Positions 1-64,000 of a DNA stretch of 64,000 nt are shown piece by piece. Numbering within the stretch: position 1 is the stretch's first letter; each line of letters begins with the position of its first letter. The notes beneath the pieces were generated by a model, which ran no database searches, was not told where the DNA came from, and was given only the letters and a program-made list of their open reading frames with translations. A program made the translations under genes and the position numbers. The stretch lies in assembly GCF_000764305.2 (NCBI RefSeq), contig NW_025936006.1, positions 72,388 to 136,387 on the forward strand. The letters run 5' to 3'. Origin of the DNA: Hyalella azteca. Lineage: Eukaryota > Arthropoda > Malacostraca > Amphipoda > Hyalellidae.

Positions 1-1485
1 AGAAAATTCAGCAGTCGACTCACGTTGTACGTAGCTTGAGCTTCATCTCAAATAATAACCTCACTGATTATTGAGTTCGAAATTAATATTCAAACGTGCA
101 CATGCGATATTAGCTTTAGCTGATTGCTTATTGATTAAGTTCACCCACTGAACGCAGTGAAATAAGATTTTGGTTAAATTTTCATAAAGTATAAAAAAAT
201 TATTGTCTGTTATGATTCAATCGATCAATCTGCCAGTTAGACTATTGGTCTAAAAATGCAATTGCCATACATATAAAATTACCATTTTACCAACTTCAAC
301 ATTCTTTCGTCTATACTTTTTGTTTTCAATCGAATAAATAAGGTTAGAAAATTTTACTAGCAGTCTTTTCCAGATAAGAGGAAGAACCTCATACCCTAGT
401 GAAGGTCGCTGCATATTGCAAGAGCTTCGTCCCGGTGTCAGGATCTGACGGTGGCCGTAGACTCTTTGTCTCGTCTCGTCCTCAGACTTAATAACGCAAA
501 GATGAAAGCATGGCAGCGCTTGTGGGTAATGCATGTTTTTGTGTGGTGCCAGAGCCCTTATGTTGTCTGACAGAAAGTATTGAGGCAGAGCAGCAATGGA
601 AGAGGATAAGTAAGTCTAAGCGGAGGCCACAAGAAGCCTGTGAAGCACCAGCCTTTGAATGCCCTAATAGTCTTTTGAAGCTCGTCTTGAGGATGAAAAA
701 AGTTACAGTTTTTAGGGTACTGAGCTTGAGAGGCAATACAGCAGCAGCACTCGTCACGGCAGCGCTAGGGAATATTGTAACATTTTATATTTTTTCTGTC
801 TGAAAAATTACTCAGCTTGCGGGGTAAAAGTTACTAAGACTCTTTTATAACCGGATAGTTACTCAAACTCAGTAGTATTCAAAGTCAGTAAGCATTTAAG
901 AAAAAGTCACCTTAATTTTCCGTAACACGCTTGTCTGAATCTTCATCAAGAATTCCCTTGTCTCGAAGTTACCGTAAAACTCATCTATCTTATCCCCAGT
1001 TCGATTTCTTGAAAAAACGGCGATCTTGAATAAATAAAGCTTTTTATTATTATTACACAAATCTTATGAACCTTGTAGCTAGAACGTTTATAAACTCTTA
1101 CAGTATATCATTTGATATAAAATGTTATACGATTTGTAAATTCCGATTTTACAAAATTTAATCATCGCTGTCGGGAACCAGTTACACACAGGAATTGTGA
1201 AGCTTATGAGGGGAGCATTTTTGAGTGGTACGGTCGCTCGTTTTTTGTCTTCACAGGAATTGATGGTGCAGAAGTTGTGATCGACCGCCGCTGAGCCTCT
1301 GATGGATGCAACACGCGAAATATTGTCCAAGTTGAGGCTTCTTGGCTGACACTGAACTTAGCGCGTCGCACTCGCGTCGCTATACATGATGGGAAATTAG
1401 GCATGCGTACGTCCGTCGCTCCTGCTACGCTAGTGTCATGCGCTGGTCAATAATAAGGAACAATTTCGTGAAAAACATTTAGTTT
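1..1485. other. Intergenic, nothing recognised
   Basis: AT-rich unique DNA. The short frames near 490-803 overlap on opposite strands and show no domain. Confidence 0.6.
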
Positions 1486-2043
1486 TGCAGGACAGAGTTA
1501 ATTTGGAGGGTAAACTTAATTTTGAAGACAAAATTAATTTGGAGGCTACAAAATTACTGAATTGAAAATTTTTGTGGAGAGTAGAGTTAATTTCGATGAT
1601 AGTCTTAATTCAGAGAGGGGTAGAGTTAATCTGAAGGATAGAGTTAATTTGGAGGCTAGACAACTAACTGAATCGAATAGTCTTATGGAGGGTAGAAGTA
1701 ATTTGGAGGGCAGAATTAATTTTGAGGATGGAGCTAATTTGGAGGATAGAGATAATTTGGAGGATAAAGCTAATTTGGAGGTGAGAGCTAATTTAGTGGA
1801 TAGAGTTGATATGGAGGGTAGAGTCAATTTGGAGGATAGAGCTAATTTGGAGGGTAGAATTAATTTGGAGGGTAGAGGTAATTTGGAGGGTAGAGGTAAT
1901 TTGGAGGGAAGAGTTTATATATGGACGGTTGCGTCAATTTGGAGGATAGAGTTAAATTGGAGGGTAGAATTAATTTGGAGGGTAGAGTTAATTTGGAGGG
2001 TAGAGTTAATTTGGATGGTAGAGTTAATTTGAGGGTATACAAC
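1486..2043 (+). repeat. 18-bp minisatellite (GGTAGAGTTAATTTGGAG)
   Basis: Roughly 30 units, divergent on the left and near-perfect from 1800 on. The multiple-of-3 unit keeps frames open on both strands (VNLEGR type); not a gene. Confidence 0.93.
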
Positions 2044-2055
2044 TAACGGTTTACC

Positions 2056-2125
2056 CTCAAACTAATTGAAAGGATCTGTCAACTAATTGAAAGGACCTGT
2101 CAACTAATTGAAAGGATCTGTCAGC
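2056..2125 (+). repeat. 21-bp repeat x3
   Basis: AACTAATTGAAAGGATCTGT plus C, three near-identical copies directly after the 18-bp array. Confidence 0.9.
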
Positions 2126-2741
2126 GGTTAAACGAACGCTTTGTTAGGTCATCAACAACGCTCATCTGCTCGGACTTCGGATTTGTCAGTATGCAGTTGT
2201 AGAAACGGAAGAAATTTTGTCATAAAAACTTGTTCATTATCCTATTCGTACCATAAAAATTTAATCAAATATTTGTAAATAATCAAGGAAAGTAATATCA
2301 TTGAAATTCTTGATAGTTTTTAACTCGACGAAAAAGAAGCACTCAGCGGAGAGGCTGCATTTGTCCTCGTGGTCTAGCATCTCATCGGTGGACAGCAAAA
2401 TGAGCTGTTGCACTTTTTTGGCCCGACCCGAGATTTGGCTCCGAACTTCGGTATTTTCGTGGATATTTACGGCAATGAAAAGTTCTAGGGAAATGGTAAG
2501 GATAAAGCGCATTGCAAGTTTTCTGATATATTAGAGTAATTTCCGAAGTAGAATTGTCTCTTGGCCAAAACGGACCGCCGCAAATTGGAAAATCTCCCGA
2601 CGCTGGGATAAATTTGGGTGACTGCTGAGTTCTTTTTATCACGCGCGTTGCTGCAAAGGCTACGAGCTGCCATGACCGCGACACCAACATCTGCGTGGAT
2701 GAGATGCGTATTTCGTGTAGACATTTCAACGCAGGAGGAAC

Positions 2742-2966
2742 TTAGCGAGCGTCTTTTTTGCGCATTTTCTCATGTATGTAAAAAAGGCGCTATTGTGCTC
2801 GTCATGTCCGTCCGTCCGTGACTTCACGTTTTCGTAGATTTTAAGGATACTTTAAAACGTATCGCGATTTAGATTGTAGGTTTAGATTGGTTGAAGATTG
2901 TCCTTTATGATTTGAATATGATTTATGCACGAGAAAATACCCTCTCTGTCACTCACTGCAGTGATT
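2742..2966 (-). mobile_element. Small inverted-repeat element, copy 1 (inverted, longer)
   Basis: Reverse orientation of the 48.6/49.1 kb copies: GCGCATTTTCTCAT (2760-2773), GTCCGTCCGTCC core, CACGTTTTCG, then ~100 bp absent from the other copies (about 2835-2930), then GAGAAAATA and CTGTCACTCACTGCAGTG. The extra segment is either an insertion here or a deletion in the others. Confidence 0.7.
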
Positions 2967-3404
2967 ACTGATCTAATTTTTTGTCATTACTTATACTTTC
3001 TTGAATTGTAGGAAAACTGTACAATTATGCTTCAGAATGAGTAAATAAAAAATTTTAAAGAAAATTTATCATTGATAATGTGTGGCACAAGCAATTCTTT
3101 TATTCGAGATAGAAGAATTGACGCATCGTAAATTTATTTACCAGCTTATCAATGGCAGGAGCCATTTTTCAAACAAATTCATTCAGTTAGCGGTGGCAGG
3201 GAGATCCTATCATCCCTGCTTTATTCATTTGATAATCCTAAGAGTATTTGGGAAACCTGGCCTAGGAAAAGAAATTCTGCAAGTCACTGCCCCCGACACG
3301 CCCTGGGCTGTAAGTTGATTAAAGAACGCCACACTAACTTGTATCTTGCACCTCACACCCTCCCCCTCCTACATCACTACCGCACCCTCCTGCATCAATT
3401 CTCA

Positions 3405-4050
3405 TCTACATCACAGGCACTCTCCTGTATCCCTCATCACAATCACTCCCCTGCATCACACATCACAGACACTCCCCTGCATCCCACACCACAGTCACTC
3501 CCCTGCATCCCACACCACAGTCACTCTCCTGTATCCCTCATCACAATCACTCCCCTGCATCACACATCACAGACACTCCCCTGCATCACACATCACAGAC
3601 ACTCCCCTGCATCCCACACCACAGTCACTCCCCTGCATCACACATCACAGACACTCTCCTGTATCCCTCATCACAATCACTCCCCTGCATCACACATCAC
3701 AGACACTCCCCTGCATCCCACACCAGTCACTCCCCTGCATCCCACACCACAGTCACTCCCCTGTATTCCTCATTACAGTCACTCCCCTGCATCACACATC
3801 ACAGACACTCCCCTGCATCCCACATCACAGACACTCCCCTGCATCCCACACCACAGACACTCCCCTGCATCACACATCACAGACACTCCCCTGCATCCCA
3901 CACCACAGACACTCCTCTGCATCACACACCACAGTCACTCCCCTGCATCCCACAACACAGACACTCCCCTGCATCACACACCACAGTCACTCCCCTGCAT
4001 CCCACACCACAGTCACTGCCCTGCATCACACACCACAGTCACTGCCCCAA
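3405..4050 (+). repeat. ~24-bp minisatellite (CATCACACATCACAGACACT)
   Basis: About 25 variants of CACTCCCCTGCATCxCAC. Open frames (HSPASHITDTPLH type) reflect the 24-bp period only. Confidence 0.93.
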
Positions 4051-5034
4051 TATTTCAGTCAATCATTAAAGTTAATGTCGGCAAAGTTCAAAGAAAAACT
4101 TCGCTCTAAAGTCGTTATTTCCAGCGTACCTTCGTTGAATATTCGGTTGCTTTTACGTGACGGTACAAACTTTGAATAAGTAATTTGAGTGCAGAAATAT
4201 TGGCGAGCAGCGAAGGGAATAAAATATGACAAAATATCTTTCACATAAAATAGCACCGAAACCATAAAAATAAGAATCTAATTTACAGAGAAAAATGAAT
4301 GCTGTTTTGAGTTTAAAAACTTCAAGATGGTAATTAAGCTAGCTTGGAATATTCTTTCAGTACAAAAAGCTTATTGAATTACGAGCAGAACGTCCAAAAA
4401 ACTTCAGTAGAGTAAAGGTACTAACACAATTTGGGAATTTTTACCTGGAGTTCTGGTGAAATTTTATATTCGCCTGCAGGTACTTTGAAAAGTTTCTGTG
4501 CAATTAACGTTAAATAAGGTTAAGGTTTACTCGTCTGCTCGCCTGCGCCGTGACAGTGCATGGCTATTATGAAGAGAAAATTTGTCACAGATTTTAGCCG
4601 TAATGAACGAGTTGAAAGTTTTACTCGAATTTTTTTCTTCAGTATTTCAGAAGAAATATGAAGTTAAAAGAGCCATGAAAAATTGGTAGCAATCGAAAGT
4701 GTCTAAATAAATATCATGTGGATCAAGGGGCAAAGCTCCATCTCGTGTGCTTGACAGAAGAACATCTCCTCGCAGAATTTCAGCGCATCTTGCAGGTTTT
4801 CGGTGTTGTGCTTTCAGGATCGGCGAGGAAGCAATCCCGTGAGGTGTCAAAAATTAATTAGAAGATAGATTGATAGGAAGATTGGCTGACACCGGTGAAC
4901 TTTGAAGGGACTTGCGCGTTCCTTAAAGAAATTCCAGAGTCTAAACTTAGGACTTGAGAGCAAACATCATCTAGACGTTTACCGCTCTCTGTATTTAATG
5001 TAGAAGAGTACAAGTATTGAAGTATTATTTGGCA
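4051..5034. other. Intergenic, nothing recognised
   Basis: Unique AT-rich sequence between arrays. Confidence 0.6.
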
Positions 5035-5130
5035 GAGTGTTACTCAGCAAGGTATTACTAAGCCAAGAATTACTGAGATAAGTATTACTAAGCAGAATAT
5101 TATTAAGTTAAGTATTACTAAGGCTTAGTG
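5035..5130 (+). repeat. Degenerate AGTATTACTAAG repeats
   Basis: Six or so imperfect copies of a TATTACTAAG core with variable spacing. Confidence 0.6.
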
Positions 5131-5989
5131 TACCCTTTATCTATGTGTGAAGAGGACTTAGTGTTTTCCAAGCATCACCAGCTGAGGCTTTTTATCTCGT
5201 TACCTAATTGACCATTCGAGTCGAGATTGTGGAAGTTCTTGAAATAAAACCTCCAGCTCTTGGTAAATTCACTTAATTTGCTCTTCTAATTAGACGAGAA
5301 ACTTCTAAATCCTGGAAAAGTTGACCCAACTTTCAGGCGCTTTTTCAACAGGAAGCTAAGAATGGTTGGTCGGAGCGAGCGACATGTAAGAGCTTGATGT
5401 CGGGTATCTTCTTTACATGCTAATTTCCTCATCCAAATTGTGGTTTTGGTGTATAATGTATGTTAAGGTTTGATAATGGTACAGTGCAGTATGAGGAACT
5501 TTTACTTCAATACGTTAATTTAATGCGTAACATTCTTGAATTTAGTAAGTGTATTTTGACGTTGGCGCTGAATATGAGACAAGCCAATGAGACAGTTTCA
5601 TATGCTCCACACATGTAATATGGAATATTAAGTCAAATTGAAAATTTCCTCTTATAATAGTTAGGTAAACAATAGTAAACGATCTTGTTAATGTACTTGA
5701 CACACAGAACCAGAATATTATTAATTACTCGTGATTTAAAAAAATAACAAAATACAACTCATTTAGTGATTATCACTTATTTCAACGAACATAACATTGG
5801 GGTATAAAAACAGCCTTGAGTGCGTAACCTGTTTTTGACTCCTCGATCATTAGCATAAACACAATAAAGTGACTGCATCGGCTTTGTTGTATATTGAACG
5901 GCGTTATGATCACGATTATCGTAAGTAACGGTAAGTTCAATAATGGTCGTTATGTAATTGCATGGTATGTGATCCTTATTCAAACATTA

Positions 5990-6250
5990 CGTGAACATCA
6001 TGTGATATTTACTTGATCGACAATTAAGTGATCGTTAAGTGATCGTAATTTGATCGCTAAATGATCGTTATTTGTTCACAAGCTGATCCTTATTTGATCG
6101 ATAAGTGATCATTATTTGATCGCGAAGTAATCGTTATTTGATCGCTAAATGATCGTTATTTGATTACTATATAAGTGATCGTTATTTGATCGCTCAGTGA
6201 TCGTTTTTGATCGCTAAGTGATCGTTATTTGCTCTTCATGTGATTGTTAT
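5990..6250 (+). repeat. ~22-bp repeat (TGATCGTTATTTGATCGCTA)
   Basis: A degenerate array of TGATC-rich units, with DpnII-type sites every ~11 bp. Confidence 0.85.
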
Positions 6251-6804
6251 GTGAGGTTTTGCACGGTTATTTACTGGGAAAAGTTAAGCAAGCGATCAAA
6301 TATTACTTCACCATCTCGGTGACTATCAAACTATACAATACTAGTTAGAAGTGATCTACTCATATGAAAAAATTTTGCAATCAGTACGATTACGACTTCA
6401 TCTTCCGATCTTAACTTCCTACTAAAATAGTAAGACTTTAATTACTGACCAATGAAATTACGTCGGAACAATATTCATTACGAGTTGATTTATTTGAAAT
6501 AGCGTTTAGGAATCAACGTTATTCAACGTCAGATGCGCCGTGGTTCAAGGCACTTCAGAGCTCCTGCTAATGAAGATGCCGACAGCGCCCAGTAGCTGCA
6601 GCCAAGTTTATGAGTGTGGCGGGGCAGCGGGAAAGCTCAATTATATTTTTAGGGGATCCAGCGTGAGCAATAAAAATGAAGGTGTTGCCGCGTGCTTATT
6701 ATGCCAGCTTGGCGTCCAGGGCGGCAAAGTGTGATGGGCGACGCTGTAAAATGAGGCGGTAATGGAGATGTGCACGAGGGCGTGTTGGGGCATGTATATG
6801 CTCT

Positions 6805-7100
6805 GAACTGGTGCTGCTGATGATGATTTTGTGCTGCTGATGATGATTTTGTGGTGCTGCTGCTGCTGGTACTGTGGTGCTGATGTTTGTGGTGCTGCTG
6901 CAGATGATTATGGTGCTTCTGCTGATGATTTAATGATGCTGCTGCTGATGATGATTGTGTGGTGCTGCTGATGATGATTTTTTGGTGCTGCTGCTGATAA
7001 AGATTGTGTGGTGCTGTTGATGATGATTGTGTATTGCTGCTACTGATTGTGGTGCTGCTGCTGAACTGCTGCTGATTCGGTGGTGCTGTAGCTGATGCTG
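6805..7100 (+). repeat. GCT/GAT trinucleotide-rich tract
   Basis: Imperfect TGCTGCTGATGATGATTTTG units of about 30 bp. Confidence 0.85.
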
Positions 7101-7369
7101 CCGGGCTGCTGTTGGGGACTCCTCGACGTTTGTGGAGGAATTACCACATCCTTGACATTATCTATATCGGACCTAACTGTGATGTGTCCATGCTGCGATG
7201 AGGCCACGGGATGAGGCAGTGATGTGCCTCACCGTTCATCAAAACTCAACAGTTTATAGATTGGTTGCGCAGCTTGGCAGCGCTCATATGCATGATAGGT
7301 AATAGGAGATATTCCTATCATCCATAATTCAACACTCATTAATTCTGAGCAATTCATGTGACTTGCAAT

Positions 7370-7690
7370 GAACAGTTAAGGAGAGTTGCATAGTTAGAAT
7401 AAGGGGAGCTCTAATAAGCAATTAAGAAGTGTTGTAATGAACAATCTAAGATTGCAATAATGACCTATTAAGAAGTGATATATTGAGCGATTAAGGAGCG
7501 TTGTTACTCCAAGGCAAGAGTGTTATACTGAAAAAATTAAAGATTGCTGTAATGAGCAATCAGGAAATATTATAATGTATTATTAAGGAGTGTTGCAATG
7601 AGAAATTAAATGGTGCCATAATTCGCAATTAACTAGCGCTATGATGAGAATTTAATGAGCGTCATAATGAACCAAGTTCTTAATCAGGCA
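7370..7690 (+). repeat. Degenerate ~30-bp AT-rich repeats
   Basis: AATTAAGGAGTGTTGCAATG motifs recur about ten times with many substitutions. Confidence 0.65.
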
Positions 7691-8189
7691 ATAGCGCTCA
7701 CGTCGTTTGCTGTTCACTCCTGCATTGAGCGATGAGATAAAATTATTCAGGAATTAGCAAGAAGGTCAGAGAAAACTATTAAAGAAAGCGTTCAAGGAAA
7801 CTGATAATGCCACTTGAATGGCTCAAATAACAAGTACATAAATGTTAAATATCTCATACAAAGGTCACATCCTATTTTAATAAACGAACTTTCCAGTAAA
7901 ACGTAAATCTTTTATTCAGCATCCTTAGGAATTCTTATTCCTGAAAAATGAAGGAAGATACGTAAGCCTCGGGACATTCCGCCTGAACCTTGAAGATTTA
8001 TCAGAAAAATTCTCTCGCTGCAGGGCTTTGTGATGGTCGAAATTCGAGCATGTTTTGGGTGCGATGAAAGGTTCGCTTCTGGCGTCTGCGAGGCTCGACA
8101 GCGGCCTTATATATTGCGGGGCCGTAGCCGTGATACGGACACAATGATCCTTACCAACCGGCATCTGACGCTGACTCACCTTTAATTCA

Positions 8190-8545
8190 AAGTTGTTTCG
8201 TTGAAATCAACGTAAATTTAACGTTATATACATCAACCTTGAATTAAAAGTTGCATCGATGAATCAGCGAAAATTAAACGTTTTATACAAGAATCAACGT
8301 TGAATTGAACGTTGCATAGAAGAATCAATGAAAATTATAAGTGGTATACACGAATCAACGAAAACTATAAGTGGTATACACGAATCAACGAAAATTAAAC
8401 GTAATATAGATGAATTACCGTAAATTGAACGTTGTTTAGTTGAATCAAAGTTGAATTAAACGTTTCGATGAATAAGGGTTGAATTAAATGTTGTATACAT
8501 GAATCAACTTTGAATTAACCATTTCGATGAATCAACGTTAATTAA
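8190..8545 (+). repeat. ~34-bp repeats of GAATCAACGTTGAATTAAAC type
   Basis: About ten diverged units. The ATCAACGTT core also appears at 6515, 48850 and 50030-50145. Confidence 0.8.
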
Positions 8546-10740
8546 TCGTCATTCTAACGTCACTTGCCTTGTGGTTGCCACGCCACGCGACTGCCAGGCG
8601 ACTGTCACCCTCTGACATATTCTATGGGAGAGCAGCATGGCCTGAATTGTACGCTTGTCAAGACTATGGAAAATCCGGGGCAAGAAATACAGTTTGTCCG
8701 CTTGACAAAGGGCTTTTTGGTATCAGTAATAGTTGCTTGCAATTGATTTTTTATTTAGAATTATCAAAATAACAGAGGAAGGATATGTATTTTGAAATAT
8801 TTTGGAAATAAAAATCTTACCAACGCGAGCTTGGACATTTTGGATGGTGGAATTATTATAAAAAATTTGGAAAAACTAAGTTTTCAGGAGTTATGATTTT
8901 TTAATAAGAATAAATTACTTCATTACTTCTTATGACTGCCTTGGGACGAGGGTGCTGCTCATCCACATCTGCCGCTCCGAATAACATGTAATTAAGACTC
9001 TAACTTCTGTGCCTATTCAAATTCTTTTTAAAGGATCTTCCTAGGGAGCTTTTTATGTTCTTTTTGTGGGAGCGATGATTAGTTTGGGAAGGATGTTTGG
9101 TGCCGGTCCCAACATTTTGTCTAGCAAAATTTGAGGCGAGAATCCCAGCCAAAAGACTTGGAGGACAAAAGTCCCCCCTGAAAATATCCTCGATGTCGAG
9201 ATTAACAGCGGCGCTCAGGATTGGCAAGAGGGGCGTCGGGGACGAGGGCTTCCCTCACATTCCTCAGCCCTCATAATCACTTTTTAGCAACAATTAACAA
9301 GCATATGGAAAATTCTAGAACTTAGTTCAATTATTGCAATTAATCGGTTAATAGGACAATCAAGAATACCATGTTATTTAAGTCAGCAAATTTTGATGGT
9401 TGAATGTTACTCTAAACATACATGTTTATGTTGGCGCCGATATAGGATAGACAATTTAATGCATATTGTTCTTAAAGAAGGTGAGATGAGATCACTAATT
9501 AGAAGTACAAAATAACAAAGAATCGCTCTGTCACTAGCCTCGCAATGAAAATCTGTCATTTGAAAGCTGAGTGAAACTCTCTGAAAAATTAACACTCACT
9601 AGTCACTGGTTAAACTAAGAAAAATTATTAGTTAAAAATTTGTCTGTAATGAAAGGATCTGATTTACTTACTCTTTTACAAAAAATTATAATACGTTGAA
9701 ATTCAAAAATTCTATGTTGAACGTTAACCGATGACCTTAAGTAGCTGGGCAATAAGGCATGGTGCCATGAGTGAGGCTCGACCCAATCATTTGCTGCAGA
9801 ATGTCAAGAAGCTCAAGGCAAATTTGGTCTAAGTGCTTCTCTAGGCAATGTTTTCGGAGCATTTAGGTTAAACCGAAATCAAAATGCCAGAACCCAGGCG
9901 AATCGTCTACAGTTCTTTAAGCTAAGTGCACTCATTTGCATTTATATGGCCCAGCTAGAGACAATATACACAAAATATGCTTCGAGAATTTCCTCGCAAA
10001 CCTTTGAACATTAGCTGGAGGCTGCCAAGGTCTACGACTCTAAGGCCAGAAAAGTCCGCCTTGGAAGGAACCAAGCAGATTAGAACCAGAAAGATTCCGT
10101 GTTTTTCGAGTCTCGTTCCTCTGCTGAATTTCAGTGGCCGACCACAGCAGCCTCCGGCTCCCCAAATGCGGCTCAGAGCCTGTGCGTCATCCAGCACTCC
10201 TGATCAGAGCTACGCAACAGCAAGGGATCTATGATAGTAACGCAAGAGTATATAAAGCATTACTAAAAGTTTTATTTTCCAGAAATAATTAATAATGGAC
10301 AATTTCATTTTTTGCTACTGAGGTACGTATAATTATCAGAAACGGATCTCTTACTGAGCTAACTACATCATACTTCACTAATGTATTTTATTTCGGTTGC
10401 TCGAAACTTATAATGAAGACTATCTATAAGAAGCAAATACACCTACAGCATCACACTAAAATTAGCGATTCTGACGCGTACAAGCAAGGGGAAGCTACAC
10501 GCCGCCCCCTCAGCTGTGTATGTCTTCAGTATCTATATTCGAGGGCTGGCGACCTTTCTCCAAATTGCCTAAGTTTTGCCATGAAGGCCCGCAACTGTGA
10601 CAATGTTTGTAACGAATTGCCCGCCCTGTTATCAGAAGCTTTAGTGTCTGCTGATCATTTGGCATGATGCTGATGGCTGACGCAACGTCAGCTGTAAGTG
10701 GATGCCTGGTGCAGGTGGTTATTGTAGTACCAGCTTGGTG
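8546..10740. other. Intergenic, nothing recognised
   Basis: The GC-richer patch at 9977-10234 is open on both strands but has no domain or splice context I trust. Confidence 0.55.
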
Positions 10741-10744
10741 GTGG

Positions 10745-11070
10745 TGACACTAAGTAGCTACCATCACGACATGATGTCATGCTGACACTACATAGCTGCC
10801 ATCACGACATGATGTCATGCTGACACTACATAGCTGCCATCACGACATGATGTCATGCTGACACTACATAGCTGGCATCATGACATGATGTTATGCTGAC
10901 ACTACATAGCTACCATCGCGACATGTTGTCACGCTCACACTACATAGCTACCATCACATGATGTTATGCTGACACTACATAGCTACCATCACATGATGTT
11001 ATGCTGACACTACATAGCTACCATCGCGACATGTTGTCACGCTCACACTACATAGCTGCCATCACGACAT
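10745..11070 (+). repeat. 38-bp minisatellite flanked by inverted arms
   Basis: CTGACACTACATAGCTGCCA plus 18 further bases, about nine copies, each with the near-palindrome CATGATGTCATG. The array sits between GACGCAACGTCAG (left) and CTGACGTTGCGTA (right), an inverted pair. Confidence 0.9.
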
Positions 11071-11939
11071 GTTGGCAAGTGACTTCAGCGTTAGTTCACC
11101 TGACGTTGCGTAAATTTTATTAGGAATTACTCAGACATTTGGCATAATATTATTAGCAAGAGAGCGCCCGAGATGTTCTCGTAGGCCGTATCGCTGGGGT
11201 TCTTATTGAAGCGGCGGTGGGGCGATGGCTGGCATTCCTCATTTGGCCGTCATGGCAATTTCGAGATTCTTGTCTCGAGTGCCGTCATCCCTGGCGTCAT
11301 GAGGCGCATGGCGGGCCGCAAAAATGCGCAAGTTTCGGCAACCACAAATGAAAATCCAGAGAAGTCGTGCATTGTAAACCTTTAGAACCAAAACTAGTAC
11401 TACAATACGACTTAAAAAATGTAAGGAGAATGCAAATAATCTGAAGTAAAAGTAAGCGTTATAACTTCATGGAAATATACGTTAGAAAAATGATTGAGGA
11501 TGGAAATGCACCATAAGCTCGCTCATTGACAAGGCGGTTAGATAATTTCCATAATTCAAGTTTTGTTTGCGTTGCATTGTATTTCATGAATAGTAAGGCC
11601 ACAAGTCAATAACTAACTTGATTGGCGCTTCAATGATTTGTTATTGCTATCGAAACTGTAATTGCAGTTATTTGATCATACAGATAAAGCCCTAGTTTTG
11701 AGCTGAGATCTGTCAGCAGATGAGATCTTGTGAAGCATTTTAATACCTTGTCTCACACGCTATTGATATCGCGCGGCAATTGGCAGCAAAACAGCCGCTA
11801 ATTACGTTCCTGATTGGCTGCAATGAGGCGGCTTGATGGCAGCTTGCTCGTCCCTCCGCATTCTGAGCGATCGAAAACAACGCGGGAAATGCAGCCTGAT
11901 GGAAATGGCCGCTCCTAGCTCCTACCCTCGGAGCTCATT

Positions 11940-12165
11940 GCAGGGTTGTTATCATTGCTGGTATGGGAGATTGTTGATAAGCTGTTATCATTGTTTGATG
12001 GGAGGCTGTTACAGTGCTGTTATCATCACTTTAGCGGGAGACTGCTGCAGTGCTGTTATCATCACTTTAGCGGGAGACTGCTGCAGTGCTGTTATCATCA
12101 CTTTAGCGGGAGACTGCTGCAGTGCTGTTATCATCTCTTTAATGGGAGACTGATGCAGTGCTAAA
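11940..12165 (+). repeat. 36-bp minisatellite
   Basis: TGCTGTTATCATCACTTTAG plus 16 further bases, three perfect copies and several diverged ones. Confidence 0.9.
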
Positions 12166-13144
12166 TCATTGCTTCAGTGGAAGGCGGTTGGATGTTGGCT
12201 ATGGGTTTTGTTCGCTTCAATGGATACCCTTTAACTGCTGTTCACATTGCCCAAACCGCATATCAGTGAATTGATGCTCTCATTGACTTAATGGAGAGAT
12301 TACAAATGCTGCTTTAATACAAGCAGGCATATTTCTGCTAAGTTAGTCAAAGTTTAAGTTAGAAATGATGTATCTTGTCGCTCTGGTACATGACGAAGGT
12401 CAAGTGCAGAATAGATGTAGGCGCCTATACGGTATCATATAGCGAGTGAACTTGTTAGAGTTTTAACACACTTTGGCCGCTTCAAGGATCTCGCAAATAT
12501 TGTTGTGAGTGGGCAGAAATAATCAATTTTTTGTGAATCTATATTTGTGCTCTGTCAAGGTTTGAGATGAATTAGAGTCAACTTTTGACTTCTGTTCGAA
12601 ATGCTCAACATCCATGGCATCAGTTTGTTGCTCAACATCCATGGTTTGAAGTTGAAATTCTTCTAGGAATTTATTTAATTGTCCGACCGCCGTACGTCAA
12701 AATTAAAAGAAAGAAACATGAGCACCGCAGTAGATTCCTAGGAACACTTGGAAGTATTGATATTTTCGTGCCAAATCTAAAAGGAATTCATAACTTTTTC
12801 CTCTCGTGTTTGTCATAGACGTTCGAGCCGCCATTTAGTAGAGGCCGTGAGGAGGTGCAGATTTATAACCACAGAAACCGTATTATGTAACACATTATCC
12901 GACAATGTCAGAGCTATGGTAAAAAAACTCTTCCAGATGCAAAGAGATGGAGGATACGAGAGTAAGAAGTCCCTTGTACTCGTAGTTTTCTCTAGACATA
13001 AATTTTTACGTTGCCATTTAAACCTCTCGAGAAATAGACTGAAGAGACACTTTGTATTGCTGGAATCAACCCTGAACACTCATTTGATATTCAACAGACA
13101 ATTTCGACATTTTAAATCCTTTACTTCAATGTCATCGTATATAC

Positions 13145-13535
13145 AGCGGTAGAGGCAGTATGGTGTCTACAGCGGTTGAGGTAGTATGGTGTCTACAGTG
13201 GTAGGGGTCGTATGGTTGTTGTTATAATTGCCCATCCTGGCAGTGGCGACTAGGGAGGGGGGGGGGTTGATAGGTCAGTTTTTCCGGGCACTTGGTGCCA
13301 CTGGTAGTTCTAAGACCATCACTGGCTCGCTGACCCGCCAGAACCATTTAGGGGTAGTATGGTGTCTACAATGGTGGGGGTAGTATGGTGTCAACAGCGG
13401 TAGAGGTAGTATGGTGTCTACAATGGTGGGGGTAGTATGGTGTCAACAGCGGTAGAGGTAGTATGGTGTCTACAATGGTGGGGGTAGTATGGTGTCTACA
13501 GCGGTAGAAGTAGTATGGTGTCTACAGCGGTAGAG
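13145..13535 (+). repeat. ~26-bp minisatellite (GTAGTATGGTGTCTACAGCG)
   Basis: Two blocks separated by an unrelated ~150-bp insert (13215-13350) that contains a G10 run. Confidence 0.88.
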
Positions 13536-14304
13536 GTGGTGTCGTAGTATCTGCGGTCTCACCTTTGGATCGCGGCTATAACTTTATTATGCCGTATAAT
13601 ATTTAATTTGCATGAACAACTTTGGACTGCAGCTGCAACTTTCAACCGTTGCTGTGACTCTTATTTGTAGTCGCGCAGGAAACACACAGCATTGTTTTGT
13701 TAATACAGCAGACAACTGTGCATTTTATTAATGTTCGGTAATCTTCATGAACAAGTTTTAAACCTGAACAAAACATGTTCTCTCTCTATAGGTGCACCGG
13801 AGTGTCTTAAGAGTAAATGCAGAAAGCTCCCTGTATAAATTATTAAATTCCCCCAAGAAAGTCAGAAAGTATGTGTGAAGTGTATGGGAGCTGGCAGCCC
13901 TCGAGGCAAAGTAAGAAGTGGAGTAGGTGTCGGCTTGTGAATAAATTCTTGCTGGGGCTGATCGCTCTCAATACGAAAGGCAGCGGCGGGGCTCCAGAGA
14001 AAGTGTAACGTCATTAGAGCTTCAGGAGCGCGTGACGAACGACCTGCGCTGTTCCTATACGCAACGCGACCTCCATTCACTCGAAATATTTATGGCACGG
14101 ATTTTCTCTAAGCAAATATTCGAGTAAAGTTGTCGTGGGGGAAAATGTCGGAGCTGATGCAGCGTTGCCGGCGGTTTTTTGTTCATTGTGGTTAGGGCGA
14201 CACAAGCTGCAATGTTTTCCCTTATTGGGCAACGGTCGGTCTGTGAATCGTTGTACAAGCGTGCGTACTATATGGTCACACGGAGCCTTCAATGAACCTT
14301 GTAC

Positions 14305-14650
14305 AGGCATACGTCCTGTAGTAACGGTTCACTCAGTGAACCACTGTGCAGACGTGCGTCCGGTGATGAAGGTTCACGCAGTGAGCCGCTGTGCAGGCAT
14401 GCGTCCACTGGTGACGGTTCAGTCAGTGAACCGCTGTGCAGACGTGTGTCCAGTGGTGATGGTTCACTCAGTGAACCACTGCGCAGACGTGCGCCCAGTG
14501 GTGATGGTTCAGTCAGTGAACCGCTGTGCAGACGTGCGCCCAGTGGTGATGGTTCACACAGTGAACCGCTGTGCAGACGTGCGCCCAGTCAGTGAACCAC
14601 TGTGCAGTGGTGATGGTTCACTCTAAAAAGTTCAGTGGTGACGGTTCACT
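14305..14650 (+). repeat. 45-bp minisatellite with palindromic GGTTCACTCAGTGAACC
   Basis: About seven units. Each holds an inverted GGTTCAC/GTGAACC pair. Frames are open because 45 is divisible by 3. Confidence 0.92.
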
Positions 14651-14994
14651 CTATAAAATTTTGTGTTAAATTGGAATAAAATTTGCAGGATTTTGCAGCT
14701 CTAGAATTAATCATGATTTTACAAGACATACGTAGTTCTCGAGAAATTATTCATGTAAAAATGTGTAAATTGGAACAAGATAATTACAAATTTTTTCTAG
14801 CGTTAGGCAGTCTTCATAGAGACACGTTTTGGCAATCAATTTCGGAGTGTCATTAGAATTAAGGTCGTAATAGGAGCCCGGGGCCGATGTTTACAAGACC
14901 GCCACTCTGGGAGCCTCGGCAAATCCCTTCCACTGATAGCGAGGATCAAATCCCGAGCTCCAGAGCCTCCCAGACTTGGGGACGCTATTTTGCG

Positions 14995-15215
14995 GGACTA
15001 CGAACTGGCCGGGACACCAATCTTCGTGACCACGAACTGGCCGAGACACCAATCTTCGTGACCACGGACTGGCTGGGACACCAATCTTCGTGACCACGAA
15101 CTGGCCGGGACACCTATCTTCGTGACCACGAACGGGCCGGGACACCAATCTTCGTGACCACGAACTGGCCGGGACACCAATCTTCGTGACCACGAACTGG
15201 CCGGGGCGCCAATCA
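14995..15215 (+). repeat. 32-bp minisatellite
   Basis: Seven near-identical copies of GAACTGGCCGGGACACCAAT plus 12 further bases; highly homogeneous, so recently expanded. Confidence 0.93.
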
Positions 15216-16540
15216 GCACGACCAAGAACTGTGGACTCTGACCTGCGCAAGGTCGGGACGTAAGCGTCTGTTTAAATGCCTCAAAGTGGAATAGATTTTC
15301 TATTTATCTACAGAAATTAGAGTTGCGTTATTTCCGTTCTAGGAAAAAGATTAATTACGTTCTCTCCGGCGATCAAAGAAATTTATTATGCATCATGGAT
15401 GTTGCATGGGAGTTTCACTCCTGAGCCACTCCAAGTTGCGTAAATATTCTAAACAAATTAAAGTTCTTTACAACATGAGTGGCGGTGAGGTACTTTTATC
15501 CCGATAAGAGGGAAAAGTGAAGTTCGTTTGAGGGAACACTAAGCCAACTCCCTTGCCACATAATTGTTTGATCGCTTCCGTGAGAGGGACATTACCTTCT
15601 GCTGGATCAAAGAAGCGATACCCTCTTTTATGGCCCTTGTTGTGGCATCACGGGAGTTGCTCTTTGCTCACCTGAGGGAAAGCGATAAAATTCTGGAAAA
15701 AGTGACGCCATCCCTCAGCAGCCTCCATATTCCTTTATCTTTTACAAAAGCTTCAAGCAATTTTTTCTAGATTTTCCTGGAGTAAAACGCTCTTTGGAAA
15801 TGGTGAAGTCACTTGTCAAGCACCATTCGGAAATATTGGGGTTACCATCCAAGTACTAGATTAAAATAGTAAAGTAAGCAGGTAAGCACAAGTTATGATA
15901 GGTATACTAAACTTATGAGTAGTATAGGTATCTGAGAACTGCGCTACGTTACAAGTGATAGCAATAACACTGCAAGAATCATGATTTTAGAAAGACGGAC
16001 ACTGATATACATAAACTATGGTTAATATTTCAAAGAATGAAGCTGATGGAATGTGCCTCAAGCTGGGGAGGAATGCAGATGTGGCCTAATAATTTTATTT
16101 GAGCTGCGATACAAAGTGGCCGCGAAAACATCTGAGCGAGCAAAGAGAGGCCATGAGAACATCTATTTACTGACGAAGAGTGGCAGCAAAAACATCTCTC
16201 CCACGGGTCGAGAAAATAGCTTTAGGAAATTCGTCTAACTGCGCGCGAAATTGGTGCTAGGATTATAACCCGAGCTCCGTGTAAAGTGGCCGCAGGAATG
16301 TCACTTTCAGACAACTTCCTCTGGGACGACCACCATCACAAAGTTCGGCCATCTGGGCGAGCGATGCCGGTGCGTTATTGAGGCATCGAGCTTTTGTGGC
16401 GAACCTTCCTGGCCACAACACTTAACCTCGCTCTCTTGGTATTTTGTAGAGCCATTGATCCTGCTTAAACTGTCTCTTTATCATTTTATCCGTGTTGTTC
16501 TTAACCTCTGAAGGATTGATCACCTAATTATCTAAAATGG
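15216..16540. other. Intergenic, nothing recognised
   Basis: Unique sequence; short frames only. Confidence 0.6.
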
Positions 16541-16544
16541 TTCG

Positions 16545-16815
16545 TGGTTCATGAGTGCTCTGAGATATTATCACTTAATAATAACAAATGGCTCGTGGTG
16601 CTCCGAGATATNCTCTGAGATATTAATCACTTAATAATAACAAATGGCTCGTGGTGCTCCGAGATATTAATCACTTAATAATAACAAATGGCCCGGGTGC
16701 TCTGAGATATTAATTACTTAATAATAACAAAATGGCTCGTGGTGCTCTGAGAAATTAATCACTTAATAATAACAAATGTACCGGGTGCTCTGAGATATTG
16801 ATTACCTAATTATAA
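16545..16815 (+). repeat. 44-bp minisatellite containing a single-N gap
   Basis: GAGATATTAATCACTTAATA plus 24 further bases, about six copies. The N at about 16612 lies within the array and is flanked by GAGATAT on both sides, pointing to an unresolved copy number. Confidence 0.9.
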
Positions 16816-17304
16816 CAAAATCTCAGACCCGCGTCCCAGAGCTGCATGCGTCAGCACATCGCTCTGAGATGAAGAGTGCAAGCCAAAGCCAGTTTCTTGG
16901 ACCGCAATTCAATGTCTTTTCAACCCCCATGCTGGACTGCCGGCCTCTGATGTAGCAGCGCATCGTAAGCCTTCAAAATGTGATTAAAGAAATTTATTAT
17001 ATTGCACTGAAGATTTATGATGGCGATAGATTACGAGGGGTCGATTATATCAAGACAGCCGCGTGCACCTCCGCACCAAACTGAATTGACCGCCCGAGCG
17101 GCTGACGCTGAGGAATGATGTCTGATTTTATGATGAATATGACAGACTATTAAGTTAGATGGTTCGTTCACTTAGTTTAAACTCAATTTATTGAACTGTA
17201 TCTTCAATTTAATTAATGACAAACGAGAATTTTTTATGGAGGATTTCAGTGATAGATTGAGCGATTTACAAATTAATTTTCACACTGATCTCTACTACTC
17301 TGCG

Positions 17305-17700
17305 ATGTTACATGGACTGCCGCTCTGCGGAGCTCGACTGCCGCTCTTCGGTGCTGGACCAATACTCTGTAGAAAAGTAATAAGCGCCCGTAATTTACCA
17401 ACCTGTTCATATGATCCGACCTTCTTGAACGACAAACTTATTCTACGTTGTAACGTACCTTTTAAATAAATTCACTCTGAATCTGTCCACTGCCCAGTGA
17501 GCACCTGGTATCATTTCCTTCCTAAGTCATGAGGTCGCAGTCGCCCCAGCACGCTTAAACTAGCATTCCATTATACTCTGCGGCACCGGACCGACACTGC
17601 AGAACCGGAGTGGCACTCTGCGGTGTTGGACTGCCACTCTGCGGAGTTAAACAGTTACGTTGCGGAGTTAGACATACTCTTAGCAGTGTTGGACATGGTT
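17305..17700 (+). repeat. Two clusters of GGACTGCCxCTCTGCGG-type repeats
   Basis: About 20-24-bp units at 17310-17375 and 17575-17695 around CTCTGCGGAGTT; no gene. Confidence 0.75.
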
Positions 17701-19019
17701 GTCTACGAAGATTAGAAGCGGACTGAAAATCGATCAACCTGTCATTATTGATACATAATAATTCACAACTGGAAACCTAAAAGAAATATATAATTTACTT
17801 TGATATCAGATAAATTCTAAGCAACAAAAACTTTGATATGATATTAATTAACGGAGCGATGATCTGTTCTGAAGTACGAAAACTGCGTTTAAAACTGGGT
17901 AATGAATCAGATATTGAGCTAACTACTCTAATCCTAATCTAATCATTGTTATAGTCGATTTAATTTACGGGCTGGTCCGTCGTCTTCTGCTAACGAAGGA
18001 CTTGTGAGTACGGCATCAGAAGTCCTTCAGAATTTAAGCGTTGTCCTGTTGAACAATGCTACTGTAATGAAGTGTTGCTGCAAATTTCCCACTACTGTAT
18101 GTCAGACAATGAAGTTTAAGTAGAACCGACTCTGACGTCGGTGTTAGGTTCAGTATAGCCGTCAGATACTATGCCGATCCCGACTTGCGTCCTGGTTCCT
18201 CTCTTATAGGATTTTGACTCAGACGCCAGGGTGAGTTGTGTGCTATAGTGGTGGAATCTAGCTTGAAATACTTGATGGAATATAGTGATTTTTATGTATA
18301 TATGACTTGTCATGCGTAGATATTTACTTTCCGTTTTCTGTTGTAGGATCGTGCGTTATTCTCGGATCTCAATGCTCTAGCTCTCTCCTCGCATTTTGCT
18401 CCTCGCACTTTAGCTTCCTCCGCATTTAATTTGTTAGCGTTAAATTCAGATGCCGCACCTGTTTGATTTGTTTAATTTCGATTTGCCGTTTATCTTTAAT
18501 AAATAAATTTAAGAAAGTCTGTTTGAGTAACTATCCGCTCAGTCCAAGCTCTTGCTGATAAAACCAATAGGGAAGTTGAATTTAATTTCCGGTCATTGGT
18601 GGACGTGACAATTAGACCATCCGAACTTGAGGTGACGCGATTGATTAGCTATTATTCAAGATTAGTTCGTCACAGCTACAATGTTTAGATTAATGACTTT
18701 AAAAGATCCACAGTGGGTTTAGCGTATCTGCTTATATGTTTATGTGAGTTTAGCTTTAAATTTAATCATATATTTATTACATATGAATTCTGCGTACATT
18801 AGGAAATTAATTTAAAAATAGCATGCAAAGTCTGATGGATTCAAGATATTAACTCCCTGCCGAGGGCAAAAGTTTCGATAAAATGGGAACGTGTGGCAAG
18901 TTTCATTCTGTTGTATTTAAAGTTGGTTCTAATTGCTCGAACTAGCGCCGAACTTTGCCACAAAAGCTGGCTAGTTTTAAAATTAGTAAAATGACAGTTG
19001 TGTAGAGTAACATGGGCAA
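17700..19019. other. Intergenic, nothing recognised
   Basis: AT-rich unique sequence. Confidence 0.6.
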
Positions 19020-20300
19020 AGGGACCACTGCGGGTCATGGGCCCATAGCGGGTTTCTCGCTAAGTATGGCAGATATTGGTCCGTGTTCTCTACCGCCGGT
19101 TGACACTTTCAATGGGATGAAGTGATTTACGTTTTGCTAACAGTTTTGCGTTATTAAGTTATTTGTGAATAACTGTTTTAGCCCAGATAAAAGTTTTTTT
19201 GCTGCTAATTAAAACTGTTTTCGTTTACTGTAGATGAAGCTTTTGAAATTACTGTGAATTATATTTTGAAAGTAATATTTAGAGGGATAATTTTGAGATC
19301 AAGTTTGGACTATTATCATTTGAAATAAAATGTTGACACGATATAAATTGAAATGATACCTAGTGGGGCAACGGACCCATGCCTGTTACGGGGCAAAGCG
19401 CCCATGGTGGGCTCAATATCCCTCAGTGAAGTCTTGTATTATACATCATTAGATTTGTCTCCATGAGCTCTTCCAAACTATGAGCAGCTTTTTGAATTAC
19501 AAATTAAACTTAATATTGTATGATTTTTTGATTTGCCGCCCCAAGGCAGCAGGTTTAGTTTCTAGTTATGTGCATTTATGACCCCTTATCGAGTTATTGA
19601 CTCTTGCTTTGCCAAAAGTTTATTTCAGTCAACTCCAATGAGCCAAAAGTTGATGAGTTTTTATGGTGTTGGCTGGAATCACGATTAGGTACGAATTCTC
19701 TGCACATAATATCTGGATTATGGATGAAACTGGAACGAAGTTTTTTCTGATCAACTAAATATGTTTTTTCTAGTCAAGGATACATTTTTCATGTCATTGA
19801 CGAATTTTTTATCGCAAGGATACATTTTTCAAGTCAAGGATATATATTTTTAAATCAATAAAATATTTTTATTCACGTCAGTGATAGATTTTTTAAGCAG
19901 GGGGAATTTTTTCAAGTTAAGGATATGATTTCGTGAGTTGTTAATAAATGAATGAATGTCATATTTTTTATTGCAGTTTTCTTATTTTTAACTGTAAAGT
20001 GTTGTTTTATCACTTTTAAACGAAAAATATGCAATTGTGGTAAAGGGATCAAGGGTGGGCACCTTGCCCCAAGCCCATGGACCCATTGCCCCAGGGGTTG
20101 GGCAATGGGCCCATCTTGACACTTTTTACAAAAAAGTGTTGCATTAAAAATTGAATAACTCTATTGGCGTCTAATTCACATCATAAATTCCTCATTGATT
20201 GTACTTTAAACCAAAACAAAGAACCACCTCGTATCAATTAAAACGTCATCAAAAATTTAGTTTAAAAAAAGGGGGGGGGGGGACCGCTGCCCCATGTTAC
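19020..20300. other. Region with recurring GGGCAATGGGCCCAT-like motifs
   Basis: Clusters at about 19020-19050, 19360-19410, 20045-20115 and 20265-20300 share GGACCCATTGCCCC-like words in both orientations, including a G10 run. Possibly a decayed transposon; boundaries are not clear. Confidence 0.3.
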
Positions 20301-21139
20301 CATATTATTCAGTGGAATCGAGGTGCGCAAGCGAGAAGTGTCACGACTTATAAAATCAGATCGGAAAATTACAACGAATAAAACATCAAGGAATATTTAG
20401 CTAGAAATAATGAGTATGAGCACCCCTGCATAAATTACAGAGCACCCCTGCATAAATTGTTTGCAGGCTTTTCATTTTTCAATATTTCTACAATTTTGAT
20501 TCTTCACATGGCACCCAGCAGGCGTGAACTATATAATTGATCTCTGAGCGTAAACATCTTACCCGGTCACACTGAGTTTGTGGCTCTGTCAGTGGGCAAA
20601 CAGTCTTTAAAGTGGGCAAACAGTGGGCAAACAGTCATTTAAAAAAATCGTGGCGTTCAAATTCTTTGATTAAATCGGCAAAGAATTTACTATGATAAGA
20701 TTTCGTTTCTCAACAAGAAATGCACCGACATATGATACCTTTTCACTGTACGACCTTTTTAGGGTACTAAAAAATTCCACTTCAGAACTCGTGACATAAT
20801 CTATCAGTGCTCGCAGGCCGCTTGCTCGGCTTACACTAACTTTATTAAACTAGAGACTTGCGACCTATAAACTCGTCTTCTCGTCTCTGAAGGCCCAATT
20901 TTAAAATTTCGAATCACTTTGCTGTCATTGGCCGTACCCAAGAGGGTTAACTTGCAGATCTGTTGGCATGGCATCGACTTGAGTGCGTCTAACTCGCGGT
21001 CGGTTGTCAGCGCAGCTAAAACTCGCCGTCACCGCACGACAAACTTGCGGCCGAGCTGCGCTTGAACTTTAATGGCGCGGGCAGACGATGGATAGCGACG
21101 GACGAGTGATATGAGTCGGACATGTCAAGGTATTACGAA

Positions 21140-21330
21140 ATACTGCATGTATCATGGTAACTGTAATTCTATTCCCAGCTGATAACTGTAATTCTCTTCC
21201 CAGCTGGTAGGTTACTGTAATTTTATTCCCAGCTGGTAACGGTAACACTGTGCATGAGATGGTAACTGTAAAACAGCACCAGAGATTATAACTGCCATAG
21301 TACACCTGAATACCAGCTGCTAACTGTAAT
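21140..21330 (+). repeat. ~30-bp repeats (TAACTGTAATTCTATTCCCA)
   Basis: Five or six diverged units ending CCAGCTGGT. Confidence 0.75.
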
Positions 21331-21764
21331 GCTGTGCAGCAGTTGGGGGCTGAAGCTCCCCTAAAATAAGCCTAGTGACGTCACTATTTCCTAGCACCCT
21401 CGACATTTGGCTGAATCTGAAATGGGATGCCTTTATCAATTTGTGAATGAGCATTTCTGTGAAAAAGTAATATTATAAAATTTCATTTGACTTTCCGATC
21501 CTAGAAAATTAATCTATCAATTTCATTTGCGTTTTAAAATAGTTTTCGAGTGACTAGAAAAAAAAACACAAACTTTCAGTGAGTTTTAATGAATTCAAAT
21601 TTATCCATTAATTGGAAAGGTGAAAAAGAATTACGTCTTGAAGGGCGAACTGGGGAAAAATTGCACCAGGTCTTGACAACTTTATTCATTCGCATTGTTT
21701 TACTTGCAAATTCAAGGATATACATACATAAATAAAGATGAGCATACCTATAATTGTTTACCTA

Positions 21765-21890
21765 TCATCTACCTTGTCTACCATCTACATTTAACTACCA
21801 TCTACCTTCATCTACCATCTACACTTACCTACCATCTACATTCATCTACAATCTAAATTTATCTACCGTCTACCTTTATCTACCGGAAGT
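21765..21890 (+). repeat. 12-16-bp repeats (CTACCATCTAC)
   Basis: About nine imperfect units. Confidence 0.75.
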
Positions 21891-23289
21891 TTCAGGCGTA
21901 GCTAATTCACATTTGGAACACGTCGGGTAGCGGAGGAGAACGTACCTTTGCAGTTTGCACGTTCTTGAATATCTTTCCTTAAGAAGTAAGAAATTCAATA
22001 ATAATCTCACCCTACTAAAAAGATGCTACTATGTACTTGTTTCTACGATCACCCACTAACTTTTCATGATCTTTTAACTTACGATCATTGACACAATTGA
22101 AGAGAAGATCCATGCTTTGGTCGGAAGTGCGCGACTCGTACAAGCGAGGCTTCGGCAACTCGATTTCTCAGTGAAGAACTTTTTTAATTTTGTCTCGGCT
22201 GGCGAGGGTGGCATACGTCGTGGCAAGAACCGATGCATACAGTGTTTTTAATGCTTTCAACTCAAACTCTGTTAGCATTGAGTTGTCTACAAGCATGGCC
22301 AAAAATTTCTGCTTTCAAAGCGTTCTACTAATTCTACTTCAACTGCATATCATTTAGATGTTATATTTTCCGTAAGTCGGCATGGAATGCCAGAGTTTAA
22401 TAAAAAAAGTAGTGAAGCGGATTTTTCTGCATACGTAACAGTAATAATCATATAAAAATTATGTGACAGTAATAATCATCACATTTACTTTGATGGAAAT
22501 TTTGGTGACTAATTTTTAAATTAAGATCTTAATTTGAGGTTTTAACTAAATATGTATCGTTAGTGTGTTTACGACTGCCCAGTTACTTTTAGTATAAAAA
22601 TTGTGAAATCACGCTTATTTGACAACACAGTGAAGTTAGTCTGCAGACACAGCACAATGCGCACACTGAAAGCCTCCTAATTTGGTTCACTGCAGCAAAG
22701 CATCGCGGAAACACAGCTATAGCGATCGTTGAGCGCACGGATATTGCCTTACAAATGCAGTCTTCTTTAATGGCTTCAAAGACGAGCTCTGTAGAGCGCT
22801 TGGCACCAAGTTATGCTCGAGCTGCAACTCGAGCTTGTGTTTGTGTACAGCACAAGAGCAAGTTAGAGGACTCTGTTAATATCTCGTTAGGTTGCCTTGT
22901 GTCCATTGGCAACAACATCAATTGCAGCTTCAGATCTGTACATTCCGACGTAATATCTATAACGAGAACAGTCAAACCAAGTTCCTAAGCGTTCTTGCAA
23001 GTAGTTGAAATAATCGTTTTGACGCCTTTTCGTGTCAACAAATATCATTAATATCAATTGACGAATTAATATTTTCAATTTGACCCTGCTACTTTACTTA
23101 TGCCTGCTTGGTCATTGAACAAATTAACGTAAATTTCTTTCTAAAATGACGTTACATAATGTGAATGGTAACATTTTTCTCTGGTGCATTTAGAGGTCCA
23201 TAGAAAGACCAAAAGTTCGAACAAATTATTTCTCGGCAGCTGAGAAGGTTGGACTTACATGACTTGCAATAACTGCATTTTGCTGGAGG
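21891..23289. other. Intergenic, nothing recognised
   Basis: Unique sequence without supported features. Confidence 0.6.
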
Positions 23290-23605
23290 TACTACGTTAC
23301 TTTGTCACTTCATTGTAGGCACTTCGTTACTTTGTCACTTCATTGTAGGCACTTCGTTACTTCGTCACTTCACTGTAGGCACTTCGTTACTTCGTCACAG
23401 TCACTTCATTGTAGGCACTTCGCTACTTCGTCACTTCATTGTAGGTACTTCGCTACTTCGTCATTGCACTGTAGGCACTTCGTTACTTCGTCACTTCACT
23501 GTAGGCACTTCGTTACTTCGTCACTTCATTGTAGGCACTTCGTTACTTCGTCACTTCATTGTAAGAACTTCGTTACTTCGTCATTGCACTGTAGGCACGT
23601 CGCGG
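23290..23605 (+). repeat. 30-bp minisatellite
   Basis: CACTTCATTGTAGGCACTTC plus GTTACTTCGT, about ten copies; open frame (SLHCRHFVTS) is a by-product. Confidence 0.92.
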
Positions 23606-23864
23606 TATCTCTTCATTTATGCAAGACTACATCCTTGTTACCGACTCGGTTGCCATTGTGAGATCAAATGCAAAGTTTTCCTATAATACTAATTACAACG
23701 GTATCCTATTAGGTAGACCCCATTAGATTGACAGGAAGCCTTGCGAGAACACAAAGCGCAGCCTTGCCAAAATACCCTTGCGATCATTGAATTTCTTCCT
23801 CAACGGCATAACACAAAAATGCAGTCTTTTCTCTTAAAAATTATTTTAACGTTGTATTATTGAA

Positions 23865-23985
23865 CGTTTACGACCACTAATGAACGTTCACAACCACTGA
23901 TGAACGTTCTCGACCACTGCTGAACGTTCACGGCCACTAATAAACGTTCACAACCACTAATGAACGTTCACAACCACTGTTAGAA
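23865..23985 (+). repeat. ~24-bp repeat (GAACGTTCACAACCACTAAT)
   Basis: Five units. Another partial unit appears at 24300-24317 immediately after a single N. Confidence 0.85.
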
Positions 23986-24294
23986 ATTTCCATATTACTT
24001 AGGTTCTAAGTTTCTTTTTCTTCGTACCTATTGTTGGGTATGAATTTTGTAAATAGTGAGGGTTGGCTGTAAGACTTAGTGCTGTAAACATCACATTAAT
24101 GTTGCTCCGTTAGGAGTGTATAACGCCATTCCTTCTTAAATGCTATTTATTATTTTGAGTGATCACTCTTTGTTTTTTCGTTTTATTTATTTACTTTAAT
24201 AATGCATGTTCGCGCTTTCTTTGGTTAGGAAAGGGCGGACTCCAGTGCTAAGTTTGGGCTTGGCCTTCTCTTGTGGCTCGACCACTTTAACTTT

Positions 24295-24320
24295 GAGCNA
24301 TGAACGTTCACAACCACAAA
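24295..24320. other. Single-N gap followed by a stray repeat unit
   Basis: The N at about 24299 is followed by ATGAACGTTCACAACCAC, the unit of the array 300 bp upstream. This suggests that the intervening ~310 bp are misplaced or that the array is incomplete. Confidence 0.7.
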
Positions 24321-24789
24321 AGATTGTTTTAAAAGGACTTCATCACACTCACTTATTAGATTGGGTGAAAGGAATATTTGGCCAATTTTAATGAAATTCC
24401 CCGAATATGCAGAAAAAGAGTTAAAAATTCCCTACGCTGAAATGCTGTAGGTCATCTCGTACGAAAATTTACTGTGAAAGATCAAAAGCTGGTGAAAGCA
24501 GTTCTCATTTTTTCGGGAAAACTTTCCACTCTTTTTTCAACTGTAAAATTTTCTGTCGCAATTAATTACAAGATTGAGCTTAAGTCCAATTTGAGGCCAA
24601 ACTCATCAATGAAGGAAGTATTTAAAGTATTGCCTTGGTGCTGTTCTAATCGAACAAAGCTTCTTTCTCAGTCCTGCTGCGAAGTTCAGTTCAATTTTCC
24701 AATTTGTCGAGGACTTGTCGAGACGCTGTAACCGGCAGCGCCAGGTGTGGCCTCCCACGGTCGCTAAGTGGTGGTCTCTGTTAACTAGC

Positions 24790-25010
24790 AAACACCTTCT
24801 GTTGGCCTGCTCTTAAGTCTGCAGGCCCCTGTTAGGACTGAACTCCTGTTCAACTGTTCTTGTAAACTGACAGATCATCTCTTCTGTTGGTCTGTTCCTC
24901 AGTCTGCAGGCCACCTGTTAGGGCTGAACTCCTGTTAAATAGCTCCTGCGACCTGACAAATAATCCCTCATCTATTGGTCTGTTCATCAGTCTGTCATCT
25001 CTTAGGCCTA
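24790..25010 (+). repeat. ~84-bp tandem repeat x2.6
   Basis: CTTCTGTTGGCCTGCTCTTA and AGTCTGCAGGCCxCCTGTTA recur three times. Confidence 0.85.
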
Positions 25011-25399
25011 TACTGCGAATTGCTGTTTGCGTAAGGGAGAATATCATCTATCTTTGGTTGTCTGCTCTTCATTATTTCCCTTGCGACTGCATCAATCTTG
25101 CCACTTTTCTTTTCGATTATTCAGCTCCTACCAATTCTTATTCCGCCACTGAGGAACATGAGTGAAGGTGAGGATACAAGAACGCTCAATAATTTGGGGA
25201 AACCTGAATATACAGACGCTTGTTTCTGCCTAATTTTTAAACTTGACTCCTTGCAGAAGCTTGCAGAACAATCCAATTGTTCTCATGCGAAATACTAGGC
25301 TTCAGCTAGGCATCGTAATAGATCTGTAGTTCTGGACAATAATTCTCGCAGGGAGAGGTACGACTTCCAACTTGCGAACACTCGATAAATGAATGGCTT

Positions 25400-25500
25400 C
25401 AGTCTAATACTACAGTAGCTATTCAGCACAGACAAAGGCTGCCGCATGATTGAACTCGAACGAGCTACACTCAAAACGCTTGACAACTGCGCTGCCGGTA
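25400..25500 (-). mobile_element. Possible tRNA-derived SINE head
   Basis: The minus strand from about 25500 reads GGCAGCGCAGTTGTCAAGCG, resembling a tRNA A box, and ~30 nt later GTTCGAGTTC, close to the B box GWTCRANNC. The sequence does not fold into an evident cloverleaf, so a degenerate SINE is more likely than a tRNA gene. Confidence 0.4.
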
Positions 25501-26234
25501 CAATGCAATTAATAAATGAAATGAAGTTGGGTTTTGAATAGAGCTCTGTATACTTGTAGATAAATCTAGAATTGTTTTGGTTGTAGTCAATTTAAAAAAT
25601 TTAATCATGTCCACATCGTTCAGGAATCACAGAGAAAGAGTTTAGCTTTAATTCAGCTTTATAAAGCTAAAAAGCTAACTGAAAAATAAAATATAGCATT
25701 AATAAATAATTTTTACGAAAATAATTTTGCAATAAAACGCTACTTCTCTTGCCGGATACATGGAGCAAATACCTTGAAAATTTTGATCTCTTTAGTCTCG
25801 CAAAATAGTTTTTCTGTCTTTTGAGAACAAATTAATCTGTCAGAATATCGTAAATGAAATTACACTGAAAAATAAACATATAATAAACGGACCTTGGTGC
25901 TGCGTGTTGTTTTGGAGTGTATTGTGGCCATGCAGTTTTCTATTGTATCATTGTGTTATTATATGTATTATATTGTATTAAATATTTAAAAAGAATGTAT
26001 TACGTGATTGCAGCTGAACTATACCGTTTAAGCCGCTCTGTAGTCTGTATATGGTGAGAGCGTGCGGATTCACTTTGTACTAACCACATTCTCATTAAAA
26101 TAGTGGAACACACCACATTCTCATAAATTTTAGTGGAATACATTGTATGAAACTTATCAGGATTAAAAATGAGTTTCACAAAAGCACAGTATTGGTGCTA
26201 GAGAATAATGTTTATTCACATGTATCACAAAACA

Positions 26235-26445
26235 GCCTCGTCCCCCAGTTGTCCCACGATTTAATCAGTTGCCTCGTCCCCCAGTTGTCCCACGTTTTAA
26301 TCAGTTGCCTCGTCCCCCAGTTGTCCCACGTTTTAATCAGTTGCCTCGTCCCCCAGTTGTCCCACGTTTTAATCAGTTGCCTCGTCCCTCAGTTGTCCCA
26401 CGTTTTAATCAGTTGCCTCGTCCCCCAGTTGTTATCTGCGCACAA
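26235..26445 (+). repeat. 36-bp minisatellite
   Basis: CCTCGTCCCCCAGTTGTCCC plus 16 further bases, about six nearly perfect copies. Confidence 0.93.
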
Positions 26446-26634
26446 TAAGCCAGCTTGCAGATGATTGCTTCAATTCAACTTCAATTCAACAGATCTCTCT
26501 GCCATAATTGTTGATGTTGGTGCCTGGATGCGTCGAGAAATTAAAAAACCCGACGCTTTTCATGTCGCATGAAACAATAGATCGCACGGCGGTTGCTGCG
26601 TGCTGATTAATAATTGTCAGAGCCTCTGCAACAG

Positions 26635-26705
26635 TGCCGTGAATATGTCGGGAATGTGCCGTGAATGAGTCGTGAATGTGTTGTGAATGAGTCGTGAATG
26701 TATCG
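26635..26705 (+). repeat. ~20-bp repeat (GAGTCGTGAATGTGTTGTGA)
   Basis: Four imperfect copies. Confidence 0.75.
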
Positions 26706-26804
26706 TGAATGCGAACCATGCTTCTACTGTAATTAAATGAAGCCATAGGCTTATTGGCTTCTTTGAAGCTTCCCCATTATGGAACTGCAGAAATATAATG
26801 CGCC

Positions 26805-27125
26805 ATAACATCGCGAACTCTGGTAGTTGCGCTATAATGGCGCTAACTCTGGGAGTTGCGCTATAACAGCGCTAACTCTGGTAGTTGCGCTATAATGGCG
26901 CTAACTCTGGGAGTTGCGCTATAACAGCGCTAACTCTGGGAGTGGCGCTTTAACAGCGCTAACTCTGGGAGTGGCGCTTTAACAGCGCTAACTCTGGGAG
27001 TTGCGCTATGATGGCGCTAACTCTGAGAGTCGCTCTATAATGGCGCTAACTCTGGGAGTTGCGCTATAATGGCGCTAACTCTGAGAGTCGCTCTATAATG
27101 GCGCTAACTCTGAGTGTAGCGCTTC
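26805..27125 (+). repeat. 29-bp minisatellite (ATAATGGCGCTAACTCTGGG)
   Basis: About eleven copies in two variants (ATAATGG and TTAACAG). Confidence 0.92.
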
Positions 27126-27884
27126 AATAATAAAATCGTGGGTTGCACAATGATTCAGTGCCAGCTAAGGATTTATATTAAAGGATAAATATTCATTTGG
27201 CCTCACCGTCTTCATTCTAATTCGCTGATTGTTTTTCGTAAATTATTGAGTTCGCAACAAACATGAAGAAAGAAAGTGACCGAGCCTTGAGAAATTTAGG
27301 CAACCTGATAGGTTCATTGGAAGTTATTTCAATGAAATATTTCCAATAAAATACTGAAATGTTTCATGGATATTCAAAGCCAATAATAAAATTTAAACAT
27401 TGGGAAAAATTCTCGATTAAAATTAACTAACATAATATTTCACTGAAAATTGAATGAGTCATATTGTCCAATTGATGAGACACCTCCTTACCTACTGCTG
27501 AGAGCGGATGAAGAACCGATCTTAACGGACCAAACTAGGTCAGGATGACCCACATAAGAGCAATATCTGCATTGCTATTTGTCCCAAGCTTCACTCATTT
27601 CATTGAGTGTAGTATCGAGCTGACGATAAGCTTGATATAAAAGACGTCAGGAAGTATTCGAGATACTTTTTGGTGAAAAGCTGACATCCGAGCGCCTCAG
27701 GAGGAAACCTAAATGACGTGGCACTTGCGCGAGTTCTCGTGGGACTCTTTGTGGTCTGACGAGCGCCTTTGTGGCTTTTGTCTGTCCTGCTCTCAGCGTC
27801 CGCTGGAGGCACGCATTAAAGCGATTGCCGTTCCTGCGACCATGAAAAGAAACCCGCATGCGCTCCAACACTCGGACCCCCAGA

Positions 27885-28265
27885 GTTGGTGGTGCATCCC
27901 CCACATGAGGTGGTGCATCCAACACAGGCAGTGGTGCGTCCAACATAGACGGTGGTGCGTCCACCATAGGCGGTGGTGCGTCCATCACAGGCGATGGTCC
28001 GTCCAACACAGGCGGTGGTGCTTCCAACACAGGCGATGGTGCGTCCAACACAGGCGATGGTAAGGCGGTGGTGCGTCCAACACAGGCAGAGGTGCGTCCA
28101 ACACAGGCAGAGGTGCGTCCAACACAGGCGGTGGTGCGTCCAACACAGGCGGTGGTGCGTCCAACACAGGCGGTGGTGCGTCCAACACAGGCAGAGGTGC
28201 GTCCAACACAGGCAGAGGTGCGTCCAACACAGGCGATGGTGCGTCCAATATAGGCGGTGGTTCCG
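27885..28265 (+). repeat. 21-bp minisatellite (GGTGGTGCGTCCAACACAGG)
   Basis: About 17 units; both strands are open because the unit is seven codons. Not a gene: there is no non-repetitive coding flank. Confidence 0.93.
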
Positions 28266-30769
28266 ATTCCGTCAAGGCAGCAATATCATAGAAGGACTTT
28301 CAGAAGCATGCAGGAGCTTCAGTCAACACTATAATATCGGCAAAAAAACATAAAATTAAATGTTTTGTTCCAATAAGTTCATTGTTCTTGCTGGTACGGC
28401 GCTGAACACGCCGTTGCAGGTCCTCCACTTTGCAGTTTTCCTAGTTCTCTCCTAAGAAGTTTCGAGTGAAGGGAATTTTGCTGTCGTGAGTTAAATTGCT
28501 TGGGATTCTGTACAAGCGCGGCTGCCTATCTGATCCCCATGATGGCTCGGCGGGCTCAGTTGACTGCTTTATTTGAGTTATTATTTATTAAAATATCTCT
28601 ATGGGGGCGGGTAATTGATTTATTTTTGTGTTTAGTTGCTCAAGCCTTCAAAATTTTCGTTTTTTCCATTTAATGATAGAAATTGTCTCATGAACCCTCT
28701 CGACAGCCCACACTAATATTAGATGAAAATTTTTATCACATGAAATTTATTAACTTACGCTTAATTTTGGAAGCTTTTCACTCGTGCTTAGCTCGCAGTT
28801 ACGACTTCAGCACAGGTCTTACCAAACCAATGGGGCAGGTGATTTGAATTAACAGTTCTTTAGAGGGCCTTTGACGCCCTCCCCCGCCCCTTCGAGGCTC
28901 AAGAGACGTGACCAATTAGAGCCGAGCTTGAAGTGTTCTCTATAGAGACAATGCAGCAAAATAATTAGTGATAAATAGGTAACATGAAATTCTATGAAAT
29001 ATACTCCATTACCTTATCTTAAAATTTGAAGAATATAATCATTACTTCGGGTTCATTGTCTGGCTAAATTCTTGAAAGAATTTAGTATGATTGCTTGTAG
29101 ATTCAGAATCTATTTATGATTGGTAAACAGATATGTATTAGGTAAAATTTATCAGTTGAGGCTCGCGATTCTACAATCTCAATATAATTGATTAGTAGAT
29201 AAGCAATTGACCAGTTAAGCATCCTAAATTCACATACCTATTTATCAAGCACAGGCATTCGTAACCTCTGTTTTTTGGAGTAGTTCGAGGCTATCCAACA
29301 CTCAGCAGAATAGATGAGTCATTTTGTACCAATAGTGACACACTTGCTGTGTGTATCGCTGCATCATCCTTTTTTTATGCATCGTCCAAACTGAATCAAG
29401 ATTACTCACATAAGGGCAAAAGTGCATCGCTATTCGGACTAGGCCTCATGAATTTTTCTGACACCGCAGCAGCAAATCGACACAATTTAGCGGCACCGCC
29501 CGTGCGGTGCTGCTAAATTCGTTTTTTCACAGCGGGTTGGACGCGTTGGCTGTGATGAAGTTCAGAGGCTAATTAGGGCCGGCGTCACACCTTAACGAGC
29601 TCTAATGGCGACAATGAGGCGGCCTCATTTGCTGCAAGTGCGCGCTGATGCGTCGAATTGAGCAACGCCCCTCCCCCATGTCGCGTTTTGTTAACTGAAA
29701 CCCGCGACTGTAAATACTGGGAAAGAAAATACACTCCACAATAATTATTTATCTCAGATTTATGTAAACACCGGAAATTCAAATTATTATTTTTCGGTTT
29801 TGCCTGTATTCATCTAGCTGTATTGAGAACATCATCTTTTCAGTAATACCGAAGCTTGTGTGTCAGTCGAATGAGTCCCAAGGAATATCACTTTTAATTA
29901 TTATTACTCGACACTAAATTCATCGTTCCACTAGATCACTTGATTGGAACTAATTATCAAGATGATTTATCAAACGATGTTTACATCTATGCAAATTCCG
30001 AGACGCTGAGGCTTCGGCGGCGATGATGTTTGCGTGATGCCTACGAGCTTGACGCGAGTACGTCGAAGCTGGCAGGCAATCTTGCCTCGTTTGCAGCTCA
30101 CATGCAAAACTGAGTATCATCGGTGACGATGCGGGACGCGATACCGTCTTGTGGTACACACAGTCACTGGGTCCCGGCCTGGGACTGAAGATTATGCAGT
30201 CCGGGAAATGAGTGAGATTTAGTCCAAATATCGATGCATTTTTTCCTCTGTGTGGATCATCTTCACTTAGTTTGATCCGTCAAAAAAGTAAGTAAGTATC
30301 CCGGTAAGTAACCGGATCATTATTTGGATGATAAGACCTTTTAATTTTCTGAGTGTTGCACACATTCCCAGTCTGGCTAAGCTCTATTCTCCACTCGATC
30401 TCTGAGCATCGACCGCACTCATCTTGTATTCATGAACTCGCTTCACTTGTCTTTCATCGACTCATCGTGTGATCTATAATGAGGTGAGATAGATGCTAAT
30501 ACACGATGTTATGAACAACATTAACTGATATATTCATGATATCGTGCCTGCTAAGCTGCTCATTCGTCAATCTCATTGCGAAACTTTCACGACTGTAAGC
30601 CTGTTCTGGATTTCGACAGGCCTCTTACGATTTTTCAAACATTTTCGAGTTAACATATAAATGTTCATTCCTGCAGCTGTCGTGTTTTTAATCATATCTT
30701 TTGACTTTTAGGGTATTTAAAATTAATACGAGAATGTATTTAAAATCTGCAATATAGGAATTATAGCCA
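28266..30769. other. Intergenic, nothing recognised
   Basis: Unique sequence; no frame with recognisable protein. Confidence 0.6.
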
Positions 30770-30985
30770 ATATATAAGTGAATTTTATGGAATTATCGAA
30801 AATATATTTGTGAATTTTAGATGAATTATCGCCAATATATCTGCGAATTATGGATGAATTATCGTCAATATATCTGTGAATTTTGGAGGAATTATCGTCA
30901 ATATATTTGTGAATTTCGGAGGAATTATCGACAATATATCTGTGAATTTTGGAGGAATTATCGCCAATATGTCTGTGAATTTTCA
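30770..30985 (+). repeat. 33-bp minisatellite
   Basis: AATTTTGGAGGAATTATCGT plus CAATATATCTGTG, about six units. Confidence 0.9.
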
Positions 30986-31499
30986 AGCAAAAATAAGTAA
31001 GAAAATCCCGCTCTTGGACAGTTCATGAAGCTCAATTTCGGACACCACTTGAGATGCTAATGATCTGAAGCCTGAATTAGGACCTGACACGCATCTCATC
31101 TATACAAAGTGTTGGCGTCATCGAACATAATTTGCTTCAATGCCTTCCCGAAACAAAAAGTAAATTCTTTCGGGCAGTTCTTTTTTGGGGACGAGTTTAC
31201 ATGGCTTAAATAATTAGTTATAGGTGACCACATGCAATGAGCTCAACATATTTCCTCTCAAAACATGAGCTGGTAGGAAATATTTCTGTAATGTTGCCCA
31301 TGTTGTAGTTCGGCAAGAATAAAAGCTTGGCATATCTTCGACATATTCTTGTGAAAAAGAGGAGAGAGACGAGGTAACGACAAATTAAAGTAGCGATGAG
31401 GTCGCGACTAACTGACGTTGCGTCGAAGCCATGACGAAGAAACGTAGCGACGAGGGCTTGATGAATTAAAGCAACGAAGAATATACGGTACTGAAATAG

Positions 31500-31785
31500 C
31501 GACGAGCAGCAGGCTGAGCAGCAGGCTGAGCATCAAGCTGAGCAGCAGGCTGAGCAGCAGGCTGAGTAGCAAGCTGAGCAGCAAGCTGAGCAGCAGGCTG
31601 AGTAGCAAGCTGAGCATCAAGCTGAGCAGCAAGCTGAGCAGCAGGCTGAGTAGCAAGCTGAGCATCAAGCTGAGCAGCAAGCTGAGCAGCAAGCTGAGCA
31701 GCAGGCTGAGCAGCAAGCTGAGCAGCAAGCTGAGCAGCAAGCTGAGCAGCAAGCTGAGCAGCAAGCTGAGCAGCAGGCTGAGATG
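31500..31785 (+). repeat. 12-bp array (GCAAGCTGAGCA)
   Basis: About 23 copies with A/G and C/T variants arranged in a higher-order pattern. Confidence 0.95.
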
Positions 31786-34754
31786 CTGTGGCCGTGCGAC
31801 GTGGAGATAGGACGCTGAAGTTTAATCGAAGTTCAGAAGGAATTACCGGACTGCATTTATCGGCAAGTTTGTGCGCCATTTCCTGCTTCAAGTTGAACGT
31901 GTGGGAACTTTTCCCAGTGCATCTCGATGCCATAAAGTTATTTAAACAAATTTTCAATACGCATTTGGTGAATATATCTTTGCCTCATTGGCATGTCGAA
32001 ATAATTTATAGATGATTGCTCCTGAAACTTAACCATTGTGTATTTGGTTGATCATAATTTTAGTCTGAAATTATGCGGCCAACCATATGACAAATAATAT
32101 GATACCATAAGATAACACTCTAGATACGTGGGATAAGTATAATACTCGTATGGCTCCGAATATTGCCTCAATTTGGAGTTTGACAATCAAACAGGTCGAG
32201 CGCCGACCATATCGTGCTGCAGGAGGCCGATTTATGCACTTTTTACAGGCCCAAAATCATGTGCTATGAAAAATTGCCTCAAGCTTCACCGAATATTTTT
32301 ATAATACATTATAGCTGTGGAAGCTTCAGGCTTTGTCCTCGGCAAGGAAATGCAATATCAGTGCGACATTGACAGCAAGGCGGTGTGGCTGGTAATTCAG
32401 GTACCACTTTTGTTTGAAGCCTGTACATTTGGCAAAACGTTCAAGTCTTGCATTTTCCCCTCATCCCCACCATGAATGCTTCCCTTTATTTCCTACCGTC
32501 CTAGCCAGCCTCCACCCCCAGAGACGCAGTTCGATCGAGCCTGTGTTCAATTTTTCAGGCGTCCCCAGCCTAACGCCCCGACCCTGAGCCTCCACCCCCC
32601 CGCCGCCACACTCGTGCCCCAGCTGAGAGAGCAGAGATGGCGAGATAGATTAGCGTTCTCAAAATTATTCAGAATTCGCTGAATAATTAGACCGGTCTTT
32701 CCCCGGATCGATAAAATAATCGCTGCTATTTTGGAATCCCGTTATTCAGAAAACCGTTAGGTAATAATAATACAACTCTTTGCTTATCCATAAAATAACG
32801 CGTTCAAATCCACATTTTACATGGGTTCTCGCTTTGAAATATGAGAAAAATTTCAGGTGTAGGTAATATTCCGCTTCGAAAACTACGCTGGATCCTCATA
32901 TATATCCGCTATATATTTGAGTAATAAGACTCAAAACACAAACACAATCTTCGATAAATATTATAAGATTAAGGCTTTTCGAAGAGCTGCCCCTGGATAA
33001 CCCTCGCCCCCCACTAGCACATCACTATAGTATGGATATATAACAAAATTTAGCGATGAAATTTATATCTAATCCAATCAGACGATTTTCATTAACCTAA
33101 TTACAAGATTTTGATTTTTAATTGAATTAAGTGACGAGTTTTGAAGGAGATAGCTATTCTACTTCTGTACAGTCCCAACTTCTCTTCGGTACTCTCTACT
33201 CTTGAGGGACTACTCTCTGTCTCTATGTTCATGCTTTACAAACCTCCGTCATGTAGGTTCAGATCATGTTGAAAAGCAGAGTTTTCAGATAATGTTGATA
33301 TTATCTGTACAAAAGCGGTGCACACTTGTAGTTCTTAACAGTATGGAACTTTAACAAGGAATGAATCGACCGCAGAAGTACACACAATCTTAAGTCCGGA
33401 AAACTCTAAACTAACAACGGAAAAATTGCTATTACACGATTTAAATCTATACTATTCCCTAATACCATGCTCCCTATAACCCAGCAAATCGACATGGTCC
33501 CGCTCTCTTCAGTGCTCCCCACGCTCCTTATAACGCCGTACAGCGATGTCCGTAGAAAAATTTAGATGCGGGTTGGACTCTGAAATGCCGCCAAGGACTC
33601 GGAGAGCAACCAAATCAGCCGCTGTGTGTTTGAAGACCAGCAGCTGTGGGCAGCTTGCAAGCTCCGTATGACTAAATTCGGCCAACACAACTCAAACTCT
33701 CAGGCAACTATAAAGTCGGAAAGGAGATCTGGCCAGAAAACAATTTCGATCGAGTGGCAAAGCAGACCGATAATAATTTATAGCCGAGTGTGGCGACTCC
33801 TGGTCAAAAGCCTGCGTAGACAGTACACAAGCTATGTCAAGGGAGGTCCTCATTTTCTTCAGTACTTTTCTACATCTGAGCTCAGCACAGCTTCAAGACT
33901 CCCCTCTCCCCTACTCGAATTCCAGTACTCCTTTCTGCCAAGGCGCAGCAAAGGCCTGGTAATTTAAGGCTCGTAAAGAGTGCTGGCAGTGGGGCAGGAA
34001 GCGGGCTAGAGATGGGCTAGCTGGCTCTCGCTTCCTGTCTGCCAGTGAGCCTTCCTCGCCGCTACTGTCTCTGCAACGCTCACGTCTGCACACTTTTATT
34101 CCACACCGAACTCTTCCTCGATAATAATTCTCGGCGCTGCTTTCATGCTCAAAAATATACTTCCGGAGGTCAAGCAATGCAAAAGGTTCAGGAAAAGCCT
34201 TTGCCTTTCTTGCGCTCAAACTTTTACCAGTTTCACTCTTCCGAGTCTCATGTCGAAGATCAGGGCCGAGGTCGTTCCAATTTTTCGCCTATAAGGTATC
34301 AACTCGTTTTCAGGCGAAATTTCTATTACTTTGGATTCCCCAATTATTTGTCTGATCACTATCATACCAACTATCTTTTCACTTTGAGATTAATAATGAA
34401 GTAATCTGAAATCTGACGCTGGCGATATTGCCGCCACAATACCTCAAACAACTTCGTTTGCAGTGAGTAATTTGTAACATTCCCGGTAAATAAATAGAAC
34501 ATCGTCCTACGTGATGGTTGTTATAGGCTGCTGGCTTGTAATCAGCTGTAAAATAATCTCAAAAAGAATGATCAGTTTTCATTGACCTCATTGTGCGATC
34601 GTTTGACTCAACTGTAGAATCTTGGTGATGTGAATGCTTCAGTTTTAATTAACTGTGGTTAAGCCTGACGTTCCAACAGTTATCCTACTATTGGAGCATA
34701 AGATTGAACAGCATGAGTCTTGATAAACATCCTGATGGATCATTATAAATCTAG
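31786..34754. other. Intergenic, nothing recognised
   Basis: A C-rich patch at 32450-32640 and frames near 33.6-34.4 kb show no domain. Confidence 0.55.
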
Positions 34755-34985
34755 CGTAATGAATCTAGCATGGCGCGTGCCACGATCACAAGTTCGGCAC
34801 GCACGACACACGAATTCGTGCGTGGCACGATATCGAGTTCGGAACGCACGGCGTTTGAAATCATACGTGAAGCGTGCCGCGATCAGGTGTTTAACACGCA
34901 CGACACACGAACTCGTGCAATACACGTGGTGAGATCACGTGTTTTGCACGCACGTAACACGAATTTGTTCTTCGTGGTGCACGCT
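34755..34985 (+). repeat. ~46-bp palindrome-rich repeat
   Basis: CACGCACGACACACGAATTC-type units with the palindrome CACGAATTCGTG; about five diverged copies. Confidence 0.8.
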
Positions 34986-35064
34986 GCATTTCAGTAGATC
35001 AGCGGCAGTCTTCGCTCATCGATCCGCTGATGATTGTCAAGATGCTCTTCGCCATTCATATCCC

Positions 35065-35270
35065 GTCCACTTGGTGGCTGCCAGTGGCTCAGTGGATTAC
35101 CGCTGACTGCCACTTGATGGCTACCAGTGGCTCAGTGAATTGCTGCTAAATGCCACTTAATGGCTGTCAGTGGCTCAGTGAATTACTGGTGACTGCCACT
35201 TAATAACTGCCAGTGGCTCAGTGGATTACCGCTGGCTACCACCTGATGGCTGCCAGGGGCTCAGCGGAGT
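35065..35270 (+). repeat. 43-bp minisatellite
   Basis: GCTGCCAGTGGCTCAGTGGA plus 23 further bases, about five copies. Confidence 0.88.
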
Positions 35271-35734
35271 AATTCTTGAAAATCCGTACCAAGCCGTGAG
35301 ATCTAAACTTGAATCGACTCCGGCCTTTATTGTTCGTAGCAACGTATGTAGCTATTAAGATTCGATTGGAAAACGTAACTTAAAAAATTAATTGTAACTT
35401 CAAGAGCTTTATTAATGGAATATGCATCGGAGGAATGGCAGAAATGTTAAGCCGATGAAGGATAGCCGCGCCATCACCTGCTCTTTGGTTATCAATTAAC
35501 AATCACGGGCGATGTAGCAGAGGCGCCTCAAAGTTTGACTTGGTCAGAACTCTCGGCCATTTGTGAGTGCACTCAAATAAATTAGCGAGACTTGTCCAAA
35601 TATCGATCCTCTTTTTGCCCTTGCGTGTGTCCTCTGATACAATTTGACCTGTCCAATAATCAGTGCTTCGCCTGCTCTCTGTACTTGTGCTCTGAGGGAA
35701 TAAAACGTATCCATACATGTTTTCAATATGAAGT

Positions 35735-35835
35735 GCAATATTCATGCAATATTACAATACAATATTACAATACAATATATGCAATATATATATTGTATAT
35801 AATACAATATATACAATATATATGCAATATTCCTT
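35735..35835 (+). repeat. AT-rich AATATTACAATACAATATAT tract
   Basis: Alternating TATA/ATAC low-complexity sequence. Confidence 0.8.
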
Positions 35836-37318
35836 GTGCGGCTTTGGATTTTTACAGACCAATTTTTACAGATCAGATCGTAATTGTTATGGCGCCTTAG
35901 CGTTCTCTTTGGAAACTATCCAAAAGGAGTCTATATTGCAAGTCGATGCTTCCGCTTGTTTATCCCGTTCTGTTTTAGGATTGTTTTTCCAGGGCTTGCC
36001 GAGACCACTTCTCGTTTTATAAGGCATAAATGATCGTATAAAACTGAGTTATAGGAGTCTGATGGTTCCGAATCCTTGAGAGGCAAGGCGTATACACGGA
36101 TATTACTGCCCGATTGCTATTTCTAATCATTGCTTTTCCATTTATATATGAGTGCAGAAAAGTGAAAGGCAACGACAATGTATAGGGAGAAACTCATGAC
36201 TTGAATCGTAAGTAAAAAAGAGTGTAAGAGGGCGATTTTTCAAAAGATGAGAATGAATCGAACTTATAATTAAAAATAAAAATTATTTATGTGAGTGCCT
36301 TGCATTTCAGGTGAAGGGATAAGAAAATTACGTACGAATTAATGTGTATATTTTTTATTGTAAACAACAAAGTTAAGACATACCTCACGTTTCAACAATT
36401 ACAACATTTCTGGCATAGGTAGACTTTGTTCATGTTATGCCTATGTCCAAAAATACAGAACAAAGGAAACATTTAAACTATTATTCACATTGAAACGCTT
36501 CCTAGGATTATATTTACATTTACTATAAGATTTGTACACACTCGAGCCTACAGGTTCATGGAAGAAGGTACAGATGCGACGCTAGGCTTTACAAGGACTA
36601 CAGACACTCAGAGCAATGTGTGTGACACTGTCCCTAATAGCGACGCACCTATTTGCAGGACCAGTTTGGTTCAGCATAACGGCATGTCGGTACTTTTGTA
36701 TGTCACTATTTTATAAAAGATGTGTATCGCTATTCGGACAATACGACCTATTCATTTTTCTGAGAGCACACCCACTTTTGATGCTCCTCAGGAAGTCTTT
36801 TGGACAGTGAAAAAAAAAACAGATTGAAAATTAATATACGTGATCTTCAAATTAGTTTTGGAATGATTAAAGGACTAATTTGGATTGTTCGAAAGTTTAG
36901 GACCATATATACCACTGAGTCTCACTTCAACGAAAGAAAGATCCGCATTCCGCGAGTTGAGTTTCTCACCCGCCTCCTCAACTAAACATTTAGTCGGTTA
37001 GGTGCGAAGTCATGTTGGCTTGACGGAGGATAAGTCGGTTTTGTCACCTGATAAACATTTGTGTGGCTGCAAAGGCAGCGGAAAATTTCAGGGGCAAAAT
37101 ATTTTTGTCCGTAAGCATGATCTTGAAATGTTTTTTTTATCAAATATTACTTCCGTTTTTGTATCGATTAATTGTATGATGCAAGTAACAAGATTCAGAT
37201 GACATTAACTTATTTGAGGGTATAAGCCAATCCTCACATGTTGGTCAAAGTGTTTAGGTTTTACGTATAATTACGTTGGGTCCATAGATTACAGAAAGAA
37301 GTGAGGAAATTTTATCTT

Positions 37319-37349
37319 ATCTGTATTAAGGATTTCCCTTAATACAGAT
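37319..37349. other. Perfect 13-bp inverted repeat with 5-nt loop
   Basis: ATCTGTATTAAGG, loop ATTTC, then CCTTAATACAGAT. It lies downstream of the receptor gene, in its possible 3' UTR or beyond. No known element is recognised. Confidence 0.8.
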
Positions 37350-37617
37350 GATTATTATTAGAAAGTAACTTACTTTCAACAAGACATAATCATAACGAGT
37401 GGATACATAAAACTCTACGCCCATATTCATTTCAAGACTCTCATGGCACTTCATTATTTTTTACGCCTGAAAATTCCACTTCCGGTGCATCAGGGGCTGA
37501 ATTACTTGATAACTTGACATTCGAAATTATTTCCTAAGTGCACAAGTTCCACAATTAGTGGTCAGGAGTGCAGTAGAGATGGCGTCCAGACTGGGTGTCC
37601 TCGATCGTTGAAGAATA

Positions 37618-37623
37618 TTTATT
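37618..37623 (-). terminator. Candidate polyadenylation signal AATAAA
   Basis: The plus strand TTTATT is AATAAA on the transcript strand, ~450 nt past the TAG at 38070. Another AATAAA lies at 36354-36359. In this AT-rich DNA such hexamers occur by chance. Confidence 0.35.
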
Positions 37624-38069
37624 TTCCGTTGCGATTCGGTCACTTATTTGCCTTCCAGGCGATTATTAAAAACTATTTTTTCCACGTGGTCATTGATCTT
37701 GACAATTCATCTACTGATCTGCTGCATTGCGTGAATTGAATAGACTACGAATATTACCTGAATTATTTTAATTCCTTTACTTTGCTTTCATTCGTAATGA
37801 TTTACATTCATATCGGCTAAGTTTCTTGAAAACAACAAATCTGCGAAAACAATTTTTCCAAAACTGGATAGATGAAGCTGTCAATATACTCGTGTGAGTA
37901 GCATATATTTAAAGCAACCGAACGCTTGAGTTTTCTGGTATTTCCTCGACTTTCGATGGGGTGGCAGTACGGATGAGGTGGTCTTTCTTATGCTGTTTTT
38001 CGTCTTTCTTATGTGGTCATTCTTATGTTGTTATCGATATGGTAGCTCAGTAGTTGGAAGGGGAGTGAT

Positions 38070-39203
38070 CTATCGCCAACTCATGAGGAAGTGGGGAGGG
38101 GAGTTGGGGGAAGAGCTTGGCTGGGAATCCGAAGAAGTGGAAGAAGTGGGAGGAGAAAGAGCTGGTGAACTAGGAGGGGAATCTGGAGGGGTTGTAGGTG
38201 AAGATGACAGCGGTGAAATGGGTAAACTGGCGGGGGGTAGTGGCGGTGGAAGGGGTGGAGAAGGTGGGTCAGGTGGGGATGACTTGTTTTCTGGTGCGGT
38301 GGATTTGGCGCTTCCGTTGCTAAGAGGAAATGGAGGAGCAGCTGTTGGTGGAGGCGGGGCCGTGTGTGCTGGAGGAATTAAAGTAGGCTCGGGTGATATT
38401 TTATCATTAAGTTCCTTGAATGATTTTTCGATCTCTGATAACATCGATCCTTTCGGAAGAAGAGATTTTTGATTCTTGGCAAGCGTCGACGTAGGCGAAA
38501 AAGGGTACAGGGGAGACGTGACTGAGCTGAAACTAGACCCACAGTCCTGACTTGCCGACGACTGCACCGCTGGCTGAGCATACTGTGAACGGTGAGTCTT
38601 CCTATTAAGCGTCGAAGTACTGGGGATCGCGTTGGGAATAGCGTATGGGGACGTGGCTGGGGGTTTTGGAGGCACAGGGGGCTTAACACATGAGTTTATT
38701 TTGTGTTTCAGGTGGTCCGTGCTTGGGACTGGAGGAGGAGGAGGGAGTGGCCACATTTCTTCATCCTCCAGATCATCTTCAGCAAGACTAATATCGTTCT
38801 TCAAGTCAGTGTGACGTTCAAGAGTAGAGGCTTTGCTCAACTCTTTTAATCCAAGTGAGTTCATAGAAGTCGCATCTTCTTTGGAGGTATCGCTGTGCCA
38901 GGGATCCGTAAATGGGTTCTTGAGTCCGTCGAACAGGTACGGAGGAGGGCTAAATTTGCCAGATGTAATCTGAACTGGTGAATCTAGTTCGTCCTTATCC
39001 TGAGTATCAGGAGTCTGACGATGGATGCCATTGACATGAAGCGTTGGAGGGCTTCTGGCCCCATTCGCCAAACGAGCAGCTGGTAAGTTGAATTCGTTGG
39101 TGGAAGATGAGTCTTCAGTTCTCCAGCCATTTGTTGCGTTGGTTATGCGATTGATGAAACTTGTCATCCCCGCAGGCAATGGAAGCCTACGGGGAACGTA
39201 TCG
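38070..39203 (-). CDS. Putative readthrough extension: 377-codon Pro/Ser-rich cytoplasmic tail
   Basis: Directly after the TGA at 39204-39206 the same frame runs on without a stop for 377 codons to TAG at 38070-38072. The predicted peptide is not a generic repeat. It carries PPPY (WW-domain ligand of Nedd4-type ubiquitin ligases) at tail residues 86-89, NPF (EH-domain ligand) at 96-98, DPW (AP-2 alpha-ear type motif) at 100-102, LPPPPP (EVH1/profilin-type) at about 153-158, PPVPPKPP (class II SH3 ligand) at 175-182, a short charged helix (LSEIEKSFKELNDKIS), and a Pro/Ser-rich end. These are features of cytoplasmic tails, so the segment is probably translated as part of this receptor. Routes could be UGA readthrough, selenocysteine insertion, an unseen intron that skips the stop, or a sequencing error at the stop. 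A separate gene is less likely, since no good start or promoter precedes it; the first ATG is at 39167. Confidence 0.65.
   Translation of the reverse strand, partial: RYVPRRLPLPAGMTSFINRITNATNGWRTEDSSSTNEFNLPAARLANGARSPPTLHVNGIHRQTPDTQDKDELDSPVQITSGKFSPPPYLFDGLKNPFTDPWHSDTSKEDATSMNSLGLKELSKASTLERHTDLKNDISLAEDDLEDEEMWPLPPPPPVPSTDHLKHKINSCVKPPVPPKPPATSPYAIPNAIPSTSTLNRKTHRSQYAQPAVQSSASQDCGSSFSSVTSPLYPFSPTSTLAKNQKSLLPKGSMLSEIEKSFKELNDKISPEPTLIPPAHTAPPPPTAAPPFPLSNGSAKSTAPENKSSPPDPPSPPLPPPLPPASLPISPLSSSPTTPPDSPPSSPALSPPTSSTSSDSQPSSSPNSPPHFLMSWR
38658..38747 (-). other. Polyproline EVH1/SH3-type ligands in the extension
   Basis: The sequence reads LPPPPPVP at 38724-38747 and PPVPPKPP at 38658-38681. 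The first resembles Ena/VASP EVH1 or profilin ligands; the second fits PxxPxK, a class II SH3 ligand. Confidence 0.5.
38898..38918 (-). other. Endocytic motif pair NPF-T-DPW in the extension
   Basis: Codes for NPFTDPW. NPF binds EH domains (Eps15 family) and DPW/DPF binds the AP-2 alpha appendage. Their adjacency is typical of clathrin-adaptor ligands. The motifs are short, so chance occurrence is possible. Confidence 0.5.
38937..38948 (-). other. PPPY WW-domain ligand in the extension
   Basis: The PPxY motif recruits Nedd4-family HECT ubiquitin ligases to membrane proteins. It lies about 20 nt upstream, on the transcript, of the NPF-DPW codons, giving a compact down-regulation cassette. Confidence 0.5.
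39167..39195 (-). promoter_or_regulatory. Stem-loop 8 nt after the stop, candidate readthrough stimulator
   Basis: On the transcript strand, TCCCCGTAGG (39195-39186) can pair with CCTGCGGGGA (39176-39167) around a 9-nt loop CTTCCATTG. The stem has ten pairs: nine Watson-Crick and one G-U. The spacer CGATACGT is 8 nt. Stable hairpins a few nucleotides past the stop stimulate readthrough in viral and Drosophila genes and selenocysteine insertion in others. I paired it by eye and computed no energies. Confidence 0.6.
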
Positions 39204-39206
39204 TCA
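39204..39206 (-). promoter_or_regulatory. Leaky-context UGA stop (UGA-C)
   Basis: The codons around it are ACA GTC TGA CGA TAC. UGA followed by C is the four-base stop context most associated with readthrough in insects. The frame beyond remains open for 377 codons. That this stop is suppressed in vivo is inference. Confidence 0.6.
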
Positions 39207-41878
39207 GACTGTCGTTTCGAAATTTACATCAATACAGTGAGGGAAATGGCACTCAGGAGGTTCTTGTTGGTTTTCTTGATGCCCAGGGGCAAGAACCTCT
39301 TCCCCTGATATTGAAAGAGGAGTTTTCTTCTGTCTCTTCCACAGATCATTCGCATACCAGCTTACAACTACAGTTAAGGAACCAAAAAGAATGCCAAAGA
39401 ATAACCAAAACCAAGGAGAAAGAGCCATTAGGCATGTGCCGACCGATTCATCAGAGCCGGTAGGACAGTGCCACGTTCCATCACAGAAAAGCGATGCGCT
39501 GATGCACGCATGCACTTCCGGACATTCAGTCGCACATCTCTCGGCCAACCATCGCGGCGCTGCTTGAACGTACCTTATATTGATTGTATCACTGTAATGA
39601 TGCGCCGAATAATGGCTTGGTCGAGTAACCATAACGACAATAAGAGATCTTTGATTCTGGTCCAGGTAGTCTAGAGACCATGGATCACGAAATCCCCTGG
39701 AGAAAACTTGCACAGTCTCAGACGATGACGGATCTACACACACAGCACTTAGCGGACGAGGAGTGCCCGGCTGGTAGGCATGTAGTTCGGGCCCGGAACA
39801 TGCAGAAAGTGGGAAATTGTTGCTTGAAAACATCGTGTGAGTATCTTCCACTAACTGGAGTCCTCCTTGGATAACTCTCCCTGGTACAGATATCATCAGA
39901 AAGCGATCCTTCTTCGGTCTAATTAACCACGGATGTCCTCTGCAGGGACCCGACGGTGGTTTCATAGGTAGTGTGAGGTAGCCTGATTCCCCCTGAACAA
40001 TGCGTTTCTCCTCACATTCAGCAACTTCAACAAACTCATATTCAAGCTCAAAAGAAAAGTGAGAGAAATCATCAAAAACGTTCATACCGACGACCGTAAA
40101 ATTGATAGCTATGTTAGAAGTGAATGACATTAGAGCGGCTGGCAAGCTGCTGCCATGACATAAGCATGCCAGTGGCAATTCAATCTCTTTCCATGGATAT
40201 TCGGAGACCTCCAGTCGGGATCCCCGGCCTTCTAAACGATGAGGTCGTCCGCAGGCCTGCAGAGGCGACTCTCCTCCGTGACACGTCGAATTATGCGCTG
40301 TAAATGAAATGAATGTCACTCGCACTGCTTCGTTGGGCTTGCCTCGAAGTCGGTATTTACATTGCAGAGAAGTTTCTCCAAACTTGCCGTACAGTAAATT
40401 ATTTGCTGGTGACTGAATCATCCCTTTCTTACTTCGTTCACTTGTGATCAGTTTGTCGCATGGATGCTGAATATTCAAAGCCTCAGCTTTAGGTCCAGAG
40501 TAAACAAATTCATAATGCAGCCGGAATTCGAGATTGGCGACAGCTGACGGTAGAAGGTAATGGATCGTGAGGGTCGCTTTTGGACCTTGCGTGAGGTAAC
40601 TCTCGCTCTCTCCGCACGGCCGAGTTCGGTTTCTGCCTGGCCCCAGTTGCTCACGATGACACACGCGGACTCCCATATGGCCACAAGAGCTTTCTAAGGG
40701 TTCTTCGGCCCCTTCCTCGGAAAGTGTAATTCTTGTGCGACAGTGCGGTGCGTCACGAGACTTTGGTTGGTTGTATGTTGATTTTAATCGTGTGAAATGT
40801 AGCCAAATGACTTCATCAGAGCGACCAATGAATTCATAAATGCACTTGGAGTCGCTGGGCAGAGAATGAGCAACATTTTCAAAAAAGCCTTTGGCTGCCT
40901 CAAAACTTGAAATAGTGAACATGCATTTGTCCTCAGCGTACAAGTACGAGTTTTTTGGAACGAAAGCTACTCCCACATCGAGTTCAAAGCCGGGGTGGGT
41001 GCCAGGTGACGGGTCGAAGTACATATTGTCGAACGCTGAAGTCTGGAAGACTAAGAGCAGCTCTGCACCACTTGAAGTGACCCGTGGAACGATGCCTCCT
41101 CCGCAAAATCGCAGTAATAGACGTCGCTTTTCGCCTGAAATTTCGTAGATGTTGAGCGTGTCTCCAACAACATCGCACTCTGAGTCTAGCCTCAACTGAA
41201 GTGTTTTGTCGCACTCTGCAGCGTCTGTATGGCGGATATGCACGTGCCCGTTATTAGGTTGGCCCACGCTGACGAGGGCGTGGCGACCGTAGGGCACTGT
41301 GGCCTGTCTAATGATGTACTGACACGTGATGTTTCGTGGGTACATGCCGGGATAATTAGGTGATTGGATGCGACATTTTCTCCTATCACAAGAATCGAAT
41401 ATTTTGTCGCAAATTGAGTTAGGGCGCGCAAAACCCAAGTATTTTGCACTGTCCCAAGTGCCATAGCGTACGACAGCTTTAGCTTCTAACAGAAACTTGT
41501 ATAAAACACGGGTTCTGAAGTCCTTATCTACGGTCATGAGGCTGCTACTTTTCTCTGGAACATGGATCGTAACGCTAACTGTGTTTGTTTCGCTATAGTA
41601 AACGTTATGTAAATTGCTGCCACCACACCAGTATCCTTCGATATGTGGGCGCATGGCTTCGTCCACCGTTATGGATCCTCCAGGACATCCGAAGACGTGA
41701 TGGGACCTGAAGGTGCCGAGAGTCACGTCCCTGAACACCAGCTGTACGAGTTCTCCGTAAATGTCACCAGCTGCCACAAATGTCAGATGACAGGTAAAGG
41801 GCAGCTTGGCAGAAGCTGACAAGCGCAGGTCTAGCTCATAGCTCTTGCCAACCTCTCCGTAGTATGTCACGTTGCAAG
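39204..41878 (-). CDS. Main coding exon of CUB/LDLa transmembrane receptor, ending at UGA
   Basis: One long exon with 890 codons plus two bases completing the codon split with the upstream exon (C+CT = Pro, then Cys-Asn-Val). Domain order: CUB-like 1, CUB 2 with the classic IQSPNYPGMYPRNITC start, CUB-like 3, 4 and 5, a six-cysteine LDLa, a transmembrane helix (WFWLFFGILFGSLTVVVSWY), a basic stop-transfer (KRQKK) and a ~49-residue cytoplasmic tail ending ETTV. With the upstream exon the product is 1182 residues (or 966 from the internal ATG). The architecture is that of Neto / LEV-10-type auxiliary proteins, which bind and cluster ionotropic receptors at synapses. That function is inferred from architecture, not from a sequence match I could run. 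The exon begins after TTTTCCTTGCAG. The terminal TGA at 39204-39206 is followed by an open frame, described separately. Confidence 0.9.
39207..39218 (-). other. C-terminal class I PDZ ligand (ETTV)
   Basis: The last four residues before UGA are E-T-T-V, which fits S/T-x-V-COOH. Known PDZ scaffolds such as PSD-95/Dlg bind such ends only when they are the free carboxyl terminus, so readthrough would abolish it. Confidence 0.75.
39357..39428 (-). other. Transmembrane helix
   Basis: About 24 hydrophobic residues (ALSPWFWLFFGILFGSLTVV and onward) followed by NDLWKRQKK, a positively charged stop-transfer. This places the CUB and LDLa modules outside and the C-terminus in the cytoplasm. Confidence 0.92.
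39432..39536 (-). other. LDLa module 2 (juxtamembrane)
   Basis: Six cysteines in a ~35-residue span (C-ATE-C-PEVHA-C-ISASLF-C-DGTWH-C-PTGSDESVGT-C) with the DGxxHCxxGSDE calcium-cage signature of LDL-receptor class A repeats, immediately before the membrane helix. This placement is the same as in Neto proteins. Confidence 0.9.
39561..40016 (-). other. CUB-like domain 5 (divergent)
   Basis: Begins CEEKRIVQGESGYLTLP, followed by GPCRGHPWLIRPKKDRFLMISV and the strand TINIRYVQA before the LDLa module. Cysteine spacing departs from the family, so the call rests mainly on position and strand pattern. Confidence 0.5.
40029..40460 (-). other. CUB-like domain 4
   Basis: Begins CDKLITSERSKKGMIQSPAN, which matches the IxSP start of CUB domains, continues SLQCKYRLRG, and ends FSFELEYEFVEVAE. 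NST and NFT sequons suggest glycosylation of an extracellular domain. Confidence 0.7.
40503..40925 (-). other. CUB-like domain 3
   Basis: Begins CMFTISSFEAAKGFF, then SKCIYEFIG as the second-cysteine strand, a cysteine-bearing insertion, and the terminal strand NLEFRLHYEFVYSG, typical of the last CUB beta strand. There is one NRT sequon (Asn-X-Thr). Confidence 0.6.
40959..41411 (-). other. CUB domain 2
   Basis: The most canonical CUB of the protein. CRIQSPNYPGMYPRNITCQY gives the first cysteine pair and SPNYP signature; GDTLNIYE and LLLRFCGGG supply the D-x-L-x-I-Y and R-F-C-G-G motifs; it ends GFELDVGVAF. A longer insertion precedes the GDTLNIYE strand. Confidence 0.85.
41466..41878 (-). 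other. CUB-like domain 1
   Basis: The exon starts with PCNVTYYGEVGKSYELDL. It contains paired cysteines (TCHLTF and GCPGG, then WCGG) and a C-terminal strand (VLYKFLLEAKAVVRYG). The spacing is CUB-like but divergent. Confidence 0.5.
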
Positions 41879-42215
41879 CTGCAAGGAAAAAATGCAGGCA
41901 TTACAATACTAAGTGAAGGTTACGTTAGGTTATATTAGGTTAAGATTATGCCCATTGCTGCAAGCTGCATAGACAAAAGTAGGCTTTACTTAGTGGAGCT
42001 AAGGCTAGAATAGGCTAGGTTAAGTTGAGATTATGACCATTGCTGCAAGCCGTATAGACAACTGTAGGCTTTACTTAATGAATCCTGGGTTAGGTTAGGC
42101 TAGGTCAAGTTAAGATTATGATCATTGTTGCAAGCTGCATAGACATAGGTAAGCTTTATCTGGTAGAGGCTAAGTTAGGTTAGGTCAGGATGAATTAAGA
42201 TTATATCAATCATGA
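41870..42215 (-). repeat. 85-bp tandem array seeded from the intron acceptor/exon edge
   Basis: TGCAAGCTGC recurs at about 41873, 41959, 42044 (variant) and 42129, with spacing of 85-86 bp. On the transcript strand each unit reads like a 3' splice site (TTTTGTCTATGCAG then CTTGCAGC), matching the true acceptor. Units also contain TTAGG-like stretches. Confidence 0.85.
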
Positions 42216-43437
42216 TCTAAAAATTTTTCTGTCAACAGAGGTTTTTTCGAAGAAATATAATTAATGTTTACCGCAAATATGTCAATTTTCTGGGTTGCCA
42301 TCATATGATCTGAAGTTCAAGAGACAAGAGAGACAAATAAAAATATTTTCACCGACTGAAAACCTTTGAGGATTTTATTACAATAATATTACTTGTTTGT
42401 GAAATATATTATTTATTCGATTTCGAATTAACGTAGCAATGCTCGAACTTTTCTTGCTTAGAAAACAGTTAATTCAGATATGGACTAGAAATTCGTCACA
42501 CACGAGAGAAAAATGAGGAAAATGAAGCCATTTTAACTAACATGGACAACATTCTGATCAGCTGACGACTCTAAGACAGTGTTTCTAAAATTTTTGTGAT
42601 TGAATACGCTTGGAGGTCATGTACCACTGATACGTCATCAGCGCACCACCAGGTTTCTGCTGAGTACCACTAATACTTACAACAATAATACTAATACCCT
42701 GCTGTGACTGTTAATACACTGTTCGAAAAAAAGGCGGGAAAACATTGACAACTGCGTTTTAATGGCCGGCCGGCCCGTGAAAGTCGGTCATGATGGTTCC
42801 AGTTTCATACGTTACCTTCTAAATGTACAGCAACATTGTTTTTTTTCCAGTTTGGAAACCGCTGGTCTGTGAGATTGGGACTTTTTGGTGACTCACGCCA
42901 GTTGAGAAACTGCTGGTCTGTGAGACTGAGACTTTGTGGTGACTCACGCCAGTTGAGAAACTGCTGGCCTGTGAGACTGAGACTAACGCCTGTTTAGAAA
43001 CTGCTAGTCTGTGAGACTGAGACTTTGTGTTGACTCACGCCTGTTTAGAAACTGCTGGTCTGTGAGACTGAGACTTTGTGGTGACTCACGCCAGTTGAGA
43101 AACTGCTGGACTGTGAGACTGAGACTTTGTGGTGACTCACGCCTGTTTAGAAACTGCTGGTCTGTGAGATTGAGACTTTGTGTTGACTCACGCCTGTTTA
43201 GAAACTGCTGGTCTTTGAGACTGAGACTTTGTGGTGACTCACGCCAGTTGAGAAACTGCTGGTCTGTGAGACTGAGACTTTGGGTTGACTCACGCCTGTT
43301 TAGAAACTGCTGGTCTGTGAGACTGAGACTTTGTGTTGACTCACGCCTGTTTAGAAACTGCTGGACTGTGAGACTGAGACTTTGTGGTGACTCACGCCAG
43401 TTTAGAAACCGCAGGTTTAGAAAGTAAAGTTACTCAC
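41879..43437 (-). other. Intron joining the two receptor exons (1559 bp)
   Basis: The donor reads CACGTGAGTAA with exon end at 43438, and the acceptor reads TTTTCCTTGCAG with exon start at 41878. Both are strong, and the phase (1 nt + 2 nt) restores one reading frame that links LDLa 1 to CUB 1. The intron is bordered on both sides by tandem arrays (separate entries). Between about 42200 and 42850 is AT-rich DNA without recognised features. Confidence 0.88.
42870..43420 (+). repeat. 51-bp minisatellite at the donor end of the receptor intron
   Basis: About ten units of GAGACTGAGACTTTGTGGTG plus 31 further bases. Because 51 is a multiple of 3 the plus strand stays open, but the peptide (RLRLCGDSRLFRNCWSV type) is a by-product. 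On the transcript strand each unit contains GGCGTGAGTCA, a near copy of the real donor CACGTGAGTAA. Confidence 0.92.
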
Positions 43438-44311
43438 GTGTGCAGCCGGGACGCTCGTCTGACTGATCACCACAATCGTCTTCGCCGTTGCAAACCTTGT
43501 CCCGCGGGACGCACTGCAGATTATCGCAAGTGTGCTCGCTCACGGGGCAGGGACTTGCACTGCCCACTCCTCCGCCACTCCTGTGACTCGTCAGGGGACT
43601 GTCAGGCCCCTCGGTGGCAGCCTCATCCAGTCCCCATATCAAGAAAATTAGCATGAGGCTCATGAATGCATTGAAGAAACCCGTCCTGGCACGAGCAGAC
43701 GTACGTAACCGAATGGAAGTTTTCCCGTTGAGCTGCGAGCGTGTGCGATGCGCAGAGTTTAGCGAAACTATCCCCGGGGAACTTTGATTAGAAGCTCTTA
43801 ATCTAAATAATACACTATCTTCCTGTATATTACACCCCCATATTCGTGCAAACATTTGCCTTGTATTCATTGTATTAAATGACCAGCTTCTCGTTCTGTA
43901 CGTATGCATCCGCTGTGCTTCTGCCTGCTCGTCGCTCCGTCTTCTCGTCTCGTCGCAAAGTTTGGTTCGCTCGACGAATTCTTGTGTAAAGTTCGTGCCG
44001 CATGCCGACCTCGACACGACAGTCTTGCTGTCGCTGCTGCATTGTAGCCTGAACGCTGCCCTGACAAGGTGTCGGCATGTCGGGTGATTGGTTGGTAAAG
44101 ACGAACTGGTCGTCACGGTTTGGTCTTCTATCAGTGTACATCGAGTTACTTTTGCAGGGAAACCGCAAGTTGAAGTTTTAAATACGTTGGTGAAGTCGTG
44201 CTGCTTTGGATGAGAAAATTTTCTTCCTGAATTCTGAACCGATTGGGATGAATCTTCGCCTGAGCATGACTGCGGGGCTGTGGATGTGCTTCTTGGCTGC
44301 TTCTGTACCAT
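43438..44311 (-). CDS. First visible coding exon of CUB/LDLa receptor (N-terminus, signal/anchor segment, LDLa 1)
   Basis: This exon encodes the N-terminal part of the receptor. From ATG at 44311 (G at -3 and +4, a strong start context, with an in-frame TGA 6 nt upstream) there are 291 complete codons plus one base. The first ~215 residues are polar and unlike any domain I know. A hydrophobic run (FFNAFMSLMLIFLIWGL) then follows a basic stretch, and a six-cysteine LDLa module (about 43442-43549, ending DDCGDQSDERPGC) closes the exon. The hydrophobic run could be a signal peptide if translation starts at the internal ATG at 43663, whose context is weaker (T at -3). If the first ATG is used, it could be a type II signal anchor. 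The long stop-free leader argues that the upstream part is translated. The exon ends ACA-C at GTGAGT (phase 1), which fits the next exon exactly. The acceptor at 44328 shows that further 5' exons exist. Confidence 0.75.
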
Positions 44312-44327
44312 CACTCAGCCGTACACT

Positions 44328-44343
44328 CTGGAAACAGAGAAAA
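44328..44343 (-). other. Splice acceptor of the first visible exon
   Basis: The transcript strand reads TTTCTCTGTTTCCAG followed by AGTGTACGGC. The pyrimidine-rich tract and CAG make this a convincing 3' splice site, implying an untranslated or short coding exon further upstream, possibly beyond the adapter junction near 45.5 kb. Confidence 0.65.
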
Positions 44344-44344
44344 A

Positions 44345-45367
44345 TACAGTCAATAGAATAATTATTATACACAAATGAATAATTAGTATATAAAATAGAA
44401 TAGGTAATAGAAATTGTCTAAAGAATATTCTAGAAAAATCGTAAAATAATATTGCAAGAACTTTTTCTTAGCTGGTGATCAGTTATTGCGAGATTCAACA
44501 AACTTGAATCTTCGGAGCCTTTCCCGTAGATTTATCTTTCTGAAATGTTATAAATTTATATATGTTGTCATGCGCTCATACAGCGTCTCATGTTAACTAC
44601 CTTAGCATTTGTTTACAGTTTTTTCCTTATTTTAGGTTTACGCAAATATTTTCAAATTATGTTTATTTGAACTGCATGTTTGGTCTCTTGTGTCAACTCC
44701 TTCATTTATTAATGAATGTAGGTGTCGAACCCCGTTGCATTTCTGTATTTCTACGGCTTCAGAACATCAATCAACAACTCATCTTTTACTTTCTTTACAC
44801 CAGAAGCCGGCTTTTTACGAGTATTTAAAGCGTGTTAAAAAGATTCAGCGGTGCAGGTAAATCTGAAAGGGAATTTCTTCACTGTAGCAATGTTATGATG
44901 AAACGCGTGAAATAGAATGACCATTTGAGTCTGCGTTCGTTTCCGAAAGGCAGTTTTTTTAAGAATAATAATAAATTAATTATGCAAGAAATACTTTTTG
45001 ATAGTATTGAGTCATTTATTATAAAAAGTATAGTTTGATTTCATTTTATGGTGAATATACTTTTTGATATTTTAGCGAATGACGATGAACTTCTGGGTTC
45101 CAATAACCTCAACGCTCCGAGACAATTAATTTGTACTCATTAAAAAAGTATGTAATTGATTGTACAAAATTTTGTAGTTAATTAGTACATATTTATGTAA
45201 TTATGTACTCATAACAAAACAAATCAGTGCAAGAATTGTAAACTAATAAGGCAGCACAGGCGTTAGTTTGTCACAGCAGCTCATGTGTACACGGGCAGCA
45301 GGGAGGCCGGGGCGTCGCACCGCGTGTCTCGGCCGCTGGTCTCATGAAGACAAATTAGAGAGCTTAA
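44345..45367. other. Upstream flank of the receptor exons
   Basis: Intron, if the acceptor at 44328 is real. AT-rich, no exon found. Confidence 0.5.
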
Positions 45368-45477
45368 TGTCACCCTAGAGTGATGGAGGGCTGGCACCCG
45401 CACACCTGCATCACTCCAGTGATGGAGGGCTGGCACCCGCACACCTGCATCACTCCAGTGATGGAGGGCTGGCTGCC
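45368..45477 (+). repeat. 39-bp repeat cut off by the adapter
   Basis: GTGATGGAGGGCTGGCACCC plus 19 further bases, two full copies and a partial third that ends at the adapter. Confidence 0.9.
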
Positions 45478-45515
45478 CTGTCTCTTATACACATCTAGAT
45501 GTGTATAAGAGACAG
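45478..45515. other. Nextera mate-pair junction adapter (assembly artefact)
   Basis: CTGTCTCTTATACACATCT is followed immediately by its reverse complement AGATGTGTATAAGAGACAG. This is the Tn5 mosaic end in both orientations, exactly as in the Nextera mate-pair circularisation junction. It separates two different minisatellites, so they may not be neighbours in the genome. Confidence 0.97.
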
Positions 45516-45855
45516 AGTCTCAACAATCGCACTAGTCTCAACAATCGCACTACTCTCAACAATCGCGCTAATCCCAACAATCGCACTAGTCTCAACAATT
45601 GCACTAGTCTCAACAATCGCACTAATCTCAACAATCGCACTAGTCTCAACAATCGCACTAGTCTCAACAATCGCACTAGTCTCAACAATGGCACTAGTCT
45701 CAACAATGGCACTAGTCTCAACCGTCGCACTAATCTCAACAATTGCACTAGTCTCAACAATCGCACTAGTCTCAACAATCGCGCTAGTCTCAACAATCGC
45801 ACTAATCTCAACAATGGCGCTAGTCTCAACAATCGCACTAGTCTTAACAGAATTT
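45516..45855 (+). repeat. 18-bp minisatellite (AGTCTCAACAATCGCACT)
   Basis: About 19 units starting at the adapter edge. Both strands are open because the unit is six codons. Confidence 0.95.
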
Positions 45856-48600
45856 ACAGCTTTCATTGAATTAATGACCACCTTAAAAGTTACGTGAATC
45901 TCGCCCCCGTATTGAGGGCCGGCCGCCGAAGTTTGGAGCCTAAAACTGGTCTTTGGAGTATAGCCGTGGCTTAGAGCGAAAAAGTAACAAAAATGCTGAA
46001 ATGGTTGATTCAGATTATTTAATTTTAATCCATGTAATTGAGAGGCTTGAAAATTAAAGAATTTCCGATGTATTTGAATCGGAATCAGTTTCAGGTATCG
46101 GGTCGCCGTTTCCTAGGCTGGGACGGCAGGGTCTCCTGCTGCTCGGAAGTGAGCACTTGAGCCGGGGAGAGGGAGGGACTCGCTTCCGTTCCTAGATGGA
46201 TCTGCAGGAGTGAATCCTATTGGCAAGCCGATACACATTGCGTCGTCCGATAGCCTTTCTATTTAAGAGAAAAACTTCCTTGGCCAAGTCGCATTGAACG
46301 TAGACTCATTTTTCCAATTGAATGGGGCTATGGTGATCTGGAACCCTCATTATTCTGCGTCTGAGATTTCGTTTCACGAAAACAACAACATTCGATTGCT
46401 TGAAGTTTTTTTAAATTGAATGGTTAGTTTTTATTTTGGAGCTCATTTTTTTTTCATGAGTTCCTGGTAATTTGCGAATAAACATCTTTTTAAATCTGTC
46501 TGCATTCATAAACGTTTCTTTATATTGCAAGACGGATTATTATTACCTGTCTCGGAAACTTTGGTTTGCCATCGGCTCCCGAAATCTGGCTCACCGGACT
46601 CCCAGCTGTGTCCACGTATTATTCATAATTCGTCCATTTGCTACAAAATTGTTCATCATTTCCATAGTGCGGCCGTTCATCACCCACAGTCGAGCATTTG
46701 TGTTCATGAGAACACGAGTCTGGCGTCATGTAAGATCACTCATCTGTATTCATGGACGCGCGCTTTACGAGACTCGCGTCTCTACCCTCGCTCGCTCATC
46801 CCAGTGATCGAGGCGCTCGTATCTCTGATACGGCCACCACTTAGCTATAACAAGGCTTATCATAAGAAAAATCTGTACCTTCATCTCTATTAAAAGGGCA
46901 TTTAATTAGCGTTGTTAAAATTATAATATTAAAAAGAACCTAGTTCATGTAGAGCGCCAGTAAAATAATATTTCTAGTGTTTTTTTTTGCAGAAATATCT
47001 GCTATGTACAGAATTGTCAAATGTATAGTCGGGGTTTATTCAAGATCAATAGATCCAATTTATTTTCATCATTATAACTCTTCAATTTAACGACCTCGTT
47101 ATAGGTTTCAGTAATAGTATTTAGACCTGATTTCTGAAGCAGAAATGTCAACCTCCATAACATGTGGCTGTTTAATTTCATTTTTAACGGCGCAGATCCC
47201 AAAGCTCATTCCAGCAACCTGATAACATAAACAGAACGGAAGTTGGCAGAATATGAATGCAGTCTTTATGGAGGGCGTAAAGGTTTTACGAGGGTGTTTC
47301 AGTGTAGGTACCGAGGGCACTAGTCCTGAGGGGACGCCGAGGTGAACGTACGTAACATTTTCTCCTTCATGGCCGCAGTTCTTTCAAATTTGTCTCGCTT
47401 CATAACTGGAAAAGTTCTACCGCAGAGTACCGTGAGGTATCATGGTACAGTTAATATGTGCCTGCGCCAAACTCGATTTTGTGGAATTTTTAATTAAGGA
47501 ATTGGACAAATATCATGGCTACGTTTTCTGTTAATCATTATTGAGCTAATTGTGGCATCGTTGGTATTTAAAATTATTGAGTATTAGTAAGGGATTATAC
47601 AGTATGCAGGGAGGTGACAGATATAATGTTTCATTTTTAACTATCGAGCTTGACTAGAATTTAGTCAACACAATAACCTTTTTTCGAACACTTTTCCATG
47701 AAAGTCTTGATGATAAGTGCGTCGAGAAAGACGAATATCACTCTCACATTAAAATTGTTCATAGATTTCACTTTAAAGTTTAAAAATTTCAAATCTTGCG
47801 AATCCCAAGGAACGATTGCTAATAACCCTGCAATGAGTCAATAACCACCTCGTTCAACTCATTTTATATTAATAAAATAACTAATTCTTTAAATAATTGT
47901 TAATATTTTTAAATTGGTATCGTCGTTATTCATGGTCCGGGTCCGCCGGTGGGGGTGGAGTGACGGGGGTGGGGGGTGCCTCATTAAAAGAAGGGAGCGC
48001 CGCCCCCCGGAGTTACATCATCAGCGACAGAAAACTTGTGGAAGTATCGCGTGAGGAATGGTAGGCTGGCCCAACTTTTGTTGTCCGTGCCATAAACACT
48101 TCCTATATTAGGAAGTTTTGAATTTGCCCGCTATTATGTAGACTTCATATTATCTAATTTTTGTTTGAGGCTGGCAAAGTTATTGCAGCCAAGTATGAGG
48201 AGTTTTTTTAATCATGGCTCTTTGAAATTTGACGAGAGTTCATGTCGCTTAAGAATTCACTGAAGATGAGTTATAATTTTTAAGCTGTTTTAAAATACTT
48301 CAGAATATCTTAACAAAGGCATTAAGTATGACAGGATAAAGTTATGCGTATAAAGAGAGCGAAGAAATTTATATTTTTATATTAGCTCTAAATTCTCAGT
48401 ACCGAGCATATTGTTTTCTAGAGAAGAATTTTTAAATTTAGATTCAACAACATCACACATTTTTCATCTAATCACATTTGAAATTTCATTCCAAACTAAC
48501 ATGCAACTCAAATTTCTTCATCAAAATTGCTGACGATAGCGATTTAGATGACGGTAATTAGTCTTCAGAATTAATACCGAGGTGTATAACTGTTTAAAAA
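45856..48600. other. Intergenic, nothing recognised
   Basis: The frame at 46525-46893 has no domain. Linkage to the receptor gene is uncertain because of the adapter. Confidence 0.55.
47930..48025 (+). other. G-rich then C-rich island
   Basis: GGTCCGGGTCCGCCGGTGGG followed by several GGGGG runs and CGCCGCCCCCCGGAG; potential quadruplex. No gene is attached. Confidence 0.5.
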
Positions 48601-48602
48601 AT

Positions 48603-48683
48603 ATAACTCAGTACTCACTGCAGTGAGTGACAGAGAGCGCATTTTCTTGTCGACGAAAACTTGAGGTCACGGACAGACGGACG

Positions 48684-48715
<32 letters not shown>

Positions 48716-48756
48716 GACATGGCGAGCACAATAGTGCATTTAGAAAATGCGCTAAA
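48603..48756 (+). mobile_element. Small inverted-repeat element, copy 2
   Basis: A leader ACTCAGTACTCACTGCAGTG and GAGTGACAG is followed by AGCGCATTTTCT (48636-48647), a GACGGACAGACA microsatellite core and the inverted end AGAAAATGCGCT (48742-48753). Two more copies in the window show it is a dispersed family of MITE type. Confidence 0.75.
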
Positions 48757-49088
48757 AATAACAATTAATATTCAGTATAACAGAATGTATATCTGATTAC
48801 TCCCTGTGCATGGTTTATCCTACCACGTCAATAACGTCGAAACAACAACCGTTCAATCAACGTAACTTCAACGTGACAACGTTTAATAAACGTTGATCCA
48901 ATGTCATATACCTGGCGGTAAGGTTCAGGGGAGCCTGCATAATGTGAGGGGCAGGCTGCCCTCTGTATACGCTACCTGTTGCCGCCTGTTCTGTTCAGCA
49001 GGACTTTAAGGCGCCGTTATGGCCTTACAGAGATGGCTGTAATAACCAGCCAGGCACTGCCTACCTTACAGTTACTAGCCCAAAAAAA

Positions 49089-49237
49089 TATAACTCAGTA
49101 CTCACTGCAGTGAGTGACAAAAAGCGCATTTTCTCGTCAACGAAAACGTGAAGTCACGGACAGACGGACGGACAGACAGACAGACGGACATGACGAGCAA
49201 AAAGCGCCTTTTTTCCATAAATGAGAAAATGCGTTGA
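49089..49237 (+). mobile_element. Small inverted-repeat element, copy 3
   Basis: Same orientation as the copy about 490 bp upstream. AGCGCATTTTCT at 49123-49134 and GAGAAAATGCGTT at 49223-49235 are the inverted ends, with the (GACA/GACG) core between them. Confidence 0.75.
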
Positions 49238-49559
49238 AAATGAACTGAGTCCAGGATAAGCTGCGACGTCAGCAACAAACATTCCGGCAAAACGAGTGTA
49301 CTAATGTGAAACATTCAGAAACGATGATTATGATAAAATTTATTTCGATTTTTGTTTTCTATAATTCAATTGCATTATTATGTTTGCTGATTACTCTACA
49401 GTACCACCGAAATAAATACCACACTGTATCAGTGTAATGAAGCGCCTGTCTTCTTACAAACAGACAGTGCTTGTGCAGTGTACAGCTTTTCGTTGTTGTA
49501 CATTATCAGCAAAATGCTCTGCTTCCATATTTTTTACTGAGCCGTGCGCAGTAAAAACA

Positions 49560-49745
49560 GCTGTTAGTTTTGTTCTCCAGTGCACAGCGGTGCGCATTGT
49601 TCTACGGTGCACCTCCGAGCGCATTGCCTTCATTGCAGTGCATAGCCAAGCGCATTCTTCTACAGCGCGCAGCCGTGCGCTTTGTTCTACAGTGCACAGG
49701 AGTGCGCTTTGCTTAACAGTGCACAGTCGCGCACAGTTTCCTCTT
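49560..49745 (+). repeat. ~33-bp repeat (TACAGTGCACAGCCGTGCGC)
   Basis: Five or six diverged units with the GTGCAC and GTGCGC cores. Confidence 0.8.
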
Positions 49746-52560
49746 TGCCAAACGGCACAACCGCTGCCCCCGGCACGTCGCAGGATCTGGACAGGAAATT
49801 AAGTGAGCATATTTATCGCCGCGAGAACGGGTGCGCCGCCAGTAAAACATGATTAAATAACCTGCTTGACAGATTACCGCGACGAATGGCCTGCCGCGGG
49901 CCTAATGCTGCTCGCAATGTCTTCCTTTAATGAGCTGCGAGTCGCAGAGTGCCTTGGCAAGATGGCTGACATACCCATGCTCTATTTAAATCATCAAGAG
50001 TACTATTGAGTATGAACATCAACAATACTGCAATGTCAATCAACGTTTTGATTAATTTGCTAAAATACAACAAGCCTTCCAGTAGAATAACGCAGAAGAA
50101 ACGTTGATTACGAGCTGAATTTTTTGACATCGACGTTCATTCAACGTCAGATGACTGATGGGAAGCATGTTATCACAGTTTTCTTTGTAGTCTGGACTTT
50201 TTTCATCCGTCAAAAAAATCGAAAATTAAAAAATTGAGCTTACAGGATATAAAGGAGGAACTTACAAGATTTTGGTCCCTTTCTGGAATGGAGAAATGCG
50301 ATCAGACTCTGATCCTTCTTGGAGGCTCTCCTACTATGTCAGCTATAATCGTTCCTGAACGCCCCTGCCGCGACTTATCGACCTCAACTGACAACTTTGA
50401 TCAGCGGACACTAACCTTTCGGAACTGGACTCGAAAGTTACCCGATTATGGCACGATAAAGATAAGGAATGGGCAGTTAGGCGTTAGAGGTGCTCAGTGT
50501 TTAATTGCTGAGACGTGGCGTCTGCCACTTGCTCTGCTTGCGTTGGCTGAGAGCCTCTTTAAACGGTGACGGGTGACTGAATAAGTCTACATTCTTACAC
50601 TCGTTAAAACTATTAACATCCATAAAATATAATTGCCGCGTGATTTTCTCACTCTCGAGTACAAGGAAAAGTAAACATCAAACTGAATGGCTCGTGCGAT
50701 TAGCCCAAACATGCCTAGCATTAAACTGTTATCATTACATGTAGGATGAGACTGGGGAAATACATGCAGCGTTGAATAATGTCTACAATTTCTGCCTGAC
50801 AGGGGCGCTCAGTACATCGTACGGCGAAAGCTAAGGGATTCCTAAGCAAGAATTTAAGCTGTTGTCCCATTTCTATTCTGCTCATCAAATATGCATATGA
50901 ATGGACTCTAGGAACCACCGAGCGCATCCTTTCCCGACGCAAATCCCATTCCTTGGTCGGAAACGGCCTCCAGGATATCTACGGTACATTGCTGCAGAAG
51001 ATTTCCGAAATCAATGGAACTTTCATCTATTCTAATTTCGAATACATTATTTGGTTTTATGGTTATTACTATCATGCTCTTCTGAGAACTGGTTTTCCTT
51101 GCAGAGCTTCAGCAATGAGAAAATCTTTCGACGTCGTCGAGCCCAATTCGATGAGCGCTCTAAATGCATTGGATAATCTCATTTTGAGATCACATTGGAC
51201 GGCCGTTAATCTCAATCTTGTGCCGGTTGCCTTCAATTATTATTCGTATTACTGAACGAAAACCATTTCCGTTGCATCACCTTTGTGGTAAATCCTTATA
51301 TTTTTCATGGAGATGAGGTAATAAAATACAGTCGTCTTGAAATTCGGTTGTCTAACTTCAATGCTCCTGAGATTGCGTCGTTGCTTCATTCATATTCGCG
51401 GCGTTCGCTCAATTTGGCGGCCTGAGTGCATGGCCTTCGAGTTGCGGGGTGCGTCCTGTGTCATATGAAGGAATTTACGACCAAGCAAATGCCTCTCATC
51501 AAAGAACTAAGATGACGACGTTGCGTCTGCAATGTAAGACGAATTACTGGGACGTGGCTTTCATAAGCATGGCTAATGCAGGGAAGAGGAGCAGTAGTTA
51601 ATGCTATTGGATCTCGCAATACTGTGCCTAGTCTTCAGGAATGAAGGCATCCGTTTATTATAATCATATAATTCGAATTATTCTTCATCCCTATAAATCA
51701 GGAAGAAATGCGATAGTGACTCTTAATTGAAATTAATGAACGCAATAGAATTTAAAACCAGATGAATAATTTCTAGGAGATGCATATGAATGCTTTTGCG
51801 GGAAATTTCTATTTTTTTTCTTCACAGTAGAGTTACGTGTTCTGTTTGCGGACGTTAGAAGTCGAGGCCGTACAACTTAATTGTGGTGAGCTTTGCTTTG
51901 TTCTCCGCGCACGTCTCTGGCGCGTCCTCTAACTTCCATGTGGATGAACTGAGTCTACTCGACGTGGACGGTATAGTTCTGCAACTGCCTCAACTTGTGT
52001 TACTTTTAGCAACTTCAACAAGTTGCAACTCCAACAATGACCACCAGCTATTAAATTGCACTAATTTGCAGTTCTGGCTCTGGGTTAAAGTGGTTCTAAT
52101 CGCTTCCCCTCCACTCCGAATGCTCTGTGCGTTCGGGGCGGGAATTATAGGATGTGGGAATTATATTATCATTAGAATGATGTATAATATTATTATATTG
52201 GAATGATGTTTTATATTTTGTTGCTGCTGCTGAAATGGTTGCAAATCAAGATGAAATACTTAGCAAGCTTCCCACTCAAGGAATGTTCGAAAGAATCATG
52301 TAAATTGGATGAGAAGATAAGGCCGAAAATTCTTGTCTTTTTATTGCTATCCATAATGTATTTTTTAGTTACATTGATACTTGCAACAATTTTCATAGCG
52401 AGGATAAATCCAATTTTTATTCTACCTAACGCATGAAGGAAGGATTTTCTCCGATATCTTGCATGGCTCCCAGCAAGCCGAGACTTTGCTGCAACATATG
52501 GAGGTCAAATTATTTATATATGTGTATAGAGAGGCCAACTGAGAAAGTGGTTTATTGCTT
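49746..52560. other. Intergenic, nothing recognised
   Basis: Several 70-110-codon frames, none with a domain or a splice partner. Confidence 0.55.
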
Positions 52561-52564
52561 ATCG

Positions 52565-52645
52565 AGCTGTTTTGGTTGTGGAGGTCTCGAGTGGTTTTGG
52601 TTGTCGAGGTCTCGAGTGGTTTTGGTTGTGGGGGTCTCTAGTGAT
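52565..52645 (+). repeat. 27-bp repeat x3
   Basis: GTTTTGGTTGTGGAGGTCTC plus GAGTGGT. Confidence 0.85.
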
Positions 52646-53004
52646 GTGGTTGTTGTGGTCGACTTGCTGTGGCCGTCGCCATATACAAGAGTATATCTTG
52701 CTATATTTATTATCTTTCCGAGCATCCATGTATACGTATGCATACATGTTGCTATGATATCATGCTTCAATTTGAGAATTTCGCCCCAATATCGTCTCAA
52801 CTTTTTTATCATGTTGCCATATTGCCTTGCTACGATGCTGGCACGTTACCATAATGCCATGCTATTGTTTAGCAAAATGTTGCCATTATTGCTGCACTCT
52901 CAGCAATCTTATCGATCATGAATATCACTTGTGATCTCGCCGTCCTAAAACAGATCGTGATCAACGTAGCGGCGTAACGCAGGACGGATCATACTCACCA
53001 GCAG

Positions 53005-53297
53005 GTGGTGAGTATACCGGTGAGTATGGAGCTAGCAGGGGTGCAGGTGAGTATGGAGCTAGCAGGGGTGCAGGTGAGTATGGAGCTAGCAGGGATGCAG
53101 GTGAGTATGGAGCTAGCAGGGGTGCAGGTGAGTATGGAGCTAGCAGAGGTGTAGGTGAGTATGGAACTAGCAGGGGTGCAGGTGAGTATGGAGCTAGCAG
53201 GGGTGCAGGTGAGTATGGAGCTAGCAGGGGTGTAGGTGAGTATGGAGCTAGCAGGGGTGTAGGTGAGTATGGAGCTAGCAGGGGTGTAGGTGAGTAA
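53005..53297 (+). repeat. 27-bp minisatellite carrying consensus donor sites
   Basis: About eleven units of GGTGAGTATGGAGCTAGCAG plus GGGTGCA. The joint of adjacent units reads GCAG-GTGAGTAT, a consensus 5' splice site. Confidence 0.95.
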
Positions 53298-55114
53298 TGG
53301 TGAGAGAAACTTAGAGTCCTTGAATTTTTTCAAAATTTAATGGAGATTGAAGTTATGATACAAAATTACGTGTCATCGGGAATGGTATTTTGAAAAACGT
53401 GTACTTGACTCACATTTACCATAAGTTTCATTACATAAGTGAATTCCCAGAAATGTTGTGGAACAGCAAGCTCGCTAGTTCAGTTCTTTTTTTATTATTT
53501 TAAGTGCTTTCATTTAGAGAATTTTGCTGTTATTTTCATCTTTTCAGATCGCAAGAAGACCCGAAGGCGATTGAATTGAACTGTACTACTATGTATAGTA
53601 TTTCACTTCCATAAAAAGTGACGCTTATATATCTGAACTTCTGATAAATTCTGGGATTTATAAACTTCTTTTGCGAGATTCGACCGTAGATTGCTAGGGA
53701 CTTTTCTCATCTCAGTAAATCAGCCTCCCACTTTTTACCCGGAAACAAACTGTCACTTTACCCTAAGATCTGCCGCCTTTCTTACCCCAAATTTGAAACT
53801 TGGTCACTAACTTCGGTAAAGTTTACTGCCCCGACCAATCACAGTAAAAGAGAAGACCGTAAACTCTCAGACGAGCGTTTTAATGTTCCTCTCCGGCCAA
53901 TGTTTATAGTTCCATAATAAACTCCTTTTGAATTGAATTACTTCAATATATACTTTGTGTTTCTTCATAAATTCTATATTGAGTCCAGTTGTTGAGAACT
54001 GCCGAAGTCATAACTTGAGTACGCGATAAGTCACAGAAAACGTTTCACTGCTCTATTACTCTAATAAAAGTGATCGGATGTCAACAATTGCACTTCTTTG
54101 CATAGTGAATATTTATGAATAGGGAGAGGATTGCTCCACGAAAGAACTTATTCTTTCGTCTTAAATTGATTTACCATCTGCACTAACTTCCGCTCATTAG
54201 GATACTTTTTTATCGAAAATATCCAATAAAGTGCCGAAATCGTATTGAACTCATAAAGTGAGGGTGAATATGAATAAAACATGATCGTCGCTTATACCGT
54301 CAATGAGACTCAAGTCGCCACTCAGAAGCTACTGCACTACACTGGCCCCTCGTCCATAAAAACCAACCACTCGCCGCTAGTCCTAAGCTACCATCATTCA
54401 ATCGCAAACTTTGGCATTGGTGGAAGCTTAGGACCGTATTTTCATCAATGGACTCTCCATAAGACAACTTTAAACAGATTTTTTTTTCATAATCTAAGAT
54501 ATCCATGATCTACGACCGATTTATTGATTTATTAATCACTTGTCTTCTTATCATACTTAATATGTTAAAGTCATCGTATAGGGGCGCCATTCTCGTGGAG
54601 GCGTTAGTACGAACAAATGAGAAGAAATGTTTCGCAAGTCGCGTGGACTAACCGTCGTACCATACGATTAAGTAAAAGATACAGTGCCACGCTAGACTAT
54701 GACATATTACGAAATTACGGCAAGAAATGTAAGCATAAACAACATTCGGTGACAGCGCAGATAGTGTTGGACTTCAGCTGTATAATTTTGCGAGGTGTGA
54801 ACGACGCGAGAAGTCGAGATGCCATGTCCGAGTTCATGCATGTTACCAGCTTACAGCCTACTTCGTTCCGTGCCTTAGGCTTACCTCGGCAACAAACAGA
54901 GGCGAGTGGCTTATGGCCAAAGGCCTGCCGACGCTCATTCGACCAAAATTTTCCATAAGGGACGCTGGTGCACAGAGGCGTTGCATGGTCTTGGCGCCGC
55001 ATCCTCCATTAAGCGAAGCAATAATCATGTTCTGCATCTCGTGTTGGCAATAAAGCCCCGGCATTTATCTCTGTGACTTGCGAGAGCGACCAGCCTACGA
55101 GTATGTGCATTATT
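53298..55114. other. Intergenic, nothing recognised
   Basis: Unique AT-rich sequence. Confidence 0.6.
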
Positions 55115-55265
55115 GGGAGCCTGTATATGTGCTCTGACTCGCCTGCTACGTGGAGCTCATACGTGCTCTGACTCGTCTGCTACGTGAGGTTCATACGTGC
55201 TCGGACTCGCCTGCTCCGAGCAGCCCTTTCGTGTTCGGACTCGCCTGCTCCGATAAGCGTTTTTA
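55115..55265 (+). repeat. ~36-bp repeat (GTGCTCTGACTCGCCTGCTA)
   Basis: Four units with diverged ends. Confidence 0.82.
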
Positions 55266-55806
55266 CGCCACGGTTCAACATCGGAGTTAAATCGCTGCAC
55301 ATTGGCTCTCCGGTTCACGTGTTGGCAATCGTGTTGTAACGGACGCCTGTGTAATCATGGTAGTGCCTCTAGCGTTAGACCTATACACAGCCGTGACTTC
55401 GCTGTAACGTTGAATCTAAACCGGCATTGTTCGTTTATACGTGGCGCAGCGAGGTAAGAATTCGTCAACATTATGACTACATATTTTATTGTGCTGATTC
55501 ATATATGCTGCTTATATGTGACATGTAAGAGGTTTTGTTTGTTTATATTACCGAATTTTGTTCTACCCATAGGAAAGCTCCAATTGTGACTCTAGAAAAC
55601 ACGTTCCTTTACCCATTCCCATTGTTGTGCGTGTCTTGATAGGAATAGTTGATCTTGTAATTTAGTCTCTAGTAAATATACGGATTTGAGTGCAGCTTAT
55701 TTACACCTGGTCACTTGATAGGAGTATGTCGCGACGGCCCGCGACAGTGTCATTCCGCGGGCTCATTACCTTTCTCTATAAGCGGAAATGATAAATGATG
55801 GACAAT

Positions 55807-56054
55807 ATTTATGTAAGCAGTTTCGGATACTAGTGTGCTAAGCTAATGGAACGAAAGCTATGGCAGCGGCTAAGATTTAGCACTAGCACTTGAATGTTAT
55901 TTAATAGGCGTTATTGGGAAGAGACGCATTAGAATGTTGTGGTCCTCGTGACCACAACGTGGGGGCTAAAGTTATATGTTACTTAAAAGGGTGCTGTTGC
56001 CAACACGTACTGTATATTAAACTCATGACATGAGTTTTATGCTATTTGATGAAG
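55807..56054 (+). repeat. 248-bp direct repeat, left copy
   Basis: Runs from ATTTATGTAAGCAG to TTTGATGAAG and matches 57138-57385 over its full length, with about three mismatches. It contains a 9-bp perfect stem with 5-nt loop (GTTGTGGTC...GACCACAAC at 55936-55958). Confidence 0.95.
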
Positions 56055-57135
56055 GGGACCGGCTACCCTAAAATTTTCAATTTTGGCGTTTTCCGGTTTT
56101 TGGGCTCATCTTAAAGCTTACTTTTTGACGCATCCAACGGTACCAGAATCATCCCTCTACGTCGAAAAATGATTTCGTAACAGCTCCCCGAAGGGAGGGA
56201 GTTTTTAAAGCCCTTAACTAAAGCCTATGGGATTAATTAGAAGGCTAGACACACTAAAAAGGAACGTCTGACGTTAAGCGGCCAATCATGGCATTATCCG
56301 GTGCTCATACTCATCTTAAAGCTTACTTTCTGACGATTCCATTGGTGGCAGTATCATCTTTATACCTCCATTTTTACGTTCACCACGCCCCATGGAACGG
56401 GGGGCGGTGGGGGGCGGCCTTAACAAATTCCTAAGGCATTAATTACGGGGCGTGACTTGATATACTGCTTGCTGCAGCCAGATCTTTCAGTGCCGATCAT
56501 GACAGCGAGGTGAAAGGTGTGCAGCCACTCGCTCTAGTCCTTACTCACTTAGTTTTAAGGCTTAGTTTCAGTATGTTGGCTACGTTACGACTCTTTTACG
56601 TCATTTTACGTGCCGCCCGGCAGTTTTTCGGGCGTGGTGAAAACCTCCGATTGGTCTCACGGCAAACCTATCTCCTCCTACAGTTTTCAAGCTACAGCAA
56701 TGAGACACATACCATTCGACTCGCAAAGACCATACCTATCGATTTGAACATCACTTTTTTGAATTTCTATCTGGTTCGTTTTTTATATGGGGGAGAAGGG
56801 AGGGGGAGGGGGGAAAAATGAGAAAAATGGGAAAAACGCGCAAAAAAAAACTATGGGGAAAATGAAAAAACCCATGTTTGAATCGACAGATATGGTCTTC
56901 ACAAATAGAATGATACGTGTCTCGATGTTGTAGGATGATATTTGTAGGAGGAGATAGAATTTCTAAAGTCCCCCTTTTTAGCCGTTTTCTATGAATTTCG
57001 CGTTTTCTATCAATTTTTTCGAAAAATTTATGGTAGCAAAATGTTATTTTTTTTACATTTTACGTATGTACGTGAAGTTTCAGGATGATCGGATAATAAC
57101 TGTAGAAGTTTTTCCGGAGGGTAGCCGGTCCCCTT
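56052..57135. mobile_element. 1084-bp element with 18-bp terminal inverted repeats
   Basis: AAGGGGACCGGCTACCCT at 56052-56069 is repeated as a perfect reverse complement at 57118-57135. There is no credible transposase; the longest frame (56510-56821) is unlike any protein I know. Internally, a block with TCATCTTAAAGCTTACTTT recurs at about 56108 and 56312, so the interior contains degenerate duplicates. I see no simple target duplication. The superfamily is unknown. Confidence 0.75.
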
Positions 57136-57137
57136 AA

Positions 57138-57385
57138 ATTTATGTAAGCAGTTTGGGATACTAGTGTGCTAAGCTAATGGAACGAAAGCTATGGCAGCGG
57201 CTAAGATTTAGCACTAGCACTTGAATGTTATTTAATAGGCGTTATTGGGAGGAGACGCATTAGAATGTTGTGGTCCTCGTGACCACAACGTGGGGGCTAA
57301 AGTTATATGTTACTTAAAAGGGTGCTGTTGCCAACACGTACTGTATATTAAACTCATGACATAAGTTTTATGCTATTTGATGAAG
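57138..57385 (+). repeat. 248-bp direct repeat, right copy
   Basis: Same length as the left copy and nearly identical. The two lie directly on either side of the 1084-bp TIR element. They do not look like LTRs: no TG...CA ends and no primer-binding site. Confidence 0.95.
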
Positions 57386-59312
57386 ATTATTGCGAGAATA
57401 GAGCGTTATTCGTAAACAAGTTGGTCGCATTCATTAGCCATTTTTCCTCTCGCATATCCTCACTTTATTCTACTTATAAATTAAAACCTATTATGATGAA
57501 ATAGTTTGATGAAAGTTTTAATAATCAAAACTGTAATATTTCACAAGTAGGGATTATTTTAATGCAAATACTAGAATCATTTATACTTATTTTCTGTCAT
57601 ACGGAAACACTTGGCTACTGAACAGGGGTTTTCGTCCGGTTTTCTCGCCTTCGATAAAATTCTTACTCAGTTGGCCTGTGAAGTTACAGGAGTTTCTCGC
57701 ATTTAGTTTTGATTTAATGGACGTTTCGGAGCTACTAAGTCGTTATCACACGCTGATGTGCCGAGTCGGGCCGGTGAACAGAGTGTAGTAATACGAGCAT
57801 AACATGTGTGGCTCTTGGCAGCATCTGGGCTGGTCATAACGGCACTATTGTAGTGCTTGCATCTTGCCATTATCTTTCATAAGGCAGCCGTGCATCTGAC
57901 TGGCCACTGCGCTTCCATGCCATGGCTTCTTTGTTGGCCGCGGCACGCGGATGACGGAATGCGTCGTTATGCTGCATGGCCGCGACGTCCGCCTTTGTTG
58001 CAGCATGCGCGTTGTGCGCCACATGACGCGCTCATGATGTTGTGACGTCCACCTTTGTTGCAACATTCGCACTGCGGTGCTGATGATCCATATTTTACAT
58101 CACTCATTCACCATTTATGTACTGCTTGTTCGTTATACGGATACGATGATAATTCGCCGAAACATAGCCATTCATTCCGATTTTAAACTAAAACATGAAG
58201 AATCATTCAAAGTGTCACCTGGGTGTATTTCAAAATATTTCATGAATTTTTGTAATTCATAAAAATTTGTAAGGAATTTCAAAATAATTTTTCCACAGCT
58301 ATCAGACTTGACAGAATTGTTTGACGTCTAGCGTGTGACGAGCTCATGCGAGGGATAATCCTCACTTGTGAAATAATTCGTCCTGACGCCGGCGAAACGT
58401 CCACAAATTAGCATATGAGATGATCCTGGCTCGCATCATTAAGATTCCCCTCGCCTAACCCAGAGTTGGCCGACAAACAAGGCTAACTTCACTGCGAAAC
58501 TAGACAAGCGTAAACATTTCTTTGAATTAAATTCAACGAACTCAGCAGCAGACAGAAATTTTATTCTAATTTATGCTGGTCAGTAAGAAGTCGAAGTCGT
58601 AGGGCGGGAGAGATTTAACGACTTGTTTACTCCGGCCTCCACAGACCAGTTATCTTGACGATTTTTATAGGCAGGCCAGATTTTCTAGGCCTCCAGTGGA
58701 GACTGGAAGCCCTGAGCATTTCGTGCGGTAAACATGAGCTTGTCAGGACCAAGGAAAGCATCGGGCGCTGCCGATGTTATCTGCCTCATATGAAAGACAT
58801 CCGCTCCATACTTAGAGCAACCCGAGACCCTCTTTCTCTCCAGGGCTTCCTTTGCTACGGAGAGACGCGGTTCTACGATGACCATATATATAATAAATTT
58901 TGCTTAATGGGAGATTCTAAATAATGTCTAGTCAGAGCAGAGGCCCATGCTCGACAAATGGAAAATTCGGAACTTTTCGTTACAAAAAAAATTTTTCAGT
59001 CTCGCGCTAATATTTTCAAATTTCGAAGTGGCGTTCGGGCGTTTCAATAAAAATGCAAGAACCTTTAAATTTGCGATTCCGAAGATATTATATCCGCAAC
59101 ACACCTTTACGCTGGATCCATATGCGTATGTATTTGCCAGTCATCGATGAATGAACATGTTTTTTATTGATTTCTTTAAAATCCTGAAAAAAACGATGTT
59201 GCCATCGGCTCGGCATCTCACGGCTCAGCGGAGGCAGTTGCAAACAATAAAAAGAATTGCATTGAATTACGGTAAGCTGATCTCGAAATTCAATTATATT
59301 TATTGTCAATAC
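57386..59312. other. Intergenic, nothing recognised
   Basis: Unique sequence between two mobile elements. Confidence 0.6.
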
Positions 59313-59320
59313 CCGAAATT
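59313..59320 (+). repeat. Target-site duplication of hAT element, left
   Basis: CCGAAATT, identical to the right copy. Confidence 0.9.
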
Positions 59321-60210
59321 CAGAGCTGGGCAGCGTTACTTAGAAATGTAGCGGCGATACTGCTACCGCTACATGCTCTAAATGTAGCGGGCGCTACCGC
59401 TACCCCCACTAGATTGTAGCGAACGCTACCGCTACCGCTACAGTAAAATGTAGCGCCGCTACATTAGCCACTACAATGGCCAAAATTATTGGAAATCTCT
59501 AAATATTTATTGTTCTGCTATTGGGATTTACTCATAAACATTTAATGATAATAAAACATTTTCAAAACATATCAATGCAACTTTATTGCAATCAGCCTAA
59601 CCGAACTTGTACGGGTTAGATGCAATAAATAAAAGTTACAGTTATTTTTATGTTTTACCTTCCCTACATGGATGTCTACTTTAATCTACCAATCTCAAAC
59701 ATTATCCACATATATTGATAAAAAATAAGTCTTTTATTTTTATATATATGTGGATTATTTTTGAGATTGGTAGATTAAAGTAGACATCCATGTAGGGAAG
59801 GTGAAACATAAAAATAACTAAAAATAAGTGTAAGCAAACTGAAACATGAAAAAATACTTGTAAGTGGTAACTGGTAACAACTTAACAAGTAACAACTAAC
59901 ATGTTGACACTAGTAACAGGCTGAGGTTGACAACATTACACCGAAATCTTTCGTACAGTTTTATTCTGTAATTTATATTATGTTTGTATAATGCTGGTTT
60001 TTAAATAATATTTAATACTATTAAGTAAAATTTAAAGGCTTTATCTATAAATGTAGCGGTAGCGCTGTAGCGGCAAAACCTCGTATCTCTACTTAAATAT
60101 GTAGCGGGCGCTACCGCTACCGCCACATTGCCTTAAATGTAGCGCCGCTACCGCTACTGCTACTGAAAATTTAGCGGCCGCTACATGTAGCGCGCTACTG
60201 CCCACATCTG
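59321..60210. mobile_element. Non-autonomous hAT-type element (890 bp)
   Basis: Terminal inverted repeats begin CAGAGCTGGGCAG on the left and CAGATGTGGGCAG (reverse complement of the right end), the hAT form. An 8-bp target duplication CCGAAATT flanks it at 59313-59320 and 60211-60218. Both subterminal regions are crowded with GTAGCG / CGCTAC copies, as expected of transposase-binding repeats. There is no transposase frame. The centre holds a long hairpin (separate entry). The precise duplication suggests a recent insertion. Confidence 0.92.
59640..59819. repeat. Long internal inverted repeat of the hAT element
   Basis: The left arm (about 59640-59717, containing CCTTCCCTACATGGATGTCT) recurs in inverted form at about 59746-59819 with very few mismatches, around a short AT-rich loop. 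A transcript would fold into a hairpin of some 70 bp. Confidence 0.88.
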
Positions 60211-60218
60211 CCGAAATT
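60211..60218 (+). repeat. Target-site duplication of hAT element, right
   Basis: CCGAAATT, identical to the left copy. Confidence 0.9.
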
Positions 60219-62509
60219 TGACGCTAAGCTTCTACCACCTGTCCGTCTGTGGGTTTGGATGTCAGGTCCTGACGTGTGACGTGACTTGCATTAGAGGTGC
60301 CTAATTTCCTCCGTCGAAATCTAATGCAGTCGATTATCACGAGCAAATATTAACGACCTCCGTTGTATGGAAGATCGAGAACGTTCTGAGTAAGATCAAA
60401 GTATCTGAGTGGCTGTAAAATATCGTTCGTCGTAGCCGTTAAACTTTGGGAGTTTTCCTAATAACCCTCATAGTCACTTGAATTGTCAAAAATCGATGGA
60501 ATAACGCCAACCGTTCTTGATTCAATCAAAATAACCTGTACCATATTTTATTTCTTTTCTTTGATTACCGTGAGTTCACTGATTACATTGATTTCCATTA
60601 AGTTTATTATTTAGTGGCGATCTTCCTGATTAAAATATACTTTTCTGCAATGAAATTCCTGCCAATTAAGGGGCGTTTAAAATGGATTAATTTTGTCGTC
60701 AAAAATATACGAGTGATGCTAGCTTCATTCTCCTCAGGGTATCAATTTAGACATTGATCCACGACCGTCTCCATCTACAATTATTTATTTGATGGCGCAA
60801 CAATCAAGTTGTCGGGACCGGAGACAAGCTCCATGCCAGAGATCCTGAATACAGAAAAGTCATGTATCAAAATTTTGACTCGAAGACCCGGATAGCATTG
60901 CTACGTTCTATTGATGCTCCAATGATAATTTCGTATTTCATATTCCATTCATATACATGTTTCAATGTTACTTTAATGGAGATTTTATAATTTTTAAAAG
61001 TGATGCAAAAGGAGACGCGCGTGGCCCGATATTCCGAGGCGCCCTGCATGTCGAGCAGCATACAAAGGAGACGTCGTTTCTGCGGACACATTTTCAATAG
61101 AATGCGGATCGTCGTACGCACTTGGGTAGAAGCAGAATATTTCTGGCGACTTCCACAATGGAATCCTGGAAATATTTTGTTATTTCAAATATCCGTAGAT
61201 TCCATGAGGTCTTCATCCGCAGAAAACATATAAGTCGAGCGTAGTGCTGCCTGATGGCTGAAGATCTTCCGACCGAAAGCTTTACTTGCTTAACAAATCA
61301 GATCTACAGTTCAGTGAACTTGGTATCGGAGCGTACGTAATATAGTGGTGTATGAAAGCTTAATATAATCGCGGAATAGTGAAAAATTTTTCTTGAAATT
61401 CGAGGCAATTGTTTCTCGTTTCTCAGAACGATGACCTGACCGAGTTACTAGTCTAAGACTATGCCCGGGAAATTTGCCAATCAGAGACTTGACGTTTTAC
61501 TTAATGTTATTCAAAAATTAATGTCAGTGAGCTGATGCATTGCACCCCTGTATTTAGTACAGTTGCTGTTGATTTAATAGAAGCCATTTTTTAATTTATT
61601 TTAAGTTTTAATTCTGAAACGCACATCTTTATTAGAGAACTTCTACGAGGAGGATGCCTACACTTCTTTCCTTCATAATTTGTCATACGAGTAAAGCCTC
61701 ATGAATTGAAGCACATACATAACATTTTTGTTTTTGAAGAAAACTTCCCATAAGTATTTGTTCAAAAATGTATTCATTTCGTGTCGCAGAATTCACTTGC
61801 ATTTCTCCGCCTCTGCTGTCAGCCTGTGACCGCGGCGGCTGTTGCTATGGAGATATCATGCAAATTTTCGCCAATACGTTCACTTGTTCGTGATGAGGAT
61901 TATTGGTTCTGCAGGGCAGGGTAACATAATGTCACGCTGCCTTTGCATCTTGTTCGTGTTCCATTATTGAAATTCTTTGGAAGAGATCAGTAGAAAGGTC
62001 TCATTTATTTGGATTTCGGTGAACTATTAAAATGGAACATTGCACCAAAAATTTGATTCTAAATTTCGTTTTGCGTAATATAGCCGATAAGCGGATTTTT
62101 CAAAATGAGTACAAGTGCGTGCCATATCAAGAGGGTTGAGGCATTTACAATAAAATCTTTTGCAGAATATGTCGGAATGCGTTTGATTATTTTAACCTTT
62201 TTACAATCGTTAAAAGTGAATACAGTTATTATAATGTATAACAAGAAGCTTTTCTTAAGTCAAGATCTGCTACGGCTTTCCGACGCTATGATGCAAGTTA
62301 TTCGAATATTAGAATCATAGTTGAGCTGGCGTTTGATAAAAAATTAGTTATGAATGAAAATGATAGAAAATAATTATGCGTCATGAAAAATTCAGGTACT
62401 CTATTAATTGTGCAATGTCTGAAAAAAAATTGTCTAAATTATGTCTAAATATGTGTCTAAATTACTAAACCTTCTGATGAATCGATGATAATTCGAATCA
62501 CCCTAACAT
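60219..62509. other. Intergenic, nothing recognised
   Basis: AT-rich, no supported gene. Confidence 0.6.
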
Positions 62510-62640
62510 CCCGATGGTTCTTAAGACTTTAGATCATTCAGGTTCATTAGACTGGAGATAACGCAGGCTCCTAAGACTGCAGATCTCCCAAGTTCCAAAT
62601 ATTGAAGATCTCTGAGATCCCTGAGACTGCAGTTCCCGCG
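62510..62640 (+). repeat. Degenerate ~30-bp repeats (CTAAGACTGCAGATCTCC)
   Basis: Four loosely matching units. Confidence 0.55.
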
Positions 62641-63049
62641 GTTCTCTATCAACCAAATCTAATTAGTGATTTAATCAACACTTTTAATTGGCCGCTGGTG
62701 TGGCTTTCACCAGCCAATGAGCACACAACTTCGATAAAGACCCAGCCTGTTGTAATGGAATGATAAGATAAAGTTTTCATGTTATATAATGGAATGATAT
62801 CTCCACCTGATAAAATGATTTAAACAAGTTAAAGTCCCCACCGCATATAATGATTTGATAAGTTAAAGTCTCCACACGAAATAATTATGTTTTGGACTGA
62901 TTTGCGTGAGTAATCCATTTGGGGCTTACATCCACTGTACTACTTGCAGAATCAGAGGTGCGTAAGTCATTCACTTGGCCCTCACAATCATCAAACAAAT
63001 GCAGCAACTGAGCTGCGTAAGTCATGAACATCACAGTCACAACCGCCCA

Positions 63050-63215
63050 ATAAATGCCGGAAAGGCCGCCGTGCGAGGCCCCGGGCACCCGCGGGCTACG
63101 CGACGCCTCGGATGCGTCGTGCGTCCGCTTGTATTTTTGCGGCTTATCATTAAGCCGCCTTATTACCGGACCCGCGTGCTACGAGGGCATCGTCTGCCCA
63201 GACGACCCTCATAAC
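63050..63215. other. Short CpG-rich island
   Basis: About 165 bp with dense CpG (GCCCCGGGCACCCGCGGGCT) in otherwise AT-rich DNA. It could be promoter-like or exonic, but no coding frame is convincing. Confidence 0.35.
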
Positions 63216-63699
63216 ACCTTGTTTTCTCATATTTTTCTGAACTTTGGGCAAAGTTTGTGCGAAAAACGTCCCGGGTGCTGTTCCCCTGTCATATGTTTAC
63301 GCTGAGATTCTCTGCGGCGTGGCGGGTGGAGGTAGCGGCTGATTTTCAACGAGGGAGGCTGAGGGTAGCGGTTGACGTGATTGTTTTGTAATAGATTTGA
63401 TAATTGGTAACGCTTCTTCAATCTATGTCTATAATGCATACTGGCTTTTGATTCCGTATGATTTTGATTTGATTTGATACTTGAAATCTTGGTTAACTAA
63501 TGAATTTTTTCCAAGTACGATTCGTATATTCAAGGAGTTAAAGTGACCGATGCAAGTTCTAAACAATTTAATGAAAAAAAAACATTCTTGGAGAATTAGA
63601 TTTTTTAAGAATTGATACTGTCTATCCTTAATTATAAATTATTTATTTAAATAACGAATTAGTTCAATGAAGAGTTGTCGAGATGCATATCTCCTTGTA

Positions 63700-63835
63700 A
63701 CAGCGAGGGTCTCGCTCTTATCAGCGCTGCAGACACGGCGGGGCGAGGGTCTTGCTCCTATCCGCGCTGCAGACACGGTGGGGCGAGGGTCTCGCTCTTA
63801 TCAGCGCTGCAGACACGGCGGGGAGAGGGTCTAGC
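63700..63835 (+). repeat. 40-bp minisatellite
   Basis: GCGAGGGTCTCGCTCTTATC plus 20 further bases, 3.5 copies at exact 40-bp spacing. Confidence 0.93.
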
Positions 63836-64000
63836 GACGAGACGCTCCTATTTTACCTCGGTCACTAGCGTGCGCCCTCCGTGATCCGCAGCCTCCATCT
63901 CATGCAAGGAACAATCCTGGCCTACGTCGCCGCCTAGCAAAAATAAATTGACCTCAGCTTGAAGAAATAAATGCGTTAAATATTTACTGCGTAAGTAGAA

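Follow-up and report, generated by a model that had tools for sequence, protein, structure and literature searches.

We predict that a receptor gene in the window (the whole 64-kb stretch of DNA analysed here) is subject to programmed readthrough of its UGA stop codon, which would replace an end resembling a PDZ ligand with a proline-rich, adaptor-like tail. Judged from sequence, programmed readthrough is the best explanation of this locus, with a probability of roughly 0.86. The first-pass annotation had already proposed readthrough of a UGA-C stop in this gene, and that proposal is now supported by the conservation of both the stop position and the tail, by a predicted hairpin 8 nt from the stop, and by the weakness of the candidate splice sites.

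Most ribosomes would stop at the UGA-C and release a receptor of 966 aa with the PDZ-type ligand ETTV at its end. Some would instead decode the UGA via a near-cognate tRNA, aided by the C on its 3′ side and an 11-bp hairpin that begins after an 8-nt spacer, and would go on for 377 codons. The long form would be 1,344 aa, with ETTV buried within the chain, and its tail would bring PPxY, NPF, and SH3-ligand-like motifs. A single mRNA may thereby give rise to a PDZ-anchored form and an adaptor-coupled form. That readthrough occurs at some rate, that both forms come from one unspliced mRNA, and which partners either C-terminus may bind are points that we infer.

The receptor gene and the position of its stop

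The gene is encoded on the minus strand, a point left unstated in the first-pass annotation. Coding exon 1 (43438..43663, −), located by tblastn of the homologues P0002, P0004, and P0006 against the window, contains the start ATG (43663) and an N-terminal LDLa; the corresponding stretch is a Pfam Ldl_recept_a match in P0002 and P0006. A 1,559-nt GT...AG intron of phase 1 (41879..43437, −), the only one found between coding exons, separates it from coding exon 2 (39204..41878, −). Based on Pfam, alignment with eight homologues, and translation, exon 2 encodes CUB domains, DUF7805, a second LDLa, a transmembrane helix, the cytoplasmic end, and the TGA; the receptor frame in this exon spans 41900..39204 (−), with 898 codons ending at TGA.

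The joined exons translate into an LDLa/CUB/DUF7805 receptor of 966 aa that ends ...CIDVNFETTV. Pfam identifies three CUB stretches and DUF7805 in the window receptor, and the juxtamembrane (second) LDLa is below the Pfam cut-off (20.5 vs 24.1 bits); in P0002, Ldl_recept_a is above the cut-off in two stretches. A sequence search against solved structures gave seven matches: Cubilin (query residues 171-365) and six in the LDLa region, these being LDL receptor, enteropeptidase, and TMPRSS2. The transmembrane segment WFWLFFGILFGSLTVVVSW (39357..39413, −) has the top 19-residue hydropathy. It is supported by a helix at 821-850 in a low-confidence model of an 891-aa receptor (mean pLDDT 54.9), which is predicted to be mostly beta plus the membrane helix. 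The cytoplasmic end of the short form comprises 49 aa and terminates in ETTV (39207..39218, −), which resembles a class I PDZ ligand.

The candidate leaky stop, UGA (39204..39206, −), is followed by C at 39203 in the codon CGA, giving a UGA-C context at 39206-39203. The Pro/Ser-rich readthrough tail (P 18.8%, S 16.2%) occupies the next 377 codons (38073..39203, −) and ends at a second stop, UAG (38070..38072, −). A receptor frame that ends at TGA then C and reopens for 377 codons to TAG had been described before, and we confirm it as read on the minus strand. The interval flagged at the time, 38070-39218, spans exactly the two stops, the tail between them, and the codons for ETTV. Receptor and tail adjoin in the genomic sequence, in frame directly behind the UGA, and searches of the 519-Mb genome with DNA and with the tail protein each located one such locus.

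Minisatellites are abundant in the window, with 61 TRF rows scoring at least 80, some of them overlapping. One of these (51 nt × 11.4, 42847-43416) occupies about one third of the receptor gene intron. Another (26 nt × 24.7, 3408-4048) lies within an open frame of 325 codons (3132-4109) for which Pfam gives no match. A 205-codon open frame (45498-46112, −) that covers an 18-nt tandem repeat (45516-45849) has a Pfam match (E 6e-7) to DUF963, a repeat family of fission yeast; this is probably a low-complexity resemblance.

We searched for receptor homologues among 4,107 candidates with a 1,269-residue query in which the UGA was read through, so a fused match was possible. Eight proteins were found, seven at 61-86% identity and one copepod protein at 26%. 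Matches with a named source are from Homarus americanus (P0002) and Meganyctiphanes norvegica (P0006), and the prefix TCALIF in the name of the copepod protein (P0008) presumably denotes Tigriopus californicus. In the alignment of the eight, seven end in [FY]ETTV, with the last four residues identical. The copepod protein lacks ETTV and has a different end, with an NPF within its own cytoplasmic part. None of the eight is a fused receptor and tail. Because seven of them stop at ETTV and none is fused, the position of the stop is, as judged from these homologues, old and common at least to lobster and krill. The records from Homarus and Meganyctiphanes end at ETTV, and the long form is therefore absent from at least these two records; no source with both receptor and tail was seen among the receptor and tail homologues. 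Median pairwise identity is 67% for the receptor (28 pairs, copepod excluded) and 51% for its short cytoplasmic end.

A dying gene, whose once-fused receptor had recently acquired the UGA as a nonsense mutation, would also look like a long open frame past a stop. We give this next to no credence: the stop residue is shared by seven of the eight homologues, none of which is fused, and the tail is still open and conserved. A recent mutation is contradicted by the common end of the seven proteins, and this candidate was rejected.

The tail as conserved coding sequence

Six proteins were found when the tail was the query. One is the record of the window itself, which is called from Met13; the remaining five are called as separate ORFs (P0010-P0014, E 1e-90 to 5e-68 against the window tail). 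Relative to the window tail, these five show 58-62% identity over the alignment and 54-61% by local BLAST, and they can be aligned with it from codon 9, 13, or 40 through its final residue. When the tail alignment was used as a profile and scored against the 7,985 candidates with the most shared words, the same six proteins came back.

Median pairwise identity across the tail is 62% (15 pairs) and is unevenly distributed: 83% in codons 41-130, 58% in codons 131-200, 38% in codons 201-320, and 80% in codons 321-377. The most conserved block (codons 41-130; 38814..39083, −) includes STLER. The C-terminal block (codons 321-377; 38073..38243, −) ends SSSPNSPPHFLMSWR in the window, and all six tails end alike, in SPNSPPH[FY]L[LM]xWR. 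Five of the six tails contain PPPY (38937..38948, −), and five contain NPF (38910..38918, −). PPVPPKPP (38658..38681, −) is exact in three tails and present as variants in the other three. These motifs resemble ligands of WW, EH, and SH3 domains, respectively. The tail is 35% Pro+Ser, has no Pfam match, and is probably disordered.

An AATAAA hexamer lies inside the tail at 38700 (−), and polyadenylation there would truncate the tail; the tail homologues differ in protein sequence at this site. A 180-codon open frame on the opposite strand (37930-38472, +) is partly antisense to the Pro/Ser-rich tail end and is probably a by-product of codon composition.

The receptor and tail frames are the two longest stop-free runs of the window, and when the tail is read in the other forward frames, 11 and 21 stops appear. 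In first-order Markov simulations with the composition of the tail itself, none of 20,000 sequences was open for 377 codons (mean 11.9 stops), so the Pro/Ser-rich composition fails to explain the open tail. Codon-usage scores do not single out the frame (8.3 for frame 0, 20.1 and 21.9 for two antisense frames). The first-pass annotation had concluded that the open run is not due to chance, and this stands, carried by the homologues and the simulations; the estimate of (61/64)^377 on which it relied is the wrong test. A chance open frame was thus rejected on two grounds, the simulations and the conserved tail homologues, and the decisive evidence against it comes from the homologues of receptor and tail.

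On the basis of these homologue comparisons, we regard the stop position as old and the tail as conserved protein-coding sequence. We infer how widely the tail is distributed among taxa, as well as the continued association of stop and tail in evolution; their in-frame linkage was observed in one genome, the window's own.

The tail could instead be a product in its own right: a free cytosolic Pro-rich protein whose translation starts at an AUG within the tail (codon 13, 39167-39165), the template being an alternative or bicistronic transcript. The calling of tail ORFs as individual proteins fits this, as does the presence of Met13 in all four tails that reach codon 13 (window and P0010-P0012), where in P0011 and P0012 it is merely the first residue of the predicted ORF. 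However, the calls for P0013 and P0014 begin at a Met further along, at tail codon 40, and P0010 retains Pro-Ala-Gly ahead of Met13. An independent gene would have no reason to lie in frame just past a conserved UGA-C that is accompanied by a hairpin of the readthrough type, and reinitiation after 966 codons is inefficient, which also counts against a separate tail product. We consider such a product very unlikely.

A predicted hairpin 3′ of the UGA

Programmed readthrough would have a candidate signal in a hairpin that was absent from the earlier description of the locus. It has an uninterrupted 11-bp stem (one G-U pair) and a 7-nt loop, for a total of 29 nt. A spacer of 8 nt (39196..39203, −) separates the UGA from the 11-nt 5′ arm (39185..39195, −), and the hairpin starts at the ninth nucleotide past the stop. 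The 11-nt 3′ arm (39167..39177, −) codes for Pro-Ala-Gly ahead of Met13. The same three residues precede Met13 in P0010, which hints that the 3′ arm may be conserved.

The 41 nt from the UGA onward have a predicted minimum free energy of −23.4 kcal/mol (z −5.0), and none of 200 shuffles was equally stable. The z score is −4.75 for a 60-nt fold and −2.3 for a 150-nt fold, which forms the same hairpin, and pair probability in the hairpin is 0.59-1.0 in a 260-nt context. Equally stable 40-nt folds occur at 47 among 127,920 positions on both strands of the window. At the same offset, one occurs behind a single TGA triplet out of 2,736, this UGA alone, or behind four of 7,238 when all three stop triplets are considered. 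Synonymous recoding of the first 16 codons gave an equally stable fold in 1 of 5,000 cases with uniform codon choice and in 0 of 5,000 with usage-weighted choice; the stem is therefore not a by-product of the amino acids. We suggest that the hairpin is likely a cis-element of readthrough.

At 29 nt, the hairpin is shorter than the 35-nt minimum of a stem-loop screen in Drosophila, in which 1,012 genes are reported to qualify, 34 overlapping conserved downstream ORFs and 21 overlapping ribosome-profiling cases (PMC13170385). With that many fly genes qualifying and so few overlaps, the hairpin alone proves little. Several stem-loop candidates are also reported to lack strong readthrough in yeast (PMC5100048).

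The UGA might be bypassed in other ways, by RNA editing (A-to-I, giving UGG, tryptophan) or by selenocysteine insertion, either of which yields the long protein. The UGA is near double-stranded RNA and is itself paired in the 60-nt fold, but it is unpaired in the 41-, 150-, and 260-nt folds. An Rfam scan to E 5 found no SECIS family match in 34000-42000, and selenocysteine was rejected on this result. A bypass of either kind is extremely improbable.

Alternative splicing could also connect receptor and tail, if a minor isoform lost the UGA as part of an in-frame intron, so that the tail was spliced onto the membrane-proximal region. There is a precedent in Drosophila, where two Neto intracellular domains are reported to arise by alternative splicing (PMC9083331), and one in-frame candidate intron (39357-39187, 171 nt) can be drawn in this gene. 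The donor and acceptor of this candidate score 2.2 and 2.9 versus 3.45 and 8.7 for the real intron, on crude matrices. No donor scoring above 3 was found within 300 nt upstream of the stop, where 3.45 is the score of the gene's real donor. The candidate intron would delete the entire ETTV-bearing end and would leave a hairpin at readthrough spacing unexplained, and none of the eight receptor homologues is a fused splice isoform. We regard splicing as quite unlikely.

The features of a readthrough gene found here are the UGA-C context, a first stop whose position is conserved in seven of eight homologues, and a second ORF under protein-level constraint. A search for orthologous DNA across the stop gave no match in the viral and bacterial/archaeal collections.

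Comparison with known systems

Abundant readthrough is established in flies and mosquitoes, and for crustaceans there is a statistical estimate from one species tested (PMC5100048). Titles and abstract openings of the literature matches listed mention readthrough neither for this receptor nor for any decapod gene; insect orthologues could stand in candidate lists. The candidate described here is a case of a known phenomenon, programmed readthrough, and an unusually long and conserved one. It would provide a specific crustacean example that can be put to the test, with a compact cis-element and an extension unusual in both length and conservation.

The locus resembles the readthrough genes of Drosophila and Anopheles (Jungreis et al. 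2016, PMC5100048) in its UGA-C stop, long first ORF, conserved first stop, and predicted RNA structure. According to that study, a predicted RNA structure occurs within 100 nt in 9-10% of insect readthrough candidates, and insect readthrough regions diverge faster than first ORFs, with more than half of them thought to be under 10 codons (PMC5100048). In contrast, the 377 codons of the tail approach the receptor in conservation (62% vs 67%, from different homologue sets), and the core block of the tail surpasses it (83%). The tail is exceptional in length and conservation relative to this insect catalogue. Fly extensions are described as often disordered, rich in short motifs, without Pfam domains, and at times several hundred residues long (PMC4999894). 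The tail fits this description, having no Pfam match, 35% Pro+Ser, and the motifs PPPY, NPF, and PPVPPKPP.

In the Drosophila gene dfr, a stem-loop from +9 to +59 raises readthrough, and its deletion or a 3-nt shift lowers it (PMC13170385). A stable stem-loop from +9 after the stop is common to both genes. They differ in that dfr encodes a POU/Oct transcription factor and has a longer, experimentally tested stem-loop, whereas ours is a receptor gene with a predicted hairpin.

Structured readthrough signals are covered in a review that we take to be by Firth and Brierley. The review places the start of readthrough structures around 8 nt 3′ of the stop, and gives the type II motif as UGA then CGG or CUA, plus a stem-loop (PMC3542737). 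As in viral type II signals, the stop here is UGA and a stem-loop starts about 8 nt 3′ of it. The following triplet is CGA (UGA-CGA) in place of CGG or CUA, and the gene is cellular; because of this triplet, the signal is type II-like only, not type II.

The readthrough extension of AQP4 is short. The C-terminus of AQP4 is a PDZ ligand (SSV), and anchoring is reported to require the readthrough isoform, AQP4ex (PMC6444679). Our receptor is likewise a membrane protein with a PDZ-ligand-type C-terminus, putatively lengthened by readthrough; it is unrelated to AQP4, and its extension has 377 codons and adaptor-type motifs.

LEV-10, Neto, and SOL are type I membrane proteins that have CUB domains and mostly LDLa domains as well, and the mammalian CUB/LDLa protein NETO1 ends in a class I PDZ motif (PMC9083331). 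Compared by architecture only, our receptor is like this family in being single-pass with LDLa and several CUB domains. It differs in having two LDLa domains and DUF7805, and in that its two C-termini are proposed to arise by readthrough, not splicing. Of other CUB/LDLa proteins, CULD is required for endocytic trafficking (PMC4732287), and overexpressed Loaf is found in endosomal vesicles (PMC8205486).

By analogy with the PDZ end of NETO1, the two Neto intracellular domains, and the anchoring role of AQP4 readthrough, the most likely consequence of readthrough would be a changed anchoring or trafficking partner. The suggested logic is that one stop codon decides whether the receptor exposes its PDZ ligand or carries an adaptor-like tail. 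We propose tentatively, and with somewhat more doubt than confidence, that in malacostracans an ancient hairpin-assisted UGA readthrough switches the anchoring of a receptor that shares its architecture with synaptic receptor-clustering proteins, the PDZ ligand being either exposed or buried and followed by a 377-residue adaptor tail. If true, recoding does here what alternative splicing does for the Neto intracellular domains in flies.
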